In this document: positions 1-64,000 of the stretch, in pieces
Numbering within the stretch: the stretch's first letter is position 1
Layout: every line of letters starts with the position of its first letter
NCBI RefSeq assembly: GCF_003865135.1
Contig: NZ_BHZC01000001.1
Span: 4,898,001 to 4,962,000, forward strand
Direction: 5' to 3'
Length of the DNA stretch: 64,000 nucleotides
Origin: Streptomyces chrestomyceticus JCM 4735
GTDB lineage: Bacteria; Actinomycetota; Actinomycetes; Streptomycetales; Streptomycetaceae
Program-made: the position numbers and the translations under genes
The notes under the pieces: model-generated
The model's input: the letters and a program-made list of their open reading frames with translations, nothing else
Told to the model about the DNA's origin: nothing
Databases searched by the model: none

Positions 1-2
1 AC

Positions 3-1883
3 GCCGATCTCCGCGGCCACTCGGAGACGGGACCGGCCGATCCCGGCGACGTCATGGGGCAATTCCTGCGCGCGCTGGGTGTCGTACAGGTGCCGCACGG
101 TCTGGACGAGAGAGCCGCGCTGTGGCGCTCGGTCACCGACGGCCTGCACGTATCGATCATGCTCGACAACGTCCTGTCCGCCGCCCAGGCGCGGTCCCTG
201 CTGCCCGGCGGCCGGCACTGCCTCGTCGTCGTGACCAGCAGATACCGCCTGACCGGACTGCGCGCCGACGGAGCGCTCTACCACGAACTGGGCCTGCTGG
301 AGCAGGACGCCGCCGTCGAGATCCTCACCCGGGGCATCGGCGCCGAGCGCGTACGGAGCGAGGGCAGCGCGGTGCACCAGGTCGTGGCCCTGTGCGCCGG
401 TCTGCCCCTGGCGGTGTGCCTGGCGTCCGCCCGGCTCGCTTCCCGCCCCCGGCAGCCGGTGCGCACCATGGCGGAAGCGTTGGCACAGGACCGAGGACGG
501 CTGGCGGCGCTGGCCGTGGAGGGGGAGTTATCGGTGTACGCGGCGCTCGACGAGTCGTATGCGGTACTGACGCCCGAGGCGGCCCGGCTGTACCGGTGCC
601 TCGCACTGCTGCCGGCCCGGCAACTGGACTCGCGCCTCGCGGCGGTGGCCCTCGACGTGCCCCTCGGGGAGGCGGAGCGGCTGCTGGACGTGCTGGTCGA
701 GGCCAACCTGCTGGAGGACACCGGCCCGGACGCCTACCGCTTCCACGACCTGGTCCGTCTGCACGCCGAGGAACGCGGCCGGGCGGAAGAGTCTCCGACG
801 GCTCAGGAAGAAACGTCTCGTCGTGTGGGTGACTGGCATCTGCACACCGCGTCGGCGGCTCAGGCGCTGCTCTCCCCCATACAGTTCACCCTCGGCCGTG
901 AGTATGTCTACGAACCGACCGTTTCCTGCCCCTTCGCGGACGAGAGCGGTGCGCTCACCTGGTTGGACACCCGGCGCGCGGACCTGATGGCGACCGTACG
1001 CACCGCTGACGAGAAGCGGTGGGACAAGCTGGCCTGGCAGCTCGTGGACGCGTTATGGCCCTTGTTCCACCGGCTGCGCCACTACGACCTCTGGATCGAA
1101 GCACACGAGATCGGCCGCCGGGCGGCGCGCCGGGACGGCGACCGTACGGCGGAGCGCCAGATGCTGAACTCCGGTGCCATCGGCCTCAACGCGGCCGGGC
1201 ACACCGACGACGCCATCGACTGGTTCACCCGGTCGCTGCGGGCCGCCCGCGAGGCCGGCGACATCCGCGACGAGGGCCAGGCGCTGCTCGGGATCGGCGC
1301 CGCGCACCGGGAGGCGGGACGTTTCCAGGAAGCGGCGGACCACCTCCACCGGGCCATCTCGACCTGGCAGGAGGCGGGTTACGGGCGTGGCGTGGCACTG
1401 GCGCGGATCATACTGGGAGAAATCGCGCTGGAGGAGGCGCAGGCAGAGCGTTCCGGGGGCGCAGGCGGCCCGGCCGAGCGGGCGGCGGAACTCTTCGCGC
1501 AGGCGCACGAAGCGCTGGTCGCGCTGAACGACCCGTACGACGCCGCGCGGGCACTCGCCTTCTCCGGACGGGCGAGTGCGCTGACCGGTACGTACGACAC
1601 GGCGGCGGAGCGGCTCGGCGAGGCGCTGCGGTTCTTCGAATCCGCCGGGTCCGCCCACTGGCAGGCGCGCGTGTCGGAGATGCTGGGAGCGTGCGCGCAC
1701 GAGCACGCCCTCCCGGACACGGCACGGGAACACTGGGAGCGCGCCCGGATCCTGTACGCGTCGCAGAGCCCTTCGGACGCCCGGCGCGTAGGGGATCTGC
1801 TGGCCGGCCTGAGTGGTGCGAGCAGACCGGGGGGCCCAGCAGACCCCCGGGCGGAACGCCCTACGGACCCGTCAGAAAGCTGA
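3..1883 (+). CDS. AfsR-like STAND (NB-ARC) regulator with TPR domain, 5' end outside the window
   Basis: The frame is open from base 3, so the gene begins upstream; 626 residues are visible. The visible N-terminus (ADLRGHSETGPADP) is the stretch that normally follows the P-loop in AfsR/SARP-type NB-ARC proteins, so Walker A and any DNA-binding domain are cut off. A Walker-B-like segment (SIMLDNVLSAAQA), the CLVVVTSRYRL sensor strand and the GLPLAV motif follow, then a winged-helix-like region, then Ala-rich TPR helices from about residue 320 to 590. Such proteins are ATP/ADP-switched signalling regulators, often of antibiotic production or development. Two in-frame TTA codons (528-530, 1053-1055) predict dependence on the bldA tRNA. 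The 3' end overlaps the convergent gene by 23 bases. The target cannot be inferred because the effector domain is missing. Confidence 0.85.
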   Translation, partial: ADLRGHSETGPADPGDVMGQFLRALGVVQVPHGLDERAALWRSVTDGLHVSIMLDNVLSAAQARSLLPGGRHCLVVVTSRYRLTGLRADGALYHELGLLEQDAAVEILTRGIGAERVRSEGSAVHQVVALCAGLPLAVCLASARLASRPRQPVRTMAEALAQDRGRLAALAVEGELSVYAALDESYAVLTPEAARLYRCLALLPARQLDSRLAAVALDVPLGEAERLLDVLVEANLLEDTGPDAYRFHDLVRLHAEERGRAEESPTAQEETSRRVGDWHLHTASAAQALLSPIQFTLGREYVYEPTVSCPFADESGALTWLDTRRADLMATVRTADEKRWDKLAWQLVDALWPLFHRLRHYDLWIEAHEIGRRAARRDGDRTAERQMLNSGAIGLNAAGHTDDAIDWFTRSLRAAREAGDIRDEGQALLGIGAAHREAGRFQEAADHLHRAISTWQEAGYGRGVALARIILGEIALEEAQAERSGGAGGPAERAAELFAQAHEALVALNDPYDAARALAFSGRASALTGTYDTAAERLGEALRFFESAGSAHWQARVSEMLGACAHEHALPDTAREHWERARILYASQSPSDARRVGDLLAGLSGASRPGGPADPRAERPTDPSES

Positions 1884-2481
1884 CGTGCCGCAGCCCGTCC
1901 AGGGTGTGCCCCGTCGAGAGCAGGCCGTGGAGGCACGACGCGGCCTGCGACCATCTCTCCGGCCCCGCCGTACCCGTTCCCTCGGCGAGCCGCAGCAGGC
2001 ATCGGGTGCCGTCGCGGTCCGCCACGGCGCAACTGCCGTCCAGGAGGGGCAGGGCCACGAGCCGGCAGCCGGCATGGCGGGCGAGCACGCGGTTGAGCCG
2101 GAGCCACGCTCCGCTCCGCTGCCGCGGCCGGCTGTGGACCAGGACGTCCGCGCAGGCGAGCCAGGGCCCTTCGGCGCAGGTGTCGGCGTCGACGGCGAAG
2201 TGGTCGTCGGTGCCGAGGAGGGGCGGGTGCGTGGTCGGTCCGGTCGGACCGGCCGGTGCGGTCGGCCCGTCCGGTTGCCCGCTGTGGACGAGTACGGTGC
2301 GTACTCCGCTCCGCGTGGCGACGGTGATGCCGGCCACGGGGTCGGGGCCCGTACCGAAGGCACCGGCGGCCGGCGGCCCGTAGATCACCTGTACGGAACG
2401 GTGCCACCGGCCGCCGGACACCGGTGGCGCGGTGATGCCGAGGGTTCCGACGGTGCCGATCGTGCTCCACGTACTGATCAT
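1861..2481 (-). CDS. Uncharacterised protein, coupled to the GT-B-like gene
   Basis: A 206-residue product of a family I do not recognise. Its ATG (2479-2481) overlaps the TGA of the upstream gene in an ATGA arrangement, which fixes the start and implies translational coupling. The N-terminal half is Gly/Pro/Thr-rich (PTAPAGPTGPTTHPP). The C-terminal half looks globular, with a segment around ACADVLVHSRPRQRSG and a basic stretch LRLNRVLARHAGCRLVALP. There is no signal peptide or membrane segment. The ATVLVHS-type strands followed by DNHF-like turns resemble an alpha/beta protein, but nothing catalytic is identifiable. Coupling to a GT-B-like protein suggests the two products act together. The end converges with and overlaps the STAND regulator. 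Confidence 0.7.
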   Translation of the reverse strand: MISTWSTIGTVGTLGITAPPVSGGRWHRSVQVIYGPPAAGAFGTGPDPVAGITVATRSGVRTVLVHSGQPDGPTAPAGPTGPTTHPPLLGTDDHFAVDADTCAEGPWLACADVLVHSRPRQRSGAWLRLNRVLARHAGCRLVALPLLDGSCAVADRDGTRCLLRLAEGTGTAGPERWSQAASCLHGLLSTGHTLDGLRHVSFLTGP

Positions 2482-3746
2482 GCTGTTGCCTCCGTGTCCG
2501 CATCCGTATCCGTACCGGCACCGGTGTCCGCAGCGCACCAGGAGTCCAGGCGCGGCGGCAGCGGCAGTTGTCGCGTGACCGCCGGGTGCGCGGGCTGCCC
2601 CAGGCCCAGGACCCGGTACATCAGCCGCCGCATGTTTCTGGTGAACCGCCCCGGTTCCGAGGTGATCCGGGACGCGATGGCCGCGTACTCCTCGCCCTGG
2701 TGCTCCCCGTACTCGGTGGCGGCGTACGCCAACTGGCTGGTGAGCGAATGGCCCGGGGAGAGGGCCGGCGCGGTCCGGGCCAGGGCCGCGGCGGGCGACA
2801 ACGGGTTGATCTCCCGCTCCGGCGAGGAGGCGAGCAGGATCGGGGCGCGGGTCAGTGTTCCGTACAGCGTCACCGACCCGTGGTCCCCGATGATCCAGTC
2901 CGCCGCCACCAGCACGGACCGCCAGTCCGCCTCGGGCGGTACGACGGCGATGCCGTACCGCCGGCACTGCGCCAGCCAGGCCCGTACCTGCCAGGCGCCG
3001 TGCCCCGACCAGACGTTGGGATGGATCAGCAGCGCCACCCGCCGGCCCTTGCCGCACAGCTCGTTGATGAGGCGGGGGAGCAGCGCTTCGATCGACCCGA
3101 AGGACGACAGCGCGCCCCAGGTGGACACCACGGCGACGAGCTTCTGCCCCTTGCGCAGCCCGAGCGCCCGCCGGTAGGCGGGACGGCGGGGCAGGCTGGC
3201 CACGATGCGGTCGTGCACCGGGTCCCCGACCACGGAGGCCACGGGCAGGGCCTCCGGGCACAGTTGCGCCAGGCCGTGCAGGTCGTCCCGGTGGGGCAGG
3301 ACCACGGCGGCGGGCAGGCACCGGCCGTCCGGCACGATGTCCGGGCGCCCGAGGCCGGCCACCCGGGCGTCGGTGCCCTCGACGATGCGCTTGAGGTAGT
3401 TGGCCCCGTGCGGCAGCGTGATCAGCGGCGCGCTGATCTCGCCCAGCCCCCGCGGCCCCGCGGCGAGCGCGAGGTCGTAGTCGAGCCGGGCCGCCTTCTC
3501 CCAGGGCAGTACGGCGCTGCCGAGCCGGTGGAGGAACGCGGCCACCCCGTCGCCGAACGGATGCGGAGGGGCGGTGAACAGGACCTGGACCCGCAGGTCG
3601 GACTCCAGGAGCGAGAACACTTCCTGGAGGCGTTTGATGTACGTCACCGTGTGGGCGACGACGAGGACGCGTTTGCGGCCGGTGAGGGTCAGCCACTCGC
3701 GTAACTGGTGTGGTGAATTCTTGTCGAAAGCGCTCAATGCCCCCAT
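2478..3746 (-). CDS. GT-B-fold glycosyltransferase-like protein
   Basis: 422 residues. The start chosen is the ATG at 3744-3746, preceded by an AGGGGG-type ribosome site; the upstream in-frame extension reads as non-coding. The layout resembles two-domain GT-B enzymes: an N-terminal Rossmann-like half (KRVLVVAHTVTYIKRL, then ITLPHGANYLKR) and a C-terminal half beginning LVAVVSTWGALSSFG, with LLIHPNVWSGHG and a terminal AADWIIGDHGSVTLYGT motif like the nucleotide-sugar or CDP-glycerol loop of glycosyl/glycerophosphotransferases. The exact donor and acceptor are unknown, and a non-catalytic relative is possible. Codon 15 is TTA, so translation may need bldA tRNA, like the neighbouring STAND regulator. 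It has no signal peptide, so it should be cytoplasmic. It is the first gene of a two-gene unit. Confidence 0.75.
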   Translation of the reverse strand: MGALSAFDKNSPHQLREWLTLTGRKRVLVVAHTVTYIKRLQEVFSLLESDLRVQVLFTAPPHPFGDGVAAFLHRLGSAVLPWEKAARLDYDLALAAGPRGLGEISAPLITLPHGANYLKRIVEGTDARVAGLGRPDIVPDGRCLPAAVVLPHRDDLHGLAQLCPEALPVASVVGDPVHDRIVASLPRRPAYRRALGLRKGQKLVAVVSTWGALSSFGSIEALLPRLINELCGKGRRVALLIHPNVWSGHGAWQVRAWLAQCRRYGIAVVPPEADWRSVLVAADWIIGDHGSVTLYGTLTRAPILLASSPEREINPLSPAAALARTAPALSPGHSLTSQLAYAATEYGEHQGEEYAAIASRITSEPGRFTRNMRRLMYRVLGLGQPAHPAVTRQLPLPPRLDSWCAADTGAGTDTDADTEATA

Positions 3747-4212
3747 GACATCCCCCTGTCGGATCAAGCCGCCGTGTCCCGGACCGGACACGGCGGCCGG
3801 TTGGGGAGGGGATGCCCACGGGGTGGGACGGAAGCCTTGACCGGTCCTTGAGAAAACCTTGCCCCGGTGGCCGGTGGTGGCGGCTGGTCCGCGCGAGGGG
3901 CGCACGGGACCGGTGGGGTGCTGCGGCAGGTGTACTCCTTCATGTCCGTACGGGGGCGTCGCCACACCTGCACCACCGCTGCGCAGGCACCTCAAACCGT
4001 GGTGAGGGGCCTGCGCAGCGGTGGTGGGGGGGGCCTGTCCTGCCGAGGGGGCGGGGCGCAGCCGTCCGCCGACGGCAGGTCCGGTCCGGGCTCGGCGAGT
4101 TCTACGGACGCGGGTCCGCAGCTCCTCGCACCCGCCTCCTACGGTCCGTACGCCGCTCGCCGCCCGTGGCTCCTACGCCGCTCGCCGCACCCTCATTCCC
4201 CTCGCCGCCCCC
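3747..4212. other. Gene-free interval containing a large hairpin
   Basis: No credible gene is present in this 466-base interval between two minus-strand genes. It must hold the promoter of the GT-B-like gene. It also contains a long perfect inverted repeat at 3971-4026, listed separately. Short frames here are arginine/proline-rich shadows. Confidence 0.6.
3971..4026. terminator. 18-bp perfect inverted repeat, hairpin
   Basis: Arms 3971-3988 and 4009-4026 are exact reverse complements. An inner 5-bp stem (3990-3994 with 4003-4007) leaves an 8-base loop. There is no T-run on either side, though a G-run follows on the + strand. The most economical role is transcript termination or 3'-end protection for the small minus-strand gene ending at 4213. 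A protein-binding site is also possible. Confidence 0.6.
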
Positions 4213-4446
4213 TCACCGTTCCCGCCCCGTACACCGCAGCGCGGCCGCCAGCCGCCGTGCGACGTCGGGTGCGCAGCGGCCCAGTTCCACCAGCGGCCGT
4301 GGTGCGTCGGCCGCCAGCGACGGGCCGTCCAGGCCCAGTGACGGCAGGGTGATGCCCACTCCGGCCAGCGCGGCCTGGAGTTCGTCCCGCGCCGCCTCGG
4401 CGTCCGTGATGCTCTCGACCGCCGTCGTGCGTTCCACTGTGTCCAT
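4213..4446 (-). CDS. Small uncharacterised protein
   Basis: 77 residues starting MDTVERTTAVES, with an ATG start and a purine-rich region (GAGGGAAGG) upstream. The core motif, ITLPSLGLDGPSLAADAP followed by LVELGRCAPDVARRLAAALR, matches a pattern I associate with short conserved Streptomyces proteins often found beside HTH/DUF397-type regulators. No such partner lies next to it here. It is acidic, soluble and without catalytic motifs. Function is unknown. It reads away from cobL, so the 294-base gap 4447-4740 is a divergent promoter region; I saw no riboswitch there. Confidence 0.7.
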   Translation of the reverse strand: MDTVERTTAVESITDAEAARDELQAALAGVGITLPSLGLDGPSLAADAPRPLVELGRCAPDVARRLAAALRCTGRER

Positions 4447-4740
4447 GATCGCAGCGCCTTCCCTCGGTGCCCGGTTCGTGCGTCACCGAACAGCATCGCC
4501 CGGTGACGTCACGATTACTAGGAGTAGCCAATTATGCGCCCGTGAAACGAATTCGGCGGGGGTTCCGCCGACCCCGCCCGTACCGGTGCCCGCAGCCCGC
4601 CGGTGAGGGCCGTGCACACTGCCTCTTACTCTGGAAACGCACCGACCGGGTGGTCCGCTCCCGGTTGACTTCCCGCGTCCACCGGACCCCGTCGTGCCGC
4701 CCCGTACGGCGGCCGACCCGAAGCCATGAGGTAACCGGCA

Positions 4741-6120
4741 GTGAGCCCCGCCCCGCCGCCCGCAGCGCCCGCGCCGGGTACTCCCGAACCGTCGCCCGCG
4801 GCCCCCGCGCCACGCGTCCCCGCCCGTGTCACCGTCGTCGGGATCGGCGCGGACGGCTGGGACGGGCTGCCGGCCGCCTCGCGCGAGGTGCTGCGGGGCG
4901 CGGGGGCGCTCGTCGGGGGCGCACGGCAGCTCGACCTGTTGCCCGCGGAGTGCGCGGGCGCGCGGATCCCGTGGCCGTCGCCGCTGCGGCCCGCCGTACC
5001 GGGGCTGCTCGCCGCGCACGCCGGACGCGAGGTGTGCGTCCTGGCCAGCGGGGACCCGATGTTCTACGGCATCGGGCGGACGCTCACCGAGGTGCTCGCC
5101 GAGGCGGGTGCCGCGCCGCCGCGCGTGCTGCCGCACCCGTCCTCCGTCTCGTACGCGTGCGCCCGGCTCGGCTGGCCCGTCGAGGACACCGAGGTCGTCA
5201 CCGTCGTCGGCCGTCCCCTCGCGGGCCTGGCGGCCGCCCTGCACGACGGCCGCCGGCTGCTCGTCCTCTCCGCGGGCGCCGAGACCCCCGCCCAGGTCGC
5301 CGGGCTGCTGCGGGAGCGAGGTTTCGGCCCGACCCGGATGCGCGTACTGGAACAGCTCGGCGGCCCGCGCGAACGGCAGACGGAGGGCACGGCCGCGGAC
5401 TGGCCGGCCCCGCCCGTCGCGGACGGCACCGACCCCCTCAACGTCATCGCCCTGGACTGCGCCCGCGCCCCGGAAGCCCTCCGGCTCTCCGCCGCCCCCG
5501 GCCTGCCGGACGACGCGTACGAGCACGACGGCCAGTTGACCAAGCGCCACGTACGCGCAGCCACCCTCGCCGCGCTGGCCCCCGCCCCCGGCGAACTGCT
5601 GTGGGACATCGGCGGCGGTTCCGGCTCCATCGGCATCGAGTGGATGCGTACGCATCGCACCTGCCGCGCCGTCGCCGTCGAGCGGGACGCCGTACGGTCC
5701 GGACGCATCACCCGCAACGCGGACGCGCTCGGCGTACCGGCCCTGCGCGTGGTCACCGGCCCCGCGCCCGGAGCGCTCGCCGGACTCCCGGCTCCGCACG
5801 CCGTGTTCATCGGCGGCGGCCTCACCGCGCCCGGCCTCCTGGAGGCGTGCTGGGCGGCGCTGCCGCCGGGCGGCCGGCTGGTCGCCAACACCGTCACGCT
5901 GGAGTCCGAGGCGCTGCTCGCCGAGTGGTACCGGCGGCACGGCGGCGACCTCGTACGGCTCGCGGTCGCGCACGCCGTACCGGTGGGCGGCTTCACCGGC
6001 TGGCGGCAGGCGATGCCGGTCACACAGTGGTCGGTGACGAAGCCCGCGGCCCCCGACGCTCCCGCCACCCCTTCCACCGCCACCCCCTCTGCCCCCTCTG
6101 CCCCAGGAGACGCACAGTGA
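4741..6120 (+). CDS. cobL: Precorrin-6Y C5,15-methyltransferase (decarboxylating), CbiE-CbiT fusion
   Basis: 459 residues from a GTG with a GAGG ribosome site. Residues about 25-215 form the CbiE-type tetrapyrrole methylase domain (VTVVGIGADGWDGL, then VCVLASGDPMFYGIG). Residues about 250-440 form the CbiT-type Rossmann SAM domain (LLWDIGGGSGSIGIEW). In the aerobic cobalamin route the bifunctional enzyme methylates C5 and C15 of dihydro-precorrin-6 and decarboxylates the C12 acetate. The ends carry Pro/Ala-rich tails (about 25 residues N-terminal, about 25 C-terminal). The stop overlaps the cobM start (GTGA), so the two are coupled. It is the first gene of the left part of the cob cluster. 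Confidence 0.93.
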   Translation: MSPAPPPAAPAPGTPEPSPAAPAPRVPARVTVVGIGADGWDGLPAASREVLRGAGALVGGARQLDLLPAECAGARIPWPSPLRPAVPGLLAAHAGREVCVLASGDPMFYGIGRTLTEVLAEAGAAPPRVLPHPSSVSYACARLGWPVEDTEVVTVVGRPLAGLAAALHDGRRLLVLSAGAETPAQVAGLLRERGFGPTRMRVLEQLGGPRERQTEGTAADWPAPPVADGTDPLNVIALDCARAPEALRLSAAPGLPDDAYEHDGQLTKRHVRAATLAALAPAPGELLWDIGGGSGSIGIEWMRTHRTCRAVAVERDAVRSGRITRNADALGVPALRVVTGPAPGALAGLPAPHAVFIGGGLTAPGLLEACWAALPPGGRLVANTVTLESEALLAEWYRRHGGDLVRLAVAHAVPVGGFTGWRQAMPVTQWSVTKPAAPDAPATPSTATPSAPSAPGDAQ

Positions 6121-6902
6121 CCGTCCACTTCATCGGCGCCGGACCGGGCGCGGCCGACCTGATCACGCTGCGCGGCGCCCGCCTCCTGGCCCGCTGCGAG
6201 GTCTGCCTGTACGCGGGCAGCCTGGTGCCGCGCGAACTGCTGGACGAGTGCCCGCCCGGCGCCCGCCTGGTCGACACCGCGAACCTGGACCTCGACCAGA
6301 TCACCGCCGAACTGGTCCGCGCCCACGAGGCCGGCCAGGACGTCGCCCGGCTGCACTCCGGCGACCCGTCCGTCTTCAGCGCCGTGGCCGAGCAGATGCG
6401 CCGCCTGGACGCGGCGGGCGTGCCGTACGAGGTCGTCCCCGGCGTCCCGGCGTTCGCCGCCGCCGCGGCCGCCCTCAAGCGCGAACTGACCGTCCCCACC
6501 GTCGGCCAGACCGTCATCCTCACCCGCGTCGCCCAGCAGGCCACCCCCATGCCCGAGGGCGAGGACCTGGCCACCCTGGGCCGCAGCGGCGCCCTCCTGG
6601 TCCTGCACCTCGCGGCCCGTTACGTGGACCGGGTCGTCGGCGAACTCCTGCCGCACTACGGCGCCGACTGCCCCGCCGCGGTCGTCGCGATGGCCTCCCG
6701 CCCCGACGAACTGGTGCTGCGCGGCACCCTCGCCGGCATCGCGGACCAGGTGAAGGCGGCGGGTGTGGTCCGTACGGCGGTGATCATGGTCGGTCGCACG
6801 CTGGGCGCCTCGCAGTTCCGCGACAGCCACCTGTACTCGACGGAGCGGGAGCGGGGATGCGCGGCGGGGACCGGGCAACTCCGCGCCGCACAAGCCGAAT
6901 AA
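6117..6902 (+). CDS. cobM: Precorrin-4 C11-methyltransferase
   Basis: 261 residues. The GTG start at 6117 overlaps the cobL TGA, so the start is well defined. The SAM-binding glycine loop of the tetrapyrrole methylase family is at the N-terminus (FIGAGPGAADLITLRG). The second conserved loop is LHSGDPSVFSAVAEQM, followed by YEVVPGVPAFAAAAAALKREL and the HYGADCPAAVV strand. The enzyme adds the C11 methyl group to precorrin-4 in corrin ring construction and acts in the cytoplasm. The C-terminus RDSHLYSTERERG is close to the family norm. It is co-transcribed with cobL and followed after 40 bases by an isochorismatase-like gene on the same strand. Confidence 0.94.
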   Translation: MTVHFIGAGPGAADLITLRGARLLARCEVCLYAGSLVPRELLDECPPGARLVDTANLDLDQITAELVRAHEAGQDVARLHSGDPSVFSAVAEQMRRLDAAGVPYEVVPGVPAFAAAAAALKRELTVPTVGQTVILTRVAQQATPMPEGEDLATLGRSGALLVLHLAARYVDRVVGELLPHYGADCPAAVVAMASRPDELVLRGTLAGIADQVKAAGVVRTAVIMVGRTLGASQFRDSHLYSTERERGCAAGTGQLRAAQAE

Positions 6903-6942
6903 CCGGTTGATCGGGTAGGGCGGACCCAGCAGGATCGGCCGG

Positions 6943-7536
6943 ATGAACGCGATGCCGCAGCCCGAGCCCGTCGAAGCCCTGATCGTCGTCGACGTGCAGT
7001 CGGCCTTCTTCGCGGGCGAGGGCGCGGCGCCGCACGCGGCGGCCGTCCAGGAGCGCGCCGAGGACCTGGTCGGCCGGGCGCGGGCCGCCGGCGCGCTGAT
7101 CGTCCACCTCCAGAACGACGGCGCGCCCGGGATGTCCGACGAGACGGGCACCCCTGGCTGGGAACTGCACCTGTCCGTCGAGCCCGGCCCGCGCGAGGTC
7201 GTGATCCGCAAGACGCTGGACGACGGCTTCCACGGAACCCCGCTGGGCGAGCTGCTCACCGAGTCCGGCGTACGGTCCCTCGTCGTCTGCGGCGTGATGT
7301 CCGAGATGTGCGTACTGGCGACCGCGCGGAGCGCCCTGGAGCGCGAGTACCGCGTCGTCCTGCCGCACGACGCGCACGGCACCTATGACGTACCGCCCGC
7401 GCCGGGCGAGACGGAGGGCGTCCCGGCGGCGATGGCCTCGCGCGTCGCGGAGTGGGCTCTCGGCGACGAGGTCGAGATCGTCGCGTACGCGAAGGACGTA
7501 CCGTTCCAGGCGCCGCCGGGGCCGGACGCGGCGTAA
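6943..7536 (+). CDS. Isochorismatase-family cysteine hydrolase
   Basis: 197 residues. The catalytic triad of the family is visible: Asp in LIVVDVQSAFF (about residue 16), Lys in VVIRKTLDDGF and the nucleophilic Cys in GVMSEMCVLAT. These enzymes hydrolyse isochorismate, nicotinamide, N-carbamoyl compounds or similar substrates, and the sequence does not settle which one. It follows cobM by 40 bases on the same strand and converges with cbiD. Its presence inside a cob cluster may be incidental, or may relate to nicotinate/DMB-side metabolism, which is inference. The gene looks intact. Confidence 0.87.
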   Translation: MNAMPQPEPVEALIVVDVQSAFFAGEGAAPHAAAVQERAEDLVGRARAAGALIVHLQNDGAPGMSDETGTPGWELHLSVEPGPREVVIRKTLDDGFHGTPLGELLTESGVRSLVVCGVMSEMCVLATARSALEREYRVVLPHDAHGTYDVPPAPGETEGVPAAMASRVAEWALGDEVEIVAYAKDVPFQAPPGPDAA

Positions 7537-7568
7537 CGGAAAGCGGGCGTACGGCAGGCCCGTGTCGG

Positions 7569-8738
7569 TCACTCCCCGTCGCGCGGCCCCCGGGGTTCCG
7601 CCCGCCCCACCACGTTCCCCGCCCGGTCGATGCAGATCACGTCCACCGCGACCGGCGCGCCCCGCAGGACCGCCAGCGCTTCGTCGCGGGCCCTCATGGC
7701 GACCAGGTCCCCGAGCGGCACGCCGCGCGCCGTGCACAACTGGAGCGCGGCCAGCCCCGTATTGGCCACGGCGACCTCGTCAGCGAGCTCCGCATCCGCC
7801 CCGCCCTGCCGCGCCAGTTCCGCCAGGAACCCCTTGTCCACCTGCGAACGCGCCGAGTGCAGGTCCAGATGGCCCGCCGCCAGCTTGGACAGCTTCGCGA
7901 AGCCGCCGCAGACCGTCAGCCGCGGCACGGGATGCCGCCGTACGTACTTCAGCACCGCGCCCGCGAAGTCGCCCATGTCCAGCAGCGCGTCCTCCGGCAG
8001 GCCGTGTTCCGCGACGACGACCTTCTCCGAGGTCGAACCGGTGCATCCGGCCACATGCGTACGCCCCGCCGCACGCGCCACATCCACACCTCTGCGGATC
8101 GAGTCGATCCACGCCGAGCACGAGTACGGCACCACGATCCCGGTCGTCCCCAGGATCGACAGCCCTCCCAGGATGCCCAGCCGCGGATTCCACGTACTCC
8201 GCGCGATCTCCTCGCCATGATCGACCGACAGCTCGACCTCGACGTCCCCGTCGCCCCCGTACCGCCGCGCGACCTCCGCGACGTGCTCCCGCATCATCTG
8301 CCGCGGTACGGGATTGACCGCCGGCTCACCCACGTCCAGCGGCAGCCCCGGACGGGTGACCGTACCCACCCCCGGCCCCGCCTTGAACACCACGCCGCTG
8401 CCCGCCGGGAGCCGGCGCACGGTGGCCCGGACCAGCGCGCCGTGCGTGACGTCGGGATCGTCCCCCGCGTCTTTCACGACGGCCGCCATGGCCGTGGCGC
8501 GGTCCTCGGGCATCTCCTCGGCGGCGAGCGCGAACGCGGGTGTCTGCCCCTTCGGCAGGGTGATCGTCACCGGGTCCGGGAAGTCCCCGGTCAGCAGGGC
8601 CGTGTACGCGGCGGTCGTGGCCGCGGTCGCGCAGGCCCCGGTCGTCCAGCCGTGCCGCAGCCCGGTGTGCGCGAGCTGCGCCGTACGGCCGCCGGTGGCG
8701 CCTGCCGTACCGTTCGTGTCCGTACCTGCCTCACCCAT
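7569..8738 (-). CDS. cbiD: Cobalt-precorrin-5B C1-methyltransferase
   Basis: 389 residues from the ATG at 8736-8738, preceded by AGGGGG. A 14-codon upstream extension is less likely because it would run into the cobK leader. The hallmark CbiD N-terminal motif GWTTGACATAA is clear, with GTTGIVVPYSCSAWIDSIRR and a later GGFAKLSKLAAGHLDLHS segment. CbiD installs the C1 methyl group with loss of acetaldehyde in the cobalt-first (anaerobic) pathway. Here it sits with CobG- and CobN-type aerobic genes. It may replace CobF, which is not seen in this window. Only 17 bases separate its start from the divergent cobK start. Confidence 0.92.
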   Translation of the reverse strand: MGEAGTDTNGTAGATGGRTAQLAHTGLRHGWTTGACATAATTAAYTALLTGDFPDPVTITLPKGQTPAFALAAEEMPEDRATAMAAVVKDAGDDPDVTHGALVRATVRRLPAGSGVVFKAGPGVGTVTRPGLPLDVGEPAVNPVPRQMMREHVAEVARRYGGDGDVEVELSVDHGEEIARSTWNPRLGILGGLSILGTTGIVVPYSCSAWIDSIRRGVDVARAAGRTHVAGCTGSTSEKVVVAEHGLPEDALLDMGDFAGAVLKYVRRHPVPRLTVCGGFAKLSKLAAGHLDLHSARSQVDKGFLAELARQGGADAELADEVAVANTGLAALQLCTARGVPLGDLVAMRARDEALAVLRGAPVAVDVICIDRAGNVVGRAEPRGPRDGE

Positions 8739-8755
8739 GGAGAAGACCCCCTGCC

Positions 8756-9523
8756 ATGAGCGTCCCCGCCGGAGCCGCACACGTTCCGCACGTCCTGATC
8801 CTCGGCGGCACGACCGAGGCCCGCCGGCTGGCCGCCGGACTGGCGGACCGGCGGCCCGGCCTGCGCGTCACCACATCCCTGGCCGGCCGGGTGGCCGCGC
8901 CCCGGCTCCCCGCCGGCGAGGTGCGGATCGGCGGATTCGGAGGCCCGGACGGCCTCGCGCACTGGCTGCGCGAGCACGCGGTGGACGCGCTCATCGACGC
9001 CACCCATCCCTTCGCCGGCACGATCAGTTTCAACGCGGCGCAGGCGGCCGCCACCGCCCATGTTCCCCTGCTCGCCCTCCGCAGGCCCGGCTGGGTCCCC
9101 GGCCCGGGCGACGACTGGCACCCGGTCGCCTCCCTCGAAGAGGCCGCCGCCGCTCTCCCGGCCCTCGGCCACCGCGTCTTCCTCACCACCGGCCGCATGG
9201 GCCTCGCCACCTTCGCCCACCTCACCGACCTCTGGTTCCTCGTCCGCTCCGTGGACGCCCCGGAACCTCCCCACCCGCCCCGCATGCTGACCGTCCTCGA
9301 CCGGGGCCCCTTCACCCTCGAAGGCGAACGTGCCCTCCTCCGCGACCACCGCGTCGACGTCCTGGTGACGAAGGACAGCGGCGCGACGGCGACGGCCCCG
9401 AAGCTGGCGGCGGCGCGGGAGGCGGGGGTGCCGGTGGTGGTCGTCCAGAGGCCGGCGGTTCCGCACGGCGTACCGGTCGCCGAGACTCCGGATCAGGCGG
9501 TCGACTGGCTGCTGGCGCTGTGA
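8756..9523 (+). CDS. cobK: Precorrin-6A reductase
   Basis: 255 residues. The CobK/CbiJ family is recognised from LILGGTTEARRLAAGLA near the N-terminus, VDALIDATHPFAGTIS around residue 80, RVFLTTGRMGLATF in the middle and VLVTKDSGATATAPK near the C-terminus. It reduces precorrin-6A to the dihydro form with NADPH, directly upstream of CobL. The ATG lies 17 bases from the divergent cbiD start; its GGAG is immediately beside the cbiD start codon. The 3' end overlaps the convergent TetR gene by 31 bases. Confidence 0.92.
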   Translation: MSVPAGAAHVPHVLILGGTTEARRLAAGLADRRPGLRVTTSLAGRVAAPRLPAGEVRIGGFGGPDGLAHWLREHAVDALIDATHPFAGTISFNAAQAAATAHVPLLALRRPGWVPGPGDDWHPVASLEEAAAALPALGHRVFLTTGRMGLATFAHLTDLWFLVRSVDAPEPPHPPRMLTVLDRGPFTLEGERALLRDHRVDVLVTKDSGATATAPKLAAAREAGVPVVVVQRPAVPHGVPVAETPDQAVDWLLAL

Positions 9524-10155
9524 CCGCGTAGCGCACGGTGCCGCTCGCAGCCGGGCCGCCCGCCAGCTCCCGTACCCGTCCCCTGCCCCGTCCCCGTCCC
9601 CGTCCCGGAGAGCACAGCAGACACCACCTCCTCCGGAAACTCCGGCCCGAGACCGGAGTGGCCGAAGAGCGCCCGGAACACGATGGGCGCGGCGAACAGG
9701 TCCAGCACGAGGTCGACGTCGAGACCGGGCCGGAGGTCGCCGCGTTCCTGCGCCTTGCGCAGGATGACGACGCACGCTTCCCGGCGCGGCTGCCAGAACT
9801 CGGTGAGGAAGCGTTCCCGCAGTTCCGGGTCGTCCGCGAGATCGGCGACCAGCGCGCAGAGCACATGGCCGAAGGCCGGGTCGTCCATCGCGTCCCGGAG
9901 CGCTTCGAGATGCCCGACGATGTCGCAGTGGGTGCACCCGGTGTCGATCTCCACGACCCCGGCCCGGTCCCGCGCCATGGCCTCGACGACCAGGTGTTTC
10001 TGACTCGCCCAGCGCCGGCGGATGGCGGGCTTGGTGGTGCCCGCCCGCTGCGCGATGGCTTCCATCGTCAGAGCCGGGTAGCCGACCTCCCGTACGAGCT
10101 CGGACACCGCGGCCAGTACGGCGTGATCGATCCGCTCGTCCCGCCTGCGCGCCAT
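9493..10155 (-). CDS. TetR/AcrR-family transcriptional repressor
   Basis: 220 residues. The N-terminal helix-turn-helix (ALTMEAIAQRAGTTKPAIRRRW, residues about 28-50) is typical of TetR proteins. The remainder is a helical ligand-binding domain (VLCALVADLADDPELRERF). Near the C-terminus is a low-complexity GTGTGTGQGTGTGAGG run encoded by repeated GGGACG/GGTACG units. It lies 45 bases downstream of a quinone-oxidoreductase gene on the same strand, so the two probably form one unit. A perfect palindrome upstream of that oxidoreductase is the likely operator. The ligand is unknown. The last 31 bases overlap the cobK end. Confidence 0.88.
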   Translation of the reverse strand: MARRRDERIDHAVLAAVSELVREVGYPALTMEAIAQRAGTTKPAIRRRWASQKHLVVEAMARDRAGVVEIDTGCTHCDIVGHLEALRDAMDDPAFGHVLCALVADLADDPELRERFLTEFWQPRREACVVILRKAQERGDLRPGLDVDLVLDLFAAPIVFRALFGHSGLGPEFPEEVVSAVLSGTGTGTGQGTGTGAGGRPGCERHRALRGHSASSQSTA

Positions 10156-10200
10156 CGAACTCTCCCGGGAACCGCACGCCCATCCTGTCGACCGGCAACC

Positions 10201-11144
10201 CTACCGGGGACGCAGGACGACCTTGCCGAACGCCTTTCCGTCCGCCACGTGCCGCAGTGCGGCGGCGGCCTCGGCGAGCGGGAAAACCTGATCCACCACG
10301 GCTGACAGCCGGCCCTCGCCCAGAAGCGCCACCACCCTCTTCCAAGAGCCTCGAAGCTCCTCCGGGGTCACCGAGTTGAGGCTGAACGCGTGCAGCGACA
10401 GCGACTTGTGGAAATCCCGCAGCAGCGGCGCGAAGGACTCCACTGAGGGAAGGCCACCGGCGGCGCCACAGATGACGTAACGCCCGTTCGGCCGCAGGAG
10501 TTCGAGATGCTGCCCCAGATCCGGGCCGGCGACCGTGTCCACCACGACATCGAAGCCCGCATCGGGAACGCCGGACCGGTTCCGGTCGACGACGTGCGCG
10601 GCGCCCAGCTCCCGCAGGCGCTCGCCGCGCGCCGAGGACGAGGTGACGACGGTGACCTCGGCTCCCCGCGCATGCGCGATCTGCGTGGCGAGCACCCCGA
10701 TCCCGCCACCGGCCCCACGGACGAGCACCCGCTCCCCGGCAGCGGCCCCCACCCGCTGGAGCGCCAGCTCGGCGACCAGAGCGTTGACACCCAGCGCGAC
10801 CACCTCGTCCGCACCGGCCCCCGGCGGGCTCGCGAGGACCATCTCGGCCTCGGCCACGCCCCTCTCGGCAAACCCGCCGAACCCCGGCAGCAACGCCAGA
10901 ACCTGCTGCCCCACCAGCCCTTCGGACACCTCCGCCCCGACCGCCGTCACCCGCCCGACGACCTCCATCCCGGGCACCGCCCCCGCCCGGGAAACGCCGG
11001 GTACTCGCCGCGCAGCGTCATGACGTCCACATATCCGACGCCTGCGGCTTCGACGTCGATGAGGACTTGGGTGGGGGTGGGGGACGGGTCCGGGGTGTCG
11101 GTCACGGTGGTGTTTCCGGAAGATCCGGCGATGACTGCTTTCAC
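10201..11144 (-). pseudogene. Quinone oxidoreductase (MDR superfamily), single frameshift
   Basis: The N-terminus is in one frame from a GTG at 11142-11144 with a good AAGGAG site (MKAVIAGSSGN, then GYVDVMTLRGEYPAFPG). The remaining approximately 260 residues are in another frame (PGMEVVGRVTAVGAEV, LVRGAGGGIGVLATQIAHA, GKAFGKVVLRPR at the end). Joined, they give a normal-length NADPH:quinone oxidoreductase. Alignment by eye places the shift near the C5 run at 10980-10984; one extra base there would restore PGRGAVPGMEVVG. No zinc-ligand pattern was seen, which fits the quinone reductase branch. It may be a real pseudogene or a sequencing error. It precedes the TetR gene and follows a palindromic operator. 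Confidence 0.8.
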
Positions 11145-11178
11145 TGTGCAGCTCCTTCACGTTGACGAGTGACCCGGT

Positions 11179-11206
11179 TAACGTTCCGATTCGGATCGGA
11201 ACGTTA
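11179..11206. promoter_or_regulatory. Palindromic operator, probable TetR site
   Basis: Two perfect 12-base arms (11179-11190, TAACGTTCCGAT, and its complement 11195-11206) flank a 4-base centre. The site lies 35-62 bases upstream of the oxidoreductase GTG, where a repressor would block transcription. The neighbouring TetR gene is the natural candidate binder. This is inference from position and symmetry. Confidence 0.75.
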
Positions 11207-11246
11207 TGTTGGGTCGCGCTGGCCGTCAAGGCTTCACCGCGCGGTT

Positions 11247-12581
11247 TCAGCACATGGTGAGAAGGTGGTCGTCCAGTTCTGCTACGAAGCGTTCGCCGTG
11301 CCAGGGGCGGAGGGCGTGACGGGCTCTGCGGAGGCGCAGGGCGGGGACTCGGCCACCGGTGGCTGAGATTTCGTCGGCGCAGGTGTGCAGGAGCGCGGTG
11401 CCTGCGGCGGGGTCGCCCGAGCGGATGCGGGCGAGTGCCTGGTCAGTGGTGATGATCGCGCGTTGCAGGCGGTCGCGGGGCCGGGTGAGAGCTGCTGCCG
11501 CGCCGGCGAAGTGGGTTTCGGCCGTTGCGGCGTCTCCGGTGTGGAGAGTGCACAGGCCCTCGAAGCCCCGGAGATGGGCGGAGGAGAATCCCGCGTTCGA
11601 CGGGTCGTCCGTAGGCCCGTCGTCGATGTCGTACCGGGCCAGGGAGAGCGCGGTGAGCGCCTGGTGCCGATGGCCGGAGCGAGCGGCGATCTCGGCGTGC
11701 AGGGCGTGGGCGCGGCCGCGTACGGCGGGACTGTCTCCCGTTCGCGCGTCACGGACGGCGGCCTCCACGAGCGCGCGGGCGGCGTCGGTGCCGGGCGCGG
11801 AGTGGAGCGTGACGAGGGCGTGGCTCATGTGCACGACCGCGCGGCGCCATGTCGGGAGCCGGTCGGCGGCTTCCGTGGCTGCGGCGTACAGAGCACGCGA
11901 CGCGGCGTCGTCGTGTGTCTCGAAGGCGATGCGGCCGGCGAGGGTGAAGGTCTGTGCCGCGACGGTGTGCAGCCCGGGGAGCAGCGGGGCCGGGACGTCG
12001 CGGGTCAGGAGGCGTCGACAGGTCTCGACGACGGGCGAGAGGAGCAGGTGAAGGCGTACGAAGGGGAGCGAGCCCACGTGCTGGTTCGCGGTGTCGACTG
12101 CGGCGTGGAGGGTGTCGAGCAGGCCGGCGTCGGTGCGGCCGGGGTCCGCGAGGGCCCCGGAGACCGTCGCCTGGGTGTGCGGGCCGAGGAGGGCGAGCAG
12201 GCTTCCGTTCCCGGTGGTCACCGTGCGGGTGACCACGGTGCGCAGGTCGGCCAGTTGCCGGTCGCTCTCTCCGTGGTGAGCCAGGGCGGTGAGGAGTTCG
12301 GCGAAGTCACTGCCGGGGCCGAGCTGCGGGGTGCCGTCGGGGCCGCGTGCGTAGAGGTGCGCCAGCAGGAGTTGGTAGTGGTGGCCGGGCCGGACGGGTG
12401 CGGCGGAGTTCTCCCAGCGGGCGACGCTGCGTTGCACGCCGGTGGTGGGGGCGGCGAGCGGGAGGCCCAGCCTCGTGGCGGTGCCGGTCAGGGCTCGGGC
12501 CAGACCGGCCAGGGACCAGCCGCGGGACCTGCGCAAGCGCTTCAGCGTGCGGGCGCCGACGGCCGTGTCACGCGTATTCAT
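11247..12581 (-). CDS. XRE-family HTH regulator with TPR-like sensor domain
   Basis: 444 residues from the ATG at 12581; a GTG two codons upstream is an alternative. The N-terminus is a helix-turn-helix (TLKRLRRSRGWSLAGLARAL, then GVQRSVARWENS). The rest is Ala-rich helical repeats up to residue about 440 (ALYAAATEAADRLPTWRRAV, ARALVEAAVRDAR, GLCTLHTGDAATAETHFAGA), typical of Streptomyces regulators that combine an XRE domain with a TPR sensor. It lies 25 bases downstream of the SLOG gene on the same strand and probably shares its transcript. It may control the divergent SLOG/recombinase-like locus, which is inference from position. Confidence 0.8.
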   Translation of the reverse strand: MNTRDTAVGARTLKRLRRSRGWSLAGLARALTGTATRLGLPLAAPTTGVQRSVARWENSAAPVRPGHHYQLLLAHLYARGPDGTPQLGPGSDFAELLTALAHHGESDRQLADLRTVVTRTVTTGNGSLLALLGPHTQATVSGALADPGRTDAGLLDTLHAAVDTANQHVGSLPFVRLHLLLSPVVETCRRLLTRDVPAPLLPGLHTVAAQTFTLAGRIAFETHDDAASRALYAAATEAADRLPTWRRAVVHMSHALVTLHSAPGTDAARALVEAAVRDARTGDSPAVRGRAHALHAEIAARSGHRHQALTALSLARYDIDDGPTDDPSNAGFSSAHLRGFEGLCTLHTGDAATAETHFAGAAAALTRPRDRLQRAIITTDQALARIRSGDPAAGTALLHTCADEISATGGRVPALRLRRARHALRPWHGERFVAELDDHLLTMC

Positions 12582-12606
12582 GGGCACATGATGCCCGCGC
12601 GGAGCC

Positions 12607-13074
12607 TCAAGTCGGCACGACGAGACGGGGTTTGCCCAGGGAGGCCGTATAGTCGAGAGTTTGCCAGGTACCCGACGCGCGGGTCATGTCGTGTTGCCCT
12701 TCGAGTGGGAAGCCGATGGTCAGATCGCTTCGGTCCACCATCCATCGATTACGTGCGTGGTAGGCGGCGGGGTGGAGTTCGGGAGCCTGTAGTTCCACGA
12801 CTTCGGTGATACGGCTCCGGCACTGCGCAATGGCCTGTCGTGCCTCTTCCGGTTGTTGGGCGACGGTCACCGGCACCACCACGGTGATGGCGGAACGGGA
12901 GCGGGCTGCCAGCCACAGCAGGGCGAGGGAATCGATGCCTTTCGCGCCGCCGATGAAGAAGTGGGCCCGGGGGGCGGCGAAAGGGGCGAGGTAGGCGGAG
13001 AAGGCCGTCCTGTACCACTGGTCCGGGTGGTGGTCGGTGGAACGCGTACCGGTGATGGTGATGGATTCAGGCAT
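12607..13074 (-). CDS. SLOG-domain (DprA/YspA-like) nucleotide-binding protein
   Basis: 155 residues from an ATG with a GGAG site 7 bases upstream. SLOG-type motifs appear in order: an N-terminal ITITGTRSTDHH strand, FFIGGAKGIDSLALLWLA (glycine loop), ARNRWMVDRSDLTIGFP and ASGTWQTLDYTASLGKP. This is the arrangement of the DprA/LOG superfamily, whose members bind nucleotides, ssDNA or nucleotide-derived signals. It is a single domain with no fused effector. Stand-alone SLOG proteins occur in several proposed signalling and conflict systems. The gene is divergent from a serine-recombinase-like gene, with 63 bases between the starts, and is followed by an XRE/TPR regulator. Confidence 0.78.
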   Translation of the reverse strand: MPESITITGTRSTDHHPDQWYRTAFSAYLAPFAAPRAHFFIGGAKGIDSLALLWLAARSRSAITVVVPVTVAQQPEEARQAIAQCRSRITEVVELQAPELHPAAYHARNRWMVDRSDLTIGFPLEGQHDMTRASGTWQTLDYTASLGKPRLVVPT

Positions 13075-13137
13075 GATCAACTCCGTGTCGCAGGTTGTCG
13101 TCTGCCGTGCCCGCCGTGGCGGAGCTGAAATCGGTGC

Positions 13138-13587
13138 ATGGACACGAAAACATCGTCGTCGCGCGGTACGGCCGTCGGCAACGAGAACATCCGGATCGGT
13201 GCGGCGAGCCCGGACACGCCGCTCGTCTTCATCTACGACCGCAGCGCGACAAGGTCGCACAGTCTCCTGGATCTGCGCCTCGTCGGCTGCCAGAACTACG
13301 CCGCACGGTGGGGTTGGGAGGTGGCCGGTACATGGGTCGACTTCGGTGACCACGCCATCGGCGTCCAGCGGCCGCGATTCCGCGACCTCCTCGGCACCAT
13401 GCGGCCGCAGGCGGAACGGCGGAAAGTGATCTGCCTGGTGCACAACTGGGGGCGGCTGGCCCAGGACCACGAAGTGCGTCTGCAACAGCAGAAGTTGGTC
13501 GCGGAGGCAGGTGGCTGTACGGCGACGACTTTCGACGAGTCGGACGAACAGCGGCGGGTAGTGCTGTCCGGCGTGGGCTGCTGGTAG
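13138..13587 (+). CDS. Stand-alone serine-recombinase catalytic-domain-like protein, probably inactive
   Basis: 149 residues. The order IYDRSATRSHSLLDLR, CQNYAARWGWEVAGTWVD, QRPRFRDLLGTM, ICLVHNWGRLAQD and VAEAGG follows the N-terminal domain of serine resolvases (YxRVSTxxQ, GWxxxxxxxD, RPxxxxLL, VxxxDRLxRD). The position of the nucleophilic Ser reads Ala (Y-D-R-S-A-T), and the DRLxRD motif reads GRLAQD, so Asp and the second Arg are replaced. No DNA-binding or zinc-ribbon domain follows. This suggests a domesticated, non-catalytic fold. By-eye alignment limits certainty; a shifted register could put a Ser near the active site. Confidence 0.65.
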   Translation: MDTKTSSSRGTAVGNENIRIGAASPDTPLVFIYDRSATRSHSLLDLRLVGCQNYAARWGWEVAGTWVDFGDHAIGVQRPRFRDLLGTMRPQAERRKVICLVHNWGRLAQDHEVRLQQQKLVAEAGGCTATTFDESDEQRRVVLSGVGCW

Positions 13588-13614
13588 GGGCGGAGCCACG
13601 TGGAGGGGAAGTCC

Positions 13615-14082
13615 ATGGAAAACCCTGCTCGCGCGCTGCTGCCCGCAGCGGAATTCCTGGCCGTGAGCGACACCATCGCGACGGGGAACCGCGGAATGCC
13701 CCGGCTCACGGCGGAGCGCATTCTCGTACAGGCACTGGCATTCGTGGCGACGGCCGCCCGGTATCGGGGTGCGGCCATTGCGCCGTCCCGCGTCGTCGAC
13801 GAGGGCTGGCACGCGCTGATTCTGCATACGAAGTCCTATGCCGCGCTGTGCGACCGGCTCGGCGGATTCGTCCACCATTACCCGCAGCCGCCGGAACCGC
13901 GACGCCAGCCGCAAACGGTCATCGACCGTACGACGGCGCTCATGGGGGAGGCCGGATTCGTCGTCGACGGGGAATTGTGGCGTACGCCTGCCGAAGAACT
14001 CGTGGTGGTGGCCGCCGACTGCGGGCACACGCCGCCCAGCAGCGTGCCGAGGCGGAAGAAGGCCGCTTGCCCCGGCCACTGA
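13615..14082 (+). CDS. Uncharacterised protein with DUF1399/GRDP-like motif
   Basis: 155 residues. The ATG at 13615 has an AGGGG site 7 bases upstream and is preferred over the GTG at 13600. The central segment VVDEGWHALILHTKSYAALCDRLGGFVHHYP is written here only for position (about residues 60-90). Its key features are D-x-x-WH, the Tyr/Cys pair and the final HHxP, a pattern seen in glycine-rich-domain-protein (DUF1399-like) families. The helical N-terminus (ERILVQALAFVATAARYRG) is similar to those proteins. It begins 27 bases after the recombinase-like gene on the same strand, suggesting one operon. Function is unknown. The C-terminus is basic (RRKKAACPGH). Confidence 0.65.
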   Translation: MENPARALLPAAEFLAVSDTIATGNRGMPRLTAERILVQALAFVATAARYRGAAIAPSRVVDEGWHALILHTKSYAALCDRLGGFVHHYPQPPEPRRQPQTVIDRTTALMGEAGFVVDGELWRTPAEELVVVAADCGHTPPSSVPRRKKAACPGH

Positions 14083-14188
14083 GGGGATTTGTCGTTCCCC
14101 CGCCGGAGGGCGGTGACAAGGACTGAATGAGTGGGCGGCCGGGCCCGGGCGCGGGTCCGGCCGCCACAACTCGTCGTTCTGCTCCGGC

Positions 14189-14683
14189 TCAGTCCCCCTG
14201 CCGCGTCAGCGCGAACACATGGCACTCCTCCGGGTCTCCGACCCTGGTGTAGAGGACCGGTTGGTTCTTCTCCTCGCCGATCCGCAGAGTGTGGATGGTG
14301 GTGCGTTCCAGCTCGGCGTCCAGGCGGTCGAAGGTGAGGGTGAGGGTGGTGTGGTCGGTGGAGAGGGACCAGGTGCCCTTGCCGAAGAGGCCGCCTTCGA
14401 GGGGGGCGTCGTTGACGGTCTGGTCGAGGGTGGTGTTCTTCGGCCAGCCCTGGGAGTTGAAGGTCTGGCCCAGTTTGCCGCCGAGGTCGCTGAGCTTGAG
14501 GTGGCCCTTCAGGGAGGACCAGGTGCCGTGGAGGTCCGTGGCGCGGTAGCGCGACGAGGGGGCCGGGCCGCAGCGTTTGTTTTCGGTGGCGCAGCCGGTG
14601 GCTGTGGCTGCTAGTAGGAGTGCCGTGGCGGTGGCGACGGCGGTGCGTAAGTGTGGGTGCTTGCTTCCGGATCTGCCGGTCAT
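14189..14683 (-). CDS. Putative lipoprotein
   Basis: 164 residues. The N-terminus has a basic region (MTGRSGSKHPHLR), a hydrophobic core (TAVATATALLLAATA) and a lipobox-like TATGC, with Cys about residue 31, so export and lipidation are likely though the -3 residue is atypical. The mature part contains a DLHGTWSS motif near its start and repeated Thr-rich strands (WSLSTDHTTLTLTF), suggesting a lipocalin-like or META-like beta barrel; no enzyme motif is visible. Codon 12 is TTA (14648-14650), so translation may depend on bldA tRNA. The upstream interval 14684-14972 contains tandem repeats but no gene. Confidence 0.75.
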   Translation of the reverse strand: MTGRSGSKHPHLRTAVATATALLLAATATGCATENKRCGPAPSSRYRATDLHGTWSSLKGHLKLSDLGGKLGQTFNSQGWPKNTTLDQTVNDAPLEGGLFGKGTWSLSTDHTTLTLTFDRLDAELERTTIHTLRIGEEKNQPVLYTRVGDPEECHVFALTRQGD

Positions 14684-14862
14684 GTGGTGCTGTCCCCGTT
14701 TGTGTGCCCCGTTGAGCGGTCCGCCGGGTTGGCGGGGCCGCGCCGAGATTAGGTGATCGGCGGGAGGGGTGGTCCGGGGGTGGCTGGATTCGGCTGCTGG
14801 GTGGGGGTCTTTTGGCGGGTGTTCGACCGGAGGGAGCGGGGAGGACGGGGCGGCCGGGACAG

Positions 14863-14964
14863 GCGGGCCGGGGTGTGAGCCGGACCCACCCGCCGTGCGG
14901 GCCGGGGTGTTTGCCGGGCCCGCGCGACGTGCAGGCCGGGGTGTGGCCCGGCCCCGCCCGTCGC
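14863..14964. repeat. Three tandem 34-bp repeats beside the cobIJ stop
   Basis: Units 14863-14896, 14897-14930 and 14931-14964 are each 34 bases and share the core GGCCGGGGTGT followed by a Cys-rich GC tail. The third unit can fold as GGCCGGG / CCCGGCC. The array ends 8 bases from the cobIJ stop (TAA, 14973-14975), so it lies in the 3' untranslated region of cobIJ on the minus strand. It may act as a terminator or mRNA stabiliser. It may also be a slippage product of no function. Confidence 0.7.
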
Positions 14965-14972
14965 GCGAACTC

Positions 14973-16511
14973 TTACTTCTCCGGGTACCGCCGTGGCGTC
15001 CACACCGTGTCGCGGTCGGCATCCCCGCGGCGTACCGACTCCGTCTGGGAGGAGCCGATGAGGAGGATGGTGCGCATGTCGACCTCCTCGGGGTTCAGGT
15101 CGGACAGGGGGACGACGCGTACGGACTCCGTCGGGCCGCCGACGTCGCGGGCCATGACCACCGGGGTGTCGGGGGTGCGGTGCTCCAGGAGGAGTTCGCG
15201 GGCCTTGGCGACCTGCCAGGTGCGGGTGCGGGAGCCGGGGTTGTAGAGGGCCAGGGCCAGGTCGGCGGAGGCGGCCGCGTGGAGGCGGTCGGCGATGACT
15301 TCCCAGGGCTTGAGGCGGTCGGAGAGGGAGATGACCGCGTAGTCGTGGCCGAGGGGGGCGCCGGCGCGGGCGGCGGCCGCGTTGGCGGCGGTGACGCCGG
15401 GGAGGACCTGGACGGGGACGTCGCGGTAGGGCTCCTGCGCGGCCACTTCGAGGACGGCCGTCGCCATGGCGAAGATGCCGGGGTCGCCGCCGGAGACGAC
15501 CGCGACCCGGCGGCCGCGGCGGGCCAGGTCCAGGGCGAGTTCGGCGCGCTCGGACTCGACCTTGTTGTCCGAGGCGTGGCGCTCCTGGCCGGGGCGTACG
15601 GGGACGCGGTCCAGGTAGGTGGTGTAGCCGACGAGGTCGGTGGCGGAGGCGAGGGCGCCGCGGGACTCGGGGGTGAGCCAGCGGGGGCCTGCCGGGCCGG
15701 TGCCGACGACCACGACCGAGCCTGTGACGGGGGCCGGGGGCGGGGTGGCGATGCGGCTGGGGACGACGGCCACCGAGAAGTACGGGACGGTGGACGGGTC
15801 GACCGAGGCCAGTGGTGCCGTGCGTTCACCGGGCATGGTGGCGCGTTCGACGTAGTCGGCCTCCGGGAGACGGCCGGAGTCGGTCAGGGCCTGGTGCACG
15901 GAGGGGAAGGTGCGGCCGAGCTTCATGACGACGGCGGCGTCGGTGGCGGCGAGGCGAGCGGTCAGTTCCTCGGTGGGGAGGGTGCCGGGGAGGATGGTGA
16001 GGACTTCGTCGGCTTCGCAGAGAGGTTTGCCGAGGCGGGCCGCGGCGGCGCTCACGGACGTGACGCCGGGGATGACCTCGGTCTCGTACCGGTCCGCCAG
16101 GCGCTGGTGCATGTGCTGGTACGAGCCGTAGAACAACGGGTCGCCCTCGGCGAGTACGGCGACCGTGCGGCCCGCGTCGAGGTGGGCGGCGAGGCGGGCG
16201 GCGGCCTCGGTGTAGAAGTCGTTGAGGGCGCCCCGGTAGCCGTCGGGGTGGTCCGTGGACTCCGTGGTGACCGGGTAGACCAGGCGTTCTTCGATGTGGT
16301 CCGGGCGGAGGTGGCGCTCGGCGATGGAGCGGGCGATCGAGCGGCCGTGCCGGGCGCTGTGGTACGCGATCACGTCGGCGGAGGAGATGACCTCGACGGC
16401 CCGAAGCGTCATCAGGTTCGGGTCGCCGGGGCCGAGGCCGACTCCGTACAGGCGGCCCGGGGCGGGGGAGGGCTGGCCGGCCCGGGGGCCGGTGAGGTGC
16501 TGCTCGGTCAC
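14973..16511 (-). CDS. cobIJ: Precorrin-2 C20- / precorrin-3B C17-methyltransferase fusion
   Basis: 512 residues from a GTG overlapping the cobH TGA (GTGA). Residues about 20-245 are CobI ([56 protein letters not shown]). Residues about 265-490 are CobJ ([49 protein letters not shown]). The fused enzyme methylates precorrin-2 at C20 and later precorrin-3B at C17 with ring contraction. Fusion of CobI and CobJ is common in actinobacteria. It is the last gene of the cobG-cobH-cobIJ unit on the minus strand, followed by three tandem repeats. Confidence 0.94.
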
Positions 16512-17140
16512 TCTTCCACGCTCGCTATCGCGTTGATCGCCGCCGCGGCCATGGCGCTGCCGCCGCGCCGGCCGCGTACCACCAGGTGTTCCAGGCCCGC
16601 GGGGTGCTGGGCCAGCGCGTCCTTGGACTCGGCCGCGCCGATGAAGCCGACCGGGATGCCGATGACGGCGGCCGGGCGGGGCGCGCCCTCCTCGATCATC
16701 TCCAGGAGGCGGAAGAGGGCGGTGGGGGCGTTGCCGACGGCGACCACCGCGCCGTCCAGGCGGTCGCGCCACAGTTCGAGGGCGGCGGCGCTGCGGGTGG
16801 TGCCCATCCGCTCGGCCAGGTCCGGTACGGACGGGTCGGCGAGGGTGCAGAGCACCTCGTTGTCCGCGGGCAGCCGCTTGCGGGTGACGCCGCTGGCGAC
16901 CATGTTGGCGTCGCAGAGGATGGGGGCGCCGTCCCGCAGCGCCTCGCTCGCCCGGGCGACGACCTTCGGGGAGTACGCCAGGTCGCGTACCAGGTCGGTC
17001 ATGCCGCAGGCGTGGATCATGCGGACGGCGACCCTGCTGACGTCGTCGGGCAGGTCCGCGAGGTCCGCCTCGGCGCGGATGGTGGCGAAGGACTGGCGGT
17101 AGATCTCCGCGCCGTCCTTCTCGTAGTCGAACTCGCTCAC
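16508..17140 (-). CDS. cobH: Precorrin-8X methylmutase
   Basis: 210 residues from a GTG. Family signatures include [15 protein letters not shown] near the N-terminus, [15 protein letters not shown] with the expected active-site His, [18 protein letters not shown] and the C-terminal [17 protein letters not shown]. It moves the C11 methyl group to C12 to give hydrogenobyrinate. The stop overlaps the start of cobIJ by GTGA, so translation is coupled. It follows cobG by 55 bases. Confidence 0.95.
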
Positions 17141-17195
17141 TGTGTTTCGTTGCCCTCGGTCATGTCATCGGTCATGTCAGGTGTGCGGGTGGCCG

Positions 17196-18749
17196 TCATG
17201 GCGTGGTGCGGCCGGCCGCGCGGGCCGACGCGACGGCGTCGGCGAGGCGTCCGGGTTCGGTCAGGGGGACGGTGGCCGTGGCGGGCGCCGGGTGCCGGGT
17301 GCCCCGTACGGACACCTCGTAGGCGTCGCCGGTGGCGACGACATCGACCCACGCGCCGTGCGGGTGGCCGCAGCGGCGGGCGCAGCCCGACCAGTGGACG
17401 GGGAGGAGGCCGGGGTCCGGCCGGTGGGGGCCGGTGCCGTCCGCACCCGGGCCGGTGGTTTCCCCGTGTGCGTCCGTGCCGTCCTCGCGCAGGGCGGTCA
17501 CGGCGTCCGCCCGTACGTCGGACAGGGACTTGGCGCAGCCGGGACGGCCGGTGCAGGCGCCGAGCCCGTACCAGGGGGAGGCCGGGTCGGTGACCAGGCC
17601 GGCCGTGGCCAGTTCGCGCAGCCGGGGGCCGGCCGCCTCGGGAGAGAGGCCGGGGAGGACCACGCCGCGCCAGGGTGTCATACGGAGTTCGCCGTACCCG
17701 TCCTGGGCCGCCACGTCGGCCAGCCGCCGCAACTGGGCGGTGGTGAGGCGGCCGAGGGGGGCGAGAAGGGAGAGGGCGGCCCGGGTGCCGTCGGGGGCGA
17801 TGAGGATGCCGGGACGGGGCGGGCGGGGCGCGGTGGGCGTCGGGGGCGTGGCCGTCTCGTACGGCTGCGGTAGCCGGCTACGGAGGCGGGCGCGTACGGT
17901 CGCGGCGTCGTGTCCGGGCGGGAGTTCCCGGACGCGCCAGGAGCCGTTGCCGGCCTCGTGGGCGACGGAGAGAAACGCTTCCGCGGCCGTGCGGGCCGCG
18001 CGGGGGGCCGCGCTGTCGGGCAGGCGCAGGGCCTCGGTGTCGTCGCCGACGCGCAGCAGCGCCGTACCGCCGGGTTCTGCGACCAACGTCAGATCGCCGC
18101 CGAGCGCGGCCACGTCGCCGCGGCCGTCGTCCAGCGCGAAGAGGAAGCGGCCGGAGAGGGCGGGGGTCACGTCGCTCGCGCACAGCAGGCGGTCCAGCTC
18201 ACGGGCCCACTCCTGGACGGCGGCACCGCCGTCGGCGCCCTGCCCGTCCAGGCCCGCGAGCGGGGAGGCGACGATGTTCCGGATGCGTTCGTGCTGGTCG
18301 GAGGGGAGGAGACCGGCGTCGCGCAGCAGGCCGGCGAGCGGTGCGGCGCAGGCGTCGCCCAGGCCGCGCAGCTCCACGTTGCCTCGGGAGGTGAGGGAGA
18401 GGTGGCCGTCGCCGAGGCGGTCCGCGGCGTCGGCGAGGGCACGGGTCTGAGGCGGCGTCAGGAGTCCGGCCGGGAGCCGGAGCCGGGCCAGGGAGCCGTC
18501 GGCGGCGGAGTGCAGCCGCAGCGCGCCGGGGCAGGCGTCCCCGCGGTCCCGTACGAGGGCGTCTCCGGGGCTCTGTACGTGGGCGTCCGCTCGGTCCTGT
18601 ACCTGGGTGCCCTCAGCGCCTCGTACGGCGTCCCCGCCGTCCCGTCCGGGGTCTCCACGGTCCGGTGCGCAGGCGGCACCGCTGTCCCGTACGAGGGATT
18701 CGTCCCGGTGCGGGGGTATCGCGGGGGTGGGCGGCATGGCGGCGAGCAT
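17196..18749 (-). CDS. cobG: Precorrin-3B synthase
   Basis: Up to 517 residues; the exact start is uncertain (18749 or the ATG at 18737), since no strong ribosome site precedes either. Two ferredoxin-like siroheme/nitrite reductase half-domains are present (LSLTSRGNVELRGLG early, ELRMTPWRGVVLPGL later), and the cluster-binding cysteines are visible as ACTGRPGCAKS and HWSGCARRCGHP. CobG uses O2 to convert precorrin-3A to precorrin-3B, so it marks the aerobic pathway. The first about 70 residues are low-complexity with recurring RDxGDA-like units, absent from most relatives. It is divergent from cobN and shares the riboswitch-containing leader region. Confidence 0.88.
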   Translation of the reverse strand: MLAAMPPTPAIPPHRDESLVRDSGAACAPDRGDPGRDGGDAVRGAEGTQVQDRADAHVQSPGDALVRDRGDACPGALRLHSAADGSLARLRLPAGLLTPPQTRALADAADRLGDGHLSLTSRGNVELRGLGDACAAPLAGLLRDAGLLPSDQHERIRNIVASPLAGLDGQGADGGAAVQEWARELDRLLCASDVTPALSGRFLFALDDGRGDVAALGGDLTLVAEPGGTALLRVGDDTEALRLPDSAAPRAARTAAEAFLSVAHEAGNGSWRVRELPPGHDAATVRARLRSRLPQPYETATPPTPTAPRPPRPGILIAPDGTRAALSLLAPLGRLTTAQLRRLADVAAQDGYGELRMTPWRGVVLPGLSPEAAGPRLRELATAGLVTDPASPWYGLGACTGRPGCAKSLSDVRADAVTALREDGTDAHGETTGPGADGTGPHRPDPGLLPVHWSGCARRCGHPHGAWVDVVATGDAYEVSVRGTRHPAPATATVPLTEPGRLADAVASARAAGRTTP

Positions 18750-18802
18750 ACCGACGATGGTCTGTACGGTCTCCCGCCCGCCGTTCGATCGCAGCCTCTA
18801 CT

Positions 18803-18965
18803 ATGCAGGTCGATGGGTCACCTGGCCCATCGGACGCCAGCGACGGCGCCAAGGGAGGAAGCCCGGTGGAAACCCGGCGCGGTCCCGCCACTGTGAGCCC
18901 GGCCACCGCCGGGCGAGCCAGGAACTCCCGCCGTCCGTGACACCGCCCGGGGCGCGGACCCCGAG
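18803..18965 (+). ncRNA. Cobalamin (AdoCbl) riboswitch
   Basis: The conserved B12 box core GCCACTG is at 18887-18893, preceded by the typical purine-rich AAGGGAGGAAGCCCGGTG stretch and GAAACCCGGCGCGGTCCC, and followed by the pairing GCCCGGCCACCGCCGGGCGAG region and GCCAGGAACTC. The element ends about 18 bases before the cobN ATG. It should switch off cobN expression when adenosylcobalamin is abundant. A TACTAT box at 18799-18804 may be the -10 element. No equivalent was seen before cobL or cobK. Confidence 0.92.
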
Positions 18966-18982
18966 GAAGGCCAGACGCCGCC

Positions 18983-21900
18983 ATGATCCTGCTGCTGTCG
19001 ACGTCCGACACCGACCTGCTGAGCGCCCGCGCGGCCGCCGGTCCCGTGCCGTACCGGCTCGCCAACCCCGCCCGTCTCGACCTCGCCGAGCTGCCCGCCC
19101 TGCTGGACGGCGCCGACCTGGTCGTCGTCCGTCTCCTCGGCGGCCTGCGCGCCTGGCAGGAGGGCCTGGACCAGCTCCTGGCCGCCGACCAGACCCGCCC
19201 CGTCGTGGTGCTCACCGGCGAACAGGCGCCGGACGCGCAGCTCATGGAGGCGTCCACCGTCCCCATCGGCATCGCGGCCGAGGCCCACGCCTACCTGGCG
19301 CACGGCGGCCCCGCCAACCTGGACCAGCTCGCCCGCTTCCTGTCCGACACCGTGCTGCTGACCGGCCACGGCTTCGAGCCGCCCGCCGCCGCGCCCTCCT
19401 GGGGCCACCTGGAGCGCTCCAAGCACCTGGCGGCCGAGGCGCGTACGGGCGCGGAGGTCGTGGCCCGTACGGACGACACGGGCGCCGCGACCGGCCCGCT
19501 GGTCGCCGTGCTCTACTACCGCGCCCACCACATGAGCGGCAACACCGGCTTCGTCGAGTCGCTGTGCGAGCGGATCGAGGAGGCCGGCGGCCGCCCGATG
19601 CCGCTGTTCGTGGCCTCGCTGCGGGCGCCCGAGCCGGAGCTGATCGAGGAGCTGCGGGCCGCCGACGCGATCGTGACGACCGTGCTGGCGGCGGGCGGCA
19701 CCAAGCCCGCCGAGGCGTCGGCCGGCGGTGACGACGAGTCCTGGGACGCGGGCGCGCTGGCCGCGCTGGACGTGCCGATCCTCCAGGCCCTGTGCCTGAC
19801 CGGGCCGCGCAGCGCCTGGGAGGAGAACGACGAGGGCCTGTCGCCGCTGGACGCGGCCAGCCAGATCGCGGTGCCCGAGTTCGACGGCCGGCTGATCACC
19901 GTTCCGTTCTCCTTCAAGGAGACCGACGAGGACGGCCTGCCGGTGTACGTCGCCGACCCCGAGCGCGCCGCCCGGGTCGCCGGCATCGCCGTCCGTCACG
20001 CCCGGCTGCGCCACATCGCGCCCGCCGACAAGCGCCTGGCGCTGGTGCTGTCCGCGTACCCGACCAAGCACTCCCGCATCGGCAACGCGGTGGGCCTGGA
20101 CACCCCGGCCAGCGCCGTCGCCCTGCTGCGCCGCCTGCGTGAAGAGGGCTACGACTACGGGGACGAGCCCGTGCCCGGCCTGGAGTCCGGCGACGGCGAC
20201 GAGCTGATCTACGCGCTGATCGAGGCGGGCGGCCACGACCAGGAGTGGCTGACCGAGGAGCAGCTCGCCCGCAACCCCGTCCGCATCCCGGCCGCCGACT
20301 ACAAGCGCTGGTACGGCACGCTGCCGCAGGAGCTGCGCGAGCAGGTCGAGGAGCACTGGGGCCCGCCGCCCGGCGAGATGTTCGTGGACCGCAGTCAGAA
20401 CCCGGACGGCGACATCGTGCTGGCGGCCCTGCGCCGCGGCAATCTGCTCATCCTCATCCAGCCGCCGCGCGGTTTCGGCGAGAACCCGATCGCGATCTAC
20501 CACGACCCCGATCTGCCGCCGTCGCACCACTACCTGGCCGCCTACCGCTGGATCGCCGCCTCCCAGGAGGACGGCGGCTTCGGCGCCGACGCCATGGTCC
20601 ACCTGGGCAAGCACGGCAACCTGGAGTGGCTGCCCGGCAAGAACGCCGGCCTGTCCGCCGCCTGCGGCCCGGACGCGGCCCTCGGCGACCTGCCGCTGAT
20701 CTACCCGTTCCTGGTCAACGACCCGGGCGAGGGCACCCAGGCCAAGCGCCGGGTGCACGCCACGCTGGTCGACCACCTCGTACCGCCGATGGCCCGCGCC
20801 GAGTCGTACGGCGACATCGCGCGCCTGGAGCAGTTGCTGGACGAGTACGCGGCGATCTCCGCCATGGACCCGGCCAAGCTGCCCGCGATCCGCGCCCAGA
20901 TCTGGACGCTGATCCAGGCCGCGAAGCTGCACCACGACCTCGGCCTGGAGGAGCGCCCGGACGACGAGGGCTTCGACGACTTCCTGCTGCACGTCGACGG
21001 CTGGCTGTGCGAGGTCAAGGACGCGCAGATCCGCGACGGCCTGCACGTCCTCGGCGGCGCGCCCGCGGGTGAGGCGCGCGTCAACCTCGTGCTCGCCATC
21101 CTGCGCGCCCGGCAGATCTGGGGCGGTACGTCCTCGCTCCCGGGCCTGCGCGAGGCGCTGGGCCTGGACGAGTCGGCCGCGACCCGGACGACCGCCGACG
21201 CGGTCGAGGAGCAGGCCCGCGGCCTGGTGCAGGCCATGGACGACGCCGGGTGGGACCTGGCGGCCGTCGAGCGGGTCACCGCCGAGCTGCCCGAGGCACA
21301 GCGCGAGCCGGTGGCGGCGATCCTCGCCTTCGCCGCCCGCGAGGTCGTGCCGCGCCTCGCCGCCACCACCGACGAGATCGACCACGCCGTGCACGCGCTG
21401 GCCGGCGGCTTCGTCCCGGCGGGCCCGTCCGGATCGCCGCTGCGCGGCCTGGTCAACGTCCTGCCGACCGGCCGTAACTTCTACTCCGTCGACCCCAAGG
21501 CCGTCCCCAGCAAGCTGGCCTGGGAGACCGGCCAGGCCCTCGCCGACAGCCTCCTGGAGCGCTACCGCACCGACCACGGCGACTGGCCGACCTCGGTGGG
21601 CCTGTCCCTGTGGGGTACGAGCGCGATGCGTACCTCCGGTGACGACGTGGCCGAGGCGATGGCCCTGCTCGGCATCCGGCCTGTGTGGGACGACGCCTCG
21701 CGCCGGGTGACCGGCCTGGAGCCCATCCCGGCGGACGAACTGGGGCGCCCGCGCGTCGATGTGACGCTGCGTATCTCCGGCTTCTTCCGCGACGCGTTCC
21801 CGCACGTCATCGGCCTGCTGGACGACGCCGTACGGCTCGCCGCGTCCCTGGACGAGCCCGCCGACGTCAACTACGTCCGCGCGCACGCCCAGGCCGACCT

Positions 21901-22654
21901 GGCCGCGCACGGCGACGAGCGCCGCGCCACCACCCGCATCTTCGGCTCCCGCCCCGGCACGTACGGCGCGGGCCTGCTCCAGCTCATCGACTCGCGTGAC
22001 TGGCGTACGGACGCGGACCTCGCCGAGGTCTACACGGTGTGGGGCGGTTACGCGTACGGGCGCGGCCTGGAGGGCTGCCCTGCGCGCGAGGAGATGGAGA
22101 CCGCTTACAAGCGGATCGCGGTGGCGGCGAAGAACACCGACACCCGCGAGCACGACATCGCCGACTCGGACGACTACTTCCAGTACCACGGCGGCATGGT
22201 CGCGACCGTGCGCGCGCTCAAGGGCACCGCGCCCGAGGCGTACATCGGCGACTCCACCCGTCCCGAGACAGTCCGCACCCGCACGCTGGTCGAGGAGACC
22301 TCCCGGGTCTTCCGTGCCCGCGTGGTCAACCCGCGCTGGATCGAGGCGATGCGCCGCCACGGCTACAAGGGCGCCTTCGAGCTGGCCGCGACCGTCGACT
22401 ACCTGTTCGGGTACGACGCCACGACCGGCGTCGTCGCCGACTGGATGTACGACAAGCTCGCCCAGACGTACGTCCTGGACCCGGAGAACCGCGCCTTCCT
22501 CCAGGAGGCCAACCCCTGGGCCCTGCACGGCATCGCCGAGCGCCTCCTGGAGGCGGAGTCGCGCGGCATGTGGGCCGAGCCGGACAAGGAGACGCTGACG
22601 GCGCTCCGGGAGGCGTTCCTGGAGACCGAGGGCGACCTGGAGGAGAAGAGCTGA
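18983..22654 (+). CDS. cobN: Cobaltochelatase large subunit
   Basis: 1223 residues, the expected length for CobN. Recognisable segments include ALVLSAYPTKHSRIGNAVGLDTPAS (key: TKHSRIGNAVGLDTPAS, about residues 360-380), VHLGKHGNLEWLPGKNAG (about 540) and GVLF-type C-terminal repeats through WGGYAYGRG. CobN is the ATP-dependent chelatase subunit that inserts cobalt into hydrogenobyrinic acid a,c-diamide, related to magnesium chelatase H. Its AAA+ partners (CobS/T or ChlI/D type) are not in this window. Transcription reads through a cobalamin riboswitch, and a strong hairpin follows the stop. Confidence 0.95.
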   Translation: MILLLSTSDTDLLSARAAAGPVPYRLANPARLDLAELPALLDGADLVVVRLLGGLRAWQEGLDQLLAADQTRPVVVLTGEQAPDAQLMEASTVPIGIAAEAHAYLAHGGPANLDQLARFLSDTVLLTGHGFEPPAAAPSWGHLERSKHLAAEARTGAEVVARTDDTGAATGPLVAVLYYRAHHMSGNTGFVESLCERIEEAGGRPMPLFVASLRAPEPELIEELRAADAIVTTVLAAGGTKPAEASAGGDDESWDAGALAALDVPILQALCLTGPRSAWEENDEGLSPLDAASQIAVPEFDGRLITVPFSFKETDEDGLPVYVADPERAARVAGIAVRHARLRHIAPADKRLALVLSAYPTKHSRIGNAVGLDTPASAVALLRRLREEGYDYGDEPVPGLESGDGDELIYALIEAGGHDQEWLTEEQLARNPVRIPAADYKRWYGTLPQELREQVEEHWGPPPGEMFVDRSQNPDGDIVLAALRRGNLLILIQPPRGFGENPIAIYHDPDLPPSHHYLAAYRWIAASQEDGGFGADAMVHLGKHGNLEWLPGKNAGLSAACGPDAALGDLPLIYPFLVNDPGEGTQAKRRVHATLVDHLVPPMARAESYGDIARLEQLLDEYAAISAMDPAKLPAIRAQIWTLIQAAKLHHDLGLEERPDDEGFDDFLLHVDGWLCEVKDAQIRDGLHVLGGAPAGEARVNLVLAILRARQIWGGTSSLPGLREALGLDESAATRTTADAVEEQARGLVQAMDDAGWDLAAVERVTAELPEAQREPVAAILAFAAREVVPRLAATTDEIDHAVHALAGGFVPAGPSGSPLRGLVNVLPTGRNFYSVDPKAVPSKLAWETGQALADSLLERYRTDHGDWPTSVGLSLWGTSAMRTSGDDVAEAMALLGIRPVWDDASRRVTGLEPIPADELGRPRVDVTLRISGFFRDAFPHVIGLLDDAVRLAASLDEPADVNYVRAHAQADLAAHGDERRATTRIFGSRPGTYGAGLLQLIDSRDWRTDADLAEVYTVWGGYAYGRGLEGCPAREEMETAYKRIAVAAKNTDTREHDIADSDDYFQYHGGMVATVRALKGTAPEAYIGDSTRPETVRTRTLVEETSRVFRARVVNPRWIEAMRRHGYKGAFELAATVDYLFGYDATTGVVADWMYDKLAQTYVLDPENRAFLQEANPWALHGIAERLLEAESRGMWAEPDKETLTALREAFLETEGDLEEKS

Positions 22655-22679
22655 CGGGCGCTTAGGAGCAGACAGACGG

Positions 22680-22723
22680 CGGAGCGCCGGCCGGGCTGGG
22701 TGATCAGCCCGGCCGGCGCTCCG
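22680..22723. terminator. 18-bp perfect stem, convergent terminator
   Basis: Arms 22680-22697 and 22706-22723 are exact complements with an 8-base loop. It sits between the convergent cobN and LCP genes, so it can serve both strands. No U-tract is present, as is common in Streptomyces. Confidence 0.85.
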
Positions 22724-22759
22724 GCGTTCGCGTGACGCTGCCGTACGTGGCAGGAGGCG

Positions 22760-24340
22760 TCAGCCCGTCGTGCTGAACCCTTGCCCCACCGTCAGCGTCA
22801 CCACGCCCGGCCCGGCGGCCGTCGCGTCCGCCGACTTCTCCGTCTTGACGCCCGAGAGCCGGGCGGAGAGCACCTGGGCCTGCGCGTCCAGCGACGCGGG
22901 GTGGGTGATGACCGTCTCGCTGGTGCCGGGGGGCGCGTTGTCGGTGGCGACGACCGTGAAGCCCATCTTGCGCAGGGTCGCCGCCACCTCGGCCGCGTAG
23001 CCCGTCTTCCCCGTGCCGTTGAGGACCCGTACCTTCACCGAGCGCGCCGTGACGAGCTTCTTGGCCTCGGCGGCCAGCTTGTCCTTGCTGACCTCCTTGT
23101 CGTGCGCCAGGTCGCTGAAGAGGCCGCCGGCCTGCGGGTACTGCCAGACCACATTCGCCTTGTCGGTGGGCACGTCCGCCTCGCGCGCATAGTTCGGCAC
23201 GGTCAGGAAGGTGAGCCGGTCGCTGGGGATGTCCTTGACCGTGGAGGCCAGCTCGGACAGCGGCTTGACGCCCGCCAGGTCGTCGTCCGTGGTGATCGAC
23301 TTGGTGGCCGAGTCGAGGAAGTCGTACAGCGCGCCGGGGCTGGTCAGCTTGGACTGCGCCTTCTCGCCGAGCGCCTTCATGAACTCCTGCTGGCGGCCGA
23401 TCCGGCCGAGGTCGGAGCCGTCGCCGACGCTGTAGCGGGTACGGACGTAGCCGAGCGCCTTCTCGTCCTGGACGTTCTGGCAGCCCGCCTCCATGTCCAG
23501 GTGCGCCTTCTTGTCGTGGATCGCGGTCTTCGGGCAGACCTCTATGCCTCCCAGGGCGTTGACCATGCCCTTGAAGCCCTGGAAGTCGACCGAGACGAAG
23601 TGGTCGATGCGCAGCCCGGTGTTCTTCTCGACGGTCTTGATGGTGCAGGCCGCCGCGCTGGCGACGTCACCGCCCTCGCCGCCGATGGTGAACGCTTCGT
23701 TGATCTTGAAGTGGTGGGGCTTGGACTTCCGGCCGTTGCCGCTGTCGCAGGACGGGATGGACACCCAGGAGTCCCGCGGGAAGGAGACGGCGGTGGCCCA
23801 CTCCCGGTTGGCGGCGATGTGCAGCACCATCAGGGTGTCCGACTGCATGGTGTCCAGGTTCTTGCCGTACTTGGCGTTGGCGCCCGCGCGGCTGTCCGAC
23901 CCGACGACGAGGATGTTCTTGGAGCCGGGGCTGAGGTTGGCGGGGCGGTCGCCGCCGAGGCGGCTGCCGACGTCCGCGCCGTGGATGTTGCCGTCCAGCT
24001 TGAAGTAGATCCAGCCGCCGACCCCGGCCGTGATCAGCAGCAGGACGCCGATGATGCCGCCGGTCCAGGCGAGGATGCGGCCGCGCCGGGTCATCCGGGC
24101 CTTGCCGGGCCTGCGCCCGCGGCCGGAGCCCGCGGCACGGCCGGAGCCCGCGGCACGGCCGGAACCGGCGGCGCGGCGGGAGCCGCCGGAGCCCGCGCGG
24201 CGGGAGCCCCCGGCCGGGCCGGTGCGGCCCGTGGAGGCGCTGCGGCCCGAGGGGCCGCTCCGGCCCGCGGGGCCGGAGGTGACGGAAGAGCCGGTCTGGC
24301 CGGTGGGTGCGCCCCGCCGGGGCCGGTGCCTGTCTTGCAC
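22760..24340 (-). CDS. LytR-CpsA-Psr (LCP) family cell-wall ligase
   Basis: 526 residues from a GTG. The N-terminus is a long, basic, Gly/Ser/Arg-rich cytoplasmic tail with repeated GSGRAA units (24119-24230). A single membrane anchor follows (ILAWTGGIIGVLLLITAGVG, about 90-110), then the LCP domain (NILVVGSDSRAGANAKYG, HIAANREWATAVSFPRDSWV, FVSVDFQGFKGMVNALGG, YVRTRYSVGDGSDLGRIGRQ) and a C-terminal LytR_C domain (VRVLNGTGKTGYAAEVAATL). LCP enzymes transfer glycopolymers from lipid carriers to peptidoglycan. It lies 22 bases after a small gene preceded by a BlaI-like operator, so it may be in that regulon. Confidence 0.92.
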   Translation of the reverse strand: MQDRHRPRRGAPTGQTGSSVTSGPAGRSGPSGRSASTGRTGPAGGSRRAGSGGSRRAAGSGRAAGSGRAAGSGRGRRPGKARMTRRGRILAWTGGIIGVLLLITAGVGGWIYFKLDGNIHGADVGSRLGGDRPANLSPGSKNILVVGSDSRAGANAKYGKNLDTMQSDTLMVLHIAANREWATAVSFPRDSWVSIPSCDSGNGRKSKPHHFKINEAFTIGGEGGDVASAAACTIKTVEKNTGLRIDHFVSVDFQGFKGMVNALGGIEVCPKTAIHDKKAHLDMEAGCQNVQDEKALGYVRTRYSVGDGSDLGRIGRQQEFMKALGEKAQSKLTSPGALYDFLDSATKSITTDDDLAGVKPLSELASTVKDIPSDRLTFLTVPNYAREADVPTDKANVVWQYPQAGGLFSDLAHDKEVSKDKLAAEAKKLVTARSVKVRVLNGTGKTGYAAEVAATLRKMGFTVVATDNAPPGTSETVITHPASLDAQAQVLSARLSGVKTEKSADATAAGPGVVTLTVGQGFSTTG

Positions 24341-24362
24341 GCTCTATGGTCCTTCTGGTGCG

Positions 24363-24617
24363 TCAGATGCCCGCGCTCGGCAGAACGAGAATCCGGTCGG
24401 GGTCGTACGGAAACCACTGCGGGCAACTGCCGCCGCTGCCGCGCATCGTACGCAACCTGCACCACAGTTCGCCTGCCCCGTCCCGCCACCAGGCGGTGAT
24501 ACGGCCCAACTCCCAGCCACCGTCGGGGTGTTGCAGTTCAACCGGTTGGTAGACCCACTGCACCTCCGCCTCCGGGGGTGGGCCGCCTTCCGGCGGGGGT
24601 CCGCACCTCGTCGTCAT
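24363..24617 (-). CDS. Small uncharacterised protein
   Basis: 84 residues. A Pro/Gly-rich N-terminus precedes a compact domain with many Trp residues: VQWVYQPVELQHPDGGWELG, then RITAWWRDGAGELWCRLR and QWFPYDPDRILVLP. The pattern suggests a small SH3- or Tudor-like beta barrel. No function is known to me. The TCTACA/TGTAGA palindrome at 24672-24687 lies 55-70 bases upstream of the ATG, and the LCP gene starts 22 bases downstream, so the two genes probably form one BlaI-controlled unit. Confidence 0.75.
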   Translation of the reverse strand: MTTRCGPPPEGGPPPEAEVQWVYQPVELQHPDGGWELGRITAWWRDGAGELWCRLRTMRGSGGSCPQWFPYDPDRILVLPSAGI

Positions 24618-24671
24618 CTCCCCCTGCCGTCACGTCCGTTGTGCATGTTCCGGCGCACTCTACAGCCCAGC

Positions 24672-24687
24672 TCTACACGACTGTAGA
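24672..24687. promoter_or_regulatory. BlaI-type operator (site 1)
   Basis: TCTACA (24672-24677), four bases, then TGTAGA (24682-24687). It matches the other two palindromes near blaI/terD and terB and resembles the TACA-N4-TGTA pattern bound by BlaI/MecI repressors. A half site TCTACAG lies at 24659-24665. Confidence 0.75.
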
Positions 24688-24786
24688 AGTAGCGGGGTGT
24701 GGGGCAGATCACAGGAGGGGTGGGGTGGGGGCGGCAGCAGGACCGGAGAAAGGTGGCCGGTGCGTTGAGGTGTCCCTGGGGGCGGG

Positions 24787-25752
24787 TCAGAGCGGCGTGG
24801 CCGCCTTGAGGACGAGGAACAGGGCCACCGCCGCGTTCAGCGCGGAGAGGGCCGAGGCGGCGGTGCCCGCGGCGGCGATCAGGGCGGCCAGACCGGCCGG
24901 AGTGAGGGCCGGCGGCCAGCTCCGGGCCGGGGGCACGGGGCCCAGGAGCGCGGCCACCCGGCGCGGTACGGGGCCCGGGCCGGGGGCGGCGAAGCCTGCC
25001 AGCAGCGGGCCGGGCGTGGGGCGGGAGACCAGTGCGGCCTTGCCCACGGCGCGCGCGGTCAGCCGCCGGTCGCCGACGGTCCGCGCCGCCTCCTCGTCGG
25101 CCCAGCGCTCGGCGCTGAAGGCGACCGCCGTACGCAGCGGCCGCAGCAGCGGGTTCGCGCAGCCCGCCAGCCGTACGGCGAGCTGGAAGCGGTGGTGGCG
25201 CTCCGTCAGGTGGGCGCGCTCGTGGGCGATGAGGGCGCGGCGCTCGTCGCTGTCCAGGCTGCGCAGCATGCCGCGGGAGACCGCGATCCGGCCGGGCCGC
25301 GCGGGCCTGCCGGGCCGCGCGGGCAGGGCGGGGACGGCGTAGGCGTAGGGGGAGTCGTCGGGCAGCACCGCCAGTTCCGTGGCGGACGGCAGGCCGTCCA
25401 GCGCGCGGTGCGTACGGGAGCGGACGCGGTAGTAGCGGCGCAGTTCGGTGCCACCGGCAGTCACGACGGCGGCGAGCGCGGCGATCGCCGCCGTACCGGC
25501 CACCTCGGCGAACGGCACCGCGGCGCGCACCTCCGGATCGGACCAGCCGTCGGGCAGGGGGTTGCCGGGGAGCTGGGCGGTGCCCACCACCAGCAGCAGC
25601 CCCAGACACAACGTGCTGCACACGCCGAGGACCACGGACAGGGCGGTCAGCAGGCGGGTGGTACTGCGCGGGTGCAGATGCTGCCCGGCGAGGCGGGCGA
25701 TCGGCAGCGCGGTCAGCGGCAGGACGAGCGGGAGGAAGACGAAGACGCCCAT
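24787..25752 (-). CDS. M56-family (BlaR1-like) membrane metallopeptidase
   Basis: 321 residues. Hydrophobic segments lie at the N-terminus (VFLPLVLPLTALPIARLAG), around residues 35-55 and 95-115, and at the C-terminus (AAIAAAGTAASALSALNAAV). The zinc site is the HERAH in LIAHERAHLTERHH, in the cytoplasmic-loop position typical of M56. The usual role of BlaR1-type peptidases is to cleave the paired BlaI repressor when a cell-wall signal is sensed; no penicillin-binding sensor domain is attached here, so the signal is unknown. It starts 9 bases after the BlaI stop on the same strand. Confidence 0.9.
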   Translation of the reverse strand: MGVFVFLPLVLPLTALPIARLAGQHLHPRSTTRLLTALSVVLGVCSTLCLGLLLVVGTAQLPGNPLPDGWSDPEVRAAVPFAEVAGTAAIAALAAVVTAGGTELRRYYRVRSRTHRALDGLPSATELAVLPDDSPYAYAVPALPARPGRPARPGRIAVSRGMLRSLDSDERRALIAHERAHLTERHHRFQLAVRLAGCANPLLRPLRTAVAFSAERWADEEAARTVGDRRLTARAVGKAALVSRPTPGPLLAGFAAPGPGPVPRRVAALLGPVPPARSWPPALTPAGLAALIAAAGTAASALSALNAAVALFLVLKAATPL

Positions 25753-25760
25753 GGGTCAGT

Positions 25761-26345
25761 TCAGTCTCCGAGCGGGGGGCGGCCCGGGTCGGGGCCGGTG
25801 GCGTCGGGGCCAAAGTCCTCGCCGGTGGCGCGCTCCAGCAGGGTGCGCAGCAGCCGCTCGTCCTGGGCGGAGAGCGCCGAGACGAAGCTGGCCAGGACCG
25901 CGTCCCGGTCGGACTCGCTGTCCAGGACGCGGCGCATCCGCAGCGCGGCGAGCCCGGCCTCGTCGGCCGCCGGGAGCCACACGTAGGAGCGGCCGGCGCG
26001 TTCCCGGGTGACGGCCTTCTTGGCGTGCAGGCGGGAGAGGATCGTCATCACCGTCGTGTACGCGAGGTCGCCGCCGAGGTGGTCCTGCACCCAGGCGGCG
26101 GTGGCCGGGCCGGGCGCCTGGTGCAGCGCCGCCAGCACCTGGGCCTCCAGCTCGCCCTGGCCGCGGCGGCGCGCCCGGTCGCGGCTGCCCGGGTGGCCGT
26201 CGAGCCCGCCCGCGTGGTCACCGGGTCCGCCCGTGTGGTCACCGGGCTCGCCCGTAGGGCCGCCGAGTCCGCCCGTACGGCCACCGGGCCCGCCCGTATG
26301 GCCGCCGAACCTGCCCGTACGGCCGTCGGAGGGGTCCCCGTTCAT
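25761..26345 (-). CDS. BlaI/MecI/CopY-family repressor with Gly-rich N-terminal repeats
   Basis: 194 residues from the ATG at 26343-26345, which has a GGGAGG site 7-8 bases upstream; the ATG at 26444 has no room for one and abuts the operator. A winged-helix domain (ELEAQVLAALHQAPGPATAA, LAYTTVMTILSRLHAKKAV, RSYVWLP) is followed by a dimerisation tail. Before it, about 45 residues consist of degenerate GG-H/R-TGG-PG repeats, which are unusual for this family. It is transcribed with the M56 peptidase and divergent from terD. Three matching palindromes near blaI, terB and the LCP unit are probable binding sites. Confidence 0.9.
   Translation of the reverse strand: MNGDPSDGRTGRFGGHTGGPGGRTGGLGGPTGEPGDHTGGPGDHAGGLDGHPGSRDRARRRGQGELEAQVLAALHQAPGPATAAWVQDHLGGDLAYTTVMTILSRLHAKKAVTRERAGRSYVWLPAADEAGLAALRMRRVLDSESDRDAVLASFVSALSAQDERLLRTLLERATGEDFGPDATGPDPGRPPLGD
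26200..26330. repeat. Degenerate tandem repeats inside the BlaI N-terminus
   Basis: Several near-identical units built on GCCCGTACGGCC / CCGGGCCCGCCCGTATGG encode the repeated GG-x-TGG-x-GG peptide. Unit length is about 15-24 bases and degenerate. Slippage or recombination here would change the length of the N-terminal extension without altering the winged helix. Confidence 0.55.
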
Positions 26346-26446
26346 CGCCGTCGCCTCCCGTCCGTACCGCACGCCCCGCGCGGCGGGGGCGTCGCCGCAT
26401 CCTACTGAGGGGTCCGGGAACGCGTCCTGTCCCTCGTTCGTCATGC

Positions 26447-26462
26447 TCTACAGCACTGTAGA
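26447..26462. promoter_or_regulatory. BlaI-type operator (site 2) in the blaI-terD divergent region
   Basis: TCTACAG (26447-26453), two bases, then CTGTAGA (26456-26462), equal to TCTACA-N4-TGTAGA. It lies 102 bases upstream of the blaI start and 54 bases upstream of the terD ATG, so it could control both the repressor unit and terD. Confidence 0.78.
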
Positions 26463-26515
26463 TTTTGTGGCCCGCCACACACGGGAGGCCACACCCCGAC
26501 CCGGGAGGAACATCC

Positions 26516-27091
26516 ATGGGAGTCTCGCTGGCCAAGGGCGGCAACGTCTCGCTGTCGAAGGAGGCGCCCGGCCTGACCGCCGTGACGGTGGGCCTCGGCT
26601 GGGACGTCCGGACGACCACCGGCGCCGACTACGACCTCGACGCGAGCGCCCTGCTGTGCAACGAGTCGGGCAAGGTCGTCTCGGACCGGCACTTCGTCTT
26701 CTACAACAACCTCACCAGCCCGGACGGCTCGGTCCAGCACACCGGTGACAACCTGACCGGTGAGGGCGAGGGCGACGACGAGTCGGTCAACGTGAACCTG
26801 GCGGGCGTGCCCGCCGAGGTCACCAAGATCGTCTTCCCGGTCTCCATCCACGACGCGCAGTCCCGCGGCCAGAGCTTCGGCCAGGTCCGCAACGCGTTCA
26901 TCCGCGTCGTCAACCAGGCGGACGGCGCCGAGCTGGCCCGCTACGACCTGACCGAGGACGCCTCCACCGAGACCGCCATGGTCTTCGGTGAGCTGTACCG
27001 GCACGGCGCGGAGTGGAAGTTCCGCGCCGTCGGCCAGGGCTACGCGTCCGGCCTGGCCGGCATCGCGGCGGACTTCGGCGTCAACGTCTGA
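26516..27091 (+). CDS. terD: TerD-family tellurium/stress resistance protein
   Basis: 191 residues with a good GGGAGG site. The sequence is a typical TerD domain: [20 protein letters not shown], then [41 protein letters not shown], and a Ca2+-binding acidic core [14 protein letters not shown], ending IAADFGVNV. TerD proteins are cytoplasmic calcium-binding factors linked to tellurite, phage and other stress resistance and, in Streptomyces, to development; the biochemical role is unsettled. A bidirectional terminator separates it from the convergent terB gene. Confidence 0.95.
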
Positions 27092-27119
27092 GCGACGACC
27101 GGAGGCAGGCGGTACGACG

Positions 27120-27151
27120 GCGGGCCCGCGGCAGAGATGCCGCGGGCCCGC
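27120..27151. terminator. 14-bp hairpin between terD and terB
   Basis: Arms 27120-27133 and 27138-27151 are exact complements around the loop GAGA. It separates the convergent terD and terB genes and is symmetrical enough to act in both directions. Confidence 0.85.
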
Positions 27152-27172
27152 GCGCCGTACGACGCGGTCCGG

Positions 27173-27628
27173 TCAGAGGTCGAACTCGGCCGGCGGGATG
27201 TCCAGCGCGTAGCAGACCTCGCGCACGACGGCCTGCTCGGTCTTGTCGAAGTCGCCGTCGGCGCCGCCGATGACGATGCCGATCTGGATGACGGCACGCG
27301 CCTCGACCGGCTTCTTCTTCACCTTGCCGATCTCCTGCATCAGGCCGACCTTGCCGAAGTCGAAGTCGGCGGTCAGCTTGTCCAGGTAGGTGTCGAAGCG
27401 GCGGCGCAGATCGTCGGCGGCGAAGTTCTGCAGCACCTCGTTGGTGGCGATGAGCTGGGCCACCCGCTGCCGCTCGGAGGGGTCGACGTGGCCGTCGGCG
27501 GCGGCGACGAGCGCGCACATCGCCATGCTTGCGTCCCGGAAGGCGCCGCTCTTCAGTTCGTTCTTCTTCGCGACGAGCTGGGTCTGCATCGTCTGGGCGG
27601 AATCCTTGATCCGGTCCCACAGAGCCAT
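27173..27628 (-). CDS. TerB-family tellurite-resistance protein
   Basis: 151 residues from the ATG at 27626-27628; the longer open frame upstream crosses the operator and is rejected. The all-helical TerB domain is visible as MCALVAAADGHVDPSERQRV and IVIGGADGDFDKTEQAVVREV, with paired acidic DGH/DGD loops that resemble metal sites. The N-terminus (WDRIKDSAQTMQTQLVAKKNE) is helical. It is convergent with terD. The 20-base palindrome 27694-27713 lies 66-85 bases upstream, so expression is probably under the same BlaI regulator as terD. Confidence 0.9.
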   Translation of the reverse strand: MALWDRIKDSAQTMQTQLVAKKNELKSGAFRDASMAMCALVAAADGHVDPSERQRVAQLIATNEVLQNFAADDLRRRFDTYLDKLTADFDFGKVGLMQEIGKVKKKPVEARAVIQIGIVIGGADGDFDKTEQAVVREVCYALDIPPAEFDL

Positions 27629-27693
27629 GTGGATCTCCTTGTCGTTCCCGCGGGGTGCCGCGCACCGCTCGCCATCGAGTAATGCGCAAGCAA

Positions 27694-27713
27694 AATCTAC
27701 AGGCTTGTAGATT
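27694..27713. promoter_or_regulatory. BlaI-type operator (site 3) upstream of terB
   Basis: Eight-base arms AATCTACA and TGTAGATT flank GGCT. It is the most extended of the three matching palindromes and sits where a terB promoter would be. Confidence 0.8.
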
Positions 27714-27750
27714 CTCGCGGGACACGGCCCACCTCGGCGGACGCACACAG

Positions 27751-27784
27751 GCGGAGGGCCGGGGCGACAGCCCCGGCCCTCCGC
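27751..27784. terminator. Terminator downstream of the phosphatase
   Basis: A 14-bp perfect stem (27751-27764 with 27771-27784) and a six-base loop lie 62 bases past the phosphatase stop on the minus strand, and upstream of the terB operator. Confidence 0.8.
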
Positions 27785-27845
27785 GTCCCCCGTTCCCCGA
27801 AAGCCCCCTCGGGCTCAGGTGGTGGTCAGGCTCGCCGCCCGCCCC

Positions 27846-29228
27846 TCACCGCAGCCGCAGCGCGGTGCGGATCGTGGTGAACAGTTCCGTCTGGTCGGTG
27901 ACGCCGAGGACGCGGTACGCCTGCGGGCCCTGCGCGGCGATCCGGACCTGCGTACCGGTGTGCTCCTGCGACTTGCCCGGCGTGTTGGTCGAGTAGTTGA
28001 CCTTCAGCTTGCCGCCCTCGTCGGTGACGAGCGTCGAGGAGAGGCCGGGCGGCTGGGCGTCCAGCGGCACGATCTGGCTGGAGTGGCCGTGGTCGGCCGT
28101 GGTGACGACGAGCGTGTCGGGGTGCTTGGCGGCGTAGTCCCGCGCCACCTTCACCGCGCGGTCGAACGCCGCGGTCTCGCCGATCTGCCCGCAGGGGTCG
28201 GCCGCGTGGTCCTGCTTGTCGATCGAGGCGCCCTCGACCTGGAGGAAGAAGCCCTTGTCCCGGCCGTGGCCGCGCTGCGCCTTCTGCTTCTTCTCCAGCA
28301 GTTGGATGGCCTTGGCGGCCTGCTCGTCCAGGGCGGGCGTGCCCTGGGGCCGCTGCGGGTTGGCGGTCGTGCAGCGCTGCGGGTCGGTGCCGCCGACCGC
28401 GGCGGGCTTGCCGGTCCACTCCACGGGCACGTTGCCCGGCGCGAAGAGGCCGAGCACCGGCTTGCCGCCCGCGACGCTCTTGACCCGCTTGAGCGCGTCG
28501 CGGTCGGTGACGACCTGGTAGCCCAGCTTGCGGGCCTGCTCGGCCACGGTCAGACCCTTGTACGGGCCCTCGGTGATCTTCTGGTCGAAGCGCTGCTTGC
28601 CCCCGCCGAGGAGCACGTCCACCTTGTGGTTGACGCTCTGCTCGGCGATCGAGCCGGGACCGCCCTTGCTGATCTTGTCGGTGGGGCACTTGGCCATGTC
28701 GGCCGGGCCCTGGCAGCTTCGGTCGGTGGCGTGCGAGGCGAGCACGGCCGGGGTGGCGTCGGTCAGCTCGGCGGTGGTGACGGAGCCGGTGGCGTAACCG
28801 TTCCTCTGCGCCAGCTCCAGGATCGTCGGCAGCGCCTTGTCGGTGTCCGGCGTCTTGGAGATCCGGCCGTTGACCGTCTTGTGGCCGGTGGCCCAGCCGC
28901 TGCCGCTGGCCGCGGAGTCGGTGACGTAGTCCGGCTTCTTGTTCTTGTCCACGGCATACGTCGTGTAGGCGCCGGTCATCGGGAACTTGTCCATGTTCAG
29001 CCGCCCGGCGGCCCCCACGGTGTAGTCCCGGGCGAGGGTGATCTCGCTGTCGCCCATCCCGTCGCCGATCAGCAGGATGACGTTCTTCGCCGCTCCGCCC
29101 CTGACCGCCCGCTCCGCCTGGTCCGCCGTCCCGAACGCGGCGGCTCCCGCGGGCACGGCGGCGGCGGTGGCCAGCACCACGGCGGCACCGGTGATGACGC
29201 TGCGGCGGGACAGGCGCAGTCTTCGCAT
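27846..29228 (-). CDS. phoA: Tat-exported alkaline phosphatase (PhoA superfamily)
   Basis: 460 residues from the ATG at 29226-29228 with GAGGAG upstream. A twin-arginine signal is present (RLSRRSVITGAAVV, residues about 5-20). Metal and nucleophile motifs are intact: LLIGDGMGDSE, the catalytic Ser in TDSAASGSGWATGHKT, EGASIDKQDHAADP and TTADHGHSSQ. The mature protein should hydrolyse phosphomonoesters outside the cell. Two contiguous 11-base PHO-box-like units lie 54-75 bases upstream (29282-29303), consistent with induction by PhoP under phosphate limitation. A terminator follows the stop. Confidence 0.93.
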   Translation of the reverse strand: MRRLRLSRRSVITGAAVVLATAAAVPAGAAAFGTADQAERAVRGGAAKNVILLIGDGMGDSEITLARDYTVGAAGRLNMDKFPMTGAYTTYAVDKNKKPDYVTDSAASGSGWATGHKTVNGRISKTPDTDKALPTILELAQRNGYATGSVTTAELTDATPAVLASHATDRSCQGPADMAKCPTDKISKGGPGSIAEQSVNHKVDVLLGGGKQRFDQKITEGPYKGLTVAEQARKLGYQVVTDRDALKRVKSVAGGKPVLGLFAPGNVPVEWTGKPAAVGGTDPQRCTTANPQRPQGTPALDEQAAKAIQLLEKKQKAQRGHGRDKGFFLQVEGASIDKQDHAADPCGQIGETAAFDRAVKVARDYAAKHPDTLVVTTADHGHSSQIVPLDAQPPGLSSTLVTDEGGKLKVNYSTNTPGKSQEHTGTQVRIAAQGPQAYRVLGVTDQTELFTTIRTALRLR

Positions 29229-29281
29229 GAGTTCTCCTCTTCGTACGCCGGCCGGATGCCGACGCAGCGAAGCCCACCAGC

Positions 29282-29303
29282 CCACGGTGAATGCCGGGTG
29301 ACC
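29282..29303 (-). promoter_or_regulatory. PHO box (PhoP-binding direct repeats)
   Basis: On the minus strand GGTCACCCGGC (29303-29293) is followed directly by ATTCACCGTGG (29292-29282). The first unit fits the Streptomyces 11-base PhoP consensus at 10 of 11 positions, the second at about 8. Position before a secreted phosphatase gene supports the call. The rest of the 29229-29608 interval holds no gene. Confidence 0.7.
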
Positions 29304-29608
29304 AGCACGCGGCGCCTCGGCCGCCGCCACCCCAACGGAGGGCGCGAAGACGGAGGAGCGGGCGGCGCGGCGGGCACGGAACGGGCGGCCGGCGCGAGCC
29401 GGGATCGGCCGACCGGGTGGTGTTCATCCGAAGAACGGCGATTCGCGGTGGCCGGTGCTCGTGTTCCGGCGGCGCCTACACATCATGAGGGAAGTACGCA
29501 AATCGGTCATCGGGACAAGCGTCTCAGCGGCGCTGTGCCACCGCTTCACCGCGGTGCCGCCCCGAGGCCCCGGAACCACCGCAGGACCGAGCAGAGAAGA
29601 GAGGGATC

Positions 29609-30145
29609 ATGGCCACCACCAAGGTCACGAAACTCTGGACCGCCTTCCTCGTCGTCATCGTCAAGTTCCTCGCCGCGCTGGGGTTCCGCACCCCCGCGGC
29701 CTCCTCCGTCGCCTTCGCCGCGATCCCCGCGCCGGCCGAAGGAGAGGCGCGCGGCACGACCGCCGCGCCCGCCGCCGGGGCGAGGGAGGTGACCGCGCCG
29801 CCCGGCAGCAGGAAGCACGCGGCGCCGGGCGCTTCCGAAAGCCCGCACGCCGACCGTGACTTCGGGTACCCGGGCACCGCGCCACTGTTCGCCGCACCCC
29901 GGATGATGTACGGGCGGACCCTGCCGCCGACGATGAAGCAGCGCATCCGCGCCGAGGCGCACGGCGCGGCCCCCAGCTCCCGCTGCGTGCAGTCCGACGC
30001 CTTCGACGCCCCGTACGCGGCTCCGTATCCCGCCCCGTACAGCGCCCCCGTCGGCGCCCCGCCGGCCCGTGCCGCCGCGGTCCCGTCGCCCCGCGGCGCG
30101 GTGCCTGCCGCCCGTCGCCCCGAGCGCGTCCTCTGCCCGGCCTGA
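29609..30145 (+). CDS. Small secreted protein resembling DUF6344
   Basis: 178 residues with a GAGAGGG site. An N-terminal hydrophobic segment (LWTAFLVVIVKFLAALGF, residues about 9-26) is a signal or anchor, followed by a Pro/Ala-rich disordered part. The conserved block is TLPPTMKQRIRAEAHGAAPS (residues about 107-126), a short motif I associate with DUF6344 proteins of Streptomyces. Near the C-terminus APYAAPYPAPYSAPVGAP is a short tandem repeat. No enzymatic function is suggested. It is divergent from the phosphatase and convergent with the MFS gene. Confidence 0.75.
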   Translation: MATTKVTKLWTAFLVVIVKFLAALGFRTPAASSVAFAAIPAPAEGEARGTTAAPAAGAREVTAPPGSRKHAAPGASESPHADRDFGYPGTAPLFAAPRMMYGRTLPPTMKQRIRAEAHGAAPSSRCVQSDAFDAPYAAPYPAPYSAPVGAPPARAAAVPSPRGAVPAARRPERVLCPA

Positions 30146-30159
30146 GCCGTACGGAGTAC

Positions 30160-30181
30160 GCGCCCGGGCCCATCCGGGCGC
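30160..30181. terminator. Weak hairpin between convergent genes
   Basis: An 8-bp stem (30160-30167 with 30174-30181) with a six-base loop lies between the DUF6344-like gene and the convergent MFS gene. Short and without a T-tail, so only a tentative terminator. Confidence 0.35.
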
Positions 30182-30327
30182 TGCGATCCGCGCCGAGTGC
30201 GTTTCCGGTCCGTACCGAGTACGGGACCGAGCCGCAACCGCGTGAGCCCGTGAGCTTCTGGGCCCTACGGCGCAGGTGACGGCAGACGTACCGGATACCG
30301 GCAGCAACTCCCCCGGCCCTGAACGGC

Positions 30328-32571
30328 CTATGGAAGCGGCCTCCTGGCGGCCTCGTGAGTGAGGTCCAGGTCGAGGCGGCGTTCCCGGTCACCGGCGGCG
30401 AGCGTGACCCGGTCGGCGTGCGGCGGGTAGCCGGCGGCCGTCAGCGTGTAGGCGCCGCCAGCGAGTCCGGTGAAGGCGAAGGTGCCGTCCGGACCGGTCA
30501 CGGTGTGGACGGCGGGTGAACCGCCCTGATCTTGAAGAGTGACGGCGGCGTCCGGCAGCGGGCGTCCGTGCGGGTCCCGTACGGTGCCGCGGACCGCGGC
30601 CGCCGGAGCGAGCCGGGCATCCTGACGTGCGGGTGTGCCGGGAGACATGAGTGAACGCGCGAGCGGGCGGTGGCCCGTGGCGCTCAGTACCAGGGTGAAG
30701 CCCCCGGGCATGAGTCCGGTCAGTTCCCAACTGCCCTGTGCGTCGGCCGTCGTGGTGGCCACGACCGCGCCGTGCGTGTCGGTGAGGACGACGCGTCCGC
30801 CGTGGAGCGGGGTGCCGTCGATGCCGCCGAGCAGGGTGCCGTGGATGCGGTGGGAGCCGGGCCGGGGTGCGGTGACGTGGATCGACGCGGGCGTGGTGGC
30901 GCTCGCGGAATCCGTCCGCCGACCGCTGCCCGGGGCGCTGCCCTTCTCCCCTTCCGAAGCGCTGCCCTTCTCGCCGCCGGAAGCACTCACCTTCTCGCCG
31001 TCCGAGGCGCTGCCCTCTCCGTCGCCGCCCGGAGCGACCAGCTCGAAGCTTCCGCTCTCCTCCCCGCCGCGCGCGAGCAACTGCGGTCGGGACGCCGCGC
31101 GCTGGGACGGCAGGAAAGCCGCCAGGACGAGTCCGACGGCGACCGCGCCGGTGGCGATGGCGAACGAGGTGCGGAACCCGGCCATGGTGGGCACCGATAC
31201 GGCCCCCGCCGGGGCGGACATGTGGGCCAGCACCATGCCGATGACGGCGCTCGACACGGACGTGCCGATCGAGCGCATCAGGGTGTTGAGACCGTTGGCG
31301 GCGCTGGTCTCCGACGGGTCGACGGCACCGACGATCAGGGCGGGCAGCGAGGAGTACGCCAGGCCGATGCCCGCGCCGACGATCACCGAGATGATCACGG
31401 TCTGCCAGGCGGCGCTCATCAGGCCGAGCCCGGTGCCGTACCCGACGGCGATGATCAGCATGCCGAGCATGAGGGTGGCCTTGGGGCCGCGCCGGGCGGA
31501 TATCCGCGCGTACACGGGGGCGGTGAGCATCATCGTCAGGCCGAGCGGCGCCACGCACAGGCCCGCCACCACCATCGACTGGCCCAGCCCGTACCCGGTG
31601 GACGCCGGGAGCTGGAGGAGCTGCGGCAGGACGAGGGAGATCGCGTAGAAGGCGACGCCGACCATGATGGACGTGAGGTTGGTGAGCAGGACCTCGCGGC
31701 GGGCGGTGGTGCGCAGGTCCACCAGCGGCGCGGCGACGCGCAGTTCGTACAGCCCCCACAGGAGCAGCAGGGCGACCGCGCCGCCGAAGAGCCCGAGGGT
31801 GGTGGACGAACCCCAGCCCCAGTCACTGCCCTTGGTGATCGGCAGCAGCAGGCAGACCAGGCCGCCGGTCAGCCCGATGGCGCCGAGGACGTCGAAGCGG
31901 CCGGTGGCCCGTACGGAGGTCTCGGGTACGAGGGCCACGCTGAGCAGCATGGCCAGGACGCCCAGGCCCGCGGCGCCGAAGAACAGCGCGTGCCAGTCGG
32001 CCTGCTGGGCGACCAGGGACGCGGCGGGCAGCGCGAGGCCGCCGCCGACGCCGATGGACGAACTCATCAGCGCCATGGCCGAGCCGAGGCGTTCCCGGGG
32101 CAGCTCGTCGCGCATGATGCCGATGCCGAGCGGGATGGCGCCCATGGCGAAGCCCTGTAGCGCCCTGCCCACCAGCATCGTGGTCATGTCAACCGTAAAG
32201 CCGCAGATCAGCGAGCCGAGGACCATGAATGCCAGGCTCGTCAGCAGCATCCGGCGCTTGCCGTACAGATCGCCGAGCCGGCCCATGATGGGGGTGGCGA
32301 CGGCGCCGGTGAGCAGCGTCGCCGTCATCACCCAGGTGGCGTTGCTCGGGGCGGTGGCCAGGAGGGTCGGCAGGTCCTTGATGACCGGTACGAGCATCGT
32401 CTGCATGACGGCGACGACGATGCCGGCGAAGGCGAGGACGGGGACGACGGCGCCGCTACCGGTCCGCCGGGCCCCTTCGGGAGCTTCCAGGGCTGCTGCG
32501 GTGGGGTCGGGCAGGGGGTGCGCGGCGGTGGGCGCCGGTTCCCCGGCGCGCTGTTCCGTCGTCTGCGGCAT
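30328..32571 (-). CDS. MFS drug exporter (EmrB/QacA type) with C-terminal regulatory-like beta domains
   Basis: 747 residues from the ATG at 32569-32571. Residues about 40-500 hold some 14 membrane helices with DHA2-type landmarks (GRLGDLYGKRRMLLTSL, GRALQGFAMGAIPLGIGIM). A Ser/Gly/Glu-rich linker follows (about 515-560) with repeated GEKxSASGGEKGS units. The C-terminal about 180 residues contain two carboxypeptidase-regulatory/CnaB-like repeats (IHGTLLGGIDGTPLHGGRVV, GSWELTGLMPGGFTLVLSA; VRGTVRDPHGRPLPDAAVTL, DGTFAFTGLAGGAYTLTAAG). Substrate is unknown. Exporters usually lack such domains, which here would lie on one face of the membrane. Confidence 0.9.
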   Translation of the reverse strand: MPQTTEQRAGEPAPTAAHPLPDPTAAALEAPEGARRTGSGAVVPVLAFAGIVVAVMQTMLVPVIKDLPTLLATAPSNATWVMTATLLTGAVATPIMGRLGDLYGKRRMLLTSLAFMVLGSLICGFTVDMTTMLVGRALQGFAMGAIPLGIGIMRDELPRERLGSAMALMSSSIGVGGGLALPAASLVAQQADWHALFFGAAGLGVLAMLLSVALVPETSVRATGRFDVLGAIGLTGGLVCLLLPITKGSDWGWGSSTTLGLFGGAVALLLLWGLYELRVAAPLVDLRTTARREVLLTNLTSIMVGVAFYAISLVLPQLLQLPASTGYGLGQSMVVAGLCVAPLGLTMMLTAPVYARISARRGPKATLMLGMLIIAVGYGTGLGLMSAAWQTVIISVIVGAGIGLAYSSLPALIVGAVDPSETSAANGLNTLMRSIGTSVSSAVIGMVLAHMSAPAGAVSVPTMAGFRTSFAIATGAVAVGLVLAAFLPSQRAASRPQLLARGGEESGSFELVAPGGDGEGSASDGEKVSASGGEKGSASEGEKGSAPGSGRRTDSASATTPASIHVTAPRPGSHRIHGTLLGGIDGTPLHGGRVVLTDTHGAVVATTTADAQGSWELTGLMPGGFTLVLSATGHRPLARSLMSPGTPARQDARLAPAAAVRGTVRDPHGRPLPDAAVTLQDQGGSPAVHTVTGPDGTFAFTGLAGGAYTLTAAGYPPHADRVTLAAGDRERRLDLDLTHEAARRPLP

Positions 32572-32687
32572 AGGTGCGGCCTCCGGTAGGGACAAGTGGA
32601 TGCCCTCTGAACGTTTTTGTCGCGGTGGACATTCCAACACCCGCTGAAAAGACGCCCCCCGGCCGACCGCGCGGCAGAACTTCCCTC

Positions 32688-33287
32688 TCAGACGCCCGGT
32701 TTGCGTGTCATCGCCCAGGTGTGCGGCCCGCCGCCCGGGAGCGGGTAGTCGGCGGTCACCTCGAACCCGAGGCGCTCGTAGAAGCCCACATTGCGCTCGT
32801 CGGAGGTCTCCAGGAAGGCGGGCACCCCGGCCGCCTCGGCGGCCTCCAGCCCAGGACGGATCACCGCGCGTCCCAGACCGCGGCCCTGGCAGCCGGGATC
32901 GACCCCCACCGAGCCGAGGAACCACACGGGCTCACCGGGGCGGTGCACGCCCATGGCGGCCTCGGCCTGCGCGGACGCCTCGGCGCGGTCCCCGGCGATC
33001 TCCGCGAATCGTGGCCCGAGTTCGGCGAAGACCTCGCCCGCCGCCGTCTCCGGGGTGGTCCACACGGCCACCGCGTCGCCGTCGTCGGCCACCCACACCC
33101 GGCCGTGCGCCAGCCCGATCCGGGCGACGAACAGTTCGTTGGAGCGGTGCAGACGGGCGGCGTGGTCGTCGGCCGCGATGGTGTGGCGGGTGAAGGGGTA
33201 GTCGGCGAACGCGCGGTCCAGCGTGCGCAGGGCGCGGGGAAGGTCCGCGTGGGTGGCGGGCCGGACGGCGGGACGGTGCGTGGTCAT
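32688..33287 (-). CDS. GNAT-family N-acetyltransferase
   Basis: 199 residues from the ATG at 33285-33287; a longer open frame exists upstream, but the family domain begins just after this Met (AVRPATHADLPRALRTLDRAF). The acetyl-CoA loop VDPGCQGRGLGRAVI is clear (about residue 137), followed by FLETSDERNVGFYERLGFEV and the closing WAMTRKPG. Substrate unknown; the form resembles small-molecule or drug acetyltransferases. It lies between an MFS exporter and a two-component system, all on the minus strand, with gaps of over 100 bases. Confidence 0.88.
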   Translation of the reverse strand: MTTHRPAVRPATHADLPRALRTLDRAFADYPFTRHTIAADDHAARLHRSNELFVARIGLAHGRVWVADDGDAVAVWTTPETAAGEVFAELGPRFAEIAGDRAEASAQAEAAMGVHRPGEPVWFLGSVGVDPGCQGRGLGRAVIRPGLEAAEAAGVPAFLETSDERNVGFYERLGFEVTADYPLPGGGPHTWAMTRKPGV

Positions 33288-33469
33288 GGAGGTCACCGGT
33301 TCGGTCGGGCGGGCGGGTACGGCGTACGGCGGGGCGGACACGGGGCGCACCAGGGGCGAACCCCCTGATCGGTCATGTCTCAAGCCCTCGGGCTCTCAGG
33401 TAAGAACACGCGCCCACGGCTCCGCAAGTGGATAGGACGGAGGGCCGGTTACGTGCGCCGGGCGCGCGC

Positions 33470-34786
33470 TCAGGACATGACCGTCAACGCGCAGGGCACC
33501 TGGAAACTGACGACCGTCGGGCCGCCCGCCGGGCTGCTGATGCCGAGGGTGCCGTCGAAGGCGGCCAGCCGCCGCTGGATGCCCCGGAGGCCGCTGCCGT
33601 TCTCCAGCTCCAGGCCCGCACCGCCGTTGCCGTCGTCGGTGACGCTGACGGCGAGCGCGCCGGAGCGGTACTGGATGTCGATCAGGACCCGCTGCGCACC
33701 GGAGTGCTTGGTGGCGTTGGTCAGCAGCTCGCAGACGGCGAAGTAGGCGGCGGACTCCACGGCCGGCTCCGGGCGGGACGGCAGGTCCGCGGTCACCTGG
33801 GCCTGGAGGCGGCTCTCCAGGGCGAGCGAGCGGACGGCGTCGACGAGGCCGCGGTCGGCGAGCACCGGCGGGTGGATGCCGCGGACGAGGTCGCGCAGCT
33901 CCTCCAGCGCGCGCATGGAGGCGTCGCGGGTCTCGGCCAGCAGCGTACGGACGGCCTCGGGGTTCTCGTCCAGCAGCGATTCGGCGGCGTCCAGCTTCAT
34001 GCCCATGGCCAGCAGCCGGGCCTGTGCCCCGTCGTGCAGGTCGCGCTCGATGCGGCGGATCTCGGCCGCGGACGAGTCGACGGCATCGGTACGGGTGCGG
34101 GCCAGGTGCTCCACCCGCAGGCCCATCTCGGCCTTGGCGGTGGGTGCCAGCAGGGAGCGCGTGATGCGGGCGTGCAGGCGCAGCACGTACGGGGCGATCA
34201 GCAGGCCGACGGGGATCTCGGCCAGTCCGAGGCCGCCGGCGATCCAGGCGGTCTCCTGGCTGCGTACGGGGACGAACAGGTACCAGGTGCCATCCCAGGC
34301 ACCGGTCACCGGCTCCCAGATGAACGGCAGCGCCATCCCGAACAGGCCGTGCGCGAGCATCCCGAACGGGACGATCGCGAGGAGGCCGGTCACGGTGACG
34401 GCGCACTGCGCCCACAGCACGTCGCGCCAGGTGGCGCTGTCGGCGAAGACCGCCTTGCAGCGGCGCCAGGCGCCCTTCCAGCCGCCCGCAGCGCGGGGCA
34501 CGGGCCGGTACGGCTCACCGATCGGCACCCCCGTCTTCCCGGTCAGGCGCCGCTGCGCGTTCGCCGCCCATCGCAGGGCCGCGACCAGACCCGGCACGAG
34601 GAAGAGACCGAACCCGAGCAGCACCAGGGACATCCCGGTGAGGGCGACCCAGGCGAGGACGACGGCGAGCAGGCCGACGAAGAACATGCTCAGCCCGCGC
34701 CCCATGGCTGCCCAGCCGGCGGTGAACCAGTTGCGTCCCTGGCGCACGCCTTGAACATCGCTGCCCGGACCCGGACCTTCGGCCAT
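33470..34786 (-). CDS. Sensor histidine kinase, NarL-partner type
   Basis: 438 residues from the ATG at 34784-34786, which has GGAG nine bases upstream; the ATG at 34801 is an alternative. Two pairs of membrane helices lie in the N-terminal half (MGRGLSMFFVGLLAVVLAWV, LWAQCAVTVTGLLAIVPFG, AGGLGLAEIPVGLLIAPYV). The HisKA_3 phosphoacceptor is the His in IERDLHDGAQARL, with EELRDLVRGIHPPVLADRGL downstream. The HATPase domain shows CELLTNATKHSGAQ, DDGNGGAG and GSGLRGIQRRLAAFDG. It phosphorylates the response regulator encoded 146 bases upstream on the same strand. The signal is unknown. Confidence 0.92.
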   Translation of the reverse strand: MAEGPGPGSDVQGVRQGRNWFTAGWAAMGRGLSMFFVGLLAVVLAWVALTGMSLVLLGFGLFLVPGLVAALRWAANAQRRLTGKTGVPIGEPYRPVPRAAGGWKGAWRRCKAVFADSATWRDVLWAQCAVTVTGLLAIVPFGMLAHGLFGMALPFIWEPVTGAWDGTWYLFVPVRSQETAWIAGGLGLAEIPVGLLIAPYVLRLHARITRSLLAPTAKAEMGLRVEHLARTRTDAVDSSAAEIRRIERDLHDGAQARLLAMGMKLDAAESLLDENPEAVRTLLAETRDASMRALEELRDLVRGIHPPVLADRGLVDAVRSLALESRLQAQVTADLPSRPEPAVESAAYFAVCELLTNATKHSGAQRVLIDIQYRSGALAVSVTDDGNGGAGLELENGSGLRGIQRRLAAFDGTLGISSPAGGPTVVSFQVPCALTVMS

Positions 34787-34931
34787 CTCACTCGTCTCCA
34801 TTCCGATGCGCGCACACGGATTCGCCTACGCATCCATCACGCCCCCACGGCGCACCCGTCACGCGTCCGCTACGCCGCACCCATCGTCCGACGCACGGCG
34901 CCGGCAATCAGTGGTGCTAGCCCTACTTCTG

Positions 34932-35630
34932 CTACTTCCGCGTGGTGCCCGCCGCAGGCCGGACCGCTTCCTGGTGGTCGTGATGCACATACGTCAGATA
35001 CGCCAGCACCGCCTGCACCCGGCGGTTGTCGTCCTTGGACGGCAGCAACTGGAGCTTGGTGAAGATGCTGTTGATGTGCTTGTCGATCGCCTTGTCCGTG
35101 ACGAACAGCGCCTCGGCGACGGCGGCGTTGGACCTGCCCTCGGCCATCAGGCCCAGCACCTCCAGCTCGCGCCGGGTGAGGAGGTCCAGGGGCTCGCGGC
35201 GCGGCCCGTTGTGCAGCAGCCGCTCGACGACCGCGGGGTCCATGGCCGTACCGCCGTCCGCGACGCGGCGCACCGCCGCGACGAACTGACGGCTGTCGAG
35301 CACCCGGTCCTTGAGGAGGTAGCCGACCGCTCCCGCGCCATCCGCGAGCAGTTCACGGGCGTACAACTGCTCCACGTACTGCGAGAGGACCAGGACGGGC
35401 AGGCCGGGGACGCGGCGGCGGGCCTCCAGCGCGACCTGGACGCCCTCGTCGGAGAAGCCCGGCGGTAACCGTACGTCCACGACGGCCACGTCGGGCCGCT
35501 CGTCGAGCAGGGCGCGCAGCAGCTCCGGCGCGCTGCCGACGGAGGCGACGACCGTGCAGCCGTGGGCCGTCAGCAGGTGCTCCATGCCCTCCCGCAGGAG
35601 CACCAGATCTTCCCCGAGAACCACACGCAT
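34932..35630 (-). CDS. LuxR/NarL-type response regulator
   Basis: 232 residues from the ATG at 35628-35630 with GAGG upstream. The receiver begins MRVVLGEDLVLLREGMEHLL; phosphoacceptor Asp52 is in DVAVVDVRLPPG, and Lys is in GYLLKDRV. The C-terminal HTH is LTRRELEVLGLMAEGRSNAA, then KAIDKHINSIFTKLQL. Codon 55 is TTA (35466-35468), directly after the phosphorylation site, so full translation may need bldA tRNA and be growth-phase dependent. Its kinase gene follows on the same strand. Targets cannot be read from sequence. Confidence 0.92.
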   Translation of the reverse strand: MRVVLGEDLVLLREGMEHLLTAHGCTVVASVGSAPELLRALLDERPDVAVVDVRLPPGFSDEGVQVALEARRRVPGLPVLVLSQYVEQLYARELLADGAGAVGYLLKDRVLDSRQFVAAVRRVADGGTAMDPAVVERLLHNGPRREPLDLLTRRELEVLGLMAEGRSNAAVAEALFVTDKAIDKHINSIFTKLQLLPSKDDNRRVQAVLAYLTYVHHDHQEAVRPAAGTTRK

Positions 35631-35908
35631 CCCGAACCTCCCCCCTCCGGTTCCGGACCCTACCCCGAGCCTCCGACGCCTCAGGGGCAATCCGGCGAAG
35701 TCCGGCGGTATCCGGCAAACCGCCGCCTTACTTCCGCAAGTCGCCTGCTTACTAAGGAGTTACAGGAAGGTCCCCACTGCCCATTCACCTCCTCCATACA
35801 GTTGGATGTACAGGGCAGGCACCCTTTGCGTGCACCTTCCGCACGCACGCTCGTCCCGTACGAGAGCACAGCTCGACCAGAAGCACGACAGTTACGGAGC
35901 GTCCCCAC

Positions 35909-36892
35909 TTGACTGCCAGAGTCCTGACTGCGCGAGCAGCAGCCGTCGCAGGCGGCGCCCTGCTCGCCCTCTCCCCCCTGACCGTGCAGGCCGCTCAGGC
36001 CACACCCCCCACGCAGAACGCCCCCTCCACCCACACCTTCCAGACCTCGCAGACCCCGCGGCCCGCCCAGACCGCACCCGTCATCGCGGCCAAGGGCGCG
36101 AGCCTGGTCGACGGCGCGACCGGCACCTCCCTCTTCGGCAAGGAGGCGGACACGGTCCGCCCCATCGCCAGCACGGCCAAGATCATGGCCGCCTCCGTGG
36201 TGCTCGACACCCAGGGCGTCGACCTGGAGCGGAAGGTCCCCGTCAAGCAGGAGTACCGGGACTTCGTCACCCAGCACGGCTCCAGCACCGCGGACCTCCA
36301 GACCGGTGACAAGCTCACCGTCCGCCAACTGCTCTACGCCGCCCTGCTGCCCTCCGGCGCCGACGCCGCCTACGCCCTCGCCGACACCTTCGGCACCGGC
36401 AGCACCAACGACGAGCGCACCGCCTCCTTCATCGCCCAGATGAACCAGAAGGCCGGCGAACTCGGCCTCTCCCACACCAAGTTCGACTCCTTCGACGGCG
36501 CGGGCACCGACGCCAGCACCCCCAACGAGCTGGTCCGGCTCGCCCGCCACGCCATGCAGAACGACACCTTCCGCACGGTCGTCAAGACCAAGCAGTACAA
36601 GGGCGAGGCACCCGCGGCCAACGGCCGCACCCGCTACTACACCTGGAACAACACCAACCAGCTCCTCGGCTCCTACGACGGCGTCATCGGTATCAAGACC
36701 GGCACCACCACCCCGGCCGGCGACTGCCTGGTCTTCGCCGCCACCCGAGGCGACAAGACCCTCTACGGCACCGTCCTCAACAGCAAGGACCGCTACGCCG
36801 ACGCCGCCAAGCTGCTCGACCACGGCTTCGGCACCACCAAGGCCAAAACACTGAAACTGCGCACCCTCCCGGCGAACGCGCAGCGCGACTGA
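35909..36892 (+). CDS. Secreted D-alanyl-D-alanine carboxypeptidase (S11)
   Basis: 327 residues from a TTG with GGAG nine bases upstream. A Sec signal is present (RAAAVAGGALLALSPLTVQA), followed by a Thr/Pro/Gln-rich linker. Catalytic motifs of low-molecular-mass PBPs are Ser88 in IASTAKIM (SxxK), SGADAAYA in place of the usual SxN, and IGIKTGTTTPAG (KTG). It trims the terminal D-Ala of peptidoglycan pentapeptides outside the membrane. No C-terminal anchor helix is visible, so it may be released. The Asp-for-Asn position in SGAD also occurs in actinobacterial relatives. A hairpin follows the stop. Confidence 0.9.
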   Translation: MTARVLTARAAAVAGGALLALSPLTVQAAQATPPTQNAPSTHTFQTSQTPRPAQTAPVIAAKGASLVDGATGTSLFGKEADTVRPIASTAKIMAASVVLDTQGVDLERKVPVKQEYRDFVTQHGSSTADLQTGDKLTVRQLLYAALLPSGADAAYALADTFGTGSTNDERTASFIAQMNQKAGELGLSHTKFDSFDGAGTDASTPNELVRLARHAMQNDTFRTVVKTKQYKGEAPAANGRTRYYTWNNTNQLLGSYDGVIGIKTGTTTPAGDCLVFAATRGDKTLYGTVLNSKDRYADAAKLLDHGFGTTKAKTLKLRTLPANAQRD

Positions 36893-36917
36893 TCGTCCGA
36901 CCGGTTCCGGTACGACG

Positions 36918-36945
36918 GGGCGCGGCTGCTCGGGCGGCCGCGCCC
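36918..36945 (+). terminator. Hairpin terminator after the carboxypeptidase
   Basis: A 9-bp stem GGGCGCGGC / GCCGCGCCC (36918-36926, 36937-36945) with a 10-base loop and a following TTCG, 26 bases past the stop codon. Confidence 0.65.
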
Positions 36946-37020
36946 TTCGTGCGCGATGGGGCTGTCCCGTTCACCGTTCCCGGTACTTCGCAACCGCCTG
37001 CGCCGGTCTGGACAACAAAC

Positions 37021-37047
37021 AAGTCCCAGGCCACTGACCTGGGACTT
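37021..37047 (-). terminator. Terminator of tRNA-Gly
   Basis: A perfect 10-bp stem AAGTCCCAGG / CCTGGGACTT with a 7-base loop lies just 3' of the tRNA on the minus strand and is followed on that strand by a T-rich tail (TTGTTTGTTG). Confidence 0.85.
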
Positions 37048-37052
37048 CGTTA

Positions 37053-37126
37053 TGGAGCGGGTGACGGGAATCGAACCCGCGCTCTGAGCTTGGGAAGCTC
37101 ATGTTCTACCATTAAACTACACCCGC
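37053..37126 (-). tRNA. tRNA-Gly (anticodon CCC)
   Basis: The minus strand folds as a cloverleaf: acceptor arms GCGGGTG / CACCCGC, a D-arm with TAGTTTAATGGTAGA, the anticodon stem TGAGC-TTCCCAA-GCTCA with CCC at 34-36, and a T-arm GCGGG-TTCGATT-CCCGT. The 3' CCA is encoded (37053-37055), which is not universal in Streptomyces. It decodes GGG glycine codons. A strong terminator follows. Confidence 0.96.
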
Positions 37127-37348
37127 TTGAGCGCCGCCTGTGGTGAGGGCGGTGCAGCGTCGCACACTCTACCCCATCGCGGACCCCCGGTGTAGTTGGC
37201 CGTGGGGTCCGGTTGTTTGTGGGGGTGGGTTGCGGTCCGGGGTGCGGGAGTTGGGGCGTACGGTGGGGGCGCGGAGTGCCGCGTGTGGTGGCGCCCAGTT
37301 CATCCCCTAGTGTGGCTTTTGTTGTCCACGCACTTGGGAGAGAACTTG

Positions 37349-37507
37349 ATGGAGCGCACCGTCGTACGTTGTGCCGAGGGGCACGTGTTCAGCACCGCTT
37401 CGTTTCCCATGCAGACCACGGACCGGCTCGGCCCCGCCCGGCTGCTGCGGTGTCCGCGCTGCGCGCGGCTGCGGCATTCGGTGCCGGTGGGGTGCGAGAA
37501 GCGCTGA
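37349..37507 (+). CDS. Small Cys-containing protein, zinc-ribbon-like
   Basis: 52 residues, MERTVVRCAEGHVFSTASFP to SVPVGCEKR, with GGGAGAG upstream of the ATG. A CAEGH pair near the N-terminus and CPRCARLRH near the C-terminus are arranged like the knuckles of a small zinc ribbon (Cys/His then CxxC). Compact size and composition suggest a conserved structural or regulatory protein; no function is known to me. It lies in a gap between tRNA-Gly and dcd, and the flanking sequence has no other gene. Confidence 0.75.
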   Translation: MERTVVRCAEGHVFSTASFPMQTTDRLGPARLLRCPRCARLRHSVPVGCEKR

Positions 37508-37706
37508 GGTCGGGGCCGCCGGGCGCTGACCGTACGCCGTAGGGCGGCGGTCCCCCGGTGGGGCGGAGGCGGAACGGACGGCAGCCGGTGGAGCGGCTGT
37601 GAGATGTGTGGGCGTGGGCCCGGTTCCCTGTGGTGGGGGCCGGGCCTTCGCCGTACGGAGGCGCGGGCCGGGGCGATGGTGTGCGGGGTGGGTGGGGTCG
37701 GGCGCG

Positions 37707-37721
37707 TATCCTCGATGCGTG
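37707..37721 (+). promoter_or_regulatory. -10 box and leaderless start of dcd
   Basis: TATCCT at 37707-37712 fits a Streptomyces housekeeping -10 element; transcription starting 7 bases downstream would begin at the GTG. The -35 region is poor. Confidence 0.45.
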
Positions 37722-38294
37722 CTTCTCTCAGACAAGGACATCCGGACCGAGATCGACGCGGGCCGGGTCCGCATCGATCCCTATGACGAGTCGATGGTGC
37801 AGCCGTCGAGTATCGATGTGCGCCTCGACCGGTACTTCCGGGTGTTCGAGAACCACCGGTACCCGCACATCGACCCCGCCGTGGAGCAGCAGGACCTGAC
37901 GCGCGAGGTGGTGCCGGAGGGGGACGAGGCGTTCATCCTGCACCCCGGCGAGTTCGTGCTCGCGTCGACGTACGAGGTCATCACGCTGCCCGACGATCTT
38001 GCTTCGCGGCTGGAGGGCAAGAGCTCGCTGGGGCGGCTGGGACTGCTGACGCACTCCACGGCCGGCTTCATCGACCCTGGTTTCAGCGGACATGTCACGC
38101 TGGAGCTGAGCAATGTCGCGACGCTGCCGATAAAGCTGTGGCCCGGCATGAAGATCGGGCAGCTTTGCATGTTCCGGCTGACGTCGGCCGCCGAGCACCC
38201 GTACGGCTCCGCCAAGTACGGCTCGCGGTACCAGGGCCAGCGGGGGCCGACGCCCTCGCGGTCGTTCCAGAATTTTCATCGGACACAGGTCTGA
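37719..38294 (+). CDS. dcd: dCTP deaminase
   Basis: 191 residues, the usual Dcd length, from the GTG at 37719. Family motifs: [17 protein letters not shown] at the start, [37 protein letters not shown] with the conserved Ser/Arg, and [11 protein letters not shown] with the catalytic Glu. It converts dCTP to dUTP for thymidylate synthesis. A TATCCT box (37707-37712) ends only six bases before the GTG and no ribosome site is visible, so the mRNA may be leaderless. A phosphoribosyltransferase gene follows after 16 bases on the same strand. Confidence 0.95.
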
Positions 38295-38310
38295 GAGTGC
38301 GAGAGAACCA

Positions 38311-38808
38311 GTGAGTGGTGTGCGGGAGAACCTGACGTACGAGCGCTTCGGCGGCGCGATCCGTGAGCTGGCGCAGACGATCGCCGACGACGGGTACGAG
38401 CCCGACATCGTGCTGTCGATCGCGCGCGGCGGCGTCTTCGTGGCCGGCGGCCTGGCGTACGCGCTGGACTGCAAGAACATCCACCTGGTGAACGTGGAGT
38501 TCTACACCGGCGTCGGTACGACCCTGGAGATGCCGGTCATGCTGGCGCCCGTACCGAACGCGATCGACTTCTCGGACAAGAAGGTCCTGATCGCGGACGA
38601 CGTGGCCGACACCGGCAAGACGCTGAAGCTGGTGCACGACTTCTGCCTGGGGACGGTGGCCGAGGTCCGCAGCGCGGTGATCTACGAGAAGTCGCACTCG
38701 CTGGTGAAGTGCGAGTACGTGTGGAAGCGCACGGACGAGTGGATCAACTTCCCGTGGAGCGTCGAGCCGCCGGTGGTGCGGCGCGAGGGGCAGGTTCTCG
38801 ACGCCTGA
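38311..38808 (+). CDS. Phosphoribosyltransferase (type I PRTase)
   Basis: 165 residues from a GTG. The PRPP-binding motif VLIADDVADTGKTLKLV is complete (about residues 92-108). Other family elements are IVLSIARGGVFVAGGLAYAL near residue 40 and VEFYTGVGTT in the flexible-loop region. The C-terminus DEWINFPWSVEP resembles hypoxanthine/xanthine-guanine-type PRTases, so a purine-base salvage role is likely, but the exact base is not clear. It is 16 bases downstream of dcd, and co-expression with dcd fits nucleotide metabolism. A Rho-independent-like hairpin with a T-rich tail follows. Confidence 0.88.
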   Translation: MSGVRENLTYERFGGAIRELAQTIADDGYEPDIVLSIARGGVFVAGGLAYALDCKNIHLVNVEFYTGVGTTLEMPVMLAPVPNAIDFSDKKVLIADDVADTGKTLKLVHDFCLGTVAEVRSAVIYEKSHSLVKCEYVWKRTDEWINFPWSVEPPVVRREGQVLDA

Positions 38809-38868
38809 GGGCGGCGGTTCGGGAGCGGAAGCGGGAGAAGAGCGGAGTCCGGCCGGTGGCCGGGCGGG

Positions 38869-38903
38869 GAAGCGCATCGGGTGGTGACGGCCCGGTGCGC
38901 TTC
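38869..38903 (+). terminator. Terminator after dcd-phosphoribosyltransferase
   Basis: Arms 38869-38881 and 38891-38903 pair over 13 positions with one G-T, around a 9-base loop, and are followed by TTGTTGTT on the + strand. Confidence 0.8.
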
Positions 38904-39092
38904 TTGTTGTTCGAGGGGGGCGGGGCACCCACGTCGTTCGGGGCGCGCCTTCCGGTGTGTTTCCGGCGTGCCGGCCGGGTTTAGAGCGCGGGCTGTGAAT
39001 TCGGGCCAATCCCGTTCCGGGTGTTCCACCGTTGGCTACCTCCGAGTAGAAACCGGCGGAGACAGCAGACCGGAAGCCGGGGAGGCCCAAGG

Positions 39093-40625
39093 GTGCGTGG
39101 GAGAGCGGGGCGGCTGACGGCCGTCGCAGCGGCGTTGGCGGTGGGGTTCGGCGGAGCGGGCGGAGTCGCGGGGGTGGGCGCCGGTACGGCGGTGGCCGCC
39201 CCGGCCGGTCCCGCGGCGGCCAAGCCGCTGCCGCCCGAGCTGGAGAAGATCCGGGCGGCCGAGGCCGTCAAGCTGTACGGGGACGCCGCCGAGCGGCCGG
39301 CCGCGCAGCGGAAGTCGTCCCTGATCTCGCTGGGGGACAGTGAGATATCGGGCGAGGGGGTGGGGACGTACGAGCAGGGGACGAACGGGCCGGACAACTG
39401 GTGTCACCGTTCGCCGGACGCGGCCATCCACCGGACCGGGATAGCGGCGGACGTGACGTACAACGTCGCCTGCTCCGGTGCGTACACCGGGAACATCGAG
39501 ATCGGCGGAACGAAGCAGTACGCCGACGAGCTGGTGCAGAGCGACAGCCTGGCGATCAAGGCCAGGAACACCCGGCTGAAGATGGTGCTGCTGGTCGCCG
39601 GGGCCAACGACGACCTCCAGTTCGGGCCGGTGATGACGGACTGCGTCACCCGCTGGTTCACCTTGCAGGGGCCGTGCGAGCCCAAGTACCAGCCCGGGTG
39701 GCAGGGGCGGGTCGACGCGCTGGTGCCCAAGGTCGAGAAGAGCGTGCGCGACCTGCGGACCGTGATGCGCGACGCGGGGTACGCGGACGGCGACTACAAG
39801 CTGGTCGTGATGGGCTACCCGAGCCCCATCGGCCCGGACGTCGAGGACAACCCGAACTTCCCGGGCAAACTGCCGGGCGGCTGCACGGGCTACACCTCCG
39901 ACTCGGCGTGGGGCCGCGACGCGGCCGTACCCGTCTTCGAGAAGGGCATGCGGAAGGTCGCGGCGGACACCGGCGCCACCTACCTGGACAACTCGCGGCT
40001 CTTCCACGGGCACGAGGTCTGCATGGAGGACACCTGGGCCCGCGGCCTGTACGTGGACCTGGCCAACCCCTTCCCGCCCAACGCCAACTCCGTACGGCAG
40101 TCCTTCCACCCGAACGCGCGCGGCCACGCCGCCTTCGCCTCCTGCCTCACCCAGTTGTACGCGTCGGACCGGCGCGAGGCGTCCTGCGCCGACCCCGCGA
40201 GCACCGGGCAGCCGCGGCTGTACCCGCTGGCCTGGGACGACGTGTACAAGCCGCTGAAGAACGCCGGCACCGGCAGTTGTGTGGACGCCAAGGGCGCGAG
40301 CAGCGCTAACGGTACGGCGGTCGTGGGCTGGGACTGCAACGGCCAGCGGAACCAGGACTGGTGGCAGGACGCGGAGCGCCGCTCGGTGCACGTGGGACTG
40401 ACGCAGGACCGGTGCCTGGACGTGCCGGGCGCCAAGTACGAGGCCGGGGCCGGCCTGGTGCTGTGGAACTGCTCGGGCGCGGCCAACCAGCAGTTCACCA
40501 AGGACGCCGCGAGCGGCTCGGTCCGGCCGGCGGCCGCGCCGGGGCTGTGCCTGACGCTGGGCTCGGCGAAGGACGCGGTACGGCTGCAGAAGTGCGACGG
40601 GTCGGCGGCGCAGCGGTTCGTGTGA
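39093..40625 (+). CDS. Secreted SGNH/GDSL hydrolase with C-terminal ricin-type lectin domain
   Basis: 510 residues from the GTG at 39093 with GGAGG about 8 bases upstream; the ATG at 39021 would add 24 unlikely residues. A signal peptide is present (LTAVAAALAVGFGGAGGVAG). Catalytic blocks: the nucleophile in SLGDSEISGEG (about residue 75), VAGANDD (block III) and SFHPNARGHAAFA with the catalytic His. From about residue 385 the ricin-B-like repeats begin (GSCVDAKGASSANGTAVVGW, QNQDWW, CLDVPGAKYEAGAGLVLWNC, NQQF, CLTLGSAKDAV, AQRF). The lectin domain should bind carbohydrate, and the hydrolase acts on an unknown ester. Confidence 0.92.
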   Translation: MRGRAGRLTAVAAALAVGFGGAGGVAGVGAGTAVAAPAGPAAAKPLPPELEKIRAAEAVKLYGDAAERPAAQRKSSLISLGDSEISGEGVGTYEQGTNGPDNWCHRSPDAAIHRTGIAADVTYNVACSGAYTGNIEIGGTKQYADELVQSDSLAIKARNTRLKMVLLVAGANDDLQFGPVMTDCVTRWFTLQGPCEPKYQPGWQGRVDALVPKVEKSVRDLRTVMRDAGYADGDYKLVVMGYPSPIGPDVEDNPNFPGKLPGGCTGYTSDSAWGRDAAVPVFEKGMRKVAADTGATYLDNSRLFHGHEVCMEDTWARGLYVDLANPFPPNANSVRQSFHPNARGHAAFASCLTQLYASDRREASCADPASTGQPRLYPLAWDDVYKPLKNAGTGSCVDAKGASSANGTAVVGWDCNGQRNQDWWQDAERRSVHVGLTQDRCLDVPGAKYEAGAGLVLWNCSGAANQQFTKDAASGSVRPAAAPGLCLTLGSAKDAVRLQKCDGSAAQRFV

Positions 40626-40646
40626 CCCCGTGACCCGCTGATACGC

Positions 40647-40680
40647 GGAAGGCCCCGCTCCGGCTGGAGCGGGGCCTTCC
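40647..40680. terminator. 15-bp hairpin, bidirectional
   Basis: Arms 40647-40661 and 40666-40680 are exact complements around GGCT. The 3' arm is then repeated at 40681-40695 (GAGCGGGGCCTTCCG), giving alternative pairings. It separates the convergent hydrolase and Yip1 genes. Confidence 0.85.
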
Positions 40681-40715
40681 GAGCGGGGCCTTCCGTACGG
40701 GACGCCGGTGAACGG

Positions 40716-41765
40716 CTACAGCGTGCCGAGCTTGACCAGGGCCAGCAGCGCGACCAACTGGATCGCGGAGGCGCCCAGCGCCTTGGGCCACGGCAGGTCG
40801 TGCGACTTGCTCACCATCGAGGTGAAGAGCGCGCCCGCGGCCAGCCAGGTGGCCCAGCCCACGACCTGCACCAGGGTGCTGTCGCCGCCCAGGAACATCG
40901 CGAAGAGCAGCCGCGGCGCGTCCGTGATCGACATGATCAGCATGGACAGGCCGACGGTCGGCTGCCAGGCACCGTCGCCGCCGAGCTGACGGGCGAGGGT
41001 GTGGGTGACCGCGCCGAGGATCAGACCGCCGATGACGAACATCACGGCGGTGATCAGCACCCACGGGATGCTGTTGGAGAGCGTGGCGTTCAGCACGTCC
41101 CCGCGGGCCTTGTCGAAGCCGAAGACCGCGAGCAGGCCGTAGACGAAGGTGACGATCAGGGCCGGGCCCCACACCGGGTGGTCGCGCATCTGCCAGAACG
41201 TCGGGTTCGGGCGGGTGACCAGGCCCGTCAGCAGTTGCTTCCAGGGCAGGCGGGGGCCGGCCGGCGGGGCCGAGGTCTGGCCCGCGCGGTAGGTGCCGCC
41301 GTCGGCGTACCCGTCGTCGCCGTACGGGCCGCCGGGACCGGAGCCGCCCGGGCCGCCGTGGCCGCCGGGTGCGTACCCGCCGTTGTCGTACCCGCCGTTC
41401 GACGGTCCGCCGGGCGGGCCGTAGGCGTCCGGGGCCTCGCCGACGCTGAACTGCTGGGTGTGGCCCGGGCTGTTGTCGTTGGCGTACGGGGCGTAGGACT
41501 GCTGCTGCGGCTGGTAGCCGCCGTCGCCGAAGTACTCGGGCTCGCCGTGCCGGTCACCGCCGTGCGCCCCTGCGGGATGCGGTCCGCCGTACGGCTGCGG
41601 GGGCTGCGGCGGCCGGTGCGGTTGCTGCTGCCACTGCCCGTGCGGAGACGGGGGCTGCTGCCCGTACGGCTGTCCCTGCTGCCCGTACGGCACTTGCTGC
41701 CCCTGCTGCTGCCCCTGTTGCGCGGAGCGGGCGTCCCGTCCGCGACCCATCCTGAATCCAGCCAC
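40716..41765 (-). CDS. Yip1-domain membrane protein with Gln/Gly/Pro/Tyr-rich N-terminus
   Basis: 349 residues from the GTG at 41763-41765 (VAGFRMGRGRDARS); the internal ATG at 41750 is an alternative with a poor ribosome site. About 170 residues are low-complexity (GQQQGQQVPYGQQGQPYGQQ, GGPGGSGPGGPYGDDGY), probably disordered cytoplasmic tail. The C-terminal half has five hydrophobic segments (ALIVTFVYGLLAVFGF, IPWVLITAVMFVIGGLILGAV, LSMLIMSITDAPRLLFAMF, WATWLAAGALFTSMV, IQLVALLALVKLGTL), as in Yip1-family proteins. Function in bacteria is unknown. It is transcribed toward the SGNH gene. Confidence 0.88.
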   Translation of the reverse strand: MAGFRMGRGRDARSAQQGQQQGQQVPYGQQGQPYGQQPPSPHGQWQQQPHRPPQPPQPYGGPHPAGAHGGDRHGEPEYFGDGGYQPQQQSYAPYANDNSPGHTQQFSVGEAPDAYGPPGGPSNGGYDNGGYAPGGHGGPGGSGPGGPYGDDGYADGGTYRAGQTSAPPAGPRLPWKQLLTGLVTRPNPTFWQMRDHPVWGPALIVTFVYGLLAVFGFDKARGDVLNATLSNSIPWVLITAVMFVIGGLILGAVTHTLARQLGGDGAWQPTVGLSMLIMSITDAPRLLFAMFLGGDSTLVQVVGWATWLAAGALFTSMVSKSHDLPWPKALGASAIQLVALLALVKLGTL

Positions 41766-42392
41766 GCGTCGAACGTACCTGTTCTCGGAGGCCGCGTGGC
41801 CGGGCCCAGGCGCCCGGGGCGGCTTTGCTGCCGACCTGTGACATCCCCTAGGGGAGCGGGGGCGGGTCCCCGAGGGATACGGGTGGGGTGGGGGAGGCGG
41901 AGGGGTGCCAGGGAGGTCAGGGAGGCTGCCGGTACGCAGGTCATGGCCCCGATGGGCGGCCCCGAGGACGGCCTGGAGGACAGCCCGGCAGTCGTCTCGG
42001 CGCCCGCCCCGGCGACCGGCCCGCGACGACTGCTCCACCGGCCCATGAGGCGCCGGACCGTCGTGGTCGGACGCCTCATGGGTGGGGGTCCGGCTGCGGT
42101 TACGGGGGGATACCGGCCGGTACCCAGGGGTCGGCCACCGGTGGATGTCGCGTCGGCATGCGCTGACGGACGTACGCACCGGCGTCGCCGACTCGGCCCT
42201 GGCACCCCAGACCGTAGCGGTACGGAGGCACGGGCATGATCCATTCTGCGCAGCCGGTATCCGGATCACGCTGCGTGTTCGCGGCAGGGGCGCGCCTCGG
42301 CCGTACCCGGTCGCACCCGTTCGCACCCGATAGGGCCGGGCCGCCTTTTGACGTGCACGATCGTGCTGGGCCGCCCTGGGTGCGCCGCCCGC
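41766..42392. other. 627-base gene-free interval with two symmetric elements
   Basis: No credible gene. It lies downstream of the AraC gene and upstream of the Yip1 gene, both minus strand. It contains a hairpin at 42042-42082 and a 12-base palindrome GCACGATCGTGC at 42355-42366. Open frames here are shadows of GC-rich sequence. Confidence 0.6.
42042..42082. terminator. Hairpin in the AraC-Yip1 interval
   Basis: CCCATGAGGCG (42042-42052) and CGCCTCATGGG (42072-42082) are perfect 11-base complements with a 19-base loop. It lies 311 bases past the AraC stop, so terminator or regulatory site are both open. Confidence 0.5.
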
Positions 42393-43403
42393 TCACGGCG
42401 CGTGCAGCGTCTGTGAGGGCGACTCCCCGAACCGCTCCCGGTAACTGCGCGCGAACCGCCCGAGATGCACGAACCCCCACCGGTACGCCACCTCGCCCAC
42501 ACTCACCTCCCCCGGCCCCGCCCGCCGCAGCTCGTCCCGTACGCGGCTCAGCCGTACGTCCCGCAGATAGGCCATCGGCGACATGCCGACGTGCCGGCGG
42601 AACCCCTCCTGGAGCCACCGCACGCTGACCCGCGCGACGGCGGCCAGCTCGGTGGTGTCGAAGGGGTGCTCGGGCCGCCCCTGGATGGCGTCCACCGCGC
42701 GCTTCACGGGCGCCGGGCGGTAGGACGGCGCCGCCGGGGCCGACGGCTGGACCAGCTCCTCGCGGTACGGGTGGTCGGCGGCCAGCAACAGCCCGCTCAG
42801 CAGGGCTTCTTGCAGCGGCGCCGCGACCAGCGGCTGGTGCATCAGCTCGCCCGCGTCCTGAATGTCCCGTACGGCGGTACGGACCAGCCGTGCCCAGCCG
42901 CGCCCCGGGCCTCTGGACACGTCGAGGACGGGGGCGAAGCGCAGCGGGGTACGGACGGGCCGGCCCAGCAGGTGCTCCAGATGCTGTTCGAGGTCCGCCG
43001 TACGGATCTTCACCGCCAGCAGCCGGCAGCCGCCGCTCCACCGGTCGATGGTGGTGACGCCGTCCGGCCGGAACACGCCGGCCCGGTCCGGTGTGGTGGT
43101 CTGCGGCTCCCGCGTCCCCTGCCGCCACTGGATGGAACCGCTCAGCGGTACGTCCACGTGGTACGCGCCCAACTCCCCGAACCGCAGGCGCAGCTCGGCG
43201 GCGAACCCCACCTCGCCGACGGTGACCGCCCCGAGCCGCACGACGTCGAAGCGCGCGCCCAGGTCGACGTCCCGGGACAACTGGTCGATGCGGCTGGCGT
43301 AGAAGGTCTCGCCGATCGCCCACCGCGCCTCGTCCAGGTCCGCCGTCCGCAGGGACAGCACCGAAGGCACCGGCGGGGCGGCGGCCCCCGGCTCCGCAGA
43401 CAT
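42393..43403 (-). CDS. AraC-family transcriptional regulator
   Basis: 336 residues from the ATG at 43401-43403. The N-terminal about 190 residues form a cupin-like AraC_binding_2 domain (FYASRIDQLSRDVDLGARFD, LSGSIQWRQGTREP). The C-terminal HTH pair covers about 235-335: FDTTELAAVARVSVRWLQEG, then FRRHVGMSPMAYLRDVRLSR and VAYRWGFVHLGRFARSYRER. The form is close to regulators of catabolic or stress genes. The ligand is unknown. No adjacent catabolic gene is present; downstream is the FG-GAP gene on the same strand. Confidence 0.92.
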   Translation of the reverse strand: MSAEPGAAAPPVPSVLSLRTADLDEARWAIGETFYASRIDQLSRDVDLGARFDVVRLGAVTVGEVGFAAELRLRFGELGAYHVDVPLSGSIQWRQGTREPQTTTPDRAGVFRPDGVTTIDRWSGGCRLLAVKIRTADLEQHLEHLLGRPVRTPLRFAPVLDVSRGPGRGWARLVRTAVRDIQDAGELMHQPLVAAPLQEALLSGLLLAADHPYREELVQPSAPAAPSYRPAPVKRAVDAIQGRPEHPFDTTELAAVARVSVRWLQEGFRRHVGMSPMAYLRDVRLSRVRDELRRAGPGEVSVGEVAYRWGFVHLGRFARSYRERFGESPSQTLHAP

Positions 43404-43545
43404 GTTCAGTACGACCCTTCCCCCGGGCAGACAGAACCGTCCGTCCGGCTCCGGCTGCCTCACCTGCGCACGGGGGAAAGGATAGGTGCACCTTCAGGTA
43501 CCGGGGCGGAATATCCGTATACGGGGTCCTCCGGGGAGCGGCGGG

Positions 43546-44963
43546 TCAGTCGTCGGTGAAGAAGACGGCGAAGGCGGTGGTGGAGAAGGTGACTTGGGGC
43601 GTGGCGCTGGGGCCGGTGGGAGTGCCGGGGTGGATGGTGACGCGGTCCTGGGCGGGGGCGTTCTGGGCCGGGGTGCGGCGGGTGAGGAGGACGAGGTCGG
43701 CGTGGCCGTCACCGTCGTAGTCGGTGAGGGCCAGGACGGTGGTGCGCGGGGGGCCGGTACCCGGAAGCGCCGGCGGGCGGAGCGGGCGGGCCTCCCGGCC
43801 CGACAGGCCGGAGGCGGAGCCCGGCAGGAAGGTCGGCGCGGACGGTGCGGTCTCGGTGGAAGCGGCGTCCCCCGACGCCGGGTCCGTGCCGCTGGCCATC
43901 CCGTCCGTGCCGCTGACGACCAGATCGGTGTAACCGTCCGCCGTGACGTCGGCGGCGTGCAGGGCCCGGCCGCGTACCGGAAGGGGTGGTGCGTCGCCGG
44001 TCAGGCCGTAACGGGGGAGCAGTCGGGAACCGGTGGCGACCACCGCGTCCGTGCCGGTGCCGCGCCGGAAGCGGCCGAAGGCGAGTGCGTGGCCGGAGGG
44101 GAAGGCGGCGCCCGCGCGGGCCGGGCCCCGGGGGCCGCCGAGGGCCAGCCGGCTGGTGGCGGCGCTGCCCGGGTCGGCGGCCCGGACGAGGAGATCGTCG
44201 GCGCCGTCGCGGTCGGCGTCGAGCGGTCCGGGGAGAGCCGCGAGCGCCGTACCGGGTACGTCGAGGGGAGCGGCGGCTCGCGGAGCGCCCCGGCGGGTGA
44301 ACGGTCCCCGCAGGTAACTGATCCTCGCCCCGGAGGCGGTCACCGCGAGGTCCGTCGCGCCGTCGCCGTCGAAGTCGCCGCACACCGGCTGGTCGGGCCA
44401 CTCGTTGCCGTCCCGCGCCCGCTCGGGGATGCGCAGCGGTACGGCGCGGCCGGCTGCCGGCCCTCGGGGCGAGCCGAACAGGATCTGGACGGGCACGGGC
44501 GGCCGGCCGACACCGTCGTACGGCGGGTCGGTGGTGACGACGAGGTCCGTGAAGCCGTCCCGGTCGAGGTCGCACGCGGCACTCGCCTCGAAGGCGGCGG
44601 GGACGACGCCCTTGGTGGGGGCGGCGTTACGGGACGCTGTGAGCAGTTGCCGGGTGCCGGGCACCAGGCCGCGAGCCGACCCGTAGACGATGCCGATACC
44701 GGGGTCGTCGTCGTGCGCGGCCCGGCCGCCGCGGTGGAGCAGGTCGTTCACGACCAGGTCGGGGTGGCCGTCCCCGTTGAAGTCGTACGGGACCTTGCTG
44801 CCGGTGCCGTGGGGGACGGGGCGCTGGGCGGGGCCGACGGGGTGTTCGGCGTGGGCCGCGGGGCGGTCGGGGCCGTCGGGCGAGGCGGGCCCGAGGGGCC
44901 GCAGCCGGTGAGCAGGGCCGCGGTGAGGACGAGGGCGCTCCGCACCTGTCTTCGGCCGCTCAC
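43546..44963 (-). pseudogene. FG-GAP/VCBS-repeat lipoprotein, single frameshift
   Basis: The downstream frame gives about 425 residues of FG-GAP repeats: KVPYDFNGDGHPDLVV, DLDRDGFTDLVV, DFDGDGATDLAV, DADRDGADDLLV, DVTADGYTDLVV and DYDGDGHADLVL, each with a Ca2+-binding DxDxDGxxD loop, forming a beta propeller. Its own N-terminus has no export signal. In the other frame, from a GTG at 44961-44963 (or ATG 45038), there is MSGRRQVRSALVLTAALLTGC, given here as positions 44963-44901: a clear lipobox with Pro-rich tail. The frames are offset by one base near the G5 run 44811-44815. Function probably adhesion or extracellular binding. Confidence 0.8.
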
Positions 44964-45163
44964 GGGCGTGCGTCGCCCCCGTCTTCGTCCCCGGCCCCGT
45001 TTTCGTCCGCGCCCGCGTCCTCGCTCTCGTCCGGACATGCGTCCACCGTGTCCCGTCCAGCCTCAAGGGGCCCAGTAGAACCGTCTGGCACCGTCGGTCG
45101 CTGGTGATGGTGCAGGGCCGCCTCCGGCGGCGCAATGGCGGGGACGGAATGCGACAGTACGAA

Positions 45164-45973
45164 TCAGGCCGACTTCGCCGTGCCCCGCGCCACCCGTTCG
45201 TACAGCTCCCGCGCCCCCTTGTCGAAGAGCACGGCCGTCGACTCGGCGTCGGTGTCGCCGCCGCTCAGTACGCCGATCAGGTGTCCGGGGCGGCGGGCGT
45301 CGTGGTGGTCGGCCAGCCAGGGGCCGCCGCTGGTGCCGTCGTAGAAGCCGCCGCACCGCATCTGGAGCATGTACGGTTCGTCGTCGTCGCGCCGGGTGTC
45401 CGTGGTGCAGGTGATCGGGCGGTTGCCCGGGTTGTAGGACTCGTTGGGGTAGCCGACGACGGTGACGTGGCGGCGGGGGCCCGAGGACCAGTCGGGGGTC
45501 GCGGCGCCGACGACCTCCTGCACGGAGCGGCCCTGGGCGTCCGGCTCGACGGTCAGGAAGGCGTAGTCGCCGCGATCGTCGTCCTCCTCGGTCCACGCCT
45601 TGGGCACGTGCACACCGCTGACCTTCCACTTGCCGTACGGGAACGTGCCCTCGCCGGCCCCGGAGAAGCGTGGCGCGAACTCTATGTCGCCGGTGATCGG
45701 GCCGGGCTCATACCCCTCGGAGGCGTCCTCGCCCTGGAAGTGCACGCAGTGCGCCGCGGTGGCGAGCATGTTGCCCTTCGGGCTGTCGATGACGCTCGCC
45801 GTGCAGTAGTGCTCGCCGTCCGCGATCAGGACCCCGGTGAAGGGCAGTCCCTCGAAAGGCCGCGCGGACGGCTGCGAGGGATCCGCCGCCTGCGACGCGC
45901 CGCCGCACCCGGTCAGCGTGACGAGTGCGGTGAGCGCGGCGGCTGTGACCAGAGCGGCGGAAGCGGGTCTCAT
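45164..45973 (-). CDS. Trypsin-like serine protease lipoprotein
   Basis: 269 residues from the ATG at 45971-45973. Lipoprotein signal: RPASAALVTAAALTALVTLTGC. The catalytic triad reads as His in LATAAHCVHF (about residue 75), Asp in DRGDYAFLTV and Ser in DGTSGGPWLA. Conserved Cys residues surround the His loop. The specificity pocket is not predictable. It acts outside the membrane, tethered by a lipid. It is followed on the minus strand by the FG-GAP lipoprotein gene, so both exported proteins may share context. Confidence 0.9.
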   Translation of the reverse strand: MRPASAALVTAAALTALVTLTGCGGASQAADPSQPSARPFEGLPFTGVLIADGEHYCTASVIDSPKGNMLATAAHCVHFQGEDASEGYEPGPITGDIEFAPRFSGAGEGTFPYGKWKVSGVHVPKAWTEEDDDRGDYAFLTVEPDAQGRSVQEVVGAATPDWSSGPRRHVTVVGYPNESYNPGNRPITCTTDTRRDDDEPYMLQMRCGGFYDGTSGGPWLADHHDARRPGHLIGVLSGGDTDAESTAVLFDKGARELYERVARGTAKSA

Positions 45974-46886
45974 GTACGGGACGGTACGTCGTGATGGGGG
46001 TGCGCGTCGTGCGCGATGGGTTCGGTGGTCGGGGCTCGGGGTCCCTCCGGGGTCACTCTCCCCCAGCCTTCGGCCGGGGGTGCCCCCACGGCACCGTGGA
46101 CCGCAACGTACCTTCATTCGGCGACGCAGAGGCCCGGCTGCCTGCGGGGAGACCCCTGCGGGGAGACCCCTGCGGGGGACCCCGAGCCCTGGCCGTCGGG
46201 CGGCTTTCGGTGCGATCGGGCTGGGGCTTTCACAAGCCCAAGCGGAAGCCGGCCTGGTGGGGGGTGCGCGTTGTGCGCGATGGGTTCGGTGGGTGGGGGG
46301 CTCGGGGTCCCTCCGGGGTCACTCCTCGGCACCGTGGACCGCAACGTGCCTTGATTCGGTGACGCAGAGGCCCGGCTGCCTGCGGGGAGACCCCTGCGGG
46401 ACCCCGAGCCCTGGCCGTCTGGCGGCTTTCGGTGCGATCGGGCTGGGGCTTTCACAAGCCGAAATGCCCTGGCGCGCAGCGCCCCGGTGGCGCGGCGGAG
46501 CCGCGTCGGCGTCGGCCGGCCCGACGCGCGCGTTCCATCGCCAGGGAGTGGCCTGCCGTGCCGCCCCCACCCGGTGAGCCTCACCCTCAGGGAAGGCGCC
46601 CCCCTGCGTCATCGTTCCTTTCTCTCCCCCACCGACCTCGGCTCGCCGAACCGGCCCGAGGGGGCGTGTAGGGGGCCATCCCCGCAGGCAGCCGGGTGTC
46701 TGCGTCACCGAAGAAAAGTCACGTTGAGGTGCACGGTGCCGAGGAGTTGGCCCCCTGCGCGCCCCCGCCCCCACAACGCAAGCAATGCGAACCGTGCGTC
46801 AGCACACCCCTCGCGCGAAGCGCGAAACCACCACGGCCGGCCCCGCCGAAGCAGAACCGGCCGCAGGCCGAGCGAAAAACCGGTCG
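45974..46886. repeat. 0.9-kb non-coding repeat region
   Basis: No gene fits. A block of about 200-240 bases is present twice in direct order (45996-46238 and 46259-46460), nearly identical over the core (CACCGTGGACCGCAACGT, CGCAGAGGCCCGGCTGCCTG, CTTTCGGTGCGATCGGGCTG). A third, inverted and diverged copy of the middle lies at 46680-46750. Copy 1 has an insert (46057-46089) with CCCCCAGCCTTCGGCCGGGG, a sequence very frequent in Streptomyces intergenic regions, and an extra copy of GGGGAGACCCCT. The region separates the protease from the iron-sulfur protein. Confidence 0.75.
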
Positions 46887-49154
46887 CTACTTCACCGGCT
46901 CCGGCTCAGGCTCAGACGCAGCCGACGCCTCGCCCGCCGGATCGACCGGAGTCTTGACGGAGTCCAGCAGCAACTGGGCCACGTCGACGACCTGCACGGA
47001 CTCCTTCGCCTTGCCGTCGTTCTTCTTGCCGTTGACGGAGTCGGTCAGCATGACCAGGCAGAACGGGCAGGCGGTGGAGACGATGTCCGGGTTGAGGGAC
47101 AGCGCCTCGTCGACGCGCTCGTTGTTGATGCGCTTGCCGATCCGCTCCTCCATCCACATGCGCGCGCCACCCGCGCCACAGCAGAAGCCGCGCTCCTTGT
47201 GGCGGTGCATCTCCTCGTTCCGCAGGCCCGGCACCTTGGCGATGATCTCGCGCGGCGGTGTGTAGACCTTGTTGTGGCGGCCCAGGTAGCAGGGGTCGTG
47301 GTACGTGATCAGGCCCTCGACCGGGGTGACGGGGACCAGCTTGCCCTCGTCGATCAGGTGCTGGAGAAGCTGGGTGTGGTGGATGACCTCGTACTCGCCG
47401 CCCAACTGGGGGTACTCGTTCGCGATCGTGTTGAAGCAGTGCGGGCAGGTCGCGACGATCTTCTTCGCGGCCTTCGGCTTCTTCGTCGCCGGGTCCTCGT
47501 CGTCCTCGCCGAAGGCCGCGTTGAGCGAGGCGACGTTCTCCGCGCCCAACTGCTGGAACAGGAACTCGTTGCCCAGACGGCGCGGCGAGTCACCGGTGCA
47601 CTTCTCGTCGCCGCCCATGATCGCGAACTTCACGCCCGCGATGTGCAGCAGCTCGGCGAACGCCTTGGTGGTCTTCTTGGCGCGGTCCTCCAGGGCGCCC
47701 GCACAGCCGACCCAGTACAGGTACTCGACCTCGGTGAGGTCCTCGACGTCCTTGCCGACGACCGGGACCTCGAAGTCGACCTCCTTGGTCCAGGCCAGGC
47801 GCTGCTTCTTGGCCAGGCCCCAGGGGTTGCCCTTCTTCTCCAGGTTCTTCAGCATCGTGCCGGCCTCGCTGGGGAAGCTCGACTCGATCATGACCTGGTA
47901 GCGGCGCATGTCGACGATGTGGTCGATGTGCTCGATGTCGACCGGGCACTGCTCGACGCAGGCGCCGCAGGTGGTGCAGGACCACAGGACGTCGGGGTCG
48001 ATGACGCCGTTCTCTTCGAGGGTGCCGATCAGCGGGCGCTCGGCCTCGGCGAGCGCCGCCGCCGGGACGTCCTTGAGCTGGGCGGCGGTCGCCTTCTCGG
48101 CGCCCTCCTCGTCCTTGCCGCCACCGGCGAGCAGGTACGGAGCCTTGGCGTGCGCATGATCCCGCAGCGCCATGATCAGCAGCTTCGGCGACAGCGGCTT
48201 GCCGGTGTTCCAGGCGGGGCACTGCGACTGGCAGCGGCCGCACTCGGTGCAGGTGGAGAAGTCGAGCAGGCCCTTCCAGGAGAAGTGCTCGACCTGGGAG
48301 ACGCCGAACTGGTCGTCCTCGCCCGGGTCCTCGAAGTCGATCGGCTTGCCCGCGCTGGTCATGGGCTGGAGCGCGCCGAGCGCGACGTCGCCGTCGGCCT
48401 CGCGCTTGAACCAGATGTTCGGGAAGGCGAGGAAGCGGTGCCAGGCCACACCCATGTCGGTCTTCAGCGCGACCGTGATCATCCAGATGAAGGACGTCGC
48501 GATCTTCAGGCCGGCGAAGAAGTAGGTGAGGTTCTGGAGCGTCGCGACGTCCATGCCCTCCAGCCAGGAGACCACGGGGTACGAGATGAAGAACGACGCC
48601 TCGTAGCCGTCCACGTGGTGCTGGGCGCCCTCCAGCGCGTGCAGCATGAAGATGCAGACGCCGACGATGAGGATGACGGCCTCGACGAAGTACGCCTGAC
48701 CGAAATTGGACCCCGCGAAGCGGGACTTGCGGCCCGGCTTGCCCGGCTTGCTCAGTTGCCGGATGACGATCAGGGCCAGGATGCCGAGCACCGTCATGGT
48801 GCCGATGAACTCGACGAAGACGTTGTACGGCGCCCACTCGCCGACGACGGGCAGCAGCCAGTCGGCCTTGAAGAGCTGGCCGATCGCGTTGACGATCGTC
48901 AGCAGCAGCGAGAAGAAGCCCACCGCCACGAACCAGTGCGCCGCGCCCACGACGCCCCAGCGGTTCATCCGGGTGTGGCCGAGGAACTCCTTGACCACCG
49001 TGACCGTGCGTTGCGTCGGGGCATCGGTCCGGGTGCCTGCGGGTACGGGCTGGCCGAGCCGCATCTGGCGGACGATCTGCAGGATGGCACGGCCGAACAG
49101 TGCGACGCCGACCGCGATTAGGACCAGCGACACGATGATCGCGGCGAGTTGCAT
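46887..49154 (-). CDS. Membrane iron-sulfur oxidoreductase (heterodisulfide reductase-like)
   Basis: 755 residues from the ATG at 49152-49154 with GAGGAG. Residues 1-240 carry about six hydrophobic segments (LAAIIVSLVLIAVGVALFG, WFVAVGFFSLLLTIV, FIGTMTVLGILALIVI, AVILIVGVCIFMLHAL) like a nitrate reductase gamma/HdrE cytochrome b domain. Two 4Fe-4S motifs follow (CTECGRCQSQCP, about 303; CTTCGACVEQCP, about 400). Two CCG domains complete it (WVGCAGALEDR with CPHCFNTIANEYP; DPCYLGRHNKVY with CCGAGGARMW). It probably passes electrons between the membrane quinone pool and a cytoplasmic partner; the partner is unknown. It is divergent from dnaK. Confidence 0.92.
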   Translation of the reverse strand: MQLAAIIVSLVLIAVGVALFGRAILQIVRQMRLGQPVPAGTRTDAPTQRTVTVVKEFLGHTRMNRWGVVGAAHWFVAVGFFSLLLTIVNAIGQLFKADWLLPVVGEWAPYNVFVEFIGTMTVLGILALIVIRQLSKPGKPGRKSRFAGSNFGQAYFVEAVILIVGVCIFMLHALEGAQHHVDGYEASFFISYPVVSWLEGMDVATLQNLTYFFAGLKIATSFIWMITVALKTDMGVAWHRFLAFPNIWFKREADGDVALGALQPMTSAGKPIDFEDPGEDDQFGVSQVEHFSWKGLLDFSTCTECGRCQSQCPAWNTGKPLSPKLLIMALRDHAHAKAPYLLAGGGKDEEGAEKATAAQLKDVPAAALAEAERPLIGTLEENGVIDPDVLWSCTTCGACVEQCPVDIEHIDHIVDMRRYQVMIESSFPSEAGTMLKNLEKKGNPWGLAKKQRLAWTKEVDFEVPVVGKDVEDLTEVEYLYWVGCAGALEDRAKKTTKAFAELLHIAGVKFAIMGGDEKCTGDSPRRLGNEFLFQQLGAENVASLNAAFGEDDEDPATKKPKAAKKIVATCPHCFNTIANEYPQLGGEYEVIHHTQLLQHLIDEGKLVPVTPVEGLITYHDPCYLGRHNKVYTPPREIIAKVPGLRNEEMHRHKERGFCCGAGGARMWMEERIGKRINNERVDEALSLNPDIVSTACPFCLVMLTDSVNGKKNDGKAKESVQVVDVAQLLLDSVKTPVDPAGEASAASEPEPEPVK

Positions 49155-49413
49155 GGGTGGCTCCTCGGGCCTGCGAGTGCGGGGGTTACGGGGAATACTT
49201 GAAGGGCTGCGCGTACGTACGAGGGGTACGCGGAGTCCGCAGTACAAGGACTACAGCGATTACTAAGCAGTAACTTTTCGGGTCTGCGCTGAGGTTACCC
49301 AGTATCCCGAGCGCCATGAAGCCGCCCGGCCGGTGATCTGTGTCGCGCAGGCAACCCTTCCTGACCCGGCCGGCGTCCCCTGAAGAGGGAGTGACGATAA
49401 GCCCGACATAAAA

Positions 49414-49434
49414 GTTGAGCGGGCCCGGCTCAGG
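49414..49434. promoter_or_regulatory. Second HAIR-like HspR site before dnaK
   Basis: GTTGAGC-N7-GCTCAGG matches the HAIR arms CTTGAGT/ACTCAAG at five of seven positions each. HspR promoters usually carry more than one such site. Confidence 0.6.
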
Positions 49435-49438
49435 TCAA

Positions 49439-52028
<2,590 letters not shown>

Positions 52029-52070
52029 CGCGGCGACGGAAGAAGCAGTTCGGGAGGAGGGACGTCGGGG

Positions 52071-53246
52071 ATGAACACCAAGGACTTCGTGGAGAAGGAC
52101 TACTACAAGGTCCTCGGCGTCCCGAAGGACGCCACCGAGGCGGAGATCAAGAAGGCGTACCGCAAGCTGGCCCGGGAGTTCCACCCGGACGCCAACAAGG
52201 GGGACGCCAAGGCCGAGGAGCGCTTCAAGGAGATCTCCGAGGCCAACGACATCCTCGGTGACCCCAAGCGCCGCAAGGAGTACGACGAGGCGCGGGCGCT
52301 GTTCGGCAACGGCGGCTTCCGCGCCGGCCCCGGCGGCGCCGGTGGCGGATCGTTCAACTTCGACCTCGGCGACCTCTTCGGCGGCGGTGCCCAGGGCGGC
52401 ACGGCGGGCGGCGGCTTCGGCGGCGGGCTCGGCGACGTCTTCGGCGGCCTGTTCAACCGCGGCGGCGGCACGCGTACGCAGCCGCGCCGCGGGCAGGACG
52501 TCGAGTCCGAGGTGACGCTCAGCTTCACCGAGGCGGCGGACGGGGCCACGGTCCCGCTGCGGATGTCCAGCCAGGCGCCCTGCAAGACCTGCTCCGGCAC
52601 CGGCGACAAGAACGGCACACCGCGCGTGTGCCCGACCTGCGTCGGCACCGGTCAGGTCAGCCGCGGTGGCGGTGGCGGCTTCTCGCTCACCGACCCGTGT
52701 GTGGACTGCAAGGGCCGCGGCCTGATCGCGGAGAACCCCTGCGACGTCTGCAAGGGCAGCGGCCGGGCGACCAGTTCGCGCACCATGCAGGTGCGGATCC
52801 CGGCGGGTGTCTCCGACGGGCAGCGCATCCGGCTGCGCGGCAAGGGCACCCCGGGCGAGCGCGGCGGGCCGAACGGCGACCTGTACGTCGTCGTGCACGT
52901 CGAGGCCCACCCGGTCTTCGGCCGCAAGGGCGACAACCTGACCGTCACCGTGCCGGTCACCTTCCCGGAGGCGGCGCTGGGCGGCGAGGTGCGGGTGCCG
53001 ACACTCGGCGGCCCGCCGGTGACGCTCAAGCTCCCGGCCGGGACTCCCAACGGACGTACGATGCGCGTGCGCGGCAAGGGAGCGTCGCGCAAGGACGGCA
53101 CCCGCGGCGACCTGCTGGTCACCGTCGAGGTGAGCGTCCCCAAGGACCTCGGCGACGCCGCACGGGAGTCGTTGGAGTCCTACCGTGAGGCGACCGCGGG
53201 CGAGGACCCGCGGGCGGAGCTGTTCCAGGCCGCGAAGGGAGCTTGA
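52071..53246 (+). CDS. dnaJ: Co-chaperone DnaJ
   Basis: 391 residues. The J domain (YYKVLGVPKDATEAEIKKAY, HPD in REFHPDANKG) is at 10-75, a Gly/Phe-rich linker at 80-145, and the zinc-finger region with four CxxCxGxG repeats (CKTCSGTG, CPTCVGTG, CVDCKGRG, CDVCKGSG) at about 165-235, then the C-terminal substrate domain. It stimulates DnaK ATPase and delivers clients. The hspR gene begins within or just after its stop. Confidence 0.97.
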   Translation: MNTKDFVEKDYYKVLGVPKDATEAEIKKAYRKLAREFHPDANKGDAKAEERFKEISEANDILGDPKRRKEYDEARALFGNGGFRAGPGGAGGGSFNFDLGDLFGGGAQGGTAGGGFGGGLGDVFGGLFNRGGGTRTQPRRGQDVESEVTLSFTEAADGATVPLRMSSQAPCKTCSGTGDKNGTPRVCPTCVGTGQVSRGGGGGFSLTDPCVDCKGRGLIAENPCDVCKGSGRATSSRTMQVRIPAGVSDGQRIRLRGKGTPGERGGPNGDLYVVVHVEAHPVFGRKGDNLTVTVPVTFPEAALGGEVRVPTLGGPPVTLKLPAGTPNGRTMRVRGKGASRKDGTRGDLLVTVEVSVPKDLGDAARESLESYREATAGEDPRAELFQAAKGA

Positions 53247-53251
53247 GTCGG

Positions 53252-53704
53252 ATGGATGGCCGGGGCGGGCGTCGGAACCCGTACGAACTGACCGAAGAGT
53301 CGCCGGTGTACGTCATTTCCGTCGCGGCTCAGCTCTCGGGTCTGCACCCGCAGACCCTGCGTCAGTACGACCGCCTGGGGCTGGTCTCGCCCGACCGTAC
53401 GGCGGGGCGCGGCCGGCGCTACTCCTCCCGGGACATCGAACTGCTCCGGGAAGTGCAGCGGTTGTCGCAGGACGAGGGCATCAACCTCGCCGGCATCAAG
53501 CGCATCATCGAGCTGGAGAACCAGGTCACGGCCCTGCGGCAGCGGGTCGCCGAGCTCCAGCACGCGGTCGAGGGCGCGGCCGCCACCATCCAGCAGCGGG
53601 AGGCGGCGGTGCACGCCTCGTACCGTCGCGACCTGGTGCCGTATCAGGACGTGCAGCAGGCCGGCGCGCTGGTCGTGTGGCGTCCGAAGAAGCGGTCCGA
53701 GTAG
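53252..53704 (+). CDS. hspR: Heat-shock repressor HspR (MerR family)
   Basis: 150 residues from the ATG at 53252, with GGGAG ten bases upstream; a TTG at 53243 overlapping the dnaJ stop is less likely because its spacing to that site is too short. The MerR-type HTH is YVISVAAQLSGLHPQTLRQY, RGRRYSSRDIELLREVQRLS. The C-terminal coiled-coil is ELENQVTALRQRVAELQHAV. HspR binds HAIR sites, as found here before dnaK and clpB, with DnaK as co-repressor, and is autoregulated as last gene of the operon. A bidirectional terminator follows. Confidence 0.96.
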   Translation: MDGRGGRRNPYELTEESPVYVISVAAQLSGLHPQTLRQYDRLGLVSPDRTAGRGRRYSSRDIELLREVQRLSQDEGINLAGIKRIIELENQVTALRQRVAELQHAVEGAAATIQQREAAVHASYRRDLVPYQDVQQAGALVVWRPKKRSE

Positions 53705-53729
53705 GCCGCGGGCCGTCGAGGTCGGCGAT

Positions 53730-53764
53730 GCGGGGCCGGGGTGCACAGCGCACCCCGGCCCCGC
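53730..53764. terminator. 15-bp hairpin after hspR
   Basis: Arms 53730-53744 and 53750-53764 are exact complements around ACAGC. It ends both the dnaK operon and the convergent small gene. Confidence 0.88.
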
Positions 53765-53783
53765 CGCCGTTCCGGCAGCCGGT

Positions 53784-54188
53784 TCAGCAGCCGTGGTAAC
53801 CGGCCGTCGGCATGGACAGCCGGCGGTGCACGTGGGACCGCATCGCGGTGGTGTAGACCGGCTCGTCGTAGTCGGCGGTCTCCAGCCGTACGCCGGCGGC
53901 GGCGCACCGCGCGGAGAACTCGTCGGCCGAGGCGATCGCGTTCTCCAGCGTGCGGCGGTTGGGGGCGATGAACACGTCGACCAGTCCGGCCGCCACGTCC
54001 TGCCACAGCGTGGTGTGGTCGGCGCGGAGCCGGTGCACGCTCAGCCGGCAGGTCAGCTCGTAGTCGCGGGCCCGGGCCCACTGCGCGCACATGGCGTGCT
54101 GGCCGTGGTCGTCCACCAGGAAGGGGGCGTCGTCCAGCCCCGACAGCGGCATCAGGCAGGCGATCGCCGTCACTCGGACCGAGTTCAT
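53784..54188 (-). CDS. Uncharacterised protein
   Basis: 134 residues from the ATG at 54186-54188. Composition is that of a soluble alpha/beta protein; features include RVTAIACLMPLSGLDDAPFL near the N-terminus, HAMCAQWARARDYELTCRLS and the C-terminal HVHRRLSMPTAGYHGC. The pattern VDVFIAPNRRTLENAIASAD could be a resolvase-like or PIN-like helix, but no catalytic set is clear. It starts just downstream of the PPOX gene on the same strand (169-base gap). I do not recognise the family. Confidence 0.65.
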   Translation of the reverse strand: MNSVRVTAIACLMPLSGLDDAPFLVDDHGQHAMCAQWARARDYELTCRLSVHRLRADHTTLWQDVAAGLVDVFIAPNRRTLENAIASADEFSARCAAAGVRLETADYDEPVYTTAMRSHVHRRLSMPTAGYHGC

Positions 54189-54357
54189 CGCGCCCCCGGG
54201 GACGTGGCGAGTGTGGGGGCGACGATACCGCCGTGGGCCGGGTGCGGTGCGGGGGCGGTGCCGGGCGGCGGGGCAGGTCCGCACGCATGGCGGACGTCCG
54301 GCCGTCGCCCGGTGGTCCCTGGCGGCCGTACGCCCGGCGGTCCCTCGCGCCGGCTTG

Positions 54358-54762
54358 CTACGCCCGGCCCAGTGCCTTGTTGACGGTGATCTCGATCATC
54401 ACCCGGTCCGGCTTGGGGGTGGGGGTGCGCCCGTACCGCTCGGCGTAGCGCCGTACCGCGTCCGCCACCACGTCCGCGTCCGTACGGATCCGGGCGACGC
54501 CCTCCAGGGTGGCCCACCGCCGGCCGCTCATCTGGCACACCGCGACCCGGGCGCCGTCCGGGCCGCCGGCGAGGACATGGCCGACCTTGCTGCTGTCCTT
54601 GCGGGTGATCACGCGGGCGATGCGCTGGTTCGCGTCGAAGGTGACACCGACCGGGACGACGTGCGGTGTGCCGTCGGGGCGCAGGGTGGTCAGCGTGCAC
54701 AGGAGGTGCTCGCTCCAGAAGGCGAGGTACTCGGGGCTGAGGTCGTCCAGGTCGTGGGCCAT
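54358..54762 (-). CDS. PPOX-class F420/flavin-dependent oxidoreductase
   Basis: 134 residues forming the split barrel of the pyridoxamine-phosphate-oxidase superfamily. Landmarks: LLCTLTTLRPDGTPHVVPVG at the N-terminus, RVITRKDSSKVGHVLAGG, and VAVCQMSGRRWATLEGVARI with the basic cofactor-contact region. Streptomyces proteins of this size belong to the F420-binding PPOX group (FDOR-B) and reduce unknown substrates. It is divergent from clpB with a 356-base promoter region. Confidence 0.87.
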   Translation of the reverse strand: MAHDLDDLSPEYLAFWSEHLLCTLTTLRPDGTPHVVPVGVTFDANQRIARVITRKDSSKVGHVLAGGPDGARVAVCQMSGRRWATLEGVARIRTDADVVADAVRRYAERYGRTPTPKPDRVMIEITVNKALGRA

Positions 54763-55017
54763 GACCGGAAGAGTAATTGGGGATCCTGTGGGGCCGCCGT
54801 GCGGAGGGTCTGCAAAGGGACAGCGCAGGGAACGTGGAGGAGGCGTGAAGAGGGTGGGCCGTCGCCGTACGGGCCCGGGGAAGTGCGCCTGACTTCGGCA
54901 GGTTCCGCCGCGCCGGTGGCATGGTCCGGGCCGTCCGGTGCACCCGGAGAAGGACCGGAAAGCCGAAAGATGCCGGAAAGGTGCCGGGAAGATGCCCGGT
55001 GCGGTCCCCGGAACGGC

Positions 55018-55038
55018 GTTGAGTGGAATAGACTCAAC
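55018..55038 (+). promoter_or_regulatory. HAIR operator before clpB
   Basis: GTTGAGT-GGAATAG-ACTCAAC has the HAIR geometry (7-N7-7), with the variant G at both ends. A GTTGAGC half-site (55048-55054) follows. It lies 80 bases upstream of the GTG of clpB and fits the known HspR control of clpB. The rest of 54763-55118 holds no gene. Confidence 0.88.
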
Positions 55039-55118
55039 TTATCGGACGTTGAGCTGAGCAGGTTTCCCTGCCGGACCACGGCACCGATCACGCACCGAGC
55101 CCAAGGAGGAGCGCGCGA

Positions 55119-57758
55119 GTGGACGCCGAGCTGACCAACAAGAGCCGTGAGGCGCTGAGCGCCGCCAACGAGCGGGCGGTGACGGCGGGACACGCGGACA
55201 TGACCCCCGTGCACCTGCTGCTCGCCCTCCTCGCCGGCGCGGACAACGAGAACATCACCGACCTGCTGGCCGCCGTCGGCGCGGACGCCGTCGCGCTGCG
55301 CTCCGGCGCCGAGCGCCAGTTGGCCGCCCTGCCCAGCGTGCAGGGCTCCACGGTCGCCCCGCCGCAGCCGGACCGCGACACGCTGGCCGTCATCGCCGAC
55401 GCCGCGCAGCGCGCGAAGGAGCTCGGCGACGACTTCATCTCCACCGAGCACCTGCTCATCGGCATCGCCGCCAAGGGCGGCCGCACCGGCGAACTGCTGG
55501 AGCAGCAGGGTGCCTCGGCCAAGAAGCTGCTGAGCGCCTTCGAGGACAACCGGGGCGGCCGGCGGGTCACCAACCCGGACCCGGAGGGCACGTACAAGGC
55601 GCTGGAGAAGTTCGGTACGGACTTCACGGCGGCCGCCCGCGACGGCAAGCTGGACCCGGTCATCGGCCGTGACCAGGAGATCCGCCGTGTGGTGCAGGTG
55701 CTCTCGCGGCGTACGAAGAACAACCCGGTGCTCATCGGCGAGCCCGGCGTCGGCAAGACCGCCGTCGTCGAGGGCCTGGCGCAGCGGATAGTGAAGGGCG
55801 ACGTCCCCGAGTCGCTGCGGGACAAGCGGCTGGTGGCGCTGGACCTGGGCGCGATGGTCGCGGGCGCGAAGTACCGCGGCGAGTTCGAGGAGCGCCTCAA
55901 GACCGTACTGGCGGAGATCAAGTCCAGCGACGGCCAGATCATCACGTTCATCGACGAGCTGCACACGGTCGTCGGCGCCGGGGCCGGCGGCGACTCCGCC
56001 ATGGACGCGGGCAACATGCTCAAGCCCATGCTGGCCCGCGGCGAGCTGCGGATGGTCGGCGCGACGACCCTGGACGAGTACCGCGAGCGCATCGAGAAGG
56101 ACCCGGCGCTGGAGCGCCGCTTCCAGCAGGTGCTGGTCGCCGAGCCGACCGTCGAGGACACGGTCGCGATCCTGCGCGGTCTCAAGGGCCGCTACGAGGC
56201 CCACCACAAGGTGCAGATCGCGGACTCCGCGCTGGTCGCCGCCGCCACCCTCTCCGACCGCTACATCACCTCCCGCTTCCTGCCGGACAAGGCCATCGAC
56301 CTCGTCGACGAGGCGGCCTCCCGCCTCCGGATGGAGATCGACTCCTCGCCCGTGGAGATCGACGAACTCCAGCGCTCCGTCGACCGGCTGCGCATGGAGG
56401 AGCTGGCGCTCAAGAACGAGACCGACGCCGGCTCCGTCCAGCGGCTGGAGAAGCTGCGCAAGGACCTCGCCGACAAGGAGGAGGAGCTGCGCGGCCTGAC
56501 CGCCCGCTGGGAGAAGGAGAAGCAGGGCCTCAACCGCCTCGGCGAGCTGAAGGAGCGCCTGGACGAACTGCGCGGCCAGGCCGAGCGCGCCCAGCGCGAC
56601 GGCGACTTCGACACCGCCTCCAAGCTGCTGTACGGGGAGATCCCGGGCCTGGAGCGGGAGCTGGAGGAGGCCGCGGCGGCCGAGGCCGAGCAGGAGGCGT
56701 CCCAGGACGCCAAGTCCTCCATGGTCAAGGAGGAGGTCGGCCCGGACGACATCGCGGACGTGGTCGGCTCCTGGACCGGCATCCCGGCCGGGCGCCTGCT
56801 GGAGGGCGAGACGCAGAAGCTGCTCCGCATGGAGGACGAGCTGGGCAAGCGGCTGATCGGCCAGACCGAGGCCGTACGGGCCGTCTCGGACGCGGTGCGC
56901 CGCACCCGCGCCGGCATCGCCGACCCGGACCGTCCCACCGGCTCGTTCCTCTTCCTCGGCCCGACCGGTGTCGGCAAGACCGAGCTGGCCAAGGCGCTCG
57001 CCGACTTCCTCTTCGACGACGAGCGGGCGATGGTCCGTATCGACATGAGCGAGTACGGCGAGAAGCACAGCGTGGCCCGGCTGGTCGGCGCCCCGCCCGG
57101 CTACGTCGGCTACGAGGAGGGCGGCCAGCTCACCGAGGCGGTCCGCCGCCGCCCGTACAGCGTCGTCCTGCTGGACGAGGTGGAGAAGGCGCACCACGAG
57201 GTCTTCGACGTGCTGCTCCAGGTGCTGGACGACGGGCGACTCACCGACGGCCAGGGCCGCACGGTGGACTTCCGCAACACGATCCTGATCCTGACCTCCA
57301 ACCTGGGCTCGAACTTCCTGATGGACCCGCTCCTCAAGGAGGACCAGAAGAAGGAGAAGGTCCTGGAGACGGTACGGACCTCGTTCCGGCCCGAGTTCCT
57401 CAACCGGCTGGACGACCTGGTGGTCTTCCACCCGCTCGGCACCGACCAGCTCCAGCGGATCGCGGGCATCCAGCTCGCCCACCTGCAGCGCCGGCTCGCC
57501 GACCGGAGGCTGACGCTGGACGTCACCGAGCGCGCCCTGACCTGGCTGGCCTTCCTCGGCCAGGAGCCGGTCGTGGACCAGCCGCAGGCCGCCCCGGACC
57601 TCTCCTACGGCGCCCGCCCGCTGCGCCGCCTGGTCCAGACGGCCATCGGCGACCAGCTCGCCAAGGCGATCCTGGCGGGCGACGTGCTGGACGGCGACAC
57701 CGTACGGGTGGATGTCGCCGAGGACGGCAGGTCGCTGGTGGTCGCTCCCGTACGGTGA
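55119..57758 (+). CDS. clpB: Protein disaggregase ClpB
   Basis: 879 residues from a GTG. The N-terminal ClpN repeats ([18 protein letters not shown]) precede AAA-1 ([16 protein letters not shown], about 210; [12 protein letters not shown]) and a middle coiled-coil (about 405-520; [18 protein letters not shown]). AAA-2 follows ([19 protein letters not shown], about 610; [14 protein letters not shown] in the later part). No ClpP-binding loop is expected in ClpB. It rescues aggregated protein with DnaK. Its HAIR operator puts it in the HspR regulon with the dnaK operon about 2 kb away. Confidence 0.97.
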
Positions 57759-57927
57759 GGCGCACCGGACCACCACATCCGGACCGCTGACCTCCGGCCG
57801 TCGCACGAGGCGTCCCGCCGCCTCTCCCCCCGGGTTTTGCGCCCGCAGCGGAGAGTGGGCGGCGGGCTTGCCATGACAGGGCCGGGATGGGAGAGGATGG
57901 CGGGGACCATACGAAGGGAATTCCACG

Positions 57928-58464
57928 GTGAGCATCGACCCGTCCTCGATCCCGAATTTCGGGGGCCAGCCCGAACCGCAGCCGTCGGGGCCTGATGGTC
58001 CCGTCCTGCCCGACCAGGACCTGGTCAAGCAGCTCCTCGACCAGATGGAGCTGAAGTACGTAGTCGACGACGAGGGTGACCTCGCCGCCCCGTGGGAGCA
58101 GTTCCGCACGTACTTCATGTTCCGCGGCGAGGAGGAGCAGCAGATCTTCTCCGTCCGTACGTTCTACGACCGCCCGCACGGCATCGACGACAAGCCGAAG
58201 CTGCTGGAGGCGCTCGACGACTGGAACCGCCGGACGCTGTGGCCCAAGGCGTACACCCACACCCACGACGACGGCACGGTCCGTCTGATCGGCGAGGCGT
58301 CGATGCTGATCGGCACCGGCGTGGCCCTGGAGCACTTTGTCTCCAGCACGGTCAGTTGGGTCCGCGCGTCGATCGAGTTCGACAAGTGGATCGTCGAGCA
58401 GCTCGGCCTGGAGGCCGACGCCGAGGGTGAAGGCGACGAGAAGCCGGGTGACGCGGAGGCGTGA
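57928..58464 (+). CDS. YbjN-domain protein
   Basis: 178 residues from a GTG with a purine-rich CGAAGGGAA site. The YbjN fold (SSC-like alpha/beta) is recognised in LVKQLLDQMELKYVVDDEGD, YFMFRGEEEQQIFSVRTFYD and EALDDWNRRTLWPKAYTHTH, with VRLIGEASMLIGTGVALEHF at the end. Such proteins bind to partner proteins or have stress-related roles; the exact activity is unknown. The termini are acidic and disordered. A hairpin terminator follows. Confidence 0.88.
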   Translation: MSIDPSSIPNFGGQPEPQPSGPDGPVLPDQDLVKQLLDQMELKYVVDDEGDLAAPWEQFRTYFMFRGEEEQQIFSVRTFYDRPHGIDDKPKLLEALDDWNRRTLWPKAYTHTHDDGTVRLIGEASMLIGTGVALEHFVSSTVSWVRASIEFDKWIVEQLGLEADAEGEGDEKPGDAEA

Positions 58465-58485
58465 GCCTTCCCGTGACCAGGTGAC

Positions 58486-58522
58486 CGGCGGGCCCCGGAG
58501 CGATCTGCTCCGGGGCCCGCCG
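58486..58522. terminator. 16-bp hairpin, bidirectional
   Basis: Arms 58486-58501 and 58507-58522 are exact complements around GATCT, between the YbjN gene and the convergent mannosyltransferase gene. Confidence 0.87.
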
Positions 58523-58543
58523 CCGTGTGCGGCCGGTCCCGGT

Positions 58544-59779
58544 TCACAGCGGCAGCGGCGCCAAGGCCAGCAGGTACACGCCGTAGCCGAGGGAGAGTAC
58601 GGCCAGTGAGCCGGTCGCCAGGACGACGGACCGCGGCCGGGCGCGGGCCAGCGCGACCGCCGCCGGTACGAGCAGCGGGAAGGCCGGCAGCAGGAACCGC
58701 GGCTTGGAGGGGAAGTAGCCGGTGCCGCCCAGCGCCATGACGACCAGGACCGCCGTGTAGGCGAGCAGCGGCAGGGGCGGCCGGTCCAGCACCAGCAGGA
58801 CGAGGAGCAGGACCGCCACGGCGACGACCGCGGCGGCCAGGTGCTGCACCAGCGGCTCGTTGTGCAGGAACAGCCGCTTCACGGACCGCAGGGTGTCCCG
58901 TCCGAAGTCGAACCGCGAGCCCCAGATCTCCTGCACCCGGAAGTAGCCGCGCGGCCCGGCGCCGGTGCGCGCCCCCACCCACAGGACGTAGCCGAGCCAG
59001 CCGGCGGGGGCGATCAGGGCGGCGGCCCAGTAGGGCCAGAGGGGGCGTGCGCGGCACAGTACGGGGCGCTCCGGGTCGCACCCGCGCCGCCAGGTACGTC
59101 CGGCCGCCGTCATCCTGACCGCCGCCGCGACCATGACCGCCGCGGCCACCGCGAGCCCGTTCGGCCGCGCCAGCCCGGCCAGGACCGCCAGCGCGCCGGC
59201 CCACAGCGGGCGGTCGGTGAGCAGGGCGTACAGCGCCCACGCGGCCAGCGCGGTGAGCAGCGGCTCCGTATAGCTCAGCGACTCGATGACGGCGTGCGGC
59301 AGCAGCGCCCACAGCACCACCAGGAACGTCCCGGCCCGCCGCCCGTACAGATGCGCGCCGACCGCGAAGGTCCCCCAGGCCGCCACGGCCGAGGCCGTCC
59401 ACGCGAGCAGCAGCCCGGCGTTGAGCGCACCCACCGGCAGGACGGCGGACACGCCGCGGATCAGCCCCGGGTAGAGGGGGAAGAAGGCCAGGTCGGCGAG
59501 GTGGTCCGGCGGCCACATGTGGTGGGGCGCCGGGGAGCCGTAGCCGTACCGGGCCACGCCCAGGTACCAGTTGGAGTCCCAGGTGGCGCCCAGCAGATTC
59601 CGCGGATGACGGCCGGTGTGCCACGCCCACAGCGCCGCGCACAGGACCCCCGCGCAGCGAACGGCCGCGAACAGCGCGAGAGCGGGCGCCGCACGGCGCA
59701 GCGCCGCCCGGACGTGGACGCGTACGGAACCGGGCCGTTGCGCTGCGGCGGCCGCGGTGTCGACGGTCTCGGCGGCCAC
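58544..59779 (-). CDS. PIG-V-like membrane mannosyltransferase
   Basis: 411 residues from the GTG at 59777-59779 with GGAGG 7 bases upstream; the frame continues further but the motif starts here. About ten hydrophobic segments are visible (ALALFAAVRCAGVLCAALW, LPVGALNAGLLLAWTASAV, FLVVLWALLPHAVIESLSYT, AALIAPAGWLGYVLWVGART, VVAVAVLLLVLLVLD). The N-terminal WDSNWYLGVARYGYG loop and the FFPLYPGLIRGV segment match PIG-V/GPI-mannosyltransferase-type enzymes, with acidic D in WDSNWYL as likely catalytic residue. In actinobacteria such enzymes use polyprenyl-phosphomannose. The exact acceptor is unknown. Confidence 0.87.
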   Translation of the reverse strand: MAAETVDTAAAAAQRPGSVRVHVRAALRRAAPALALFAAVRCAGVLCAALWAWHTGRHPRNLLGATWDSNWYLGVARYGYGSPAPHHMWPPDHLADLAFFPLYPGLIRGVSAVLPVGALNAGLLLAWTASAVAAWGTFAVGAHLYGRRAGTFLVVLWALLPHAVIESLSYTEPLLTALAAWALYALLTDRPLWAGALAVLAGLARPNGLAVAAAVMVAAAVRMTAAGRTWRRGCDPERPVLCRARPLWPYWAAALIAPAGWLGYVLWVGARTGAGPRGYFRVQEIWGSRFDFGRDTLRSVKRLFLHNEPLVQHLAAAVVAVAVLLLVLLVLDRPPLPLLAYTAVLVVMALGGTGYFPSKPRFLLPAFPLLVPAAVALARARPRSVVLATGSLAVLSLGYGVYLLALAPLPL

Positions 59780-59935
59780 GGAACACCTCCGGTACGCGAC
59801 GGTCACCCACCGGGTCCCGCGCGCCCGGCACACTCCGGCATTACGACTCTCGGGGGCGTCTGTCCGTCCCGCTACCTCTGGTGGCTGGGGGTAGGCCGGG
59901 TGGGTGGTGTGGAGGGGGCCGGGGCCTGGATGCCG

Positions 59936-61114
59936 TCAGAGGGCGCGGAGGCGGTCGACCGCTTCTTGAAGGACCTTCTCCTGCTTGCAGAAGGCGAAGC
60001 GGACGTACGGTGCGCCCTGGTCCTGGTGGTCGTAGAAGACGGCGTTGGGGATGGCCACGACGCCGGCGCGTTCCGGGAGAGCGCGGCAGAAGGCGAAGCC
60101 GTCCTCTTCGCCGAGGGGGCGGATGTCGGTGGTGACGAAGTACGTGCCGGACGGGCGGAAGACGCGGAACCCGGCGGCGGCGAGGCCGTCGGCCAGGAGG
60201 TCGCGCTTGGTCCGCAGGTCGTCGCGCAGGCCGGTGTAGTAGCTGTCGGGCAGGGCCAGCGCCTCGGCGACCGCGTACTGGAACGGGCCGGCGGAGACGT
60301 ACGTGAGGAACTGCTTGGCGGAGCGGACGGCGCCGACCAGCTCCGGGCTCGCGGTGACCCAGCCGACCTTCCAGCCGGTGAAGGAGAAGGTCTTGCCGGC
60401 CGAGCCGATGGTGACGGTGCGCTCGCGCATGCCGGGGAAGGACGCCAGCGGGAGGTGTTCGCCCTCGAAGACGAGGTGCTCGTACACCTCGTCGGTGATC
60501 ACGAGGAGGTCGCGTTCGCAGGCGAGGCGGGCGATCTCGGTCAGTTCGGCGCGGTCGAGGACGGTTCCGGTGGGGTTGTGGGGGGTGTTGAGGAGGATGA
60601 GGCGGGTGCGGTCGGTGATGGCGTCCCGCAGCTCGTCCAGGTCGAGGGAGTACGTACCGTCCTCGGCGGACGGGCGCAGCGTCACCGGGACGCGGGTGCC
60701 GCCCGCCATCGCGATGCACGCGGCGTAGGAGTCGTAGTACGGCTCCAGCGCGATCACCTCGTCGCCGGGCTCCAGCAGGGCGAGCAGCGAGGCGGCGATC
60801 GCCTCGGTGGCCCCGGCGGTCACCAGGACCTCGGTGTCCGGGTCGTACGCGACGCCGAGGTGGCCGTAGAAGCGGTGCTGGTGCGCGGCGACGGCGGCGC
60901 GCAGTTCGGGGACGCCGGGGCCCGGCGGGTACTGGTTGCCGCGACCGTCGCGCAGTGCGCGGACCGCCGCCTCCCTGACCTTCTCCGGCCCGTCGGTGTC
61001 GGGAAAGCCCTGTCCCAGGTTGATCGATCCGGTGCGCAGGGCGAGTGCGGACATCTCGGCGAAGATCGTCGTACCGAACTCGGCGAGGCGGCGGTTGAGC
61101 AGCGGTCGTGACAT
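59936..61114 (-). CDS. PLP-dependent class I/II aminotransferase
   Basis: 392 residues from the ATG at 61114, nine bases after GGAGG; the upstream ATG at 61123 is too close to that site. Residues: INLGQGFPDTDGPEKVREA at the start, VTAGATEAIAASLLALLEPG, LLNTPHNPTGTVLDRAEL, TDEVYEHLVFEG and the PLP lysine in GSAGKTFSFTGWKVGW. The C-terminal arm ends YVRFAFCKQEKVLQEAVDRL. The form resembles kynurenine/glutamine or N-succinyl-DAP aminotransferases; the exact substrate is not clear from sequence. It is divergent from the small Gly-rich protein. Confidence 0.9.
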   Translation of the reverse strand: MSRPLLNRRLAEFGTTIFAEMSALALRTGSINLGQGFPDTDGPEKVREAAVRALRDGRGNQYPPGPGVPELRAAVAAHQHRFYGHLGVAYDPDTEVLVTAGATEAIAASLLALLEPGDEVIALEPYYDSYAACIAMAGGTRVPVTLRPSAEDGTYSLDLDELRDAITDRTRLILLNTPHNPTGTVLDRAELTEIARLACERDLLVITDEVYEHLVFEGEHLPLASFPGMRERTVTIGSAGKTFSFTGWKVGWVTASPELVGAVRSAKQFLTYVSAGPFQYAVAEALALPDSYYTGLRDDLRTKRDLLADGLAAAGFRVFRPSGTYFVTTDIRPLGEEDGFAFCRALPERAGVVAIPNAVFYDHQDQGAPYVRFAFCKQEKVLQEAVDRLRAL

Positions 61115-61387
61115 GTCCGCCATCCTCCGCCGAACCTCTGGACTTCCTCAACTGTGCTTTGCGGCCGCCGGGGTCCGGGCATGACCCCCGCACCGATGAC
61201 ACGGCGCGGAACCGGACGGCCCGAAAGAGGACGCCGGATCCGGAGTGGATCAGCGTGGACCGGAGAGGGATCAAGGACACGGACGACCCGTAGGACACCT
61301 ACGACGGCGCTCCGACCGGGCCGGGGACACGGCGGCGGGCGGAGCGGGTGCCTCGCTTCGGGGGACGGAAAGGAGTGTGGGGCGACG

Positions 61388-61660
61388 ATGGGTTTTGTGG
61401 TCTTCCTCGTGATCTGTGTGGTGGTCGCGGCCCTGGTGGTCACGGCGGCGCAGAGCCGCGACGGCGGTGGCCGCCGCAGCCTCGGCAAGCGCGGGCGGGA
61501 CGGCACCGGCTGGTGGGTGGCCGGTGACCCGGGCGTGGGCGGCGGGCACCACCACGGGCACTCCTGCGGCGGTTCGATGTCGTGCGGCGGCGGTGGGGGC
61601 GGTGGGCACCACTCGTCGTCCTGCGGGGGTGGCGGGGGCTGCGGCGGGGGCAGTTCCTGA
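61388..61660 (+). CDS. Small membrane protein with Gly/Cys/His-rich C-terminus
   Basis: 90 residues. One N-terminal membrane helix (FVVFLVICVVVAALVVTAA, residues 3-21) is followed by a basic segment (RDGGGRRSLGKRGRDG) and a C-terminal run of Gly with six Cys and nine His (HHHGHSCGGSMSCGGG, HHSSSCGGGGGCGGGSS). A similar tail occurs on some Streptomyces membrane proteins. Metal binding is plausible. GGAG lies 12 bases upstream of the ATG, slightly long. No function is assigned. The gene is divergent from the aminotransferase. Confidence 0.75.
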   Translation: MGFVVFLVICVVVAALVVTAAQSRDGGGRRSLGKRGRDGTGWWVAGDPGVGGGHHHGHSCGGSMSCGGGGGGGHHSSSCGGGGGCGGGSS

Positions 61661-62042
61661 GGGGCGGCGGCGCAGGCTTCGGGGTACGTCGACGGCAGCT
61701 CCCGAGGGGCGGTCGGAAACGGGTTCCGGGGCAGTCGCCGACGCGTGGCTGCCCCGTACACATGCAGGGGGCCCATGCAGGTCCGCATATGCGCCCAGCA
61801 GGGTCAACGGGCCCTGGGGAGTGGGATGTTGAACAACTGAACTGAGTGGCCCTCTGAGGGATGGAAACCCGGCGAAGATGGGTAAAAACGCTGTGGGCCC
61901 CGCTCGTTTCATGATTCCCTCTCCCTAGAGAATCCCAGTTCTCGGACCCCACGTGGGCACGAGCCGGCAGACAGTCGTAACCCTGATCCCGTCTCCGGGG
62001 CAGGCCGGCCCACCATCCACTGCGTGCTTGCGGAGCCGACCC
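61661..62042. other. 382-base interval, promoter region of the DUF2617 gene
   Basis: No gene seen. The middle (61820-61900) is less GC-rich than the surroundings, including TTGAACAACTGAACTGAG and GGTAAAAACG, and may contain the promoter. A 10-base palindrome CCCACGTGGG lies at 61948-61957. I could not recognise a riboswitch. Confidence 0.45.
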
Positions 62043-62561
62043 ATGCTCACGACCCTGAAAACGGCCTACACCGATACCCGCGCATCCGACCTCGCCTGGG
62101 CACTCGGCCGGGAGCCGCTGCCGGCCCTTGCCGTGCTCGACCTCCAACTCGCGGACGCCCACGTACAGTTGAGACTGCTCGGAGCCTCGCACCAGGTGCT
62201 CCTGGAGGAGGAGCGCGGCACCTGCTCCGAAACCGTCGCCTGCATACCCGGCAGCAGCACCCCGCTGCCGCTGGGCGTGGCGAAACGCATCGGCGACTGG
62301 GAGTACGAATTCGCCGCCCATGTCGAGACGCTCTCCCGGGGCTCGTTCGCCGGGCGCGCCCAGGAGCTGCTGGCCCTGGTCGCCGAACACCCTCTCGGCC
62401 TTGCCGGAACGTTCCCGGGCTCGCCGCACGCGTTCACCGCGATGCTGGCCCAGCGCGAGGACGGCCAGGTGCGCTGGCGTACCTGGCACGCCTACCCGCA
62501 GGAGGGGCGGCTGGTCGCGACGCGTACGCGGGTCGGGGTCCGGGTGGCGGCGGCCATCTGA
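62043..62561 (+). CDS. DUF2617-family protein
   Basis: 172 residues from the ATG at 62043, with GGAG eight bases upstream. The sequence shows the DUF2617 pattern: [20 protein letters not shown] near the N-terminus, [20 protein letters not shown], and [20 protein letters not shown], then [14 protein letters not shown] with [20 protein letters not shown] at the end. Function is unknown in the family. In Streptomyces it often lies next to the spermidine-synthase-like gene, as here (140 bases downstream). Confidence 0.85.
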
Positions 62562-62701
62562 GCGGCGATTCCCGCGGGCGCTTCTACCGGCTCGCGGGCC
62601 GGGCCGGGTGTGCGTCGCGCTCCAAGTCGCCCGTGTGGGACGCGCACTACGCTCGTGTGGGTGACATAGGGCCACTCGGTCGTCACGTAGCGTTGCACGA
62701 C

Positions 62702-64000
62702 ATGATCGACCCGCCTGATCCAGTCCACCGCGGTTCCCCCGAGCCGCCCGAGGCGGGGAGTCCGGCGCGGCTGCCCGTACCCGCCGGACTCGGCCGGCTG
62801 CTCGTGCTGGCCACCGTCTTCGTCTGCGCCGCCTGCGGCCTGGTCTACGAACTCGAAATGGTCGCCCTCGCCTCCTACCTGACCGGCGACTCGGTCACCC
62901 AGGCATCCGTCGTGCTGTCCGTCATGGTCTTCGCCATGGGCATCGGCTCGCTGCTCGCCAAACGGCTCCGCTGCCGGGCGGCCGTCGGCTTCGGCGCGCT
63001 GGAGGCGGTCCTCGCCCTCGTCGGCGGCTTCTCCGCGATGGCGCTCTACGCCTGCTACGCCTGGTTCGGCCAGTCCCGCTCCGTCCTGGTCGCCTTCTCG
63101 CTGGCCATGGGCATGCTCATCGGCGCCGAGGTACCGCTGCTGATGACGCTCATCCAGCGGGTCCGCCGCCAGGACGCGGGGGGTGCGGTGGCGGACCTCT
63201 TCGCGGCCGACTACGTGGGCGCCCTGGTCGGCGGACTCGCCTTCCCCTTCCTGTTGCTGCCGGGGCTGGGCCAGATCTCCGGCGCCCTGCTCACCGGTTC
63301 GGTCAACGCGGTGGCCGGCGGCGGGCTGGTGCTCTGGCTCTTCCGCAGCGACCTGTCCGTACGGGCCCGCTGGGCTCTGATCGCCGCGAACGTGCTGGTG
63401 CTGGCGCTGCTCGCCGCCGGGACGGTCCTGGTGCCGCCCTTCGAGCGGGCCGCGCGGGACGCGGTGTACGGGTCGGCGGCGCGGGTCGCGGTCCGTACCG
63501 GCATCCAGGAAGTCGTGATCACGGGCGGTACGGACCCGGACGCCGCGGACCCGGACACCACGCGCCGGGCCGGGACCGCGGACCAGCACCTCGACCGGGC
63601 CGGCCGCCACGGGGCAGCAGGCCCCGCACCGGACTCGGCGAAGAACGGTGCCGGAGCCGGCGGCCCACTCGGCCTCTACCTGGACGGCCGCCTGCGGGCC
63701 GGCGCGGAGGACGACCACCCGTACCACGAAGGGCTGGTGCACCCGGCCATGGCGGGCGGACCGCACCGCCGGGTCCTGGTGCTCGGCGGCGGCGACGGCC
63801 TCGCCGCCCGCGAGGTCCTGCGCTACCCCGGCGTCACGGCCGTGACCGTCGTCGAACTCGATCCGGACCTGGCCCGCCTGGCCCGTACGGACCCGGGCCT
63901 GTCCGCGCTCAACGGGCACGCGCTGGACGACCCGAGGGTCCGCGTGGTCACGGGCGACGTGTTCGAGTGGCTGCGGCAGGGCGGCGCGGCGGCCCGGAAC
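62702..64000 (+). CDS. Membrane-fused spermidine synthase-like protein, 3' end outside the window
   Basis: 433 residues are visible, from the ATG at 62702 to the window edge with no stop. Residues about 30-240 hold about seven membrane helices ([79 protein letters not shown]). The SAM-dependent aminopropyltransferase domain follows: [48 protein letters not shown] and [16 protein letters not shown] hydrophilic insert (about 275-325) precedes the motif core. Whether it makes polyamines is unknown. TAGCGT at 62688-62693 lies eight bases before the ATG and no ribosome site is seen, so a leaderless start is possible. Confidence 0.9.

Follow-up and report, generated by a model that had tools for sequence, protein, structure and literature searches.

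Organization of the locus

The window, by which we mean the whole analysed stretch of 64,000 nucleotides, comes from a single-contig genome of 9.38-Mb, and those relatives of its proteins that carry names belong to Streptomyces. Four compact genes lie around a divergent gap (Table 1): on one side a gene for a SLOG-fold protein and, downstream of it on the same strand, a gene for an XRE/TPR regulator; on the other side a gene for a serine-recombinase-like protein, here called pseudo-recombinase, followed by a gene for a small protein. An earlier note had proposed this layout, and it is borne out by the sequence and by a codon-usage gene caller written for this analysis, which called all four open reading frames (ORFs) as genes. 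For the XRE gene the caller preferred the ATG at 12581, the likely start, which lies 25 bp from the end of the SLOG gene; for the fourth gene GTG at 13600 is a possible alternative start.

Table 1. Genes and other features of the locus, with positions in the window
Feature	Position	Strand	Basis
XRE-type regulator, TPR-like C-terminal part, NsdA family, 444-446 aa	11247..12587	-	NCBIfam NF053720
SLOG-fold protein, 155 aa, YpsA/DprA/ShosA-like	12607..13074	-	predicted fold, motifs
Divergent intergenic region, 63-bp	13075..13137		sequence; 23-locus alignment
Operator-like element, 19-nt, 10-bp direct repeat, CGACAACCTGCGACACGGA on the SLOG strand	13082..13100	-	alignment, mismatch counts
Pseudo-recombinase, serine-recombinase catalytic core, 149 aa, without DNA-binding domain	13138..13587	+	predicted fold, alignment
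Small protein (fourth gene), 155 aa, motif VDEGWHALILHT...FVHH	13615..14082	+	ORF; 7 relatives aligned
Out-of-frame remnant of a small gene (43-50 aa in relatives)	14022..14126	+	frame-3 translation ...RAEAEEGRLPRPLRGFVVPPPEGGDKD resembles L004 46-aa ORF

Two features had escaped the earlier note, namely the direct-repeat element in the divergent gap and the setting of the locus among genes which we take to be those of cobalamin biosynthesis. Elsewhere in the window, at 18855-18927, a cobalamin riboswitch (RF00174, 37.7 bits) lies upstream of a large gene (18983-22654). The same four-gene set, with the fourth gene truncated, occupies the corresponding place in Streptomyces sp. CB02923 (locus L004). 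Between the window and L004, dN/dS was 0.34 for the XRE gene, 0.43 for SLOG and 0.21 for the pseudo-recombinase; for the fourth gene, which is truncated in L004, the initial 66 codons gave 0.13. These values (0.13-0.43) are consistent with purifying selection on all four genes.

The SLOG protein and its pairing with the XRE gene

The predicted model of the SLOG protein has the Rossmann-like SLOG fold, in agreement with the label proposed earlier; predicted models likewise underlie all VIA-align and Foldseek results. The protein shares with YpsA, DprA and ShosA the fold and the GTR, GGAxGID and RN motifs, but it stands alone, below the chain length of DprA and ShosA, and genes of its family are mostly tied to a regulator gene of their own. 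Pfam DNA_processg_A scored 22 bits, under the cut-off of 29.6, and among the best 120 of 821 relatives many carry the label PF02481, the named ones coming from Streptomyces, Nonomuraea and a few related actinomycetes. The PADLOC ShosA model gave a weak match (15.9 bits, E 0.0015), with a similar predicted fold. In ShosTA systems a phosphoribosyltransferase toxin partner is encoded next door; no ShosT-like phosphoribosyltransferase was recognised beside SLOG by eye on the neighbour maps. With tblastn at E<=1e-5, no SLOG match was found in 72,556 plasmid or 50,697 phage records.

Genomic linkage was surveyed by profile in 295 Streptomyces genomes (XRE E<=1e-20, SLOG E<=1e-5; only the 5-14 best candidates scored per genome). 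The XRE profile matched 21 genomes and the SLOG profile 25; leaving out the weak SLOG match of G006, there remained 25 SLOG matches in 24 genomes. By coordinates, an XRE gene follows SLOG directly on the same strand in 19 of these 25 cases, the exceptions being G031, G088, G138, G154, G247 and the second copy of G073. Conversely, 19 of the 21 genomes matched by the XRE profile carry the gene beside SLOG (exceptions G081 and G166). A class-wide sample of 296 genomes yielded four SLOG matches, three in Streptomyces and one in G527, a genome of another family, in which the pair persists with the XRE gene behind SLOG. SLOG and XRE genes are thus supported as a conserved pair that keeps its gene order and, as described below, shares an upstream element. 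The XRE gene next to SLOG is broken or partial in G007, G009, G055, G153 and G184, so the pair is often being lost. Two SLOG copies without an XRE gene (L108, L110) adjoin GNAT and HD genes, in L110 also a NUDIX gene, hinting at a nucleotide-metabolism setting.

A conserved direct repeat upstream of SLOG

Alignment of 23 loci gave the consensus TGACAACCTATGACACGGA directly upstream of SLOG, with two TGACA half-sites 10 bp apart, which in the window lie at 13096-13100 and 13086-13090. The element shows 0-4 mismatches to this consensus in 23 Streptomyces SLOG-XRE loci (1 in L025), a count made on the loci from which the consensus was derived. The independent test is offered by SLOG loci without an XRE gene, and there the element is missing in all six, with 8-10 mismatches, like most random places (G153, with its truncated SLOG, was left out). 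G527 differs at six positions and retains TGACA-N5-TGACA at roughly the corresponding location. Exact matches to YGACAACCTRYGACACG number at least 12 genus-wide, and all those among the matches listed directly precede SLOG, a distribution that suggests local control. A global regulon was considered and rejected: with one mismatch allowed, the 17-nt pattern occurs in 122 of 295 genomes, mostly away from SLOG, and looks like background, and the only other close match in the window's own genome (3679953) falls within a predicted gene (L150:2850-3161).

For some loci an in-frame reading of the element as SLOG codons is possible; on inspection its third codon positions hardly vary, which points to a constraint on DNA or RNA and not on protein. 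The simplest reading of this conservation is that the element may be the operator of the XRE protein, while a position at the SLOG start could instead affect translation. No operator general to XRE/pseudo-recombinase loci emerged from 24 intergenic sequences compared by eye, which had similarities within subgroups only. In four loci (L090, L093, L094, L095) the pseudo-recombinase start is closely preceded by an inverted repeat, GTCGGTGA-N8-TCACCGAC, which is possibly the operator of a different XRE subgroup.

The regulator belongs to the NsdA family

Against NF053720 (NsdA_fam_reg) the XRE protein scored 113.7 bits, above the curated cut-off of 75. It is nevertheless a distant paralog, with 113.5 bits where the top-scoring match of this genome reaches 484.4. 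Genome-wide, 23 matches exceeded the cut-off individually, some being fragments of a single gene; NsdA-family genes number some 20. SLOG of the window's family was absent from 19 regions around other NsdA-family matches of this genome. For one NsdA-family protein the available part of PMC12243394 reports promoter binding by ChIP and EMSA, and we propose that the window XRE protein may do the same.

A serine-recombinase core without its nucleophile

The description of the first gene of the opposite arm as a degenerate, catalytic-domain-only serine recombinase was upheld. Its predicted model has the Resolvase-domain fold, the nucleophilic serine is replaced by Ala37, and the protein ends just after the core with a short stretch only, so that a DNA-binding domain is lacking. 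Among relatives the nucleophile column holds Ala in 49 of 51 sequences of one alignment (A2) and in 65 of 69 of an overlapping set (A6), with Ser in one of the 69, and three arginines are invariant. In active serine recombinases the equivalent arginines hold the scissile phosphate. The fold is shared with the catalytic domain of TP901-1-type large serine integrases, from which the pseudo-recombinase differs in having neither the nucleophile nor anything past the core. Searches with tblastn (E<=1e-5) found it in none of the 50,697 phage records and in three plasmid records; in one of these its neighbours are DUF6415 and, in divergent orientation, a gene with the annotation Tat pathway signal protein.

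XRE or NsdA-type genes were present in 32 of 41 pseudo-recombinase loci versus 1 of 20 control regions (p = 4e-8), a comparison in which the first 23 loci comprised up to 17 kb of sequence each and the controls about 12 kb, and in which the hmmsearch profiles were seeded mostly from the same loci and iterated once, so that the XRE profile may miss control XRE genes more. The 41 loci are the window, L003, 21 of 22 loci of a first set and 18 of 20 of a second; L025 (residual match only) and the duplicates L086 and L101 were dropped, and the strong matches C958 and C975 of G050 stand outside this count. Among the nine loci without a profile match, L008 has an XRE gene by six-frame search, L092 (also numbered L038) has an XRE-like ORF, and L021 and L023 by eye have apparent partial XRE/TPR genes. 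Genes for NUDIX, HAD, HD, PIMT-like and S-adenosyl methyltransferase proteins were not enriched at the 41 loci.

The fourth gene and a downstream remnant

The earlier label of the fourth protein as DUF1399-like fell away: none of eight family members matched a DUF1399/GRDP Pfam family at E<=1. Across the seven aligned relatives D62, G64, W65, H66 and L68-T72 are invariant, and among solved structures no relative was found, the best hit (E 0.99, a transketolase) being taken as chance. By profile the gene occurs in 8 of 41 pseudo-recombinase loci versus 0 of 20 controls (p = 0.044, uncorrected), and also in L018; one copy (L165, same genome) adjoins another NsdA-family gene. The small gene of which the window keeps a remnant is open, as ORFs of 43-50 aa, in L004, L014, L030 and L042, and in L004, L030 and L042 a 46-50 aa ORF follows the fourth gene.

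A fixed system or a pool of parts

The suggestion that the four genes act together was to be judged by their co-occurrence in Streptomyces, and it held in part. SLOG-XRE linkage and order are kept and the pseudo-recombinase is linked to XRE/TPR genes, but a fixed four-gene system was not supported: among the 24 genomes in which SLOG matched clearly, 2 (the window's and G048) have a pseudo-recombinase beside it, and of 41 pseudo-recombinase loci 6 have SLOG and 8 the fourth gene. The fair figure is 2 of 24, as the 0 of 20 obtained for a set of SLOG loci is partly due to choice, these two having been left out of that set. SLOG and pseudo-recombinase are thus mostly in separate loci, and the idea of one pathway rests on few cases. 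The divergent arrangement of SLOG and a pseudo-recombinase arm recurs in L004 and, within flanks that differ from those of the window, in L008, L010, L011 and L084. A small protein, NPL, occurs by profile in 8 of the 20 SLOG loci and faces SLOG on the maps; enriched at SLOG loci were NPL (p = 0.003), a second small family, WWL (p = 0.008), and PIMT-like genes (p = 0.047), all uncorrected for 16 families. In L008, L011 and L010 (there as an open frame) NPL is fused to DUF6415, and the pseudo-recombinase follows. The window lacks the NPL gene and its downstream ORF is out of frame, so its divergent arm looks partly decayed. The gene content of the locus looks like one combination drawn from a common stock of parts around XRE/TPR regulators.

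Discussion

In open-licence literature, taken as titles and the beginnings of abstracts and with most subscription papers outside it, neither a system of this composition is described, in line with the earlier note, nor a SLOG-XRE pair or a recombinase-derived XRE partner. A near likeness is to the WhiJ-BldB-AbaA (iosA-whiJ9-bldB9) loci of Streptomyces, which, according to the accessible part of PMC10294661, combine a lineage-expanded XRE-type regulator with small partner genes, and in which the XRE protein WhiJ9 binds direct repeats of a 10-nt consensus in a divergent promoter. They differ from loci of the present kind, where the regulator is of the NsdA family and the partners recognised are SLOG, the pseudo-recombinase and DUF6415. 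XRE-DUF397 pairs (Scr1/Scr2), as their partly available sources present them, also join an XRE regulator to a small partner, with many paralogs per genome, but none of the four window proteins matches DUF397. Near the four-gene set in L004 lies an XRE gene with two ORFs that are presumably DUF397-like.

The four genes probably form a compact regulatory cassette. More specifically, we put at slightly better than even odds (about 55%) that it is a small cis-controlled one, with the XRE protein as switch, SLOG as sensor, the pseudo-recombinase as partner and the fourth gene as output. By binding the 10-bp direct repeat immediately 5' of SLOG, the NsdA-family protein would regulate the SLOG-XRE operon that encodes it and also, through the divergent promoter, the genes of the other arm. 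Its activity would change when SLOG takes up a nucleotide-like ligand in its DprA/YpsA-type pocket. The pseudo-recombinase, with its arginines kept and its nucleophile and DNA-binding domain gone, would be a partner protein and not a recombinase; it may have kept the ability to bind a ligand that bears a phosphate, or act as an adaptor for the regulator, and the fourth gene would be an accessory output. This model draws on SLOG-XRE adjacency, on an element that is present with the XRE gene and absent without it, on G527, which keeps both pair and repeat, on the linkage of pseudo-recombinase loci to XRE/NsdA-type genes, and on the precedents of WhiJ9 and NsdA-family promoter binding. Against it count a possible translational role of the element, the usual separation of SLOG from pseudo-recombinase loci, the damaged XRE genes in several genomes and the apparent decay of the divergent arm in the window.

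A wider proposal, tentative and to be held with well under even confidence, is that the serine-recombinase core has become a lineage-expanded pseudoenzyme partner of XRE/TPR regulators, one branch of which is coupled through a direct-repeat switch to a regulator-gating SLOG sensor. Such an arrangement, if real, would be a kind of nucleotide-responsive transcription switch that has not been described so far, and a dead recombinase core repeatedly found beside transcription regulators would be an uncommon case of a DNA-cutting enzyme turned regulatory partner. Streptomyces have many XRE/TPR regulators without assigned signals, and the locus offers a testable case, with one regulator, a compact element of known sequence, a candidate sensor whose fold is known to bind ligands, and a possible partner in the retired recombinase. 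Identification of the SLOG ligand would reveal the signal to which one branch of these regulators responds.

Of the other readings, chance neighbourhood of unrelated genes where the cobalamin region is variable is unlikely but fares best; the rarity of the four-gene set and the mostly separate loci speak for it, and against it stand the conserved SLOG-XRE pair and element, a tie of pseudo-recombinase to XRE/TPR genes well above control, and the recurrence of the SLOG/pseudo-recombinase divergence at five other loci. Slightly less probable is an anti-phage or abortive-infection module, in which SLOG would sense an infection nucleotide, as ThsA does, or act as a ShosA-like antitoxin, with the divergent genes as effectors. 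PADLOC gave for the other three proteins no match at E<=0.1, no nuclease, NADase or phosphoribosyltransferase partner was recognised by eye on the maps, and YpsA and DprA, which are not known as defence proteins, are as close to SLOG in fold as ShosA is. On the weak ShosA match and the lack of phage matches, to which that of SLOG plasmid matches may be added, defence was rejected as the main reading.

We give still less credence to toxin-antitoxin-like XRE/partner pairs, with pseudo-recombinase or SLOG as toxin. Small partners beside XRE genes in a patchy paralog family do recall the layout for which this was once proposed in XRE-DUF397 pairs (PMC10364602, PMC6262351, in the parts available), but the titles of the same papers present those pairs as regulators of antibiotic production and differentiation, and no toxin fold was recognised in the locus. 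Least probable is a remaining role of the pseudo-recombinase on DNA, in which it would serve as an architectural or dominant-negative subunit of an active serine recombinase encoded elsewhere: the catalytic fold is intact, the arginines are invariant and L017 by eye has a full-length serine-recombinase-like gene nearby, but only a short stretch follows the core in place of a DNA-binding domain and no full-length serine recombinase was recognised beside it within the window.

Neighbourhoods of other NsdA-family genes

NsdA paralogs may often head small accessory cassettes. In the same genome, recurring neighbours are also found in regions of other NsdA-family matches (L152, L155, L157, L158, L162, L165), with NUDIX genes in L155, L157, L158 and L162 and a PIMT-like set in L152, the latter including genes which we take to be ATP-grasp and RiPP-type. 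PIMT-like methyltransferase genes lie near XRE/TPR regulators also at L014:8664-9841, L072:3-496 and L077:22-711, of which that in L077 resembles TIGR04188 (208 bits, under the cut-off of 380), and in L014 and L072 short ORFs with KHGGAPSDKPWTPP beside the PIMT-like genes are possible RiPP precursors.
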